46,301 bases of DNA from Richelia sp. SL_2_1 (lineage in GTDB: Bacteria; Cyanobacteriota; Cyanobacteriia; Cyanobacteriales; Nostocaceae): positions 1-46,301 of the forward strand of contig JAAUSO010000038.1 of the NCBI GenBank assembly GCA_012033205.1. The letters are read 5' to 3'. The notes under the pieces are model-generated. The model worked only from the letters and a program-made list of their open reading frames with translations. It was not told the origin of the DNA and did no database searches. Position 1 is the first letter of the stretch. The number at the start of each line of letters is the position of its first letter. Made by a program: the position numbers and the translations under genes. Of the stretch, positions 1 to 46,301 are shown piece by piece.

Positions 1-113
1 TTTAAGGTCAAAGGTTTAAGGTTAAAGGTTTAAGGTCAAAGGTCAAAGGTTTAAGGTTTAAGGTCAAAGGTTTAAGGTCAAAGGTTTAAGGTCAAAGGTT
101 TAAGGTTTAAGGT
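1..113. repeat. Heptanucleotide tandem repeat (STRR), AAGGTTT/AAGGTCA type
   Basis: About sixteen consecutive 7-base units alternate between AAGGTTT and AAGGTCA, with a few AAGGTTA. This is the short tandemly repeated repetitive sequence class known from heterocystous cyanobacteria. The array lies 3' of rnpB. A similar AAAGGTT array closes the other end of the window. Confidence 0.9.
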
Positions 114-171
114 TATAATTTTACTTTATCTCCCCATCTCCTTGTCCCCTTGTCCCCCCATCCCCAAAAAT

Positions 172-590
172 GGGAGAGAGTCGGACATAAGCCGGGTTCT
201 GTTCAAGGGCAGTTATCTATCTGGGACGTTTGTTACCAAACGCCTCAAGCGGCTCTCAAAAACGGAACTGGTAAAAGACCAACCTTAGTTCCTCTCACCT
301 TGCTTCCAACCGGGGTTTACCGAGCCAGCGCCTCTCGACGCTGCTGGTGAGCTCTTACCTCACCTTTGCACCCTTACCAAACAATTTTGGATTTGCGATT
401 TTAAATTTTAAATTCAATCCAAAATCCAAAATTTTAAATCTAAAATTGATTGGCGGTATTTTTCTGTGGCACTATCCTCACGCTCGCACGCACTGGGCGT
501 TACCCAGCAAGTTTGGTCTTTGGGAAGCCCGGACTTTCCTCAAATTAGTTTTTTCAAACTAATCTGCAACTGCCTCGCCTACTCTCTCTT
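172..590 (-). ncRNA. rnpB: RNase P RNA, with STRR-like insertion
   Basis: This is the catalytic RNA of RNase P, which matures tRNA 5' ends. Read on the minus strand, it starts near 590 with the AAGAGAGAGTAGGCGAGGC-like 5' end. It finishes near 172-200 with the conserved AACCCGGCTTATGTCCGAC followed by CTCTC, which pairs with the 5' end in helix P1. The core blocks around 210-260 and 310-360 are typical of cyanobacterial rnpB. Around 380-452 the RNA is enlarged by an AT-rich block of TTTTAAATT and TTGGATT units with inverted symmetry, matching the known habit of heterocystous rnpB genes of carrying STRRs in a peripheral helix. Two short open frames that cross this region are not genes. The exact ends are uncertain by a few bases. 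Confidence 0.93.
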
Positions 591-617
591 AATATTCTAG
601 TTTAATCTCAAACGACC

Positions 618-1346
618 TTAAGCTGCTCTTTTTTTATTCCAAGGTAGGGCATAACTCCAAGGTAGTTTTCTAATTATAAAAGGACAAGTAATAATCGACA
701 TGGGAGGAATATTTTGACCTGGTACTAAACCCACTCGTACTTCTGAAAATCTCAGCACTAATTGCAGAGAAAATTTGATTTCTTCTCTTCTGCTGATAAA
801 TTTTTTGTATAATTTTCTATGAGCTTTGTTCGGACTGGCTTTAAGTCCAACTATATCAACTAATGTTTTTGTTGTTTGATATATTCCGGTTTCTTGGTCT
901 CGTTCAAATACGTCTTCAGCAGTAATACCTTGTACAAGGGTTTGAGTAGGAGCAATTAAGCTCGGACTTTGAGGTACTGCTAAATCGCGGGACAAATCTG
1001 GTGATTTACGAATTACTCGACGTGATACATTTTTATGATTTTCAGCCAACGAGCAGTTATCCCAGTCAACATATACAGCAACATTATCTGATTTATTCCC
1101 AAGGATGAGTAATAAATCCTTTACGTCATCTTTCCCTTTAATATCGTTAGAAGCTTTCAGTTTAAAGGTAATAGAAATTTTATCATCGAGTTCTTGTTCT
1201 TTTAATTGTTTGTCAACAGATGCCTTATCAAAAGCAAATTTAATTTGTTCATCAATTGACTCGACCATTAAGTTGAAAATATAACTAACACCGATGATAT
1301 AAAGCGTTAGTACTAGTAGATTATTGGAATTCGTCGTTTCTTGCAT
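618..1346 (-). CDS. Conserved hypothetical protein with N-terminal membrane segment
   Basis: This is a 242-residue protein I do not recognise. It has a short polar N-terminus, then one hydrophobic stretch (about residues 10-27, LLVLTLYIIGVSYIFNLMV) that could be a membrane anchor or an uncleaved signal. A charged, probably cytoplasmic or periplasmic region follows, with a lysine-rich C-terminus. No catalytic motif is visible. The ATG at 1346 is the first start after a stop, and the ribosome-binding region upstream is AT-rich and weak. The gene lies 3' of the corA-like gene on the same strand with only 18 bases between them, so the two could be co-transcribed. Confidence 0.6.
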   Translation of the reverse strand: MQETTNSNNLLVLTLYIIGVSYIFNLMVESIDEQIKFAFDKASVDKQLKEQELDDKISITFKLKASNDIKGKDDVKDLLLILGNKSDNVAVYVDWDNCSLAENHKNVSRRVIRKSPDLSRDLAVPQSPSLIAPTQTLVQGITAEDVFERDQETGIYQTTKTLVDIVGLKASPNKAHRKLYKKFISRREEIKFSLQLVLRFSEVRVGLVPGQNIPPMSIITCPFIIRKLPWSYALPWNKKRAA

Positions 1347-1364
1347 TTATTTAAATATAACCCC

Positions 1365-2506
1365 CTAAATTTTTCGCTCACCTCGAACATCTTTAATTGT
1401 GGAAGGATTTTCCAACCAACCTCTCCGTCGGAAAAATAATAATAAACCAGCGGCGATCACGATCATCGCTACTACACACAACCAGAAACCCCAAGGTGTT
1501 TTCAAACCGGGCATATATTCAAAATTCATCCCGTACACCCCAGCAATAAAGGTTAATGGTAAGAAAATCCACGAAAACACCGTGAGCAACTTCATGATTT
1601 CATTCATGCGGTTGCTGACTGCGGAAAGATATACGTCCATTAACCCCGATGCAAGTTCTCGATAAGTTTCGACCATATCTATAACTTGCACTGCATGATC
1701 GTAACAATCTCTAAGATAAATTATCACCTCCTCACTAATAAGTTCATTACTATCTCTAATCAAAACATTAATGGCACTACGCTGAGGCCAGATAGCACGA
1801 CGTAATTGTAACAATTCTCGTCTGATACGATAAATTTTTTGCAGTGTTTTGCGAGTTGGATTTACGATTACTTCCTCCTCTAAATCTTCAATGCGTTCCC
1901 CGTAATCTTCGAGTACGGGGAAAAACCATCGATGATTGCGTCTATTAGAGCATAAGCTAAATAATCAGCTCCCTGCTTGCGGATAATACCTTTATTGTTG
2001 CGAATTCTCAAGCGTACTGATTCAAAGCAATCAAGAGTCGGTTCTTCTTGTACTGTCAGTAGATAATTCTTTCCCAAAACAAAACTTACCTGTTCGCTGT
2101 AAAAACCATCGGAATTTTCTGTTGGCATTACCATCCGGGAAATTATCACCAATTGGTCTTCATAATCCTCTATTTTCGGACGTTCTGGAACATTTACCAC
2201 ATCTTCTAAAACGAGGGAGTGCAGTTCAAAAACTTTGCCAATTCGTTGCAAAATATCAGTATTACCCAAACCCGCAACATCTACCCAAGAAACTGATTCA
2301 GTATCTAGATAAGCAGCACAATCTTCTGGCATACTAATCCTGGGAAAAATCACTTTATGTTGATTGTAATCAATTAACAAAATCCTGGTTTCTGATGCGT
2401 CTTCATCAATATTAAGAGTTCCTGGTATTGTTCCGGGATGGTGATAAAAATCGTCTTCGTAAGGTTTGATTATTTGGGAAGTTGAACGAAAGATTTTTCT
2501 GAACAT
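1365..2506 (-). pseudogene. corA: CorA magnesium/cobalt transporter, frameshifted
   Basis: CorA is a pentameric inner-membrane Mg2+/Co2+ channel. The N-terminal cytoplasmic domain is encoded from 2506 and includes LHSLVLEDVVNVPERPK, the typical CorA core. The C-terminal part carries a long helix and two membrane segments with the signature YGMNFEYMPGL, which contains the GMN selectivity motif. The two halves lie in different frames. Around 1917-1925 the coding strand reads TTTTTCCCC, and one extra base there would join them into a single protein of about 380 residues with normal CorA length (GFFPVLEDYGERIEDLEEEV across the join). As sequenced, the first frame ends after about 208 residues and lacks all membrane helices. 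A sequencing error in this homopolymer is as likely as a true mutation. Confidence 0.9.
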
Positions 2507-2708
2507 ACACCTTGATTTAATTTTGTCAGTATTTTGGATAACGGTTTTTCAAATTTTTTAGGCGTTTGCAGTGTAATATGACCACCACTACAGGAGATGT
2601 CTAAATTTTATACTCTCTATAAAGTTTATAACGAATACGACTGTACAAAATTTTTGTTGGGAATTTAATTTCAAATTAATTTGCTCAAAAATCCCCGAAT
2701 ATTCACTC

Positions 2709-2737
2709 TAGTCATACATATTGATGACTTTAGTCAT
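2709..2737. promoter_or_regulatory. Candidate operator: ATGAC-TTTA-GTCAT palindrome
   Basis: A perfect 5-bp inverted repeat with a 4-base spacer (ATGACTTTAGTCAT, 2724-2737) is preceded by a further TAGTCAT at 2708-2714. It ends about 23 bases before the kinase start. Palindromes of this layout upstream of NarL-family two-component genes often bind the cognate response regulator. That role is inferred from position only. Confidence 0.4.
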
Positions 2738-2760
2738 GTTATAAACTTGTTTGATATTGC

Positions 2761-4023
2761 ATGATATTTATAAGACAATTTACTGGTTCTTGCAGTCATT
2801 TTAATTTCATGCATTTTACACCAACTGCTTCTTTATCTATTCGCCGTACTATACGTTATCTTGAATGGTTGATTTTAATTGTATATTTATTTCTGTTTGT
2901 ATTAAATCGCAGTGAAACGAGTTATTCTTATCTACCAATACCCACTTATATAGCCTTTGCTCAAATAATTTTTTTAGCAGGTTTAAGCTTTATATTTCCA
3001 ATTAATCGTCCTCCAGGGTATAGACAAACTTATATTGGTTTAGAAATACTCATAATCATGATTGGGAGAGCAGTAGGTATTAGTTTTGAGATAGGTCTCT
3101 ATCTGGTAATCGCTAAAAGCTGTTTTTTATTAAGACGAAAACAAGTAATTTTTATGACGATAATATCTGGAATATTATGGAATCTTTTATTGGCTTTGAG
3201 TATCCCTAAAATCTTAGAATTTAATCGCGCTAATTTAACTCAAATAGTTGCAGAATTAGATAACACTAACTTAATTATTAGTAGAGTAGTTATAAATGAT
3301 ATTGGAAGCTATATTGCAGCAAGTTTATTTGTACTTTTATTTAGCTTTGTTGTGATAGCAGAACAAAAAAGCCGTCAGAAAGCAGAAGCCCTAACCCAAC
3401 AAGTAGAAATCTTAGCTGCAAGTTTAGAACGCAGTCGTATTGCTCGTGAAATTCACGATTCTTTAGGTCATTCTCTAACAACATTAGATATCCAGTTAGA
3501 ACTAGCTCAAAGATTATATGAAAAAGACTCGAATCAAGCTGTTAATTCTTTAAATATTGCTAAATAATTATCGAGTGAATGTTTAACAAAAGTCAGACAT
3601 TCTGTACAATCAATACGTCAAACTAATTTTAATCTTAATCAAGCTTTAGCAATTTTAGTCAGGCAAGTTGGACGAAATCAATCATTTATTATTCATTTAG
3701 ATTCGGAATTACCACAATTACCAAGTCAAACCAGTCATCAACTCTATTGTATTGTTCAAGAAGCAGTTACTAATATTCAAAAACACGCCATCGCAAAAGT
3801 TGTGAATATTAAAGCCTATCAAAATACTCAAGGAATTATTTTAGAAATTATTGATGATGGTCAAGGTTTTGAAGTTAACGCTCATCACACAGGTTTTGGT
3901 TTGCGGGGAATGCAAGAACGAGTGCAAATTTTAGGTGGTGAAATTCAAATTAAAAGTACTTCGGCTCTTGCGTACTCAGATTCGAGTTTGGATTCCGGTT
4001 TGAGGAGGTTTATTTCTTTGTAG
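2761..4023 (+). pseudogene. DesK-like NarL-family sensor histidine kinase, interrupted
   Basis: The product would be a membrane sensor kinase. The first about 200 residues hold five or six hydrophobic segments. They are followed by a short linker, then the HisKA_3 dimerisation/phosphoacceptor motif SRIAREIHDSLGHSLT with its histidine, and an HATPase domain with N-box EAVTNIQKHA, G1 box DDGQGFE and G2 box GFGLRGMQER. An in-frame TAA at 3565-3567 falls just after the phosphoacceptor helix. Translation in the same frame continues perfectly past it to 4023, so a single CAA-to-TAA change would explain it. The C-terminus is also abnormal: after GGEIQIKST the usual G-rich strand that ends these kinases is replaced by an unrelated serine/leucine tail. 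No response regulator gene follows. An alternative start is the ATG at 2809. Confidence 0.85.
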
Positions 4024-4910
4024 ATAAGTACTTGTACAAAATAAATTAAACATTTTGTTGGGAAGAGGGAAGAGGGAAGAGCGGTCAGACCCCGCGCCGC
4101 CGCAAGGCGCAAGGGAATGCTGACCAAGAGAGGTAAGAGTAGGGCTTATATAACTCACGAGTAATTATCTAAATAATCCAAGCCTAACTACTTATGTCTT
4201 TGTTTCATACATTAGACATCTCCGAAAAATGCTTCGGCGATTATAAATCTACCTTTGATAAACAATACTTGATCAAATCTAATAATTAATCAGTTTTTTG
4301 TATTCATATTCCGTTACAAATCCGTTACCGAAGTTTACAGAAAAATTTTTATTGACAGGATTCTCAATTATTCAACGAGATTACAAGAGGTGTGGCTGTA
4401 ATATGGTATTGTTATGCTTAGGGAAGCAGTTTGTTTAATTTGCAATATTTATCCTAATTAACCCTTAAATAAACAGCAATCAACTTGATATTTAGATAAT
4501 TTTCGTACTACAACACCAGATAAACATTCAAGAATACTCCGAGTGAATGTGAAGCGATGTAAATTCTATTGTGATTAAAAATACGATTTTAGTAGGGATA
4601 AAATACTGATATTGACAATTGATTATTTTTGTGATTTTTAATTATCGAATCATGAAGATAAATATAGCGGTTTTGAATTGAATGCAATAGAAATTTTGCA
4701 TCTCACAAGAGAGTATTTGAGCAAACAGAGAAATTCGCGATATGTTTGATTGGTTTTAATCAAACGTGAATTAGATGATGAGTGTTAATTTCGTACTTTT
4801 CTTAAGGAAATTGTAATCAGAATGTTTTGCTGATATCTGCTTATATAGGAAGTAACGGACTACAATCAAGGCGGATAATTTCGCCGAAATCAATAAGGGA
4901 GGAACTTATT
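4024..4910. other. Gene-free region of about 890 bases between the broken kinase and a small membrane protein
   Basis: No convincing gene is seen on either strand. It holds GAAGAGG-type repeats at about 4062-4080, the nested palindrome at 4083-4125 and a small CCGAA/TTCGG hairpin at 4222-4237. A GGCG/CGCC hairpin lies near 4870. A response regulator, expected after a NarL-type kinase, is absent, so deletion of that gene here is possible. Confidence 0.5.
4083..4125. repeat. Nested palindrome (GGTCAG...GCGCC...GGCGC...CTGACC)
   Basis: An outer 6-bp inverted repeat (GGTCAG 4083-4088 with CTGACC 4120-4125) encloses an inner GCGCC/GGCGC hairpin (4094-4110). It is GC-rich in an AT-rich setting, which is typical of dispersed intergenic palindromes in filamentous cyanobacteria. 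It could fold as RNA or be a remnant of a small mobile element. Confidence 0.6.
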
Positions 4911-5051
4911 ATGTCCGACTTAAATAGAGGAATCATGAAATTTAAAGATGCGGATACTCCTAAAGCTGTGATTGTTTCAACCATTCTGGTTTTGGGTTCC
5001 ATTGCATTGCTGATCTTTTGGGCATTGCAGGTAGCTTACACGGTAAACTAG
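4911..5051 (+). CDS. Small single-pass membrane protein (46 residues)
   Basis: The start at 4911 is chosen because a strong ribosome-binding site (AGGGAGGAAC) lies 6-12 bases upstream. A longer reading from 4827 would have no such site. The product has a polar N-terminus of about 20 residues (MSDLNRGIMKFKDADTPKA) and one membrane helix (VIVSTILVLGSIALLIFWALQVAY) with a very short tail. The size and layout resemble small subunits of thylakoid complexes or other one-helix membrane proteins, but I cannot assign a family. A gene-free region of about 890 bases precedes it, which leaves room for a long leader. Confidence 0.75.
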   Translation: MSDLNRGIMKFKDADTPKAVIVSTILVLGSIALLIFWALQVAYTVN

Positions 5052-5318
5052 GAAACGAAACTCCTCCACCTGAAGGGACGTTAAATGTATTACGGATGTG
5101 TTTAACCGCAACGAAAATGTTAACTTACTTTGTTGTAGGGAAATATTGAACGGGAACACAGGAATAATTATGAATTCTTGTTTATCAGTAGCAATTCATT
5201 ATTTGCTTATGTTATGTAGGATTCTAAGGGGTGTGGATTATATGATCATTGCCCCTTAGACCGTTATCAAAATCTAAAACCGGAATTTTAGATTGAAGGG
5301 AAACCAAAAACCAATCAT

Positions 5319-8213
5319 ATGCTTGAACTTTGGGGTGCTTTAGTTATTTTGATTTTCTGCCCCATTTTGGGAGGTTTACCAGTAATTTCTTGGATTACCA
5401 ATGCTTCTTCTAAGCGTCGGTTAGCGGAAATTGGTACTGGTAATATTGGTGTGAGTGCTGCTTTCTATCACGGTGGAACCTTGGTAGGAGTTCTTGCTGT
5501 TTTATCAGAAGCTCTGAAGGGAGTTATCGCTGTTTTAATAGCTCGCGCTTTTTTTGGTAACGGTTCCTACTGGGAGTTGATTGCTTTAATTGCTTTGGTT
5601 ATGGGTCGATTCTGGATGGGCAAGGGTGCTGGGACTACAAATGTTGTCTGGGGATTTGCGGTACACGATCCAATGGCAGCTGCTTTTGTATTTTTGGTTG
5701 GTAGTATCAGCTTTTTGCTTTTACGTTCTAAGGAATTAGCAAAATATGGGGTACTGGTTTTATTTCCGCTAATTGTAGCCATATTGCATTTTGACGATTT
5801 CGCGAAAATTTTGGCAGCGGTTGTCTTAGCAGCGTTACTTGCTTGGATTTACCAACAGATTCCCGATGATTTAAACTTAAAAGCATCTGAAGCTAAACCA
5901 GAGTCTCAGGCAATGTTCCAATTATTACGCGGCAATCAAAAAATTCTTTCTCTCGATGATCAATTAGATGCTGTCATTGTGGGAAATAAAGCAGCTAGGT
6001 GTTCCGAAATCAAGCGTATTGGTTATCCGGTTCCCAAAGGTTGGGTATTAACTCCCATGGATGAACCCGAAATGTTGATCGATTATCTTCAACCATCAGA
6101 TTTATCTCCCCTTGCAGTACGCTCTTCAGCTATAGGAGAAGATACGGAAGAAGCTTCCGCAGCCGGACAATATGAAACTGTTTTGAACGTCACTACAAAA
6201 GAAGGTTTATTACAAGCTATTAATACGGTTCGTGCTTCCTACGAACATCCAGATGCTGTTCAATATCGTCGCGATCGCCTTTGTCGCAGTGAAGCTGAAG
6301 GCAATTTCAAAGAAGCTGCAATGGCGGTTTTGATTCAACAACAAGTTCAAGGGGTATTTTCTGGAGTTGCTTTTAGTCGCGATCCTATTACTCAAGAAAA
6401 CGATGCTGTAGTTATTGAAGCGACAGCGGGAAGTGCGGCTCAAGTTGTTTCGGGAAGATACACACCGGAACAATATCGGGCTTTTGTAGTTAAAACAGAG
6501 AATTTATCTTCTGTACATTTGGAAGGGGAAGGACAAATACCTGCTGTGTTAATCAAGCAAGTAGCCTACTTAACCAGGCAAATTGAACAATATTATCACG
6601 GTATTCCCCAAGATATTGAATGGAGTTATGACGGTCAAACTTTATGGATATTACAAGTTCGTCCCATCACGACTTTATTACCGATTTGGACGCGCAAAAT
6701 CGCCGCTGAAGTAATCCCCGGAATCATTCATCCATTAACTTGGTCGATTAATCGTCCGTTAACTTGTGGTGTTTGGGGAGGAATTTTTGCCATAGTATTA
6801 GGTGAACGTGCTTTAGGATTAGATTTTAATCAAACGGCGACGCTGCATTTTTCTAGAGCTTATTTTAATGCGAGTCTTTTAGGACAGATTTTCCGACGTA
6901 TGGGTTTACCTGCGGAAAGTTTGGAATTTCTAACTAGAGGAGCCAAAATGAGCAAACCACCTTTAAATAGTACTTTGTCAAATCTTCCCGGATTACTGCG
7001 GTTGCTCACCAGAGAATTCAGTTTATCAAGAGACTTTAAACGAGATTATCGCAAGCGATTTGTGCCTGGTTTAATACAATTAAAACAACAATTGCTACTC
7101 GATCTTGACCAAGAGAGGCTTTTAGAACGAATTGAATATATTTTAGAATTACTTCGCAGCGCTACTTATTACAGTATTATGGCTCCTTTGAGTGCTGCGA
7201 TTAGACAAGGGATTTTTAAACCAAAAGATAGTCAAATTGATAATAGTGCAGCTCCGGAAGTTGCAGCATTACGAGAACTTGCGGAATTAGCCTATTCTGC
7301 CAAATTAATACTACCGGATTTCGATCCAGAAACCCTATTTGAAGATTTGGCTGTTTCCACACCGGGACAAAAAATTCTTGAGCAGTTTGAAGTTTTTATT
7401 AATCGTTATGGTTACTTAAGTGATGTGGGAACTGATATTGCGGTTCCCACTTGGAGAGAGGAACCAGAAGCTGTCAAGCTGTTATTTGTCCAGTTAATGC
7501 AAGGAAACCAACCCCCCGCAAACAAACGTAAGCGAGGAGGAGTCGTACAACGTCGTGTAGATTTAAAAGGACGAGTTACAGAAGTTTATTCTCAGTTATT
7601 AGCACAGTTACGTTGGTCTTTTATTGCTTTAGAAAGAAGTTGGTTACAAAATCGTTTGCTTCAACAACCTGGAGACATCTTTTTTCTCCAAATTGAAGAA
7701 GTACAAAAAATTATTCGAGATGCGGATGATCAATTAATCAATTATTTAAGCTCGTTGGTAGAAATGAGAAGAAACCAACTTACTGAAGATAGTCAACTCA
7801 ATCCCGCACCGCTCTTAGTTTACGGTAATGCACCTCCCGTATCAATTTTTGTTCCTAGTTCTTCTCTGCTAGCGGATGGAATGTTAACCGGAATTCCTGC
7901 AAGTCACGGACAAGTTGAAGGTAGAGTTAAAGTGTTACGCAATTTACAATCAATTCCAGATATTGATAAGCAGACAATTTTGGTAGTTCCGTACACTGAT
8001 TCTGGTTGGGCTGCTTTACTGACAAGGGCTGGCGGTTTGATTGCAGAGGCTGGTGGTAGACTTTCTCATGGTGCAATCATCGCTCGTGAATACGGGATTC
8101 CCGCAGTCATGGATGTACATAATGCCACTTGGTTATTACAAGATGGTCAGCGAGTACGAGTTGATGGTTCTAGGGGAATTATAGAGGTATCGAACGATTT
8201 ACGACCAGGGTGA
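5319..8213 (+). CDS. Fusion: PlsY-like membrane domain + PEP-synthase/rifampicin-phosphotransferase-like enzyme
   Basis: This is a 964-residue protein. Residues 1-190 are hydrophobic with five or more membrane helices and keep PlsY acyltransferase landmarks (IGTGNIGVS at about 38-46; VMGRFWMGKGAGTTNV at about 94-109). However, the GH of the second PlsY motif is GR here, so acyltransferase activity is doubtful. Residues about 215-450 form a PPDK/PEP-synthase ATP-binding domain (AVRSSAIGEDTEEASAAGQY at about 266-285; DIEWSYDG and ILQVRPIT at about 432-451). A helical middle region follows. The swivelling phosphohistidine domain lies at the end (GGRLSHGAIIARE, His about 917). The C-terminal PEP-binding barrel of true PEP synthase is absent. 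The order ATP-grasp, variable middle, His domain matches rifampicin phosphotransferases and related small-molecule dikinases. The substrate is unknown. The ATG at 5319 has no strong ribosome-binding site. Confidence 0.85.
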   Translation: MLELWGALVILIFCPILGGLPVISWITNASSKRRLAEIGTGNIGVSAAFYHGGTLVGVLAVLSEALKGVIAVLIARAFFGNGSYWELIALIALVMGRFWMGKGAGTTNVVWGFAVHDPMAAAFVFLVGSISFLLLRSKELAKYGVLVLFPLIVAILHFDDFAKILAAVVLAALLAWIYQQIPDDLNLKASEAKPESQAMFQLLRGNQKILSLDDQLDAVIVGNKAARCSEIKRIGYPVPKGWVLTPMDEPEMLIDYLQPSDLSPLAVRSSAIGEDTEEASAAGQYETVLNVTTKEGLLQAINTVRASYEHPDAVQYRRDRLCRSEAEGNFKEAAMAVLIQQQVQGVFSGVAFSRDPITQENDAVVIEATAGSAAQVVSGRYTPEQYRAFVVKTENLSSVHLEGEGQIPAVLIKQVAYLTRQIEQYYHGIPQDIEWSYDGQTLWILQVRPITTLLPIWTRKIAAEVIPGIIHPLTWSINRPLTCGVWGGIFAIVLGERALGLDFNQTATLHFSRAYFNASLLGQIFRRMGLPAESLEFLTRGAKMSKPPLNSTLSNLPGLLRLLTREFSLSRDFKRDYRKRFVPGLIQLKQQLLLDLDQERLLERIEYILELLRSATYYSIMAPLSAAIRQGIFKPKDSQIDNSAAPEVAALRELAELAYSAKLILPDFDPETLFEDLAVSTPGQKILEQFEVFINRYGYLSDVGTDIAVPTWREEPEAVKLLFVQLMQGNQPPANKRKRGGVVQRRVDLKGRVTEVYSQLLAQLRWSFIALERSWLQNRLLQQPGDIFFLQIEEVQKIIRDADDQLINYLSSLVEMRRNQLTEDSQLNPAPLLVYGNAPPVSIFVPSSSLLADGMLTGIPASHGQVEGRVKVLRNLQSIPDIDKQTILVVPYTDSGWAALLTRAGGLIAEAGGRLSHGAIIAREYGIPAVMDVHNATWLLQDGQRVRVDGSRGIIEVSNDLRPG

Positions 8214-8281
8214 CAGTTATCAGTTATCAGTTATCAGTTATCAGTTATCAGTTATCAGTTATCAGTAAACAGTTATCAGTC
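8214..8281. repeat. STRR, CAGTTAT heptamers
   Basis: About nine units of CAGTTAT begin at the base after the stop codon of the fusion gene (TGA at 8211-8213) and run to about 8281. The stretch from 8282 to 8448 holds no gene that I can see. Confidence 0.9.
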
Positions 8282-8448
8282 ACGTTAATATTTGGGAAAG
8301 TTTAAATAGAACACCATACTAGGAGTGTTTACTGTATGACGCTACCGCGTCACAAGTAAAGCTAATACTGTTCACTGATTTAAGCATTATCTACTATCTA
8401 CTAACTAATCCCTACTATGATGAAATTAAATGCCAAATAACTACAATC

Positions 8449-8511
8449 AGAAGTCGGGTTTTTAGGTAAATCTTTGTTAGAAAACACAATCATCGTAAAA
8501 ACCCGACTTCT
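8449..8511. repeat. Dispersed palindrome family I, copy A (AGAAGTCGGGTTTTT / AAAAACCCGACTTCT)
   Basis: The arms AGAAGTCGGGTTTTT and AAAAACCCGACTTCT flank a roughly 33-base loop. The copy sits between two convergent genes, ending 16 bases from the helicase stop. A stem followed by T-runs on both strands would suit a bidirectional terminator. Confidence 0.8.
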
Positions 8512-8527
8512 CACCATACGTTAAATT

Positions 8528-10018
8528 TCAAATATCTAATAATCCATACCGCTTTTGTAATTCTAATAATTTCATCCTTGCTTCACCAGCATTGTCGGCT
8601 AAATCGGCAAACTCGACAAACCGTCGTAATTCTTTTCTTAATAAATTGCGTTCTACTTCCAAAGTCTTTCTATCTAAATCTGGTGGTAATACAATCATGT
8701 CAAATATAGTTGCTCGTTCTTTATTCGGATGAGGACGTAAAATACGTCCCCGTCGCTGGATAAATTGTCGGGGATTGCTCGAACTTGCCAAAATTACCGC
8801 TGTTTTAATTGCTGGAATATCGACTCCTTCATCTAAACAACGAATTGCGACTAAACCTTGTAATTCTCCACTTTCAAATTGATTTCTTAAAGTTTCTCTT
8901 TCTACTAAAGAAGTTTCTGCCGTATACGTACTAACTCTATAACCCAAATCTACCCCCAAAATACGAGTTACTTCCTTGAGTTGATGTAAATTAGCTCTTC
9001 CCTGGGTTTCTTGACAACCGTCGCTGCAATAAAATAATGTATGAGTCGTTTCACCTCTTGTTCTCATTAATTCCCGCAAAGCATTTAATTTATTTTCTGC
9101 TCCACTTACTAATCTTGCACGTTGAATTAATAAGGCTTTAATATCTTCGTGTTCTTCAATATTAATTAAATTGGTATTTTCTTGCTGTCGATAAAATAAA
9201 GCACGTCCAATTTTATGGGTAAGTTTTGCATAAGCGTAACTTTCAGATTCGGTTAATTTTATCGGTATCGGATAATAAAGATAGCGTACCAAAGCACCTT
9301 GAATAATGGCATCTTTTAAAGTAAATTCTGGTTGCAAAACCGCGCCAAAATAATTAAATAAAGATTGAGTTCCCACCTCATCAAAATATCTTTCCGGTGT
9401 TGCAGATAGTCCCAATCTTAAGCCTATACTGCGCGGTAAACTTTCTTCTAACTTAGGTGAACCCAAATTATGCACTTCATCACCAATAATTAAAGTCTTT
9501 TGAGGAAAGTATTTTAACTGAGATTGTAAACCATCACTTATGAATGTCGAATTAGTAGTAATAATTGTGAGAAAAAATTGGGAACCAGAATGCACGTTAT
9601 AAAGTTGAGTAGAAAGTTGGGTTTGCCAATTACGAACATTTTCAAAAGCTAAAATTGGCTTTAAACCAAACTTTTCACATTCTCGCGCCCATTGAGTTAC
9701 AAGATGGCGGTAAGGACACACCACTAGCAATATTTGCAAATTAATTTGACGGTATAATTCATAAGTAATTGCTAATGCTGTGATGGTTTTACCACTACCA
9801 GTCGCCATTTTTAACGTACCTCTACCATTATTGGCAAACCAATTATTTGCAGCTTGCTTTTGATAGCCTCGCAATTGCAATGATTGCGGAATTTTCGGAC
9901 ATCCCGGTAATGGTTGCTTTGCTTGGTAAATACTTTTGTTTTCGCTTGCATAACCCGGATAGGGTATTTTTAAACGAAAATTAATTGGTGTATTAGCTTC
10001 TTTTGGCGTTAAATACAT
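8528..10018 (-). CDS. SF2 DEAD/DEAH-type helicase (XPB-like; possibly phosphorothioation-restriction type)
   Basis: This 496-residue protein is an ATP-dependent nucleic-acid translocase of superfamily 2. Visible motifs are the Q-like LRGYQKQAANNW, Walker A MATGSGKT, DEVH box IIGDEVHN, motif III LGLSATPERY, and in the second RecA lobe LVAIRCLDEGVDIP and the arginine-finger motif QFIQRRGRILRP. No nuclease or methylase domain is attached. Its length and N-terminal extension remind me of the stand-alone helicases annotated in cyanobacteria as DNA phosphorothioation restriction proteins, but no dnd genes lie in this window, so that name is unproven. It could equally act in repair. It is convergent with the fusion gene and separated from lexA by repeats. 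Confidence 0.85.
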   Translation of the reverse strand: MYLTPKEANTPINFRLKIPYPGYASENKSIYQAKQPLPGCPKIPQSLQLRGYQKQAANNWFANNGRGTLKMATGSGKTITALAITYELYRQINLQILLVVCPYRHLVTQWARECEKFGLKPILAFENVRNWQTQLSTQLYNVHSGSQFFLTIITTNSTFISDGLQSQLKYFPQKTLIIGDEVHNLGSPKLEESLPRSIGLRLGLSATPERYFDEVGTQSLFNYFGAVLQPEFTLKDAIIQGALVRYLYYPIPIKLTESESYAYAKLTHKIGRALFYRQQENTNLINIEEHEDIKALLIQRARLVSGAENKLNALRELMRTRGETTHTLFYCSDGCQETQGRANLHQLKEVTRILGVDLGYRVSTYTAETSLVERETLRNQFESGELQGLVAIRCLDEGVDIPAIKTAVILASSSNPRQFIQRRGRILRPHPNKERATIFDMIVLPPDLDRKTLEVERNLLRKELRRFVEFADLADNAGEARMKLLELQKRYGLLDI

Positions 10019-10070
10019 AAAATGGCGGCTACCCTGGCAGTTTTAAGAGATGGGGAGATGGGGGGATGCT

Positions 10071-10135
10071 AAGTAATAAGTAATAAGTAATAAGTAATAA
10101 GTAATAAGTAATAAGTAATAAGTAATAAGTAATAA
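10071..10135. repeat. STRR, AAGTAAT heptamers
   Basis: About nine perfect units of AAGTAAT lie between the helicase start and the lexA 3' end. Shorter related runs (ACTCCTA, 10140-10172) follow. Confidence 0.92.
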
Positions 10136-10237
10136 ATTCTTACTCCTAACTTCTTACTCCTAACTTTTAACTCCATGTCCTTACTGAGATATTCAAAAGG
10201 GAGTAGAGGGTGATGGGGGAATAGTTGATAACATACC

Positions 10238-10267
10238 ATTACCAATTACCAATTACCAATTACCAAT
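10238..10267. repeat. STRR, ACCAATT heptamers downstream of lexA
   Basis: About four units of ACCAATT end eight bases before the lexA stop codon on the other side. This is a separate array with a different unit from the neighbouring 10071 array. Confidence 0.85.
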
Positions 10268-10274
10268 GCTTAAT

Positions 10275-10886
10275 TCAACTATTATAATTACGCCAAACGG
10301 CAACTAAGGAACCTTGTACTTGTACCTGTCGTGCATCAACTTCAATTGGCTGATATTTCGAGTTTGCGGGTTCGAGGGTAATGCGATCGCAACTTGTGCG
10401 ATAAAACCGCTTTAATGTAGTACCATGTCCGGATACCATGGCAGCAACAATTGTACCGTCTTTGAGCATATCTGGTTCCTGTACGGGATGCAAAAATACC
10501 ATGTCTCCATCCAGAATGGAATCTTCAATCATGCTGTCACCAGTTACCCGCAAAGCATAAGTTTGAAAGGGTAATTTGATCTCTTGAAAATCCAAATGTT
10601 CCACTGCATCGGTAAAGGGTTCGATTAAACCACCCGCAGCTATGGTACCTAAAATCGGTACACCAGGATTTTCCGGATGCAAAACTCTTATTGTCCGCGC
10701 TTTACCTTCACTCCACTCAATATACCCCTTGTTGCGTAAATGCTCTAAACGACTTTGAATCGGTGCTGGTGATCTCAAATTCATCGCTTGCATCATCTGA
10801 CGAATTGAAGGTGAATGCTGACGCATTCGGATATATTCCGTCAACCAATCGTAAAGTTCTCTTTGTGCTTCTGTCAGTTTTTCCAT
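10275..10886 (-). CDS. lexA: LexA repressor/protease
   Basis: LexA is a DNA-binding repressor that is cleaved when RecA senses DNA damage. In some unicellular cyanobacteria it has shifted to redox or carbon control. The start is placed at the ATG at 10886 (MEKLTEAQRELYDWL), since the family begins there; the upstream frame only offers a TTG. Residues 1-65 are the winged helix DNA-binding domain. The Ala84-Gly85 cleavage site (TIAAGG), nucleophile Ser118 (VTGDSM) and Lys159 (GTTLKRF) are all present, so it looks fully competent for self-cleavage. A near-perfect SOS box lies 34 bases upstream of the start (10920-10932), which implies autorepression. The length of 203 residues is normal. Confidence 0.96.
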   Translation of the reverse strand: MEKLTEAQRELYDWLTEYIRMRQHSPSIRQMMQAMNLRSPAPIQSRLEHLRNKGYIEWSEGKARTIRVLHPENPGVPILGTIAAGGLIEPFTDAVEHLDFQEIKLPFQTYALRVTGDSMIEDSILDGDMVFLHPVQEPDMLKDGTIVAAMVSGHGTTLKRFYRTSCDRITLEPANSKYQPIEVDARQVQVQGSLVAVWRNYNS

Positions 10887-10919
10887 AATAATAAGGGAAG
10901 TAAAATACAAATGTCCTTA

Positions 10920-10932
10920 GAACATTAGTACT
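10920..10932 (-). promoter_or_regulatory. LexA (SOS) box upstream of lexA
   Basis: The minus strand reads AGTACTAATGTTC followed by T. This fits the published Nostoc-type SOS box RGTACNNNDGTWCB at every defined position. It lies just upstream of the lexA start, where it would give negative autoregulation. Confidence 0.8.
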
Positions 10933-11118
10933 ACAAAAAACCTGATAACGGCAAAGTTTTTTGCTTGTTATATGGCAATTTTTAAATAATTTTTGAATCA
11001 ACACCCGATTAGCAGGGGAGATTTTGGATTGAAATTGAGACTTGTCCAAAATTTAAAATCCAAAATCTAAAACGGAAATTTAAACCAAAAAATTAACACA
11101 AATAATTAACACAAATAA

Positions 11119-12045
11119 TTAAACTGGTTCGGCGGACATTATGCTGGCAAGTAAAGCTTTTTGGACGTGAAGTCGATTTTCTGCTTGTTGCCAAACTCGC
11201 GAATGTTGTCCTTCAATAACAGCATTTGTGATTTCTTGATCGCGATGTGCTGGTAAACAGTGTAAAACAATCGCTTTTGGGTGAGCAAAACTCAACAATT
11301 CCTGATTAATTTGATAGGGTTTGAAAATTGGCATTCGGTTTTCTGCTTCTTTTTCTTGTCCCATACTTGCCCATACATCAGTATAAAGTATATTAGCATT
11401 CTTCGCTGCGTTTTCGGGGCTTTTGGTAATCATAACTTGACTTTTTCCATTTGCGATCGCAGAGGCTTGTTTGAGGACATCTGGATTCGGTTCGTAACCG
11501 CTGGGGGTGGCAATGTTCACATTCATTCCTACTAAAGCACACCCCAACATCAGGGAATTTGCAACATTGTTGCCGTCACCGACATAAGTTAAAGTTAAAT
11601 CTTTGAAAGTTTGGAATTCTTCTTGAATTGTCAATAAATCAGCTAAAACTTGACAGGGATGCTCCAAATCTGTGAGGGCGTTAATGACTGGAATCTGGGC
11701 ATAATTTGCGAAGGTTTCCAATTCTTGTTGTTCAAAGGTACGAATTGCCAGGCAGTCGAGATATTTATCTAATACTCTGGCAGTATCTTCAATTGGTTCT
11801 CCGCGACTAACTTGAGTAACATTAGGATTAAGGTCAATAACTTGTCCACCTAATTGGTACATTGCCACGGTAAAACTTACCCGTGTTCTAGTGGAGGCTT
11901 TAGAAAATAGTAGCCCCAATACTTTATTACAGCGCAATTTCAATTTTTGTGATTTTAATTGAGTTGCCATCTGCAAAAGTTCTTCAATTTCTACTGCGCT
12001 CAAATCTGCTATGCCTAATAAATCTCGTTGACTTAACGCTGTCAT
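11119..12045 (-). CDS. argF: Ornithine carbamoyltransferase
   Basis: This cytoplasmic enzyme makes citrulline from ornithine and carbamoyl phosphate in arginine synthesis. The 308 residues carry the carbamoyl-phosphate site KASTRTRVSF, the second site HPCQVLADL, and the ornithine-binding and catalytic HCLPAHR near the C-terminus. This last motif separates it from the paralogous PyrB found later in the window. The ATG at 12045 gives the standard N-terminus (MTALSQRDLLGIADLS). The gene stands alone, with lexA downstream on the same strand across about 230 bases. Its product links to the arginine-degrading enzyme encoded at 37480. Confidence 0.97.
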   Translation of the reverse strand: MTALSQRDLLGIADLSAVEIEELLQMATQLKSQKLKLRCNKVLGLLFSKASTRTRVSFTVAMYQLGGQVIDLNPNVTQVSRGEPIEDTARVLDKYLDCLAIRTFEQQELETFANYAQIPVINALTDLEHPCQVLADLLTIQEEFQTFKDLTLTYVGDGNNVANSLMLGCALVGMNVNIATPSGYEPNPDVLKQASAIANGKSQVMITKSPENAAKNANILYTDVWASMGQEKEAENRMPIFKPYQINQELLSFAHPKAIVLHCLPAHRDQEITNAVIEGQHSRVWQQAENRLHVQKALLASIMSAEPV

Positions 12046-12059
12046 GCTTTTTAATGATG

Positions 12060-12392
12060 TTTAGGAACAATTAAGTGTTACGTTTTTTCAATTTATGCGA
12101 ACATCTTTCAAGAACCCTGAAATATTCCGTTGTTCGGTGAAATGCTCGCGATAATACAAGATTAGAATAACTGTAAATTTGGATTTTTTTGATATTTAGG
12201 ATTATTTCTCTATTACAATAACTGTGCTTTCAGACTTGGGTAAATCACTCTCTAGGCAGAGAAAATTATTGACATAATCTGCTTGTTTGATTTGCATGGC
12301 AAGTCAAGGGCTTTCTGTAGGTTAACTGATAACTGAAAAAGGTCTTTACAATATGATTTTTTCTGGTATAATTGCAAAATAGTGTGACTATT
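12060..12392. other. Intergenic region between argF and tRNA-Thr
   Basis: About 330 bases hold no gene that I can see. They should contain the argF promoter (reading left) and the tRNA promoter (reading right). Confidence 0.4.
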
Positions 12393-12464
12393 GCCAGCAT
12401 GGCTCAGTGGTAGAGCAACGCACTTGTAATGCGTAGGTCGTCGGTTCAAATCCGACTGCTGGCT
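12393..12464 (+). tRNA. tRNA-Thr (anticodon TGT)
   Basis: It folds as a full cloverleaf: acceptor GCCAGCA/TGCTGGC, D arm GCTC-AGTGGTAGA-GC, anticodon stem CGCA/TGCG with loop CTTGTAA (anticodon TGT), and T arm GTCGG-TTCAAAT-CCGAC. CCA is not encoded. The gene is intact although a transposon-like end lies 31 bases downstream. Confidence 0.97.
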
Positions 12465-12495
12465 TTTGGATAGTAAGCGTATTTTTTTTGGCTTA

Positions 12496-12896
12496 TGTAC
12501 ATTTCTACACTGCCAGATTAATTGTCGCCGTGACAAATTGTTGTCGTCGAAGCATTGGTGACAAATTAGTGTCGTCGAGCTTAATCACCAATACTCACAT
12601 TTTAACTCACTTCGATGGCATCGGAAGAAGGAAGAGGGAAGAGAATCGAGCGGGGAAACTACTTCATAACTTCTCCTCGCTTCGGGGTTAAAGTCCCCTG
12701 AGTCATAGGTTGCATGAAATGCGTTGGGGTTTAAATCCCCATAGACTATCCAACATATCCCTCTTCCTTCTTCCTTCAACATCGGTTTTTAATACATATG
12801 CTATTTAAAACACAGCCTAATTCGGTTATGTGCGATAATTTTCTGTGCTGACCTACTTAATTTGTGAAATAGCGACATCTAATTTGGGAATGTACA
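12496..12896. mobile_element. Miniature element with type V-K CAST (Tn7-like) ends, next to tRNA-Thr
   Basis: The left end begins TGTACATT at 12496. It is followed by three direct copies of a TnsB-type site: TGCCAGATTAATTGTCGCCG (12511-12530), TGACAAATTGTTGTCGTCG (12531-12549) and TGACAAATTAGTGTCGTCG (12559-12577). The right end, read inward on the minus strand, also starts TGTACATT (12896) and has CAAATTAGATGTCGCT and CACAAATTAAGTAGGTCAG as inverted sites (12848-12890). Terminal TGTACA and TGACAAATT...TGTCGTCG repeats are the hallmark of cyanobacterial Cas12k transposons, which insert beside tRNA genes. The 401-bp interior has no cas12k, tnsB, tnsC, tniQ or CRISPR array, only GAAGGAAGAGGGA inverted repeats and GGGGTTTAAATCCCC-type hairpins. 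The flanks (GCTTA and CCTTC) match at only 3 of 5 bases, so a clean target duplication is not seen. I read it as a non-autonomous or internally deleted CAST remnant. Confidence 0.7.
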
Positions 12897-13115
12897 CCTT
12901 CAGTATCTGATAGGTCGCGTTTTTTCATTTCGATGACGGCGAGTTTTTCACCATGAAAAACCAGCAGATAATTAGCGATGTCTGCTTGAGCGCCCTGATT
13001 TTTAGTTCCCTTTCTCCGGCGATAAAATTTATCTACAGTCGAATTTATCGTGTAATCACTGAAGCACGATCACATCTTTTTCAGCGATATTATTGGGTAG
13101 GATGGCATTTGCATG
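12897..13115 (-). pseudogene. Decayed N-terminal fragment of a type I restriction HsdR-like protein
   Basis: On the minus strand, broken reading frames spell fragments such as QGAQADIANYLLVF, then after a one-base shift HGEKLAVIEMKKRDLSDTEG. This is the nuclease-fold N-terminus of HsdR-type DEAD helicases, including the conserved AVIExK and the LSDTEGV that leads into AQAK in intact relatives. Stops and frameshifts break it upstream as well (after NNIAEKDVIVLQ). The similarity ends exactly at the TGTACA of the CAST-like right end, so the gene was either cut by that element or lost its remainder with it. No HsdM or HsdS gene is nearby. Confidence 0.5.
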
Positions 13116-13216
13116 AATAAATCGACTAAAAGTTCCCGATTTTCGCCAAAAAGAGGAATTTGTTCCGAACATTGCCTACTTACAGAATTATCAAAAATAT
13201 ACAGGAAGCATCAATT

Positions 13217-13795
13217 ATGAATAATATTTACGGATATTATGTCGATAAACCTCTCAGCCAAGACCAATTGACATTAAAATTTTCGCCTTGTTCAATTCCC
13301 ATCAAGGATCGTTGGAGAAACAACGGATTATCCGCAGATTTTATGGCTGATTATCTCGCCACTTTTATTCCCAAAGATGATTACGAGCCTAGCACCATTC
13401 AACGACAGGAAGAAGTCAAAAGTGCTGCCAGTTATATTGCTAATGAGTTACTAGAAAACTCGATGAAATATTGCGATTATGGTGCAAAATTTTCCATTAG
13501 CATCCAACTCCAACTAGATGCGGATCAAATTCGTTTTTTTGTGACTAATAGTATCGCTAAAGCTTCGATCGAACCATTCAAAGCATTCATCGAACAAATG
13601 ATCAATTCTGACCCCAGCGAATTGTATTTCCAACAATTAGAAAAGAATGCAGAAAATCAAAATAGTACCGCATCGGGACTCGGATTGCTGAGTATGGTAA
13701 ATGATTATTCAGCAATGTTGGGATGGAAGTTTGAAACAGTTTGCGAGAAACCAGAAATTATTGCTATAACAACAATGGTGCAACTCACCTTCTAG
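13217..13795 (+). CDS. Anti-sigma-factor-like ATPase (RsbW/Slr1861 type)
   Basis: This is a 192-residue HATPase-fold protein of the kind that phosphorylates a STAS partner in partner-switching pathways. The N-box SYIANELLENSMKY (about residues 75-88) and the glycine-rich lid region SGLGLLSMVNDYSAML (about 154-169) are visible. The start at 13217 has GGAA about 9 bases upstream and the family-like N-terminus; an upstream reading from 13160 overlaps decayed HsdR DNA and is less likely. It is followed by a STAS protein and an IcfG-like phosphatase in the same direction, the same trio as around icfG (slr1860) of Synechocystis. Its partner is therefore likely to be the neighbour. Confidence 0.8.
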   Translation: MNNIYGYYVDKPLSQDQLTLKFSPCSIPIKDRWRNNGLSADFMADYLATFIPKDDYEPSTIQRQEEVKSAASYIANELLENSMKYCDYGAKFSISIQLQLDADQIRFFVTNSIAKASIEPFKAFIEQMINSDPSELYFQQLEKNAENQNSTASGLGLLSMVNDYSAMLGWKFETVCEKPEIIAITTMVQLTF

Positions 13796-13887
13796 CATGA
13801 ATTGAATCAATTTTGGACGTAGATCAATATAAAAATTAACTGAAAAATCTTGCACTCTATCTATTTACTGCTGTTTGGCTATTAATT

Positions 13888-14232
13888 ATGGAAATCAAAG
13901 GCGATAATTATAAAGTTTGTTACGATACCAATTCCGCAAGTGTCAATTTTCATGGTAGCTTGCGTTTAAATGGCATGACAGAATATTCACTAATTTTAGA
14001 TATGTTGACTGGTATTATTGATAGTAATCCTCCCCGGTTAACATTGAATTTAATGCATTTAGAATTTCTCAACAGTTCGGGAATTACCATGCTTTCCAAA
14101 TTTTTTATTGGGATGCGAAATAATAAAAATATGCACCTGATGGTACTCGCTTCTAATGCAATTCCCTGGCAGGGAAAACTTCTCAAAAACTTGCAGCGTC
14201 TCGTACCAAATTTAAACTTTAAAATTGTGTAA
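13888..14232 (+). CDS. STAS-domain protein (anti-sigma-factor antagonist type)
   Basis: This 114-residue single STAS domain has the typical strand-helix pattern and the loop LEFLNSSGITMLSKF, whose serines are where SpoIIAA/RsbV-type proteins are phosphorylated. It should be phosphorylated by the ATPase encoded just upstream and dephosphorylated by the PP2C phosphatase encoded downstream. It starts at the ATG at 13888, 93 bases after the previous gene. A degenerate copy of its C-terminal half lies about 100 bases downstream. Confidence 0.82.
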   Translation: MEIKGDNYKVCYDTNSASVNFHGSLRLNGMTEYSLILDMLTGIIDSNPPRLTLNLMHLEFLNSSGITMLSKFFIGMRNNKNMHLMVLASNAIPWQGKLLKNLQRLVPNLNFKIV

Positions 14233-14332
14233 ATTGAAAATAATTTAACTTTAATGATGTATTTTCGTCAGCATTGAAGGGTATATTTAAATTTATAAAT
14301 AGTCAAATTTAAGGGAAAAAGTAACCAATTTT

Positions 14333-14458
14333 ATGATTGCGATGCGAAACAAAACTATTCATCTGATGATTGTCGATTATAACAATTTTCACTGATAAGG
14401 AAAATTATTGAAAAATTGACAGCGATTAATGCCTTCAATGAAATTAAGGTTTGTTTAG
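14333..14458 (+). pseudogene. Decayed C-terminal copy of the adjacent STAS gene
   Basis: Translated from 14333, the frame gives MIAMRNKTIHLMIV, then after two stops GKLLKN, one more stop, and QRLMPSMKLRFV. This lines up throughout with the end of the intact STAS protein just upstream (IGMRNNKNMHLMVL, GKLLKNLQRLVPNLNFKIV). Three in-frame stops show it is not expressed as a protein. It is a leftover of a tandem duplication whose first half is no longer recognisable. Confidence 0.75.
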
Positions 14459-14882
14459 TTTTTTAAAATTTAATCAAAAAGACGGGATTGGAAAAATACT
14501 CATTCTATATTTTAGATTTGTCCGGGATTGAGTTATAGACTTTTAATATTCGAGTTGAATGAATAATTTCTAGCCCATATTTATACAACCCCTATTTGCT
14601 TATGAATTATCGGAATTACGGAAATATGGAATGGATATGGGGAAAATTTCACTACCATTTGGGGAAAATTTGAGAACTTTTGATATTTTTGGGAAATTAT
14701 CGGGAATTATATCTCTAAACCAGATTAAATAATCAATTTTCAACCATATTCTCAGTTTCCTTACTTCATGACTAACTACCGAAATAAATAGATCGCACAT
14801 CGATCAAGATTTTGGACTTGTTTATTGATCGCGAACTAATGAAATTTGGGATTTGCTTGAAACTAGTAATACAGGCAAGAGT
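14459..14882. other. Gene-free region upstream of the PP2C phosphatase
   Basis: About 420 AT-rich bases contain several GGGAAAATTT-like and GGGAATTAT-like words but no gene that I can see. The phosphatase promoter probably lies here, so it may be transcribed apart from the ATPase/STAS pair. Confidence 0.4.
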
Positions 14883-16406
14883 ATGTCTCAATCCATAAAA
14901 CCTTTTTATCTAAATATTTTTAGTGCGAAAAAATATCGTACTATTCTTCTTTCTGCGGTTCTGTTCTTGACTTTCGATTTGGGTGTACTGTTACCCAACT
15001 TTCTGATCTCCAGCAACCTCAAAAAAGATGCCGTCAGCATCAACCTGGCAGGTAGACAGCGGATGTTATCCCAAAAGATTACAAAAGCATTGCTCCAGGT
15101 AAAAGTAGCCCAATTAGCTCAAAGAGACACGGGAAAAGCCAAGCAAGAACTCGAAAAATCTTTCCAACTGTTCGACGATACCCTACTGGGATTCGATCGC
15201 GGAAAAATAGTAACAGGTGGTGATGACAAACCAGTATTCCTCGATGGAGTAACCACAACTCAAGCCAAGGAAATAATCGCCCAAGCTCAAACAATTTGGT
15301 TACCCTATAAAACCAAAATTCAATCGGTACTGGCAAGCAGCGATAATTCTCTCACAGCATCCTTGGAGGATGCAATCGTCTACACAGAAGGCAATAACCT
15401 CAAGTTGCTCGACTTGATGAACCAACTCACTACCGAACAACAACAAAGAGCCGACAATAAAGCCAATACCCTGCAAATCATCCAAACCACAGGGCTGATT
15501 TTTGCCCTGATCAACTTCTTCATCCTCCTTTCCCACAGTCTCCGCAAGTTCAAAGATCACGATATTCAAATTCAACTTGCCAGCGCGGAAATTGAAGCAC
15601 TCAACGAAAAACTCGAACAAGACAACCTCCGCATGAAACAAGAGTTGGACGTAACTCGACAAGTCCAACAAATGATTCTCCCCAGAGCCAAAGAATTGGC
15701 AGAAATCCCCGATTTGGATATTGCTGGCTTCATGCAAACCGCAAGCGAAGTTGGTGGTGATTATTACGATGTTATCCATCACGATGGTAAAGTCAAAATC
15801 GGTATTGGTGATGTTACCGGACATGGACTCGAAAGCGGAATGCTAATGCTGATGGTACAAACCGCAGTCCGGACTTTGCTAATTAACAACCAAACCGATC
15901 CTAAAATTTTCTTAGATGTTCTCAATCGCACAATTTACCAAAACATCCAACGCATGGAATTGGATAAAAATATGACCCTATCCATCCTCGACTACGAAGA
16001 TGGAAAAATGAGGATATCCGGGCAGCACGAGGAAATATTGGTAGTGCGTCGGGGAGGAATGGTGCAGCGTCTGGATACCGTCGATTTAGGTTTACCCATC
16101 GGCATGGAAGAAGACATCGCAGAATTTATCGGTTACGCGGATGTACATTTATATCCCGGCGATATGGTAGTTCTTTACACTGATGGAATTACGGAAGCTG
16201 AGAATTCCAATAAAGAACAATACGGACTTAAGCAATTAATGAATGTGATCAAAGACAATTGGGATAAAACCGCAGAAGAAGTTAAACTGGCAATTATTCA
16301 AGATTTGAGTGTATTTGCAGGGGATAGCAAACCTCTCGATGATATTACTTTGGTGGTGTTGAAGCGAAAGATTGCACCAGCGAAGGAGTTGAGTGTTGCT
16401 AGTTAA
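14883..16406 (+). CDS. IcfG-like PP2C/SpoIIE phosphatase with PilJ-type sensor domain
   Basis: This membrane protein phosphatase should dephosphorylate the STAS protein. Membrane segment 1 is at about residues 19-42. It is followed by a PilJ/type-IV-pilus-MCP-like ligand region starting VSINLAGRQRMLSQKI, membrane segment 2 at about 202-219, a coiled coil (IEALNEKLEQDNLRMKQELD), and a SpoIIE-type PP2C domain. The metal-binding motifs of that domain are present: VGGDYYDV, GDVTGHGLESG, YTDGITEAEN and DDITLVVLK. The ATG at 14883 (MSQSIKPFYL) is preferred over an upstream TTG at 14853. The architecture and neighbours match Synechocystis IcfG (Slr1860), which is involved in the response to inorganic carbon and glucose. 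The signal sensed here is unknown. Confidence 0.9.
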   Translation: MSQSIKPFYLNIFSAKKYRTILLSAVLFLTFDLGVLLPNFLISSNLKKDAVSINLAGRQRMLSQKITKALLQVKVAQLAQRDTGKAKQELEKSFQLFDDTLLGFDRGKIVTGGDDKPVFLDGVTTTQAKEIIAQAQTIWLPYKTKIQSVLASSDNSLTASLEDAIVYTEGNNLKLLDLMNQLTTEQQQRADNKANTLQIIQTTGLIFALINFFILLSHSLRKFKDHDIQIQLASAEIEALNEKLEQDNLRMKQELDVTRQVQQMILPRAKELAEIPDLDIAGFMQTASEVGGDYYDVIHHDGKVKIGIGDVTGHGLESGMLMLMVQTAVRTLLINNQTDPKIFLDVLNRTIYQNIQRMELDKNMTLSILDYEDGKMRISGQHEEILVVRRGGMVQRLDTVDLGLPIGMEEDIAEFIGYADVHLYPGDMVVLYTDGITEAENSNKEQYGLKQLMNVIKDNWDKTAEEVKLAIIQDLSVFAGDSKPLDDITLVVLKRKIAPAKELSVAS

Positions 16407-16633
16407 TTTGTGATCTTGAGCGATGGATAAATTTGAGGGGTAGGAAAGCCTATCCCATTAAGTACTCAGAATTAATTACTTCCCTATCGGCGAAACAGTC
16501 GTTACCACAAATTAATAATCAAAATTTTGTGTGACCGTTATCGTTTAAAATTATTAAGTCAAAAATCAAATACCAGCAATTAAAAAAAACAAAATTGCTG
16601 TGATTTTGAAAGTTAGTAATTATAGCAAAGAAT

Positions 16634-16954
16634 ATGACTACAGTAACCCAAGTTAAAGAAACTGAATTCGAGACACTTTTAAACTCTGAAAATATCCTCG
16701 TAGTTGATTTTACCGCTACTTGGTGCGGTCCGTGTCGTGTGGTTGCACCTTTAATAGAACAATTAGCCCAAGAGTATCCAGAAGATATTAAAGTGGTCAA
16801 AATAGATGTAGACCAAGATAAACCACTGGCAAAAAAATACGAAGTTCGCAGTATTCCTGCGGTGTTAATTTTCAAAAATGGCGAATTAGTGGAAAATCTT
16901 GTCGGTGCTAAACCCTATGAAGAATTTAGGGACGCGGTTAAAAAGAATCTTTAA
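16634..16954 (+). CDS. trxA: Thioredoxin
   Basis: This is a 106-residue dithiol-disulfide oxidoreductase with the active site WCGPC (Cys31, Cys34), the cis-proline region SIPAVLIFKNG and full family length. It would reduce target disulfides in the cytoplasm using ferredoxin- or NADPH-dependent thioredoxin reductase. The ATG at 16634 gives the normal N-terminus. It lies upstream of pyrB on the same strand but 144 bases apart, so co-transcription is uncertain. Confidence 0.96.
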   Translation: MTTVTQVKETEFETLLNSENILVVDFTATWCGPCRVVAPLIEQLAQEYPEDIKVVKIDVDQDKPLAKKYEVRSIPAVLIFKNGELVENLVGAKPYEEFRDAVKKNL

Positions 16955-17098
16955 TTTGCTTGTTTATCTATCTTTATTTAATACAAAATAGTTCTAAACT
17001 ACAAAGCAGGTGGTATAATCTCCTCTGCACACTTAAACTAAGTAAGTGTAGAGACATCATCGCTCGTGCGATCAGCACGGTAAAGTCGATAAAAATTC

Positions 17099-18097
17099 AT
17101 GCCTACTACCACCTGGACTCGTCATCACATCCTTTCCCTGGCTGATTTCACTGCTACTGAATACAATACAGTTTTACAGACTGCTGCGAGTTTTCAGGAA
17201 GTACTAATGCGGCGAATGAAAAAAGTACCTACTTTACAGGGACAGGTGGTGGCTAATTTGTTTTTTGAACCATCTACTCGCACTCGCAGTAGTTTTGAAC
17301 TTGCTGCTAAACGTCTGAGTGCAGATACGCTGAACTTCTCCGCTGCTAATTCTTCGATGACTAAGGGAGAAACTATTCTAGATACTGCCAAAACTTATTT
17401 GGCGATGGGTACTGATATCATGGTGGTACGTCATCAAGATGCAGGAGTACCAAACGCGATCGCAACTGAAATGGATCGTTTGGGTGTAAAAGTCAGTGTT
17501 TTAAATGCTGGTGATGGACAACACGAACATCCTTCTCAAGCGCTATTAGATTTGTTTACAATTTGTAGTCTGTTTGACCAAGATAATCCCCGAATCGAAT
17601 TTTTGCAGGGAAAAAAAATTGCTATTGTCGGTGATATTCTCCATTCTCGTGTAGCTAGGTCAAATATTTGGAGTCTTACTGCTGCTAGCGGTGCGGAGTT
17701 ACATTTAGCAGCACCACCGACGCTGTTACCAAAATTATTTGCCGATTATGGTAAAGATAGACCTGGTAAACTATTCGTACATTGGGAATTGGAGCCAGCT
17801 TTACAAGATGCCGATTTTGTGATGACGCTACGATTACAAAAGGAACGTATGACTAGTCATTTACTACCTTCATTGCGGGAATATCATCAGTTGTTCGGAA
17901 TTACAAGGGCTAAGTTGCGAAATTGTCAAGATAATGTAAAAATACTACATCCTGGTCCTGTGAATAGAGGTGTGGAAATTAGTTCGGATTTAATGGATGA
18001 CCCTGAGTTTAGTTTGATCCAAAATCAAGTTACGAGTGGTGTGGCGGTGCGGATGGCTTTACTGTATTTAATTGGTAGCGGTAAAGCTTCAGAATAA
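17099..18097 (+). CDS. pyrB: Aspartate carbamoyltransferase catalytic subunit
   Basis: PyrB joins carbamoyl phosphate to aspartate in the first committed step of pyrimidine synthesis. The 332-residue protein has the phosphate site [13 protein letters not shown], the [12 protein letters not shown] motif, the aspartate-side [10 protein letters not shown] and the closing [13 protein letters not shown]. The last two distinguish it from ArgF, which uses the same carbamoyl phosphate. It starts at the ATG at 17099 with no obvious ribosome-binding site. No regulatory subunit gene is present nearby, as is usual in cyanobacteria. It is followed by a dispersed palindrome between it and a convergent gene. 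Confidence 0.97.
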
Positions 18098-18142
18098 TCA
18101 GAATTTGCGATTTTTCTACTGTTAACAGATGTCTGTGGGGTT

Positions 18143-18206
18143 AGAAGTCGGGTTTTTATAATCATTGTCTGTTACTAGAGAAATTTATCATCAAAACCCG
18201 ACTTCT
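18143..18206. repeat. Dispersed palindrome family I, copy B
   Basis: The arms AGAAGTCGGGTTTTT and AAAACCCGACTTCT flank a loop of about 35 bases. The copy lies between the convergent pyrB and DUF4278 genes, the same position type as copies A and C. Confidence 0.8.
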
Positions 18207-18234
18207 GTAAGAAAATATTTTCTAAGTTTAAAAA

Positions 18235-18681
18235 TTAATCAGATTTGTTCGATTTGTCTACAATTGTTTTTAAACGATGAATTATCCAAGGGGTTCCACG
18301 ATATTTGCCGTTAACTTGTTCTTGAATAAATTCTGTATTTACAATATCTACTTGATAATTAGTACCGCGATATTGACGAGTAACTGGTTTTTTTACTGTC
18401 TCAGATGGAGAAACAGTTTGATTTTGATGATTTTGATGATAATTATTTCGGCGTTGTTCAAATTTGAGTTGATATTCATTTTGCTGTAATAATTTCTTAG
18501 TAGTAACTAACACTACAATTAACAACAAAACCTGGATTTCCCAAGGTGCTAAAATCAAACTGAACACAAGGCTAATAATTGCGAATAAACCTGCGAGATA
18601 TCCCACTTCATCGCTACATTTTTTAAAAATATAGCCAGTAATTACACAGATAAAAAGTGGAATCAGAAAAAATAAAGGCAT
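18235..18681 (-). CDS. DUF4278-like membrane protein
   Basis: This 148-residue protein has two or three membrane segments in the first half (LFFLIPLFICVITGYIF; LAGLFAIISLVFSLIL; IQVLLLIVVLVT). The second half carries two copies of the YRG motif (QYRGTNYQVD and KYRGTPWIIHR) that define the cyanobacterial DUF4278 family. Its function is unknown. The start at 18681 gives an N-terminus that enters the membrane at once. It stands alone, convergent with pyrB. Confidence 0.75.
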   Translation of the reverse strand: MPLFFLIPLFICVITGYIFKKCSDEVGYLAGLFAIISLVFSLILAPWEIQVLLLIVVLVTTKKLLQQNEYQLKFEQRRNNYHQNHQNQTVSPSETVKKPVTRQYRGTNYQVDIVNTEFIQEQVNGKYRGTPWIIHRLKTIVDKSNKSD

Positions 18682-19126
18682 CTTTTCTCAACTCCGAATT
18701 CTAAGCATTTGCTTTGATACAAAAATCATTCCGCTGCTATTGTAAGCAGATGTAACCGATATTAGACCTTTTCGGTTTTTTTGCTACAACTTCTTACATA
18801 TATAAACAGCATCTCGGACTGATATTCCGAATTTTATTTATTGTTTAGTATATTAGCTTATTTTTATATACTAGCGCTCGAACTTGAATAGTTGCTCCGA
18901 TTAAAAGATTACCGTTCGCGCAGCGTCTCCCCCAGGGAGAAAAAAAACCGCAGAGACAAGCCACTGCGTTGCGGAGGAACACGCACCGTTGTAGCAACTG
19001 CCGCGCAGAGAACGCATTCGTAAAGAGATAAAGAGAAATAGCTAATTTTCGAGCGGGATACGAGTAAATAATATTATAGACGTAGAATTACCTTTAATAC
19101 GGTGTTCCTTTAATAATCGCAGAACA
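18682..19126. other. Gene-free region upstream of tex
   Basis: About 445 bases without a gene. The segment at 18913-19018 is GC-rich (CAGCGTCTCCCCCAGGGAG, GCCACTGCGTTGCGGAGG) and resembles dispersed intergenic repeats common in Nostocales genomes. The tex promoter should lie near 19080. Confidence 0.45.
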
Positions 19127-21285
19127 ATGTTGAATATTCCCCAACTGTTAGCCACTGAACTGAATCTCCAGCCTTTTCAGGTAGAAAATGCGCTCTCGTT
19201 ATTTGCAGAAGGTGCAACTATTCCGTTTGTTGCCCGTTACCGTAAGGAGCGTACTGGTGAGATGAATGAAACCCAGTTGCGTGATTTATCCGATAGGTAT
19301 ACTTACCTTACTGAATTAGAAGCAAGGAAATCAGTAGTTTTAAATGCGATCGCTGAACAAGGTAAACTTAGTGATGAGTTGAAACAGCAAATCGAGTTAT
19401 GTTTACAAAAAACAGAGTTGGAAGATTTGTATTTACCTTATCGTCCTAAACGTCGGACTCGCGCTACTATTGCCAAAGAAAAGGGACTCGATCAATTAGC
19501 GGAGTTGATTAAGTCGTTGAATGTGAAAGGTGGTGTGTCAGGGGATTTAAATGCAGAAGCAGCGAAGTATATAAGTACAGAAAAAGGTGTTGAAAGCGCA
19601 GCAGAGGCGCTCAAAGGTGCTAGTGATATTTTAGCGGAAGAAGTGGCAGAGAAGGCTCATTTGAGGGCTTATTTACGGGAGTTGCTGTTAAAATCGGGGG
19701 TATTTGTTTCTCGCATTAAAGACGAATATCCCGAAGGAACGACAAAGTATGAAATGTACCGCGATTATCAGATGAAAGTTAGTAATATTGCCCCTCATAA
19801 TATGTTGGCTTTGTGTCGCGGAGACAAGGAGAAAATATTAAGTTACGAAATTGCTTTTGATGAAGATGATGTGCTTTCTTATTTAGAATCTCAAGAAATT
19901 CGTAGTCAACAGTCATCTGTTCGCAATTTTTATCAACAAATGCTCAAAGATGCATTTAACCGTTTGATGAAAAATTCACTGATGAATGAAGTAATATCTG
20001 AGAAGAAAGAATATGCAGATATTGAGTCTATCAAAACATTTGAAACCAACTTACGTAACTTATTGCTGTCAGCACCAGCAGGGATGAAACCAGCAATCGC
20101 AATTGATCCAGGATTTAGAACTGGGTGTAAGGTGGCGATTTTGGATGAAACGGGGAAGTTTCTGGAGTATCAAGCGGTATTTCCCCATACAGGAGCCGGA
20201 AAACGCAGTGAAGCTGTAAAAACGCTGCAAAATCTCATCGAAAAATACAACGTTGAATTAATTGCCATCGGTAACGGTACAGCTTCCCGTGAAACTGACG
20301 AATTTGTCGCCGAAGTCATGGAAAATATGCCGCGTAAACCAATTAAAGTCATGGTTAACGAGTCGGGTGCCTCTATATATTCAGCGAGTAAAGTCGCGAT
20401 CGCAGAATTCCCCAATTTAGATATTACCGTGCGCGGAGCTATTAGTATCGGTCGTCGTTTACAAGATCCTTTAGCGGAATTAGTCAAAATTGATCCCAAA
20501 TCTATCGGTGTGGGACAATATCAACACGATGTAGACCAAAAATTGCTCAAGAAGAAATTAGATGAAACGGTAGAAAGCTGTGTTAACTACGTTGGTGTTG
20601 ATTTAAATACAGCATCTAAAGAGCTTTTAACTTCTGTTTCCGGGATTACGTCTAGCATTGCGAATAATATTGTCCAATATCGTAATCAAAATGGTGCTTT
20701 CAAAAACCGTCGTCAATTGTTGAAAGTTCCCAAATTAGGACAAAAGCTTTTGAACAAGCAGCAGGTTTCTTGAGAATTCGTGGTGGTGAAAATCCTTTAG
20801 ATAATACCGCAGTGCATCCCGAAAGTTATGCGGTGGTGAAAAATATTGCTTCAGATTTGAATTTGGAATTAAAACAAGTTACCCAAATTGCCGAAAATCT
20901 CAAAAAAGCTGATTTAAAGAAATATGTTACCGATACTGTAGGTGAACCGACATTAAGAGATATTATCGGAGAATTGGAAAAACCTGGAAGAGATCCTCGT
21001 GCTGAGTTTAAGTATGCGACTTTTAAAGAAGGAATCAACGAGATTAGTGATTTAGAAGTAGGAATGGAATTAGAAGGAATTATTACAAATGTGGCAAATT
21101 TTGGCGCTTTTGTAGATGTGGGGGTGCATCAAGACGGTTTGGTACATATATCTCAGCTTACCGATCGATTTGTCAAAGATCCTAAAGAAGTTGTTAAAGT
21201 TGGAGAAGTTGTAAAAGTTAAGGTATTGGAAGTTAATCAAAAATTAAAGCGGATTGGTTTGTCGATGAAAGCTGTTAAGCAATAA
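19127..21285 (+). pseudogene. tex: Tex-family transcription accessory protein, frameshifted
   Basis: Tex is a nucleic-acid-binding protein built from a helical N-terminal core, a YqgF/RNase H-like domain, helix-hairpin-helix motifs and an S1 domain. Here FVARYRKERTGEMNE and LYLPYRPKRRTRATIA mark the N-terminus. AIDPGFRTGCKVAILD marks the YqgF domain, ISSSIANNIVQYR-type sequence marks the HhH region, and IITNVANFGAFVDVGVHQDG marks S1 at the end. The reading frame breaks near 20746: the DNA reads CAAAAGCTTTTGAAC, and one more G (CAAAAGGCTTTTGAAC) restores the expected GQKAFEQAAGFLRIRGG. Without it the protein stops at 20773, before the S1 domain. The intact gene would be about 718 residues, the normal length. 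A sequencing error is possible. Confidence 0.93.
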
Positions 21286-21298
21286 ACAAATTAATCAT

Positions 21299-21328
21299 GT
21301 AGAGACGGGGCGTATTGCTACGTCTCCC
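21299..21328. repeat. Dispersed palindrome family II, copy 1 (GTAGAGACG...CTACGTCTC)
   Basis: This is a degenerate copy of GTAGAGACGTAGCA/TGCTACGTCTCTAC, starting 13 bases after the tex stop. Its position suggests it may serve as a terminator. Confidence 0.65.
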
Positions 21329-21652
21329 GGTATTTCGGATTGTATTGAGAATTCTCAAATAATATATTTATTTTTTAACGCAGAGGAACACAAAGGTAAA
21401 CGCAAAGGTACGCGGAGTTTTGGGATTTTTTAGCTCCCGAAATAATTGCAAAATTAGAAGATATCCTGAATTGCCATTATTGAAGTTGTAGCTAGTAATT
21501 GGGAATTAGGAAAGAAATGTATTTTAATTTACTTGTTATCGAGTTTAGACTTTGTAACAATCGTCAAAATTCAGATAATTATTTCTGCTTTTAATCGGGT
21601 ATCATATCTCTACTTAGTTTAAGTTAAACCCTAAATTAATCAACTTAAAATC
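21329..21652. other. Intergenic region after tex
   Basis: No gene is seen in about 320 bases. At 21379-21418 there is an ACGCAGAGGAACACAAAGG-type word, a short dispersed repeat that also appears in inverted form near 29228 (CTCTGCGTCTCTGCG). Confidence 0.4.
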
Positions 21653-21886
21653 ATGCCACTTGAGTTAATTGTTTTAATCGCTGCATTAGTTGTTGCCTTT
21701 ATAGTTTTTAAGGCTTTATTAAACGTAGTAAAAACAACTATTAGTACCGCGATCGCGCTTTTTGTGATTGTGGTTATTTTGAGTATGTTTGGTATTACTC
21801 CGGAAGATTTAATCAGAGAAATTACTAATTTACCTCAAACTTTGATGCGCTTATTTCCGCAAACACAAACACAAATAAACTTTTAA
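21653..21886 (+). CDS. Small conserved membrane protein
   Basis: This is a 77-residue protein with two closely spaced hydrophobic segments (LELIVLIAALVVAFIVFKALLNV cut at about residue 25, and ISTAIALFVIVVILSMFGI). A short polar tail is rich in Gln and Thr. It starts with the ATG at 21653 in an AT-rich region. It resembles cyanobacterial hypothetical proteins of about 70-80 residues, but I cannot name a function. Confidence 0.65.
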   Translation: MPLELIVLIAALVVAFIVFKALLNVVKTTISTAIALFVIVVILSMFGITPEDLIREITNLPQTLMRLFPQTQTQINF

Positions 21887-21936
21887 GATTCAAGATACAA
21901 ATAGTTTACTTGAATGATTTTTGAATGATTTAGAAA

Positions 21937-23250
21937 TTATTTTTTAATCAAAATATAGGCTGTAGCATACTCTGGTAATTGCTTAATATATTGATTGAAA
22001 CTATTTTGATTTGGGAAAATACCTGCAAGAAAATCAAGTTGATAAAAGTTGGGTAAAAATGCCCCACCAGTATCGGCAATAACTCCCATTCGCAGTTGTT
22101 TGCGTCCATTTTGCATATACTCCATGACAATCATTCTACCTAAACCAATATTGAGTACATCACCAGCAAAAGTTACTCCTGGTTTAATTGATATTTTTTG
22201 ATCAATTTTATAGCCGTAACCTTTAATATCTTTAACTTCTCTAAAATACCAGTAACGCTTTTGCGAACGTCTATTTAAACCTTTGACATAGGGAATTTTG
22301 TTACTTCTATCAACGTTAAAATAAGCCGAAGAACCACCACCTAAATCAACAAGCATAGTACCTTGCATTAAGGCTTCTTCTAACCCTTCTCTAGTCATAT
22401 AAACAATCGGTTCAACTTTACCAAATTCCTTACCACCAGGTTCATAAATACCGGACAATACATCTTGTTTTGTATATTTAGTGTAAAATTCATCTGTATT
22501 TGCATTGTCTTTGAGGCTGTAGAGAGGAATATTAAATTTAGCAGTTTTCTTGCGAGAACCGGGATGAACAAAAACAGCGTATTTGGTAATTCGTAAATTT
22601 TTACGTTGAGGTTCTTTAGGATTATAAGCAGACCATTTGATCACCCGAAAATTAGAATTGATAAAATTGGGGTCTTGTAAACGAGTTGTGCGATTGTTTG
22701 CAATATCTTCTTGTAATATAGTAATCATAAAATCAAGAGTTTTCGTAATATCTTCTACAGATACATTTTGAGTTTCCAATACCCCCGGACGTAAAATATT
22801 TGGGTCATTATTGGCATGGTCTTGATAATATTTTCTTGTATTTATTAAAGTCGCTAATAAATCCCTTTGATTAAAATTAATTTTATTCCCAGATAATTGA
22901 GCAGAACTAAATAACTTATCGCCATTAATACTAAATTGATATTTTTGTAATTCGTCAATAACTTTGTAAGCTTGGGATAGTAGTTGCGGTTGATATAAAG
23001 TATTTGTATTGCTTAAAGGTTGATTTTGACAAGGTGCAGCATTATTTGAATTACACGATGTAGGTAAAAAAGAAAAATTAGGAGTTAATTTAAGACTTGA
23101 ATTGAGTAAATTTTGCTGTTGCGGATGTACAGGAGAATTTTTTTGTATCAACTGCTGACTTGGCGATTGATCATAAGCATAACTACTTAGATTCCCAGCC
23201 AATAAAAAACCAATGCTACCGATTAAAAAACGCATTTTTGGGATAAACAT
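21937..23250 (-). CDS. MltA-type lytic transglycosylase domain protein
   Basis: This 437-residue protein has an N-terminal signal peptide (RFLIGSIGFLLAGNLSSYAY). After a variable, Asn/Gln-rich region it carries an MltA-like domain. The part around EALMQGTMLVDLG and RYWYFREV matches the MltA core, and the C-terminal GVIADTGGAFLPNFYQLDFL matches its 3D (double-psi barrel) part with the catalytic-type Asp in ADTGG. MltA enzymes cleave peptidoglycan glycan strands in the periplasm and make anhydromuropeptides. The domain is more divergent than in proteobacteria, so the activity is inferred. The start may be the ATG at 23250 or Met6. Confidence 0.75.
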   Translation of the reverse strand: MFIPKMRFLIGSIGFLLAGNLSSYAYDQSPSQQLIQKNSPVHPQQQNLLNSSLKLTPNFSFLPTSCNSNNAAPCQNQPLSNTNTLYQPQLLSQAYKVIDELQKYQFSINGDKLFSSAQLSGNKINFNQRDLLATLINTRKYYQDHANNDPNILRPGVLETQNVSVEDITKTLDFMITILQEDIANNRTTRLQDPNFINSNFRVIKWSAYNPKEPQRKNLRITKYAVFVHPGSRKKTAKFNIPLYSLKDNANTDEFYTKYTKQDVLSGIYEPGGKEFGKVEPIVYMTREGLEEALMQGTMLVDLGGGSSAYFNVDRSNKIPYVKGLNRRSQKRYWYFREVKDIKGYGYKIDQKISIKPGVTFAGDVLNIGLGRMIVMEYMQNGRKQLRMGVIADTGGAFLPNFYQLDFLAGIFPNQNSFNQYIKQLPEYATAYILIKK

Positions 23251-23665
23251 AAGACAAAATTTATTATTTACTTTTTGATATACCAGAACTCGAACAATAG
23301 GTCAAAGGTGAATAATTTTACCGATACTTTCGATTTAAATACTCCCTGTAAATAAAATTCGACCGATATAGCATAGCTAGAATTGTTAATCGGTTTTTCT
23401 GTTCCCTTTGCTGTAAAAACCGAAATTAACAATATATTTTGCGTTTCTTGCTAATTAGGATAAATCTATTACTATGTATTGTTGTACATCTCTCTTGAGC
23501 GGGAAACACAAAGCGTCATAAGCATACCTAAAGTTAGTTTTCAGGTTAACTGCGATCGCTCATACTGCAAGCAAACCGAAAAATTAATCATTAATCAAGA
23601 ATAGGTATTAAAACCGACTCTCTAAATTACGAACTCAGAATTACTAATTACAATACAGAATTATT
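23251..23665. other. Divergent promoter region between the MltA-like and YpfJ-like genes
   Basis: About 415 bases separate two divergent genes and must hold both promoters. A GCGATCGC (HIP1) site occurs near 23552. I see no RNA gene or longer repeat. Confidence 0.45.
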
Positions 23666-24502
23666 ATGCGTTGGGAATTTGGTCGAAGAAGCGATAATGT
23701 TGAAGACAGACGCGGTAGAAAAGTTTCTCCCGGTGTAGTTGGTGGTGGTATTGGTGGTTTGGTTCTCACTTTAATTGCGATTTTTTTGGGTGTAGATCCA
23801 GCTATTATTAACCAAGTGATACCTCAAAATGATCGTTCAAGTCCAACTCAAACAACTTCTCAACCCAAAGACGAGATGGGACAATTTGTTTCTGTGGTAC
23901 TCGCTGATACCGAAGATACTTGGAATAACCTATTTCGACGTATGGGACAAGATTACCAAGAACCAAACTTGGTATTGTTTGATGATGCAGTACAATCAGC
24001 TTGCGGTTATGCAAATGCTGCTGTTGGTCCTTTTTACTGTCCTCCAGACCAAAAAGTATATCTGGATTTAAGCTTTTTTCGAGATTTAAAAAATAAACTT
24101 GGCGCACCCGGAGATTTTGCTCAAGCATATGTAATTGCTCATGAAGTCGGACATCATGTCCAGAATTTGATGGGAATTACCAACAAAGTTAGAAGCATCC
24201 AAAATCGAGCCAGCCGAGTTCAAGCAAATCAACTTTCTGTGAGATTAGAGTTACAAGCAGACTGTTTCGCTGGTATTTGGGCTCATCACGCAGATAAATC
24301 AAGGCAAATTTTAGAACCTGGTGATATTGAAGAAGCCCTTAATGCTGCTTCAAGTATAGGAGATGACCGTTTACAAAGACAATCCCAAGGATATGTCGTC
24401 CCCGAATCCTTTACTCACGGAAGTTCAGCACAAAGGGTTCAATGGTTTAAGACAGGTTTTCAATCGGGTAGCGTTGAGCAATGTAATACTTTTGCTGGTT
24501 AG
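23666..24502 (+). CDS. Neutral zinc metallopeptidase (YpfJ/PF04228 family)
   Basis: This 278-residue protein has one N-terminal membrane helix (about residues 22-42, GVVGGGIGGLVLTLIAIFLG) and a zincin-like domain outside the cytoplasm. The zinc site HEVGHH (His159, Glu160, His163) and the downstream third-ligand region RLELQADCFAGIWAHH are conserved. The Arg/Gly-rich start MRWEFGRRSDNVEDRRG is typical of the family. Its substrate is unknown. A palindrome that may be a terminator separates it from the convergent hydrolase gene. Confidence 0.88.
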   Translation: MRWEFGRRSDNVEDRRGRKVSPGVVGGGIGGLVLTLIAIFLGVDPAIINQVIPQNDRSSPTQTTSQPKDEMGQFVSVVLADTEDTWNNLFRRMGQDYQEPNLVLFDDAVQSACGYANAAVGPFYCPPDQKVYLDLSFFRDLKNKLGAPGDFAQAYVIAHEVGHHVQNLMGITNKVRSIQNRASRVQANQLSVRLELQADCFAGIWAHHADKSRQILEPGDIEEALNAASSIGDDRLQRQSQGYVVPESFTHGSSAQRVQWFKTGFQSGSVEQCNTFAG

Positions 24503-24551
24503 TTGTTGGTAGTTGGTTGTTTAACTCCTAACTCCGGTGGTACTAACTCCC

Positions 24552-24580
24552 GTACAGACGTAGCATTGCTACGTCTCTAC
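24552..24580. repeat. Dispersed palindrome family II, copy 2
   Basis: GTACAGACGTAGCA-TTGCTACGTCTCTAC lies between the stops of two convergent genes (24502 and 24600). A bidirectional terminator is plausible. It is flanked by two copies of AACTCCGGTGGTACTAA. Confidence 0.75.
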
Positions 24581-24599
24581 AAAACTAACTCCGGTGGTA

Positions 24600-25484
24600 C
24601 TAATTCTCTTTAAGCCACTCCACAATCTGGGGATTAACTAAATCCGGCACTTCATCATGGGGACAGTGACCTGCACCGGGAATTGGGACTATTTTGATGT
24701 CTTTACCGTTTTCGAGGGCTTCTTCGTACACTTTCGCGCCGCTAATTGGTGTCCACGGGTCGTCTGCACCCCAAATTACTAATAACGGACATTCGATTTT
24801 GGGTAATAATTCTTCTGGGGAATCACCGGGAGGTGCTGTCAAAATTGATGCAAATACTTGCTGTGCGCCTTCGTCACAGGAAGGTTGGTAAAGCATATCT
24901 ACTAATTCGTCAGTGACAGCATTGCGATCGCGATAAACTTGGTAAAGTGTACGGCGAATTTGGGATTTTCTGCGAATATTGTTAAATACAAATTTACCTG
25001 TTATCGGATGACTCACCAATTTGTTAAAAGAACCCATGACAAAGCGTAATGGTGGATTGAGTTCGTGGGGACGATGGCTCAAACCTCCCGCTGCGTTGAT
25101 TAAAACGGCTCCGTTGGTGATTTCGGGATGCTGTACTGCGACGGTTAAACTAATCAATGCACCAACGGAGTTACCGATAAATACGGCTTTGTTGTGGATA
25201 TATTGTTGATGGAAGTCTTTGAGTAATTCCACCCATAAATCTACGCTGTAATTGATGGGGGCTTTATCGGAACCGCCAAATCCTAATAAATCTAGGGCAA
25301 ATACTTGATAACCAGCATCGGCTAATATGGGAATATTTTTCCGCCAATGTCCAATAGATGCACCGAAACCGTGAATTAATACTAAAGGTTTTCCCGTACC
25401 CATGACGGTGTATTGAATTTTGTAACCTTTCCAATTCCAGAACAGTTTTTCAAAGGTGGTTGTTGATTTTGATGTAGTAGTCAC
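24600..25484 (-). CDS. Alpha/beta-fold hydrolase
   Basis: This 294-residue alpha/beta hydrolase has the oxyanion region LVLIHGFGASIGHW, nucleophile Ser106 in FIGNSVGAL, Asp in VIWGADDPWTP and His in GAGHCPHDE. Proteins of this subgroup in cyanobacteria and plastids include chlorophyll- and pheophytin-dephytylating esterases, and the sequence has that general look. However, the substrate cannot be fixed from sequence. The start is a GTG at 25484, since no in-frame ATG gives a full N-terminus. It is convergent with the YpfJ-like gene. Confidence 0.88.
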   Translation of the reverse strand: MTTTSKSTTTFEKLFWNWKGYKIQYTVMGTGKPLVLIHGFGASIGHWRKNIPILADAGYQVFALDLLGFGGSDKAPINYSVDLWVELLKDFHQQYIHNKAVFIGNSVGALISLTVAVQHPEITNGAVLINAAGGLSHRPHELNPPLRFVMGSFNKLVSHPITGKFVFNNIRRKSQIRRTLYQVYRDRNAVTDELVDMLYQPSCDEGAQQVFASILTAPPGDSPEELLPKIECPLLVIWGADDPWTPISGAKVYEEALENGKDIKIVPIPGAGHCPHDEVPDLVNPQIVEWLKEN

Positions 25485-25545
25485 AGTTTTTGTGAAGTTT
25501 AGTAAAGTCTTTCTTATTATGGTAACGGTTTGTGGGTCTGAGAAT

Positions 25546-25571
25546 TTTAGATTTTAGATTTTAGATTTTAG
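25546..25571. repeat. Short STRR, TTTTAGA heptamers
   Basis: Three to four TTTTAGA units lie upstream of the hydrolase gene, between it and family II copy 3. Confidence 0.75.
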
Positions 25572-25620
25572 AACCCACGCAGGTGGATTTGGTTTGTGTC
25601 GCAGCGGTAACAAAGCGCCG

Positions 25621-25650
25621 GATAAAGACGTAGCAATGCTACGTCTCTAC
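25621..25650. repeat. Dispersed palindrome family II, copy 3
   Basis: AAAGACGTAGCA-ATGCTACGTCTCTAC ends 25 bases downstream of the stop of the giant surface protein gene (minus strand). It again sits at a gene 3' end. Confidence 0.72.
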
Positions 25651-25674
25651 ATTAATTTTTTGTGGGGATTAATT

Positions 25675-28600
25675 TTATGTATTTACGCTAAAATCAATCT
25701 TGACGATAATATCATTAAAATCGCGATCGCCACCTCCTTTTAAATCTTCAAAACCGAAGATATTATCACCGAGCATCATTACGTGGTCTGCACCGTCGGA
25801 ATTAGCACCAAGGAATGGAAAGTAAATATCCGTAAATGTATCAAAGGTGCCATCAACTATTAAAAAAGGTGCGAATATTGCACTGGGTTCAAATTCACCT
25901 GTAAAGGTTGCTGTAGTTTGATTATTAACGCTGAGTTCAATGTTAGTAATCCGGTTTTCTACTGCGGCTTTTGCGTAACCTTCTTGTCCAACTAATATAT
26001 CAGCTACACCGTCACCGTTAGTATCGATACCGCCATTTTCATCAGCTACTTGGAAGAAACCTACCACATTATTAAATGTAGCTTCGCGGTGAATGGTAAA
26101 GGTTGCTTTTTGTTTGACGGTTATTTCGGTACTTCTGAAGTCAAGCACTTCGATGCTTTCTTGTAATCTGCTACCAATGACTTTTTTGGCTTTACCATCC
26201 AATTTCATATTGATTTTGACACCTTCAAAATCTAAATCAAAGCCATTTGTTTCAACTTCGGATATTTGTAAGAAGTTAGCATCCGAAAAAGTTAGTTGGG
26301 ATAAGTTGATTTGACCTTTTTTTACACCATCAATAGTACCGTTTTTGACTGAGAAGAAACGGAAGTTGGTATCACTACTAAATTCCAGAATTTTTTCAAT
26401 ATTAGTATCAAAACCTTGAGGTGCATTTCCTAATATAGAAAAGATGCTTTGAGCGCGTTTTAAAGCTACTTCTATATACTTTTCATTGTCGGTAGAAATT
26501 CCATCGATAGTTCCTTGTTCATCATCAACGGTAAAGAAACCAATTTCTTTTATTTCTTGGATACTTTTACTTTTGAAAGAAAACTTGAGCGAAGATTTAC
26601 CACCTTTGAAAGCAAAGCTTTTATTACTTTTAGATGTTAAAGTAAATTTCCCTTCGTCATTTCCATCATCATCTCCATCGTCATCATCGTCGTCGTCATC
26701 ATCATCCCCAATCATTCCACCTGAATTTTCATCATCATCATCGTCGTCATTGTCATCGTCATCATCGTCGTCATCATCATCGTCGTCGTCATCATCATCA
26801 TCCCCAATTATTCCACCTGAATTTTCATCATCGTCATCATTAATATTACTATTACTATTTTTAGTGATAGTAACAGTACTCATAGAGATATCTGTGGTGA
26901 CAACTTTATAATCACGTGTTGTTTCCAAACTCAGAGCAATGGTTTCATCTACTGTACTTGTACCACTAGTAATATTTAAAGTGACATTAGCAGTCTTTTC
27001 TCCAGCTTTAAAGGTAATTTTTCCTTTACTACCATCAAAATTTTCAGCACCTGTTAAAGTGTAATCTTGATTAAAAGTTGCGCTACCAGAAATAGTAAAA
27101 TCAATAGTTAAAGCCGCAGTAATTTTACCCGTGCGAGTGAAAGTATAAATAACTGGATTTTCACTACCTTTAATAATATTATTGGAACTAACTGTAAAGG
27201 AAATTTCTGGTTTATCTTCTGCTAAAGCGACAAGGAAGCTATCAGATTGATTTTGAGTAGTCAGAATTTTATCGTCAAAAGTGGCTTCTTGGTAAAAAGT
27301 ACCGGCAATGTAGATTTTGCCATTTTTGACAGCAATATCGGATATGTCATCTGCATTCATACCACCGATATTTTGCAGCCATTTTACTTCACCATTATTA
27401 TCAAACTTAGTGATAAAAGCGTTGTAATAGTCATCTTCACTAGTTTCCCCACCTTCATCGTAAAGCATGAAGTTACTAACACTCATACTTTTACTGTGAT
27501 AATGTCCGGTGACATAAGTATCACCCATTTCGTCTACAGCAATACCTTGAACATGAATAACTTCATCGTTGTCATCAATGTTAAAGTCTTTCGCCCATGA
27601 TACCTCACCTTTATTATCTAATTTGGCAACAAATACATCACCATTTTCACCACCTTCAAGACTTGTATTACCAAATTGGAGAGTTTCTTCAAACTCTCCG
27701 GTAATAAAAGTATTGGCTTGATTATCTATCGCAATATCTTCCGCGATAAGATAACTACTATTTGTGAATTTCTTTTCCCACCCTTTGGTACCTGAGCTAT
27801 CAAATTGAGTGACTGTGATACTTTTGTTATCAACTCCAGTCATCAACTGATAAGAATTACTATCTTTATCTACAACAATATCTTGAGCAAAGTGATTGGT
27901 ATTATTCTCACCTAATTTTTTCACCCACAAACCATCACCCTTACTATCAAGCTTGGCCGCGAAAGCATAATCTAATAAACTGGTAACAAGGGCAGTACCA
28001 AACTTGATTTCTCCTCTAGATTCTCCGGTAAGATAGATATTATTTTGACTGTCTACATCAATACCATAAACTTCGTCATCGTTTGTACCACCGAAATTTT
28101 CTGACCATAATTTATCACCATTGTTATCTAATTTAGTAACAAAAATATCACTTGATTCACCACCTGAAACAGTAGAATCGTTAGAAGTAATTGAATTCTC
28201 AAATATTCCAGTAAAGTAGACATTACCACTAGTATCTACAGCAATATCTTCAACTTCTTCTTTATTAGTAGTACCAAAACTTTTTACCCAATCAAATTTT
28301 CCTTCTTTGTCTAATTTAGCGACGAAAACATCAGAATCACCTTGAGATGTTAGAGATTCACCACCAACAGTAACTGTACCTAAAAAATCTCCAGTGACAT
28401 AAGTATTTCCTTGATTATCAACAGCAAGGAATTCGTAACCAAAAGTATCGCTACCAAACTGCTCTCCCCAATCTAAACTTAACTTAGGATCGTCATTGCT
28501 AATAACGCTCATTACCATCACATCTTCATTTGAAGATAGTCGTTTTAGTTGATTCATCACCATCTGGGGATTATCGATGATGTAATCTCCCTCAACTAGA

Positions 28601-29010
28601 GTAAACTTAATAGTTTCATCTGACTCAATTTCAACCTCTTTAATCGGTGTAATGGTAACGGTAGCTTCACTTTCTCCCGCAGCAATCATAACCTTACCTT
28701 TAGTAAGACTTTCAAACTCAGCACCCATTTGCTTGTAGTCTGTATCTAAAGTCGCAGTACCACCAAGAGTAAAATTAACAGTTAGAGGATTAGTAGTATC
28801 ACCAGTACGAGTAAAAGTATATGTAAGTGCTTTGCTGGCATCTTCCGGTACACTCATCAAGTCAACAGCAAGAGTCACTTCTCCTGGTGCTTTCTTAATA
28901 ACACCCTCTTGTACTAGTACTGCTTCTTTGACTTCTGCTGGTGCTTCTTCAATAACAGCCTCTTGTACTAGTACTGCTGATTCTATATTCTCAACACCAT
29001 TCGTTTCCAT
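25675..29010 (-). CDS. Giant Calx-beta / SBBP-repeat / DUF4114 protein with poly-Asp linker
   Basis: This is a 1111-residue, probably secreted or surface, calcium-binding protein. Residues 1-45 contain a duplicated VLVQEAVIEEAPAEV-like unit. About 46-160 form a Calx-beta domain (SVPEDASKALTYTFTRTGDT). About 175-600 hold some eight SBBP beta-propeller repeats (DVFVAKLDKEGKFDWVKSFG; VDTSGNVYFTGIF). About 605-715 form a second Calx-beta domain. About 723-785 consist almost only of Asp, twice interrupted by ENSGGxIGD. The C-terminus is DUF4114-like (GFEDLKGGGDRDFNDIIVKI). No N-terminal signal peptide is visible, so type I secretion through the C-terminus is the likely route. No transporter genes lie beside it. 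Family II copy 3 follows the stop. Confidence 0.88.
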   Translation of the reverse strand: METNGVENIESAVLVQEAVIEEAPAEVKEAVLVQEGVIKKAPGEVTLAVDLMSVPEDASKALTYTFTRTGDTTNPLTVNFTLGGTATLDTDYKQMGAEFESLTKGKVMIAAGESEATVTITPIKEVEIESDETIKFTLVEGDYIIDNPQMVMNQLKRLSSNEDVMVMSVISNDDPKLSLDWGEQFGSDTFGYEFLAVDNQGNTYVTGDFLGTVTVGGESLTSQGDSDVFVAKLDKEGKFDWVKSFGTTNKEEVEDIAVDTSGNVYFTGIFENSITSNDSTVSGGESSDIFVTKLDNNGDKLWSENFGGTNDDEVYGIDVDSQNNIYLTGESRGEIKFGTALVTSLLDYAFAAKLDSKGDGLWVKKLGENNTNHFAQDIVVDKDSNSYQLMTGVDNKSITVTQFDSSGTKGWEKKFTNSSYLIAEDIAIDNQANTFITGEFEETLQFGNTSLEGGENGDVFVAKLDNKGEVSWAKDFNIDDNDEVIHVQGIAVDEMGDTYVTGHYHSKSMSVSNFMLYDEGGETSEDDYYNAFITKFDNNGEVKWLQNIGGMNADDISDIAVKNGKIYIAGTFYQEATFDDKILTTQNQSDSFLVALAEDKPEISFTVSSNNIIKGSENPVIYTFTRTGKITAALTIDFTISGSATFNQDYTLTGAENFDGSKGKITFKAGEKTANVTLNITSGTSTVDETIALSLETTRDYKVVTTDISMSTVTITKNSNSNINDDDDENSGGIIGDDDDDDDDDDDDDDDDDNDDDDDDENSGGMIGDDDDDDDDDDGDDDGNDEGKFTLTSKSNKSFAFKGGKSSLKFSFKSKSIQEIKEIGFFTVDDEQGTIDGISTDNEKYIEVALKRAQSIFSILGNAPQGFDTNIEKILEFSSDTNFRFFSVKNGTIDGVKKGQINLSQLTFSDANFLQISEVETNGFDLDFEGVKINMKLDGKAKKVIGSRLQESIEVLDFRSTEITVKQKATFTIHREATFNNVVGFFQVADENGGIDTNGDGVADILVGQEGYAKAAVENRITNIELSVNNQTTATFTGEFEPSAIFAPFLIVDGTFDTFTDIYFPFLGANSDGADHVMMLGDNIFGFEDLKGGGDRDFNDIIVKIDFSVNT

Positions 29011-29296
29011 ATAAAGTAGCCTTCTGTTTTATCAATAAAAAGGATTCCTATTGGTTGTAACTCAAGCTACTTTTTAATGTCAAAAATAGATGTAGTAGAG
29101 AAAATAATTCCGTATTTATACTTAAGTTATTCGCTGATTACAATTGTTTAACTGTAATAATACTGTTGTTATTTATATAATTACTCACATTCCTCCTTCA
29201 GATTACCTATATCTTTTTACCTCTTCCCTCTGCGTCTCTGCGATTTTTTTTTAATCAGTGCATATTCATAACTAATCGATATAAATTGTCGCGGAT

Positions 29297-30330
29297 TTAA
29301 TTTATATTTGTATTCGTATTTTCTTTCATATAAATATTCCGAATTGGGAATGGAATTAATATTCCTTCTTGGTTGTAACGCTTGTGCAATTTCTTCACAA
29401 GTAAATGTTTGCCCATTCTTTGGTCAAAATATTCAGCAACTCGCATATAAAGCGTAAAATCGATAGTGAAATCATTAAATGTATGAAATCTGAGATATGG
29501 TTCATTTTCCAATAAATCAGGTGCAATTTCTTGCATAACTTCTTTAGCAACTTCTACAGTAATTTTTTCAACTTCTTCCAAATTGCTATCGTAGCTAACA
29601 CCTATTTTCATAGTTAATGTGAGTTGCTTAGCTGGTAAATGATAATTGGTAAAATTTGCTGAAGCTAATTTAGAATTAGGAACAATAATTGTATTTTTAG
29701 AAATTTCTTCTATAGTTATATTCCGCCAAGTAATATCTGTAATATAACCTTCTTCACCGCCTTCTAATTTGATATAATCTCCCGTTTTTGCTTGTTTGGA
29801 AAGAATTAAATAAAATCCCGAAAATAAATTCGCTAAAGTATCTTGTAGTGCTAAACCAACTGCTAAACCACCAATACCCAAAGTTGTAATAATCGGCGTA
29901 ACTTCAATGCCGATGGTTTGAAATATTATTAATGCTCCCAAAACAAAAATAGTAGTTTTTATCAAATTAGAAATTAGCGATGCAGAAACTCCTTCTGTTC
30001 GCTGAATAAACAAATTGACAAACCCAGCAGCAAGACGTGCAAGAACTAATGTTACGGTAAATAAAAAAATTGCGATAATAATTTTTTGCAGGGCTGTGGT
30101 AACATCTTCCTTGAGTGAATAACTCAGAATCGCCCCAAAAAAACCAGCAAGCACAAACCAAATCAAAGGGATACGTCGCAAAGAACTAAATATTATCTCG
30201 CTTCCCGGTATACCTTTTTAGTAATAATATTTCCGAGTTTATTGAAGACAATTTTTTCAGCAATTATTCCAGCTAATAACCCAACTAAAATAAATAAAAG
30301 TGGTCTAATCCATTGCATCATTATCATCAT
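29297..30330 (-). pseudogene. MscS-family mechanosensitive channel, frameshifted near its start
   Basis: MscS channels open under membrane tension to release solutes. The downstream frame (29297-30181) contains three hydrophobic segments. They include the pore helix region IITTLGIGGLAVGLALQDTLANLFSG (glycine/alanine-rich, with the conserved QDT), followed by the beta domain (GDYIKLEGGEEGYITDITWR and VPNSKLASANFTNY). Upstream, a different frame starting near 30330 encodes the expected first helix, MQWIRPLLFILVGLLAGII. One missing base near 30202 (AAGCGAG; GAAGGCGAG would restore REGEIIFSSLRRIP) explains the break. The intact protein would be about 344 residues. The downstream part alone might start at an internal TTG, but would lack the first helix. 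Confidence 0.82.
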
Positions 30331-30522
30331 CTGGGATTTGAGGTTTCGGATTACATTATCATAATCTAGTCATATTAACTATATAATTTTTTTACTGTTT
30401 CAATAATTTAGTTATTGAGCATGGGGTATGGGCATGGAAAATTAGAAAGAGATAATGAGAAATTTCAAACTCCTCACTCCTAATTCATAACTCCTAATTC
30501 CTAACTCCTAACTCGATAAACG

Positions 30523-31440
30523 ATGTCTTTACCAATCATTTACCATCCAGATTATGTTACCCCATTACCCGACGCGCATCGTTTCCCGATGCCGAAGTTT
30601 CGCTTACTTTACGAGTTACTTTTATCCGATGGAATCGCGGATTATCAGCAATTTTACGCACCAGAACTGCCAAATCAGCAAACTATCGAGTTAGTTCATA
30701 CACCCGATTTCGTACAAGCTTACTTACAAGGAACCCTCGATGCCAAAGCACAACGTCGTATCGGTTTACCTTGGAGTCCTCAATTAGTAAATCGTACTTG
30801 TACGGCGGTTGGTGGTACAATTATGGCTGCGAAAATGGCGTTAAATTATGGTTTAGCTTGTAATACTGCGGGGGGTACCCATCACGCTTTTCCTAGTTAT
30901 GGTTCGGGTTTTTGTATTTTCAATGATATCGCGATCGCAACTCGTGTCATTCAAAAACTCAACCTGGCGCAAAAAATTCTGATTGTTGATTTAGACGTAC
31001 ATCAAGGAGATGGTACTGCTTTTATATTTCAAGATGATGATAGCGTTTTCACTTTCTCGATGCACTGTGAAGTTAATTTTCCCGGTACTAAACAAAAAAG
31101 CGATTTGGATGTACCTTTACCCGTAGGAATGGAAGATGATGCATATTTGCAAACTTTAGCGAAATATCTACCGGATTTACTCACAGATGTCAAACCAGAC
31201 TTAGTATTATACGATGCTGGTGTTGATACTCATATCGGTGATAAATTAGGCAAACTCGCTTTAACTGATACGGGTATTTATCGTCGAGAAATGCAGGTTT
31301 TAACTACTTGTATAGCGGGTGGTTATCCGGTGGCTTGCGTTATTGGTGGTGGTTATGCGGATGATATGAAATCTTTAGTATGGCGACATTCTTTGTTACA
31401 TCGAGCAGCGAGTGAGGTTTATCGACAATTTGGATTATAA
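30523..31440 (+). CDS. Histone-deacetylase-family hydrolase (AcuC-like)
   Basis: This 305-residue zinc-dependent amidohydrolase of the HDAC/AcuC/acetylpolyamine amidohydrolase superfamily has the charge-relay motif AGGTHHAFPSYGSGFCIFND, zinc ligands in VDLDVHQGDG (Asp, His), and YDAGVDTH with the third ligand Asp. In bacteria such enzymes deacetylate proteins or small amines; the substrate here is unknown. The ATG at 30523 gives the standard start (LPIIYHPDYVTPLPDAHRF). The upstream space carries ACTCCTA-type STRR fragments. Confidence 0.92.
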   Translation: MSLPIIYHPDYVTPLPDAHRFPMPKFRLLYELLLSDGIADYQQFYAPELPNQQTIELVHTPDFVQAYLQGTLDAKAQRRIGLPWSPQLVNRTCTAVGGTIMAAKMALNYGLACNTAGGTHHAFPSYGSGFCIFNDIAIATRVIQKLNLAQKILIVDLDVHQGDGTAFIFQDDDSVFTFSMHCEVNFPGTKQKSDLDVPLPVGMEDDAYLQTLAKYLPDLLTDVKPDLVLYDAGVDTHIGDKLGKLALTDTGIYRREMQVLTTCIAGGYPVACVIGGGYADDMKSLVWRHSLLHRAASEVYRQFGL

Positions 31441-31506
31441 ATCAATTTTGGATTTTGGATTTTAGATTTATTCCATAAATAAATTAATAAATTCCGGAGC
31501 ATGAGA

Positions 31507-31548
31507 CTTTTTGAAAATATCTTTTTGAAAATATCTTTTTGAAAATAT
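31507..31548. repeat. Three tandem 14-base repeats CTTTTTGAAAATAT
   Basis: Three perfect units lie 41 bases upstream of the HD-domain gene. A period of 14 is twice the STRR heptamer, but the unit itself is not two identical heptamers. Confidence 0.8.
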
Positions 31549-31589
31549 AAAATTTGGTAATCTAGTTGAGGTAGTTTGTATTATTCAAA

Positions 31590-32186
31590 ATGCAATTAAA
31601 TCGACTCAATCAACAATTACAATTCATTATCGAAATTGACAAGCTAAAAAATGTTTTACGTCAAACATTATTAATAAATGGTTCCCGTAGAGAAAATAGC
31701 GGTGAACATTCTTGGCATTTAGCAATGATGACAATGATTTTAGCAGAATATGCACCCGAAGGAACCGATCTATTTCGTGCGATGAAAATGTCATTAATTC
31801 ACGATTTAGTAGAAATTGATGCTGGGGATACTTTTTGTTATGACGTGGAGGGAAATCAAAGTAAAGTAGCAAGAGAATTAGAAGCAGCAACTCGAATCTT
31901 TGGATTATTACCGGAAGAGCAGGGAAAAGAATTGCGTTTACTTTGGGATGAATTTGAAGCCAGAGTTACACCAACAGCTAAATTTGCGGTAGCTTTAGAT
32001 AGAATACAGCCTTTTATTCACAATCAACAAACCCAAGGTGGAACTTGGAAAATACATAATATTAATCGTAATCAAGTTATGAAAAGAATGGCTCCTGTAG
32101 AAGAAGGTACGCCGAAACTATGGAATTTTATATTAGCAGAAATTGAAAATTGTATTAATAAGGGATATTTGAAAGAACAATCATGA
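31590..32186 (+). CDS. HD-domain phosphohydrolase (YfbR/HDDC2 type)
   Basis: This 198-residue HD-fold metal-dependent phosphohydrolase has ligands in GEHSWHLAMM (His), HDLVEIDAGD (His-Asp) and FAVALDRIQPF (Asp). Members of this subgroup act as 5'-deoxynucleotidases, so a nucleotide-pool role is likely. The ATG at 31590 is followed by the typical N-terminal helix. Its stop codon (TGA 32184-32186) overlaps the first base of palindrome family I copy C. Confidence 0.88.
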   Translation: MQLNRLNQQLQFIIEIDKLKNVLRQTLLINGSRRENSGEHSWHLAMMTMILAEYAPEGTDLFRAMKMSLIHDLVEIDAGDTFCYDVEGNQSKVARELEAATRIFGLLPEEQGKELRLLWDEFEARVTPTAKFAVALDRIQPFIHNQQTQGGTWKIHNINRNQVMKRMAPVEEGTPKLWNFILAEIENCINKGYLKEQS

Positions 32187-32305
32187 GAAGTCGGGTTTTT
32201 TCTAACTTGTAATTATGTGATGAATAGTGTTTTTAAAAACCCGACTTCTTCTTTTTTCTAATTTGTAATTGTGTGATGAATAGTGTTTTTAAAAACCCGA
32301 CTTCT
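32186..32305. repeat. Dispersed palindrome family I, copy C, with duplicated right half
   Basis: AGAAGTCGGGTTTTT at 32186 pairs with AAAAACCCGACTTCT ending at 32249. The right half, with its loop (GTAATTATGTGATGAATAG), is then repeated almost exactly to 32305. The copy lies between two convergent genes. The partial tandem copy suggests slippage or nested insertion. Confidence 0.82.
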
Positions 32306-32323
32306 TTACGAACAATATCAATT

Positions 32324-33052
32324 TTAAGATTGCGATTCAACAATACCAAAAATTTCTTCCCACTCATGATTACTCAAAGCTTTCTCCTCAAATTTGACTC
32401 CAAAACACTTTTGTGCAGCATCAATCAAAGCTGCAATCACTCTTTCAATTGCCAAATTTTCTCCAACTACCACCCTATCTAAATCTTCACCAAAAACTTG
32501 TTTAAACAACTCTATATCTGGTTTCAAACTCATCGAACCATGCTGTAAAACAACATTCCCACGTCTTAACTGAGCGCTACCAATCAACTTAATACCATCA
32601 ACCGTAACTAAATCGGCAACTGTTGCGGTACCAAAACAATTAGGATTATTAATATAACCCCTTCCAGCAATACCGTAATCTAACTCAATACCTAAATTTT
32701 GCCATCCTTTAATCAAAAATTCGCATATTTTTTGATACATTTCCATCCGACTTCCAGGAAGTCCAGAAGTCACCACAGCGTAAGTTAAATCACCATGGTG
32801 TAACACTGCGCGTCCACCTGTAGGACGACGTATCAAGTCGATTTGCTCGTTTTTCCAAATTAAATTCTGCCAATCTTGCGAGTACTTACGCTGATGATAA
32901 CCAAGAGAAATTGCAGACGGCGACCAAGTATAAAAACGTAAACTAGATGGATGTCCCGATTGATGCTTTTGTAACAACCATTGATCGATCGCCATCTGTA
33001 ATTTACCATTGGCTTGTAAAAACGGAATTAATCGCCAAGTTTGAGAAATCAC
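32324..33052 (-). CDS. Lipoate/octanoate-protein ligase family protein
   Basis: This 242-residue enzyme of the biotin/lipoate A/B ligase fold has RRPTGGRAVLHHGDLTYAV (the family signature), the lysine motif DGIKLIGSAQLRR and an HGSMSL segment. It should attach or transfer lipoyl/octanoyl groups to E2 or GcvH lipoyl domains. Whether it is an LplA ligase or an octanoyltransferase (LipM type) cannot be told from sequence. The start is a GTG at 33052, and the dense STRR array begins directly upstream. It is convergent with the HD-domain gene. Confidence 0.9.
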   Translation of the reverse strand: MISQTWRLIPFLQANGKLQMAIDQWLLQKHQSGHPSSLRFYTWSPSAISLGYHQRKYSQDWQNLIWKNEQIDLIRRPTGGRAVLHHGDLTYAVVTSGLPGSRMEMYQKICEFLIKGWQNLGIELDYGIAGRGYINNPNCFGTATVADLVTVDGIKLIGSAQLRRGNVVLQHGSMSLKPDIELFKQVFGEDLDRVVVGENLAIERVIAALIDAAQKCFGVKFEEKALSNHEWEEIFGIVESQS

Positions 33053-33054
33053 AG

Positions 33055-33236
33055 GTTAGTTAGGAGTTAGGAGTTAGGAGTTAGGAGTTAGGAGTTAAGA
33101 GTTAGGAGTTAGGAGTTAGGAGTTAGGAGTTAGGAGTTAGGAATTGGGAGTTGGAATTTGGGGGTTGGGAGTTGGGAGTTGGGAGTTGGAATTTGGGGGT
33201 TGGGAGTTGGAATTTAGAAATTGGAAGTTAGCAGCT
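33055..33236. repeat. Long STRR array, GGAGTTA / GGAGTTG heptamers
   Basis: More than twenty units, first GGAGTTA and then degenerating into GGAGTTG and GGAATTTG forms, cover about 180 bases directly upstream of the lipoate ligase gene. A second run of ACTCATA/ACTCCTC units follows at 33259-33308. Confidence 0.92.
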
Positions 33237-33324
33237 AATATCTCGAATTGAAATTTTTTCATAACTCCTCACTCATAACTCCTCACTCATAACTCCTCAC
33301 TCCTAACTAAAGTGTACCGATTTA

Positions 33325-33804
33325 TTACACTGCACCAAACTTAGACTGTAAATCTTCGTCATTATCATCTGCGATTGTTGCGACGATAGTAATTAAACGA
33401 GAAACTTCCGCAGCAGACAAATCTTCTAAAGTACGCATCGAGATGACTACAACCTGGTTGTCTATAATGCCAAAACGTGCTTCTAGAGTAGCCGAACAGT
33501 TCATCTGCAAAAGAGAACGCATCATTGTAGCTTCATCTTTAGCTGGTAACTTCAAAACTGAAGACCAGACTGTAATTGTATCTTCATCACTCGTCCCCGT
33601 CAATCGGACAAACACTTCCACACTACCGTATTTAAACTTCCATAAATAAGCACCTTCAGAAGGATGATTGACCATTGCGCTATCGTTCTCTTCGAGTGTA
33701 TCGATAACGTTTTCAATCACGTCTACATGGTTTATGGTAGTTGGTTCTGTGATCAAATCATCCATTAATTCGTTGCTATCGGAATCGATTTGGTAAGATG
33801 TCAT
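33325..33804 (-). CDS. YbjN-domain protein
   Basis: This is a 159-residue acidic protein. Residues about 30-150 match the YbjN (putative bacterial sensory transduction regulator) fold seen in many cyanobacterial proteins. Recognisable parts are the middle strands GAYLWKFKYGSVEVFVRL and the helix MMRSLLQMNCSATLEARFGI. There is no membrane segment. YbjN proteins resemble type III secretion chaperones and their role here is unknown. The ATG at 33804 is clear. Confidence 0.78.
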   Translation of the reverse strand: MTSYQIDSDSNELMDDLITEPTTINHVDVIENVIDTLEENDSAMVNHPSEGAYLWKFKYGSVEVFVRLTGTSDEDTITVWSSVLKLPAKDEATMMRSLLQMNCSATLEARFGIIDNQVVVISMRTLEDLSAAEVSRLITIVATIADDNDEDLQSKFGAV

Positions 33805-34007
33805 ACAAGTTGTCCCTCAAGATGATAAATATTCCACACCTACTTTATACCTAATCAAATCAAGTTAGGAGTGAGAATTAAGAAGTTAAGAATTATCTAT
33901 CTTTCATCTGTAAGTAGGATTAAAGGGTTGGAGCGTAGATTTAATCCCAGTTTGCAAGCTGTTGAAAGTCTTATAATTAAATTTGTGTAATTAAGAACTA
34001 CAAGTAA

Positions 34008-34199
34008 TTAATCTCCCCAGGAAAGCCACTCCCGTGCTGCTTTTTCCGCAGCTTCAGGGGTATAGTATAATTTTCTTTCACCAAACACTTCCCCACCAGA
34101 ACTTATTATTCTAAATTGCCATTCCATTACTTCAGTGTAAAAAACCAGTAATGTTAGATTTTCAATGCCAACAACTAAATGAACGGTTGTTTGAGTCAT
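34008..34199 (-). CDS. Small conserved hypothetical protein
   Basis: About 63 residues from the ATG at 34199 (MTQTTVHLVV); an upstream non-ATG extension is less likely. The second half (MEWQFRIISSGGEVFGERKL then YYTPEAAEKAAREWLSWG) has the look of small cyanobacterial proteins with a beta hairpin and one helix. No function can be given. A shorter start at the internal MEWQF is possible. Confidence 0.55.
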   Translation of the reverse strand: MTQTTVHLVVGIENLTLLVFYTEVMEWQFRIISSGGEVFGERKLYYTPEAAEKAAREWLSWGD

Positions 34200-34354
34200 G
34201 GTATTGCATTTACACAACTACAGACTTTTTATATACTCTACAATCAGTTATTATCAAGTTTATTCTATACTTTGTATCAATCAACAATTCTCAATGAAAG
34301 TCGATTTATAAAATAATTTTTCCGTAGTAATAAACTTGGTTCTGATAAACTTGA

Positions 34355-34453
34355 TAAAAACCCGATTTCTAAAGATTGCTCTGAAGTATATAAGTGGGGT
34401 TTTTTAAAACAGTATCAATAACACATTTATAAACTTGATAAAACCCGACTTCT
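34355..34453. repeat. Dispersed palindrome family I, copy D (degenerate, compound)
   Basis: Three arm-like pieces, AAAAACCCGATTTCT, AGTGGGGTTTTTTAA and AAAACCCGACTTCT, lie in order. They suggest two overlapping decayed copies downstream of the TPR gene (minus strand). The rest of 34218-34553 holds no gene. Confidence 0.65.
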
Positions 34454-34505
34454 AACAATTGATTCTATCAAACTTACAAGTCCTATTTATAAATAATTGC
34501 CGATC

Positions 34506-34558
34506 AATTGTTCATTGATAACTGATTACTGATTACTGATAACTGATAACTGATTACT
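34506..34558. repeat. STRR, ACTGATA / ACTGATT heptamers overlapping the TPR stop
   Basis: About seven units of ACTGATA/ACTGATT. The last unit supplies the stop codon of the TPR gene (TAA, minus strand, 34554-34556), so repeat and coding sequence meet exactly. Confidence 0.88.
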
Positions 34559-35390
34559 GAATTTCCTTGACATTTTCCATAACCTGTTTGTATAGCTGCT
34601 GATTATTTTGTTCTTGAAAAATCTCTGCGGCTCGCTGTAAGTCGGCTAAAGCACCATCTTTATCTTTTGGAGCGCGAGCATTTCCTCGATTATTATAAGC
34701 AGCACCAAAGTTGGGATTGAGACGAATAGCTTCATCGTAATCGGAAATAGCACCTTCTTGATCTCCTTGAGCAGCACGAGCATTTCCCCGATTATTATAA
34801 GCAACAGCATAGTTAGGATTAATACGAATCGCTTCAGTATAATCTGCTATAGCTTCGTTTCTATTTCCTTGAGCAGCACGAGCATTTCCCCGATTATTAT
34901 AAGCTTCAGCATAATTAGGATCTAAACTAATAGCTTGGTCATAATCGCTAATTGCACCGTTGATATCACCTTGAGCAGCACGAGCGTTTCCCCGATTATT
35001 ATACGCTTGAGCGTTATCAGGTGAAATGCGAAGCGCTTGATTATAATCGGCGATCGCACCTTGTCTATCTCCTGTGTCAAACTGTACTAAACCCCTACCG
35101 TTGTAAGCTTCCACATAGTCGGAATCAAGATTAATAGCTTTTGTATAAGCTGCGATCGCGCCTTGAGTGTCACCCTGAATATGTTTATACTGTCCCTGTG
35201 CGTAAAATTCCTTAGCAGTCGATGGGTTAGGTACTGGACTTGTTGCAGGGCTAACTCCTATTTCTGTAACTAATACATCTTTATCGTTGCTGCAAGAAAC
35301 AGTTACAGTTGCGATAAATCCACTCAACAAGACTACACCAAATCTTTTGAAAAATCCGATCAAATTTTGCTCGAACAACCACTGTTTCAT
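34554..35390 (-). CDS. TPR-repeat protein, probably exported
   Basis: This 278-residue protein has an N-terminal hydrophobic segment ending VTVSCSN, a possible lipoprotein signal with Cys33, although the lipobox is imperfect. After a Pro/Ser-rich linker come six tetratricopeptide repeats (GAIAAYTKAINLDSDYVEAY, then units reading AYNNRGNARAAQGD). Four of the repeats are almost identical in DNA as well as protein, which suggests recent unit duplication or gene conversion. TPRs bind protein partners; the partner here is unknown. Confidence 0.85.
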   Translation of the reverse strand: MKQWLFEQNLIGFFKRFGVVLLSGFIATVTVSCSNDKDVLVTEIGVSPATSPVPNPSTAKEFYAQGQYKHIQGDTQGAIAAYTKAINLDSDYVEAYNGRGLVQFDTGDRQGAIADYNQALRISPDNAQAYNNRGNARAAQGDINGAISDYDQAISLDPNYAEAYNNRGNARAAQGNRNEAIADYTEAIRINPNYAVAYNNRGNARAAQGDQEGAISDYDEAIRLNPNFGAAYNNRGNARAPKDKDGALADLQRAAEIFQEQNNQQLYKQVMENVKEIQ

Positions 35391-35600
35391 AAGTTACTTT
35401 TGCTCAAGGTACCCACAAGTTTGGCATTTATATGAAAAAAATACATTTTTCTTAATATTGAATAATCATCACTCTAATTCTGTATATTGACTATTTTTAC
35501 ATGGATTTTGTGGCGAATTTGTTTACATTTTACCAAACGGATTTTAGATTAAAAAACAAGCCAGCACCCTGTTATAATCTAACTTTAATATACTTCTTCT

Positions 35601-36512
35601 TTATTCTTCACTTTCGGCTTGCTTGGAAATTAATCTTAAACTGGTGGTTTTTGATATGTCTACAGCAAGTTGCTCGATATTATTCCCTAGGTTTTTTTGA
35701 ATATCTTTAGTAAGGGTGATATCAAAATCTAAATCTACATTTTGAGTTTCTACTAACCGTACCAGTTCGGAAAATGGCACTTTAATTGTTGTGCGTTCGG
35801 AACTATTAAGTTTAAAATTTGGAGTTTCAGATAATTTTTGAGCCAGCATTGCTTGTTTGATTCGTTCTTGGAGATGTTCAAATTCTGATTTTACAAGTTG
35901 CCATTGTTGTTCTAATTCAACATATTTTGCACCAAGTAAACTTAAATCTTCCATTCTTGGATCAAAATTGAACTTTTGTGTGATTTTCAACAAACTTAGA
36001 TGAACTTGAGCAAGAATAATACAGTCTAAGTAAGCATATTCAATTTGTTCTTCACTTAAAGGTCTAATTCCCCAATCGCTGCTTTGTTGCTGTTTATCAA
36101 TATCTTGAAAATGACAAATTTCTATTGCTAAGGTCTTCAATTGATAATTAGGTAAAGGTAAAATATAATATGGAATTTGTTTCGCCATTTCCAAAGTGCA
36201 AGTGACATTTTTCGCTTGCTTTTTACCTAAAAATCTTAAATCATATTTAGCATTATGAAATACTTTTTCTATTGAAGAATTTATCATAATTTTTTCGATA
36301 AATTCTTCAACAATAAAAGGCTGTTCGAGTACATCCAAAATATAAACACTTTCTCCAGTTAAATCCCTAGAGTCATCCAAAACTTGAATCAGAGATAGTT
36401 TGGGATTACGAGTATCATAGTCAGCAACTTCTGTATCTAGCCAAAGAGTTTTTACTTTAGTATACTTAGCAACAAGAGAACGAATTTCCGAAGCCGATTT
36501 TAGATAAGGCAT
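35601..36512 (-). CDS. RNase D-like 3'-5' exonuclease
   Basis: This DEDDy-type exonuclease domain protein has about 303 residues from the ATG at 36512 (MPYLKSASEIRSLV). Exo I LWLDTEVADYD, Exo II FHNAKYDLRFLG and Exo III YAYLDCIIL hold the acidic residues and tyrosine. The C-terminal third is helical and lacks a clear HRDC domain. Proteins of this type trim tRNA and other structured RNA 3' ends. An in-frame upstream extension to 36560 has no support. Confidence 0.85.
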   Translation of the reverse strand: MPYLKSASEIRSLVAKYTKVKTLWLDTEVADYDTRNPKLSLIQVLDDSRDLTGESVYILDVLEQPFIVEEFIEKIMINSSIEKVFHNAKYDLRFLGKKQAKNVTCTLEMAKQIPYYILPLPNYQLKTLAIEICHFQDIDKQQQSSDWGIRPLSEEQIEYAYLDCIILAQVHLSLLKITQKFNFDPRMEDLSLLGAKYVELEQQWQLVKSEFEHLQERIKQAMLAQKLSETPNFKLNSSERTTIKVPFSELVRLVETQNVDLDFDITLTKDIQKNLGNNIEQLAVDISKTTSLRLISKQAESEE

Positions 36513-36670
36513 TGAGTAATATTCCCTAATAAAAATTGGATTAAAGTAACCAAGCTCCAATTTTCCAAGGTAACATTTTGTCTGTAATTTATTTGTAGTG
36601 CTGTATCTTTTTGCTACTAGTAATCATGACCACGGATTCAAAGGGATTTCACTGATTACAAGGATTTAAT

Positions 36671-36709
36671 TACCAATTCCCAATTCCCAATTCCCAATTA
36701 CCAATTCCC
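36671..36709. repeat. STRR, CCAATTC heptamers
   Basis: About five units of CCAATTC end on the base before the GAF gene stop codon (TAA at 36710-36712, minus strand). Confidence 0.88.
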
Positions 36710-37291
36710 TTATGAATTACGAATAGAATCAGCCTGCGATAAATTTTCTGCTTCAACCTGCATGATTTTAATATCTGATGGAGTCCATAAGCGCGGTGCT
36801 TGGCAATGATGAGCTACTAGCAAACCCCATAAACCTTTCTTAGTTAAGATGGGTACAACTAAATTAGCGCGAACCTCTAAATTACGTAAAAAATCACGAT
36901 GACAATCAGCAATAGGTTCTAATTCAATATCTGGAATTGCCCGTACTCTTCCGTTTAAATATAAAGCAGCATACTCATTATTAAAACATTCTTCTGGACC
37001 AGTCGAACCCAAAATAGACCATTTATCCGAACTCAAAGACTCAAAGGTGACTTGTCCATTCCACTGAGAATAGAAATAATACAATACAAGCCTATCTACA
37101 CGCATAGTATCTCGTAGACGACTTGTGGTTTCGACAATTAACTTATCTCGTTCTATTGTGGTTGTTAAGCGATTAAGTACTATGCGTAGACCACGGTCAA
37201 AACTTGCGTTATAATCTTCTGTCACCGTTCTAATATCACACTTGAGTAATAGTTTATCCGCTGATGATATATTACCAAGTAGTTTACTCAA
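36710..37291 (-). CDS. Single GAF-domain protein, cyanobacteriochrome-like with two conserved cysteines
   Basis: The 193 residues are almost one GAF domain of the cyanobacteriochrome (CBCR) kind: VDRLVLYYFYSQWNGQVTFE, YLNGRVRAIPDI, CHRDFLRNLEVRANLVVPIL, LWGLLVAHHCQAPRLW. Cys130-His131 sits where CBCRs attach phycobilin. Cys102 lies in EECF, one residue from the DXCF motif that makes the second chromophore bond in violet/blue-absorbing CBCRs. A light-sensing role is therefore plausible but unproven. There is no output domain. The start is a TTG at 37291, and no in-frame ATG precedes the domain. Upstream DNA runs straight into an STRR, so the gene may have lost a longer N-terminus. Confidence 0.8.
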   Translation of the reverse strand: MSKLLGNISSADKLLLKCDIRTVTEDYNASFDRGLRIVLNRLTTTIERDKLIVETTSRLRDTMRVDRLVLYYFYSQWNGQVTFESLSSDKWSILGSTGPEECFNNEYAALYLNGRVRAIPDIELEPIADCHRDFLRNLEVRANLVVPILTKKGLWGLLVAHHCQAPRLWTPSDIKIMQVEAENLSQADSIRNS

Positions 37292-37315
37292 TTCGTTTTT
37301 AAGTAATATTTTTTT

Positions 37316-37376
37316 AAAGGTTAGAGGTTAAAGGTTAAAGGTTAAAGGTTAGAGGTTAGGGGTTAGAGGTTAAATA
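37316..37376. repeat. STRR, AGGTTAA / AGGTTAG heptamers
   Basis: About eight units lie just upstream of the GAF gene. The unit family is the same as the arrays at both ends of the window. Confidence 0.9.
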
Positions 37377-37387
37377 TGTGTAATTAA

Positions 37388-37428
37388 CAACTGTCAACTG
37401 TCAACTGTCAACTGTCAACTGTCAGTTA
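37388..37428. repeat. STRR, CAACTGT heptamers
   Basis: About five to six perfect CAACTGT units lie between the GAF and agrE genes, right next to an array with a different unit. Confidence 0.9.
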
Positions 37429-37479
37429 GAGTAATAGAGTAGACAAATTAATTGCATCTATCTTCTGAAGATACTTACT

Positions 37480-39594
37480 ATGACGACTTCTCAAATTCGC
37501 TTTTTGATGTGCGCCCCGGAATATTATGATGTAGACTATGTGATTAATCCTTGGATGGAAGGAAATATTCACAAGTCATCCCAAGAGCGAGCGGTGCAAC
37601 AATGGCAAAAGCTACATCATGTACTTAAGGAACACGCGATTGTTGATTTGGTAAAACCCCATCAAGGTGTTCCTGATATGGTTTTTACAGCTAATGCTGG
37701 CTTGGTATTAGGTGAAAATGTGGTGTTAAGTCGCTTTCTCCATAAAGAGCGTCAAAAAGAAGAACCTTATTTCAAAGCATGGTTTGAAGAAAATGGCTTT
37801 ACCGTTTACGAATTACCTAAAGATTTACCTTTTGAAGGTGCAGGTGATGCACTTTTAGATCGTGAAGGGCGCTGGTTATGGGCTGGTTATGGTTTTCGTT
37901 CGGAATTGGATTCTCATCCTTTCCTGGCAAAATGGTTGGATATTGAGGTGTTATCGTTACGATTAACTGACGATCGCTTTTATCACCTCGATACTTGCTT
38001 TTGTCCTTTAGCAAATGGCTATTTACTTTATTATCCCGGTGCTTTTGACTCCTATTCTAACCGCTTAATTGAAATGCGAGTTGCACCGGAAAAACGCATC
38101 GCTATAGAAGAAACGGATGCGGTGAATTTCGCTTGTAATGCGGTGAATGTGGAAAGCATTGTGGTGATGAACAAAGCTTCCGATGCATTGAAAAAACGTT
38201 TAAAAAAAGTTGGTTTTGAAGTCATTGAAACACCGCTTACAGAATTTCTCAAAGCTGGGGGTGCGGCTAAATGTTTAACTTTACGGGTTAACGAACCTGT
38301 AAGAGAAGAATTACACGCTAATACTTACGTCGAAAGTCAAGTTGTCCGCATGGAAGGACATTTACTTGATTCCGGCTTAATTAACCGTGCTTTGGATTTA
38401 ATCATAGACAATGGTGGTAGCTTCAAGGTGATGAATTTCCTCTTAGGGGAACAGCGTCAAAGTACTTCTGCTGCTGAGGTGAAAGTTTCTGCTCCTTCCC
38501 ATGAAGTTATGGAAAGCATTGTATCCCATCTGATTGACTTGGGGGCGATGAATTTACCGGAAAATGAGGAAGATGCCAAACTTCAACCTGTAATTCAAAA
38601 CGGAGTTGCACCTGATGATTTCTACGTTAGTACTATTTATCCTACCGAAGTACGAATTAACGGTGAATGGGTGAAAGTACAAAACCAACGTATGGATGGT
38701 GCAATCGCAATTACTCAAACTTCTCAAGGAACTGTAGCACAATGTAAAATATTGCGAGATTTAGAAGTAGGGGAAAAAGTAGTTGTAGATGTACAAGGTA
38801 TCCGTACCATCCGTAAAACCGAATCGCGAGAAAAACGCAATACTGAAGAATTCAGCTTTATGTCTGCTGGTGTTTCTAGCGAACGCCGCGTAGAGTTAAT
38901 TGTAGAACAAGTTGCCTGGGAATTACGTAAAATCCGCGATTCCGGTGGTAAAGTTGTTGTCACAGCAGGACCCGTAGTTATCCATACTGGTGGTGCCGAA
39001 CATCTGTCGCGATTAATACGGGAAGGTTATGTACAGGCGTTATTGGGTGGAAATGCGATCGCAGTTCACGACATCGAGCAATCAATGATGGGGACATCCT
39101 TGGGTGTAGACATGAAGCGGGGTGTTTCAGTACGCGGGGGACACCGGCACCACCTTAAAGCCATCAACAGCGTCCGCCGTCACGGTAGCATCGCCAAAGC
39201 CGTACAAGCCGGAATGATTCAAAGAGGTGTAATGTACGAATGTGTCAGAAATAACGTACCTTTCGCCCTTGCCGGTTCGATTCGAGATGACGGACCTTTA
39301 CCCGATACTCAAATGGACTTAATTAAAGCACAACAAGAGTACGCGGAATTACTGAAAGATGCGGATATGGTATTAATGTTATCTACAATGCTGCATTCCA
39401 TCGGAGTAGGTAATATGACACCTGCTGGGGTGAAAATGGTTTGTGTCGATATTAATCCAGCAGTAGTAACAAAGTTGAGCGATAGAGGTTCAGTAGAATC
39501 AGTTGGGGTGGTGACAGATGTGGGATTATTCCTAAGTTTATTAGTACAGCAATTGGATAAATTGACAAGTCCCTATACCGCTGAAGTCGGTTAG
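37480..39594 (+). CDS. agrE: Bifunctional arginine dihydrolase / ornithine cyclodeaminase (AgrE/ArgZ type)
   Basis: This 704-residue enzyme matches cyanobacterial AgrE (ArgZ). The N-terminal amidinotransferase-fold domain (about residues 1-285) turns arginine into ornithine, CO2 and ammonia. Visible are QGVPDMVFTANAGLVLG, LPFEGAGDALLDREGRWLWA, FYHLDTCFCPL and the catalytic-type Cys in KAGGAAKCLTLRV. The C-terminal part (about 286-704; LOR/SDH region and Rossmann fold, VVVTAGPVVIHTGGAEHL) corresponds to the ornithine-to-proline activity. It mobilises nitrogen from arginine, for example from cyanophycin, and would counter ArgF. It starts at the ATG at 37480. Confidence 0.93.
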   Translation: MTTSQIRFLMCAPEYYDVDYVINPWMEGNIHKSSQERAVQQWQKLHHVLKEHAIVDLVKPHQGVPDMVFTANAGLVLGENVVLSRFLHKERQKEEPYFKAWFEENGFTVYELPKDLPFEGAGDALLDREGRWLWAGYGFRSELDSHPFLAKWLDIEVLSLRLTDDRFYHLDTCFCPLANGYLLYYPGAFDSYSNRLIEMRVAPEKRIAIEETDAVNFACNAVNVESIVVMNKASDALKKRLKKVGFEVIETPLTEFLKAGGAAKCLTLRVNEPVREELHANTYVESQVVRMEGHLLDSGLINRALDLIIDNGGSFKVMNFLLGEQRQSTSAAEVKVSAPSHEVMESIVSHLIDLGAMNLPENEEDAKLQPVIQNGVAPDDFYVSTIYPTEVRINGEWVKVQNQRMDGAIAITQTSQGTVAQCKILRDLEVGEKVVVDVQGIRTIRKTESREKRNTEEFSFMSAGVSSERRVELIVEQVAWELRKIRDSGGKVVVTAGPVVIHTGGAEHLSRLIREGYVQALLGGNAIAVHDIEQSMMGTSLGVDMKRGVSVRGGHRHHLKAINSVRRHGSIAKAVQAGMIQRGVMYECVRNNVPFALAGSIRDDGPLPDTQMDLIKAQQEYAELLKDADMVLMLSTMLHSIGVGNMTPAGVKMVCVDINPAVVTKLSDRGSVESVGVVTDVGLFLSLLVQQLDKLTSPYTAEVG

Positions 39595-39606
39595 TTAAAT
39601 CATAAT

Positions 39607-39635
39607 GTAGAGACGTAGCACTGCTACGTCTCCCG
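39607..39635. repeat. Dispersed palindrome family II, copy 4
   Basis: GTAGAGACGTAGCA-CTGCTACGTCTC starts 13 bases after the agrE stop, the same offset as copy 1 after tex. It is a likely terminator. Confidence 0.78.
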
Positions 39636-39676
39636 AATTATGGATACCCAACCACAGAATTTCATCACCCCAAAAA

Positions 39677-40186
39677 ATGCAAATAACAGTTTCCCACAAA
39701 CAACTGCAAATCAACCCGGTAAGTTTTATCGCCGACTTCCTACTTACAGGAATGGTAATCGGACCAATTTTGGCTCCCTTTCTTGCTGCTTCTGGGTTGC
39801 CAATTTTACCTCAAATCGCCCAGATAATTTATTTCATGGGTAATCATGTATGTCCCCAACCCCAGATGGGAATTGAATTAGCATCACCTTTTATCATGGC
39901 TGTATGTATGCGGTGTTACGGAACTGTAATGGGTTTATTTATTACCCGCTTACTATATCTTACGGATAATGGAAAAGCTTCCTACTGGTTGCATCAATAC
40001 GGTTGGAATGGTGCTGCGTTTTCAACAGTATTAATGATGGCATATCCCTTAGAAATGGCAGCGCAAATATTAGGTTGGTGGAATTTTGACAATTTAGTAG
40101 TTGTACCCTTTGGGTTAATTACGGGTTTAGCTTGGGGGTTGTTTACCATGCCGATTTTACATGGTGATTTGAAAAAATCTGTTTAA
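39677..40186 (+). CDS. DUF2085 membrane protein
   Basis: This 169-residue membrane protein has three or four hydrophobic segments. It carries the paired DUF2085 motifs: IYFMGNHVCPQPQMGIEL with HxCPQ, and FIMAVCMRCYGTVMGLFI with CxRCxG. The Cys/His pattern suggests metal binding at the membrane, but the function is unknown. The start is the ATG at 39677; a different-frame reading that starts at 39640 is a shadow. It lies 82 bases behind agrE. Confidence 0.82.
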   Translation: MQITVSHKQLQINPVSFIADFLLTGMVIGPILAPFLAASGLPILPQIAQIIYFMGNHVCPQPQMGIELASPFIMAVCMRCYGTVMGLFITRLLYLTDNGKASYWLHQYGWNGAAFSTVLMMAYPLEMAAQILGWWNFDNLVVVPFGLITGLAWGLFTMPILHGDLKKSV

Positions 40187-40201
40187 AAATTTCAATTTTG
40201 T

Positions 40202-41271
40202 TTAGTGTTGACTGCTATGAATATTAACCAATTGCTCAATCAAAGCTTCGACATAAATGTGGTTATTATACTGCTTAAGCACTAATTGATAACCAATTTC
40301 AGCTAAAGCTTCAGCCTGTTTGGGATTTTTTAATAGGCTGTTAATTGCTTGACTCAAGCCCTGAGAATCACCGGAATTGACACCCCAAACAGCTTTTGCA
40401 TCGATTAATTCTTGGATAATTCCAGATCCACGAGTAATTATAACTGGCTTCCGACAAGCAAGTGCTTCAAACAGAGTCGATAAACCAGCTTGAAAATTGT
40501 TTGGGTAAAGGGTAATTACAACAATGTCAGCATCACAGTAAAGCTGTACCAAAGAATTCCAATCATAGAAACCGTAGGACATATTTGCAGGAAGAACTTT
40601 GGGAAAACATCGGGAAGTAAGAATTTTTGCTGGAGATACAGCGCTAATTTTCACGTCAACATTAAGAGATTCGGTTGCTCGTGCTAGAGTTCGATAATCC
40701 CGTTGCTCTAAACCTCCACTAACAATTAACGGACGAGACTTATTTGGTGAAGCGGATTTTGGAGTAAAGAATGATGTGTCTGTAGGTTGATAAGGAAACA
40801 AACATACACGATTTTTAGGTAAATTTAAATAATCCCGTAGAAAATCAGCTTGGTCTATACTGGCTGTTAGAAATAGATCGACGCGGTTTCTGATTCGGAA
40901 TAACTTCAAAGCTAAACGTCCTCGCGGTCTATTAAGATTATGGATAAACACAACTACTTTCGGTCTTCCGTGTCTTCCTCCACAAAATGTTGCAATCGGT
41001 ATTCCTACGGACTCATCGATACAAAATATCACATCATTCCTAGCTAATTCCGATGATAATTTACGAGCCAAAGACCAATGATGTTTAGACCCGATAATCT
41101 TTTCATATACTAAATCGATTGGTAACAAAAATCTTGACTTGGTTGATGAATTTTTGCGTTTAGAAGTCTAATTGTATCGAATATAACATGAGTAGGACGT
41201 TTACCAATCTGAGCATCTTGTTTGAGAATCTCTAAATCAAAACAAGAACTGAGAGCTAAATGATATGCCAT
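40202..41271 (-). pseudogene. Family 4-type glycosyltransferase (GT-B), frameshifted
   Basis: A glycosyltransferase that would act in surface polysaccharide assembly. The C-terminal half has the nucleotide-sugar motif AGLSTLFEALACRKPVIITR then GSGIIQELI, and the middle has NRVCLFPYQPTDTSFF. The main frame begins only at about 41128, but the preceding 140 bases in another frame encode a good start (MAYHLALSSCFDLEILKQD and RPTHVIFDTIRLLNAKIHQP). The break is near 41127-41133, where the coding strand has GATTTTTG with five Ts. Six Ts would give SQDFLLPIDLVYEKIIG without interruption. Intact length would be about 356 residues. As in corA, a T-run is involved, so an error in the sequence is possible. 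Confidence 0.82.
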
Positions 41272-41381
41272 TCCAGATTTTAAATTTTACTTTTTAAGTG
41301 AATGCATTTATTGAATATCATGTTTCTCCTTTTGTTCGTTTATTTAATTTGATTTAATATTTCATAAAAGTTCATAGAACT

Positions 41382-41415
41382 AGAAGTCGGGTTTGTTTTT
41401 TTTTACCCCACTTCT
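41382..41415. repeat. Dispersed palindrome family I, copy E (short)
   Basis: AGAAGTCGGGTTTG and ACCCCACTTCT flank a T-run. The loop is almost lost, giving a compact 34-base hairpin at the 3' side of the glycosyltransferase remnant. Confidence 0.7.
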
Positions 41416-41425
41416 CTCCTAGACT

Positions 41426-41608
41426 ATTCCCAATTCCCAATTCCCAATTCCCTATTCCCTATTCCCAATTCCCTATTCCCCCCAACCCTATTTACTGTAG
41501 TTAGATTATGACGTTGCCAAGATTTTTTAGATTCAGTTTGACGTGAAAGAGTTTCGTAGAAAATTTCAATAATTCTATCTACTTTTGAATCCCAATATAT
41601 TAGGTGTT
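41426..41608 (-). pseudogene. C-terminal remnant of a glycosyltransferase, running into an STRR
   Basis: The minus strand frame reads YWDSKVDRIIEIFYETLSRQ, typical of the last helix of family 1/4 glycosyltransferases. It continues SKKSWQRHNLTTVNRVGG and then through CCCAATT-type heptamer repeats (41421-41475) to a TAG near 41426. There is no catalytic domain upstream: the flippase gene begins its 3' end about 90 bases away. It is a deletion remnant whose new C-terminus comes from repeats. Confidence 0.55.
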
Positions 41609-41699
41609 ATTAACAATTATTTATCTTTACTTACATTTTAATAATAAACTGTAAAGAAAACTGAATTCATATTAAAAACTGAGAACTAATCAATCATAG

Positions 41700-43040
41700 T
41701 TAAATAATTTTTTGAATAGGAATTCCGAAACCTAAAAAATATCTTATATATAAAAACAATGCCAATACTGCAATATAAAATATAGTTGTTTGAATATCTT
41801 GGGTAATACAAGAAAGTCTTTCCCGCCAAAGTCCATATAAATTGACAAAGTATAAAGGTAAATCACTAAGAGCAATGGTGACAATTGCACCTATTAAACC
41901 AAATTTATAATATGCGACGGGTAATCCAAAACCAATCGTGACAAAGCGAGCGAAGTTACTTTGAGCTAAATACAAAGGTTTACCAATTGCTAATAAAGCA
42001 GGACTAATTGTATAAAATAACAACGAAAACCAAATACCACCGCATAAAATCGGCATCATCCATATTGCTTGTGCGTATCTATCGTCATAAAGCGTACCTA
42101 TAAGTAAATCACCTACAGTTACTAAAGCCGCTAATACAACAGCACAACCCAGCAGTAAAAGTCTGCGCTGACTAATAATTTTTTCTCGGAGAATTGAACG
42201 AGGTAATTCGGTTTGATTAGAAATTGCCGGAAAAATTACTTTATAGCTGAGCTGCTTGATTACCTGACTTGGTAAACTCGCTAAAGTATAAGCAATTGTA
42301 TAGACTCCCAGTAAACTAAAAGAAAGCAATTTACCTAAAATTAAACGGTCACTTTGCTCGGATAAAAACATTAAGGCTGATGACATAAACATCCATTTAC
42401 CAAAAGAAAGAATCTCTTTTACTGCATCCTTATCCCAAGCAAAACGATTTCGATATCCAGAGATTAAAAAATGGCTACCGACCATTTTATATATAGCACC
42501 TAGCAGCAACCCAAATGTTAATGCCCAAATACTCGGATTAAACGAAGTCCATCCTATTAGGCAAACTAAAGTAAATACTTGGACGCTCAACTCAAACAAA
42601 GTTGATTTTCTCAAATCTAAGTTACGCATCAAAGTCAAAATACTGCTTGAACTAAACCCATCTAATACTGAAGATAAACCTACAATTGGTATTAACCAAA
42701 GTAAACGTTCTTCTTCATAAAATGAAGCAACCGGGAATGCCAAAATTAAACAAAATAACCAGATTATCCAACCGCGAATTATTTGTAATGTCCAAGCAGT
42801 ATCTAAAAAATCAGGTTCATCACCGCGTTTACTACTAACAATACTTTGAGAAATACCAATATCAGAAAATAACTCTATACCCATCCTTAAGGTATTTACA
42901 ATAGCCATTAAACCAAAAAATTCTGGGACTAATAAGCGAGTCAGAATCAAATTACCACCAAAGCGAGCAACTTGACTCATTCCATAACCTAAAATTGTCC
43001 AAACTGCACCCCGGTAAGCTAGCTTTTTCAAAGATGTCAT
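41700..43040 (-). CDS. Polysaccharide flippase (MOP/Wzx type)
   Basis: This membrane protein of about 446 residues has 12 or so helices and belongs to the MOP exporter superfamily. The N-terminus LAYRGAVWTILGYGMSQVAR and ILTRLLVPEFFGLMAIVNTL is typical of Wzx/RfbX flippases that move lipid-linked oligosaccharide across the membrane. The start is placed at the ATG at 43040 (MTSLKKLAYRG); the 11-residue extension to 43073 is not typical. Glycosyltransferase, acyltransferase and epimerase genes nearby support a surface-glycan role. Confidence 0.88.
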   Translation of the reverse strand: MTSLKKLAYRGAVWTILGYGMSQVARFGGNLILTRLLVPEFFGLMAIVNTLRMGIELFSDIGISQSIVSSKRGDEPDFLDTAWTLQIIRGWIIWLFCLILAFPVASFYEEERLLWLIPIVGLSSVLDGFSSSSILTLMRNLDLRKSTLFELSVQVFTLVCLIGWTSFNPSIWALTFGLLLGAIYKMVGSHFLISGYRNRFAWDKDAVKEILSFGKWMFMSSALMFLSEQSDRLILGKLLSFSLLGVYTIAYTLASLPSQVIKQLSYKVIFPAISNQTELPRSILREKIISQRRLLLLGCAVVLAALVTVGDLLIGTLYDDRYAQAIWMMPILCGGIWFSLLFYTISPALLAIGKPLYLAQSNFARFVTIGFGLPVAYYKFGLIGAIVTIALSDLPLYFVNLYGLWRERLSCITQDIQTTIFYIAVLALFLYIRYFLGFGIPIQKII

Positions 43041-43093
43041 AACTGTAAGAAATCTATATCTATGGAAGTTCACTTTGGGGTTGAATTATCCAA

Positions 43094-43108
43094 CTGAGAC
43101 TGTCTCAG
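43094..43108. promoter_or_regulatory. Perfect palindrome CTGAGAC-T-GTCTCAG upstream of the flippase gene
   Basis: A 7-bp inverted repeat with a one-base centre lies 54 bases upstream of the chosen flippase start. It could be an operator or a small hairpin. The binding protein is unknown. Confidence 0.4.
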
Positions 43109-43200
43109 ACTCTTATTTTACAGATAAAAACCATTTAGTTAAGGTTGTCTTCAAGGTTAATATATTGGCAATCAATAAACTCAAACTTTAGTAAGATTTA

Positions 43201-43313
43201 GGCAATATGTTACTGAAAAACTGATTATTGCCTAGCGGTGAGTTCAGTTGGCGGTGTCATTTTCTGTCCTGCCAAACTAGCGAACCCGAAGCTTAATCCA
43301 TGAATTACCGCTA
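43201..43313 (+). ncRNA. Candidate structured RNA or leader element
   Basis: Two adjacent stems are visible. GGCAAT (43201-43206) pairs with ATTGCC (43227-43232). Immediately after, TAGCGGTGAGTTCA (43233-43246) pairs with TGAATTACCGCTA (43301-43313) over 13 base pairs with a single bulged G. Inside it, TTGGCGG (43248-43254) pairs with CCTGCCAA (43269-43275) over 7 pairs. The two wobble pairs are G-U only if the plus strand is transcribed; on the minus strand they would be C-A mismatches. I cannot match it to a known riboswitch class. Confidence 0.45.
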
Positions 43314-43837
43314 CTTTCATAGGGGTTGGTTTTACGTAAGTCGTGTTTAGTTTTGAATAGCAATAAGTTGTAAAAAACTCTAATTAGAACCGATTTCAGG
43401 TGTTATGCAAATGTTAAACATAGTTATTTGATAATATTTACATAACTTTCGATCAATTGAAACAATATCATAATGTTTGTTCAAAGTAAAATCACTCATT
43501 CTGTTGAAAATATAAATTTTCAATGTAGAATAAAGATTGTTTTTAAAGTTATTGTAAAGATTATTGTTCAATTAGCATGATGATGATGTAATTTTTAACT
43601 AAGAAAGTAGCTAAATCAAGATGTGTAGGCATTTACTTTAAACAATAGGTGCAACAGTAGCTAATTGTCTGTAGAAGTGCTTAAATCTTAAACGAGTGTA
43701 TTTTTCTTGCCGTCATCAATCTTGCTGATTGCGGCGATTATATTCAGTTGATCAATTCTATCTTGCGATCATCTCAAACATAGGTAATCAGCAAAGATAG
43801 TTCTGGGAATAATCAGATTTATTATTTGGACTTTAAG

Positions 43838-43890
43838 AATCAAATAAAAATCAAATAAAAATCAAATAACAATCAAAATAAAAATCAAAA
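43838..43890. repeat. AAAAATCAAAT direct repeats
   Basis: About five imperfect units with a period of 10-12 bases lie upstream of the acyltransferase gene. They could bend DNA or simply be slippage products. Confidence 0.65.
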
Positions 43891-44042
43891 TTAATTTTGT
43901 TTGTACTAGCTGAGACAAAAATTATAGTCATCCATCATAAATTAACCTAGAAGTCAATATGATAAGTAGCTTTAAATCAGGAAAATCAAGCATTCATTAG
44001 ACAGTTTTATGTTCATAATTCATACTAATACGAATACAAATT

Positions 44043-45170
44043 ATGAATTCACCAGCTTTATCTGGAACTTCAACTAAGAAACAAAAAATCCATTTTCATT
44101 TTGTTGACAGTTTGCGTGGAATCGGTGTTACATGGGTTGTTTTGTACCATATTTATGCAACTAGACGTTTAGTCGAATTAAGCAAAATTATACCAGATTG
44201 GTTAGAAAATGTTCTGTTTAAGTGGGGTAGTTTAGGTGTGGCAATTTTCTTTGTTTTAAGTGGATTTGTTATAGCCCATTCTCTACGCACAGCTACGATT
44301 AATCCATCTTATGTAGGGCGTTTTTCCCTACGACGTTTAATTAGACTTAGCCCTCCGTACTATGTAGCAATTTTGTTGGCTTTGGTGTTTGCTTTATTAT
44401 CATCGGTTGTTCAAAATGAAGCCTTTGCACCGATGAATCAAGCTTTTTCTACGGGAAGATTGGTTGCACATTTATTTTACGTACACGAATTTTTTGGGTT
44501 TAAGTCATTCGATAATATTTATTGGACGTTAAATTTAGAAATTCAGTTTTACCTGGTATTTTGTACGCTATTAGGTTTAGCGCAGTGGTTAGATAAATTG
44601 AACAGTAAAGAATGGGGAAAAGCAATCGTTTTTGTTCCTACTGCAATTCTTGCTGTGACTTATCCTTTGGGGATATTTACAGATAACGGGTTGGGTGCGG
44701 TGTTGTTTTTTCCATTGTACTACGGTTTTTTATTAGGGATATTTGCTTATTGGTGCTGGCAAGGTAATCTGAAATCTATATATTTTTACCTGTATGCTGC
44801 CGTTATATTAGCAGGAGGAATAATTAATTCTTCTCTGTTTGCGATAACTTGCGTGATTGTATCTACTCTTTTACTAGAGGTTGGTAAAGCAAATCGGATG
44901 CAGGATTTATTGAATTGGCAACCGCTTCAGTTTTTAGGTCGTATTTCTTACAGTTTATATCTAACTCATAATATCGTGGTTGGTAGCGTTTTATTCTTAG
45001 TATTCAAATTCTTAAAAGCGAATTTGTTTACTGAATTGATCTGTTTAGTGGTAGCAGTAGTAGTAAGTCTTGTCTTTGCTGCAATTATTTATGAATTAGC
45101 AGAAAAGCCATCCATAAAAATGAGTCGCAAAGTCAAACTTAGAGAAAATACGGAGGCTATTAAAGCATGA
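44043..45170 (+). CDS. Acyltransferase-3 family membrane protein (OafA/YrhL-like)
   Basis: This 375-residue integral membrane O-acyltransferase has about ten helices. The family motifs are clear: VDSLRGIGVTWVVLYHIYA with the catalytic-type His, then FFVLSGFVIAHSL, FSLRRLIRLSPPYYVAI, YWTLNLEIQFYLVF, and LGRISYSLYLTHN near the end. Such enzymes acetylate or otherwise acylate extracellular sugars. The start is the ATG at 44043, after a very long gene-free region. The 3' end overlaps the epimerase gene by four bases (ATGA), so the two are translationally coupled. Confidence 0.92.
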   Translation: MNSPALSGTSTKKQKIHFHFVDSLRGIGVTWVVLYHIYATRRLVELSKIIPDWLENVLFKWGSLGVAIFFVLSGFVIAHSLRTATINPSYVGRFSLRRLIRLSPPYYVAILLALVFALLSSVVQNEAFAPMNQAFSTGRLVAHLFYVHEFFGFKSFDNIYWTLNLEIQFYLVFCTLLGLAQWLDKLNSKEWGKAIVFVPTAILAVTYPLGIFTDNGLGAVLFFPLYYGFLLGIFAYWCWQGNLKSIYFYLYAAVILAGGIINSSLFAITCVIVSTLLLEVGKANRMQDLLNWQPLQFLGRISYSLYLTHNIVVGSVLFLVFKFLKANLFTELICLVVAVVVSLVFAAIIYELAEKPSIKMSRKVKLRENTEAIKA

Positions 45171-46201
45171 AATTATTAGTTACCGGAGCATCTGGTTTTT
45201 TAGGAAAATATGTAGTTGCAGAAGCATTAAAACAAGGTTTTCAAGTTCGTGCGGTAATTAGACATAGTTCTGATGAAAAACGTTTACCTTGGCGCAATTG
45301 GGCAAATTTAGAATTAATACCTATCGATTTAAGTAAATCCGAAAAACTAGAAGATGCTTTAAAAGATATAGACACTGTAGTGCATTTAGCCGCAGCCAAA
45401 CAGGGAAATTACGATACGCAGTATGCGAATACAGTTACGGCTACCGAAAATTTACTCAAAGCAATGGTAACGGAAAATATCAAACGCTTGGTTGCCATCA
45501 GTACATTTAGTGTGTTCGATTACTTACATATCCCTGCTGGCGAAATCATTGATGAAAATTCACCCATTGAAAGTCAGCCTACTCATAGAGATGTTTACGC
45601 TCAAACTAAATTGATTCAAGAAAGCCTGTTTCGAGATTTTGAACAGATAAATCAAGGAAAAGTGACAATTATCCGTCCAGGGATAGTTTACGGAAGAAAC
45701 AATTTATGGAATGCCCATTTAGGAATAAACTTAAAAAACCGTCTGTGGATTCGCATTGGTGGAAACGCTCAACTTCCCCTTACTTATGTAGAAAATTGCG
45801 CCCAAGCAATAGTTAGTGCTTGTACGTCTCAAAAAGCTATCGGTAAGACTTTGAATATTGTCGATAATAATTTACCAACACAAAAAGTTTATACTGAGAA
45901 GATTTTCCAACTTCTACCGCATCAACCTTCTACAATCGGTATTAACTGGGCTGCTATGGGTTGGTTATCTCGTAGTGCTTGGTTATTTAATAATGTATTA
46001 CTGTTGGGAAAAATTAAACTACCTGGAATTTTAGTACCAGCACGTTTAGATGCTCGCTTTAAACCATTTCGCTATAGCAATAATAAAGCTCAACAAATAT
46101 TAAATTGGCAACCTAAATATTCTTTAGATGAAGCATTGAAACGTAGTTGTAGCGATGTCGATTTACTTTCAGATGCAGCAAAGATAAAGGTTAAAGGTTA
46201 A
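45167..46201 (+). CDS. NAD-dependent epimerase/dehydratase (extended SDR)
   Basis: This 344-residue Rossmann-fold enzyme has the nucleotide-binding GASGFLGKYV at the N-terminus, VVHLAAAKQ, the active-site Ser in ISTFSVFD, and YxxxK in DVYAQTKLIQ. This arrangement marks nucleotide-sugar epimerases/dehydratases and related reductases. Its start codon overlaps the acyltransferase stop, so it is part of the same operon and probably prepares or modifies a sugar for the same glycan. The last residues (AKIKVKG) and the stop codon are provided by the STRR that begins at about 46187. Confidence 0.9.
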   Translation: MKLLVTGASGFLGKYVVAEALKQGFQVRAVIRHSSDEKRLPWRNWANLELIPIDLSKSEKLEDALKDIDTVVHLAAAKQGNYDTQYANTVTATENLLKAMVTENIKRLVAISTFSVFDYLHIPAGEIIDENSPIESQPTHRDVYAQTKLIQESLFRDFEQINQGKVTIIRPGIVYGRNNLWNAHLGINLKNRLWIRIGGNAQLPLTYVENCAQAIVSACTSQKAIGKTLNIVDNNLPTQKVYTEKIFQLLPHQPSTIGINWAAMGWLSRSAWLFNNVLLLGKIKLPGILVPARLDARFKPFRYSNNKAQQILNWQPKYSLDEALKRSCSDVDLLSDAAKIKVKG

Positions 46202-46290
46202 AGGTTAAAGGTTAAAGGTTAAAGGTTAAAGGTTAAAGGTTAAAGGTTAAAGGTTAAAGGTTAAAGGTTAAGGTAAGGTAAAGGTTAAAG
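46187..46290. repeat. STRR, AAAGGTT heptamers overlapping the epimerase 3' end
   Basis: About fourteen AAAGGTT units, the last ones degenerate. The first two encode the C-terminal residues and stop of the epimerase. It is the same unit family as the arrays at 1-113 and 37316. Confidence 0.93.
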
Positions 46291-46301
46291 GATGAACGTA
46301 G

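Follow-up and report, generated by a model that had tools for sequence, protein, structure and literature searches.

The 401-bp stretch at 12496-12896, directly downstream of a tRNA-Thr gene, raises the question of whether its inverted termini and repeats mark one miniature type V-K CRISPR-associated transposon (CAST) movable in trans, the residue of a single larger element, or the remains of several. The stretch lies in a 46,301-nt piece of DNA (the whole stretch analyzed, hereafter the window) from a genome of 7.55 Mb in 359 contigs (G000).

Termini and repeats of the 401-bp stretch

The 8-mer TGTACATT forms both outer edges, at 12496-12503 on the forward strand and, inverted, at 12889-12896 on the reverse strand. 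Three direct sites follow on the left: a diverged one at 12511-12530 (TGCCAGATTAATTGTCGCCG), then exact copies of TGACAAATTNNTGTCGTCG starting at 12531 and 12559, arranged as site (12511-12530), site (12531-12549), linker AAGCATTGG (12550-12558) and site (12559-12577). The right end, read inward, is TGTACATTCCCAAATTAGATGTCGCTATTTCACAAATTAAG and contains two diverged inverted sites. All of these elements are present as originally predicted.

The 8-mer alone is ordinary, with four matches in the window versus a mean of 2.15 in shuffles, so the significance of the stretch rests on its sites. The two exact copies of TGACAAATTNNTGTCGTCG are the only ones in the genome, and none occurs in 100 shuffles of the window; with up to three mismatches allowed, the pattern shows no genome-wide enrichment (19 matches versus 51 for a reversed control). 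Aligned with 58 V-K ends taken from elements of relatives, mostly with Cas12k or TnsB nearby, the best scores are 82 for the left end and 68 for the right end, whereas 100 shuffles reach at most 35 and 39.5, respectively. This alignment, made with V-K elements other than ShCAST and AcCAST, bears out the prediction that both ends are type V-K CAST ends. A chance similarity with no CAST origin would account for TGTACATT, which alone is expected about twice per window, but is scarcely credible given end scores far above the shuffles on both sides and an exact site pair absent from them. Within the window, Cas12k, TnsB, TnsC and TniQ have no match at E 1e-5, which agrees with the view of the stretch as a remnant without machinery and with no cas12k or transposase gene inside. 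The only match to known RNA families (Rfam) is the tRNA, and none falls in the 401 bp.

Ends of two different classes

The comparison ends were assigned to classes by eye from the terminal motif (one row, LE_A L108, begins 6 nt late). Class A ends carry GTGAC/TTAAC-type sites. Class B1 ends (TTCGC) accompany a distinct TnsB clade, with 72-81% identity to the G025 TnsB and 43-45% to the G056 TnsB, and class B2 ends (TTCAC) were seen in the Cas12k-bearing G100, G193 and G295. In G193 (L264-L265, contig C6), a 39-kb stretch lies between class-B2 ends, with Cas12k directly after TniQ near the right end, not the left.

In a leave-one-element-out comparison of these short ends (left 67 nt, right 41 nt), the left end of the 401 bp scores 65.5 with class A, 39.7 with B1 and 42.2 with B2, and the right end scores 67.5 with B2, 60.7 with B1 and 44.3 with class A. 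Against single ends, the best right-end scores are at most 68 (B2), 62 (B1) and 47.5 (class A). To judge from these alignments, the right end separates clearly between A and B, with B2 only modestly ahead of B1; GATGTCGCTATTTCAC is common to it and to the right end of the G193 element, which bears Cas12k. The stretch as a whole is clearly mixed: 12511-12577 (forward strand) is the inner part of a class-A left end, and 12856-12896 (reverse strand) the outer 41 nt of a class-B right end, best B2. The original prediction had paired the two as ends of one element; their V-K nature stands on both sides, but the difference in class speaks against the pairing.

The best left-end match, L121, is the left end abutting a TnsB-bearing element in G071; it has equal spacing and linker and shares GATTGTTGTCGTCGAAGCATTGGTGACAAATT with the window. 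The same site-site-linker-site layout is found in L312, L314 and the full CAST G446 (Cas12k and TnsB). All four carry further outer sites before the matching ones, which the window lacks. The predicted reading of the left sites as V-K type is retained, but they correspond to inner, not terminal, sites of longer left ends. Position 12504 (TCTACAC) was considered as a mutated class-A terminus and dropped, as inner left-end sites fit better. The outer TGTACATT at 12496-12503 possibly belongs, we infer, to a class-B left end, of which it would be the first 8 nt; the class-B2-like left end of G003 begins at +104 from its tRNA, and the terminus at 12496 lies at +103.

The same class (A or B) occupies both ends in 17 of 18 two-ended elements under leave-one-element-out comparison, an agreement that is partly built in because class-specific search patterns found most of them. 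Nine were found with the class-B pattern (G100, G193, G295, G145a, G145b, G070, G237, G212 and G074), as was the right end of G034, and the G118 miniature was found with the class-A pattern. The seven elements found without any class-specific pattern (G056, G031, G059, G048a, G048b, G025 and G118a) all agree, and G446 and G133, outside the 18, are class A at both ends by eye. The class-B pattern has no match in the control; with one mismatch allowed, the class-A pattern outnumbers its reversed control only about twofold across 291 genomes, so many of its matches are due to chance. The one mixed element, G100, is mixed by a small margin (89.7 versus 87.7), so mixed ends may occur naturally.

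A dispersed repeat in the middle

About two-thirds of the middle of the stretch consists of a dispersed genus repeat (12597-12780, borders approximate) with 17-bp perfect inverted arms (GGAAGAAGGAAGAGGGA). Positions 12601-12777 have an 84% copy at G001:C54 and partial copies in G002, G004, G005 and G007; within G000 there is no further copy at E 0.001. This repeat is not CAST cargo. A short dispersed motif (12834-12860), with 26-27-nt matches at G000:C146 and at two loci of G002, runs into the inner right-end site. Since the middle is taken up by these two sequences, the CAST-derived share is small: some 8 + 67 nt at the left end and 41 nt at the right end.

The tRNA-Thr target and the flanking DNA

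The homing target is the tRNA-Thr (TGT) gene at 12393-12464 on the forward strand (ARAGORN; Rfam tRNA, 76.7 bits), which argF (11119-12045) adjoins in the genus and in many genomes of the family. Two candidate PAMs, GTA at 12426-12428 and GTA at 12433-12435 (forward strand), lie 67 and 60 nt before 12496, and the GTA preceding tRNA offset 36 is the PAM of anchor spacers in L201, L231 and G023. V-K PAM-to-left-end distances are given in PMC9938897 as 46-82 nt, with one exception at 147; the terminus at 12496 falls within this range. An anchor spacer for the tRNA was sought as an exact match of at least 13 nt in the 2.5 kb after the window tRNA, and an GGGTTGAAAG-type repeat end within 12001-16500; neither search gave a match, and the 401 bp were ruled out as an anchor-spacer carrier. 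The exact anchor search recovered L201, L212, L215, L222, L231, G033, G023 and G070, but not L229 and G212, in which the anchor carries a single mismatch.

Flank comparison places the stretch within about 4 kb (12477-16485) that is missing from the same-genus genomes G001 and G002. Window sequence up to 12476 and from 16486 onward matches both (91-98.7% in the flanking pieces), and the interval from the tRNA to the thioredoxin region measures 84 nt in G002 and 61 nt in G001, with no CAST end in either; the thioredoxin gene of the window has a Pfam thioredoxin match. Besides the 401 bp, the extra DNA comprises a truncated hsdR and, at 13160-16406, three genes encoding a HATPase/DUF6272-like protein, a short protein with a weak SiaC match only, and a SpoIIE phosphatase. 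The hsdR piece (type I restriction; 12893-13020, reverse strand) is an N-terminal fragment cut exactly at the right end. Positions 12893-12993 match L029-L033 at 83-87% nucleotide identity; the frame reads ...KKRDLSDTEG (...IANYLLVFHGEKLAVIEMKKRDLSDTEG), then enters the transposon right end, and goes on in relatives, of which the intact L031 protein matches HSDR_N. From the exact cut, the class-B right end would once have been inserted in hsdR, or a deletion would have stopped there.

These flanks bear on an alternative in which a single CAST, its ends unusual and mixed in class, was reduced by internal deletion to a two-ended 401-bp remnant at its homing site. A single element would explain equally well why TGTACATT stands at both outer edges; the symmetry of these termini, their placement 60-67 nt after GTA PAMs, the mixed scores of G100 and the existence of other two-ended miniatures (G003, G005 and G118) all speak for it. 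Against these points stand the difference in class, the missing outer left-end sites, a right flank that is hsdR DNA and 5-nt flanks (GCTTA and CCTTC) that form no target-site duplication, the last being a weak test, as such a duplication could be read from the flanks of only 2 of 10 two-ended elements (G237 and G074). Internal deletion of one element is accordingly judged unlikely, though it is the likeliest of the alternatives. The 401 bp are instead probably a composite fossil of at least two stacked CAST insertions of different class, fused by deletion.

tRNA-Thr is a homing hot spot for V-K CASTs

The frequency of V-K insertions at this site was assessed in the 80 argF-linked loci that ranked highest in ArgF similarity among 326, of which 75 of the 80 were usable (L167, L186, L193, L198 and L202 were dropped for having no tRNA-Thr or too little sequence). 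A V-K end scoring at least 40 lies within 130 nt of tRNA-Thr in 26 of the 75 loci, versus 0 of 514 control segments (maximum 38), which marks the site as a hot spot of V-K homing. Among the end-bearing loci, L173 (score 42) is borderline; L225 (Cas12k, no end detected) and L228 (a B2-like left end 596 nt downstream of the tRNA) fall outside the 26. Cas12k or pieces of it occur in five (L201, L215, L222, L229 and L231) and are absent from the sequence examined in the other 21, which covers 9 kb after the tRNA in 16 and only 0.4-2.9 kb in five (L156, L157, L183, L199 and L227). Counts based on cas12k alone would therefore miss many past insertions at this site. Besides the window, two named loci have a right end within 1 kb, L157 (G003, 365 bp) and L158 (G005, 740 bp), in a scan with a threshold of 42 and no separate control that also gave a weak match at 4.8 kb in L223.

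CASTs at this site carry truncated-repeat anchor spacers for three protospacers in the tRNA, at offsets 20, 36 and 54-55 with PAMs GTA, GTA and GTT, respectively. In L212 and L222, only ~21-23 nt separate the GTT-PAM anchor protospacer from the left end that follows it, less than the published range of 46-82 nt. Close contact between elements is also seen: at tRNA-Thr in L201, two left ends apparently lie 104 nt from each other, and in G071 two elements abut at one TGTACA. The reading of every double terminus (L203 and L215, for example) as a nested insertion was not upheld, since the G056 flanks lack the predicted remainder, and it remains an idea.

In L190, L195 and L197, a left-end-like stretch of ~60 nt that follows tRNA-Thr is alike in all three and has no right end within 9 kb. 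The repeats of the 401 bp could in principle be kept for another role, for instance as a decoy that confers target immunity or within the region downstream of tRNA-Thr. In favor of such a role, left-end-like DNA for which 9 kb of sequence show no right end lies next to tRNA-Thr in several Nostocales, with similar copies in these three loci, and V-K CASTs seem to have target immunity (PMC11406308). For the 401 bp, this explanation is nonetheless very improbable, with the same-genus G001 and G002 having no end at tRNA-Thr at all and the ends of the stretch being diverged and interrupted. The 401 bp as a unit were found beside tRNA-Thr in none of the relatives searched; fixation at that place in genomes without any CAST would have spoken against the original prediction.

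The loci at tRNA-Thr form a natural series, from empty through full to ruined, in which a role of target immunity and of rivalry between end classes in RNA-guided homing can be looked for. It is conceivable, though unlikely, that tRNA-Thr is a stacking ground where CASTs of different classes land beside or inside each other because target immunity acts within a class only. Newcomers would then damage their predecessors and leave mixed ruins and short two-ended passengers, and the window would be a snapshot of one transposon displacing another.

No resident helper found, and miniature elements in other genomes

The original prediction also allowed for one non-autonomous, MITE-like miniature moved in trans by a CAST. 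Both termini are present, CASTs of class A and class B2 with Cas12k exist in the same family (G446 and G295), and V-K cargo bounded by two ends moves in laboratory systems if the proteins are supplied (PMC10949235). Cas12k (NF038191) has no match anywhere in G000. The TnsB search, likewise genome-wide (for TnsC and TniQ the search was confined to the window), detected a V-K-like fossil on contig C284 (65% over 34 aa and 57% over 47 aa) and four more matches of 30-43% identity, which we take to be other integrase-type transposases. The fossil lies at G000:C284:18071-18172, and the surrounding 11.4 kb contain no Cas12k, TnsC or TniQ match. As the assembly is 98.3% complete but fragmented, a helper hidden in a gap is unlikely, not impossible. 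Further copies of ~400 bp, proposed as a sign of mobility, were not found in G000, nor was a full CAST as helper: the stretch is single copy, its sole other match at E 0.001 being 27 nt of the dispersed motif. It also has no match among 72,556 plasmid or 50,697 phage records. With ends that are mismatched and truncated besides, movement of the 401 bp in trans is very improbable; the stretch shows no sign of having moved as a unit, and the claim is unsupported.

The kind of object imagined does exist, although the 401 bp are not a clean example of it. Two-ended V-K miniatures with no transposase or cas12k inside, ends at most 1 kb apart and a position beside a tRNA occur in G003 (365 bp), G005 (740 bp) and G118 (808 bp); movement has been shown for none of them. 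A literature search limited to open PMC text brought up no title concerned with natural miniature V-K CASTs, which is weak evidence of absence.

The G118 miniature (L138:8772-9579) is class A at both ends, lies beside tRNA-Ala and holds a truncated dynamin-like GTPase gene. Its flanks carry an 8-bp repeat (ATTAGAGG), not the expected 5 bp. The G118 genome encodes two Cas12k genes, and over 35-82 nt the ends of the miniature are 78-86% similar to the ends of one of the resident CASTs.

At tRNA-Thr, class-B2 ends without a transposase occur in the same-genus G005 (L057:19007-19746), G006 (L061) and G003 (L059). These loci carry a RelE/ParE-like toxin and an antitoxin; the G003 copy is shortened, and G006 has the left end only. 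In the G005 miniature, the toxin is a RelE/ParE-like remnant, accompanied by the antitoxin. Parts of the G005 element match in 101 of 217 family genomes, and 20 loci, G003 not among them, were examined. Of these 20, only G005 has B2 at both ends; in G006 the left end alone is retained, a class-B1 end is present on one side of L348 and of L349, and L344 has a weak class-A-like stretch (score 40) on one side. The toxin-antitoxin-bearing element was accordingly rejected as a mobile family.

A proposed history of the composite fossil

Under the composite reading, V-K CASTs would have homed by RNA guide to tRNA-Thr, inserting ~60-70 nt beyond a GTA PAM. What survives of a class-B element, best B2, would be its right terminus and perhaps 8 nt from the start of its left terminus, and of a class-A element the inner part of its left end. 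The simplest history would place class-B and class-A elements near each other, followed by a deletion reaching from within the class-A left end almost to the class-B right end. One or more deletions would have taken away cas12k, tnsBC, tniQ, the CRISPR array and the cargo, joining class-A repeats to a class-B right end, and the dispersed repeat and the short repeat motif would have come to lie in the middle. V-K CASTs insert replicatively, without TnsA or a resolvase (PMC11406308); repeated homing could thus leave stacked copies prone to recombination and deletion. The order of insertion, the nesting and the deletion steps are a reconstruction; the deletion itself we infer, since an unfused class-A plus class-B precursor was found in none of the genomes examined.

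The 401 bp are unlikely to transpose: the left end is missing its outer sites, and a single TnsB would not be expected to pair ends of this kind. No function is expected of the stretch. What the stretch offers is a view of how V-K CASTs may end. The wider pattern of V-K ends without Cas12k, end classes and rare two-ended miniatures is more useful than the single fossil.

Comparison with known systems

MITEs are short, non-coding elements with inverted termini. Unlike them, the 401 bp have no second copy, no clear target-site duplication and unmatched subterminal repeats. The miniatures of G003, G005 and G118 come closer, with both ends less than 1 kb apart, a position next to a tRNA and no transposase or cas12k inside; they differ in having one class at both ends, whereas the 401 bp are mixed. 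Compared with a complete V-K CAST, the stretch has mixed-class ends and a truncated left end, and no cas12k, tnsBC, tniQ or anchor spacer was found in it. It nevertheless shares with the type V-K CASTs at tRNA genes, as described in PMC9938897, the TGTACA terminus, the TnsB-type repeats, the left end facing the tRNA and a GTN PAM 60-67 nt away.
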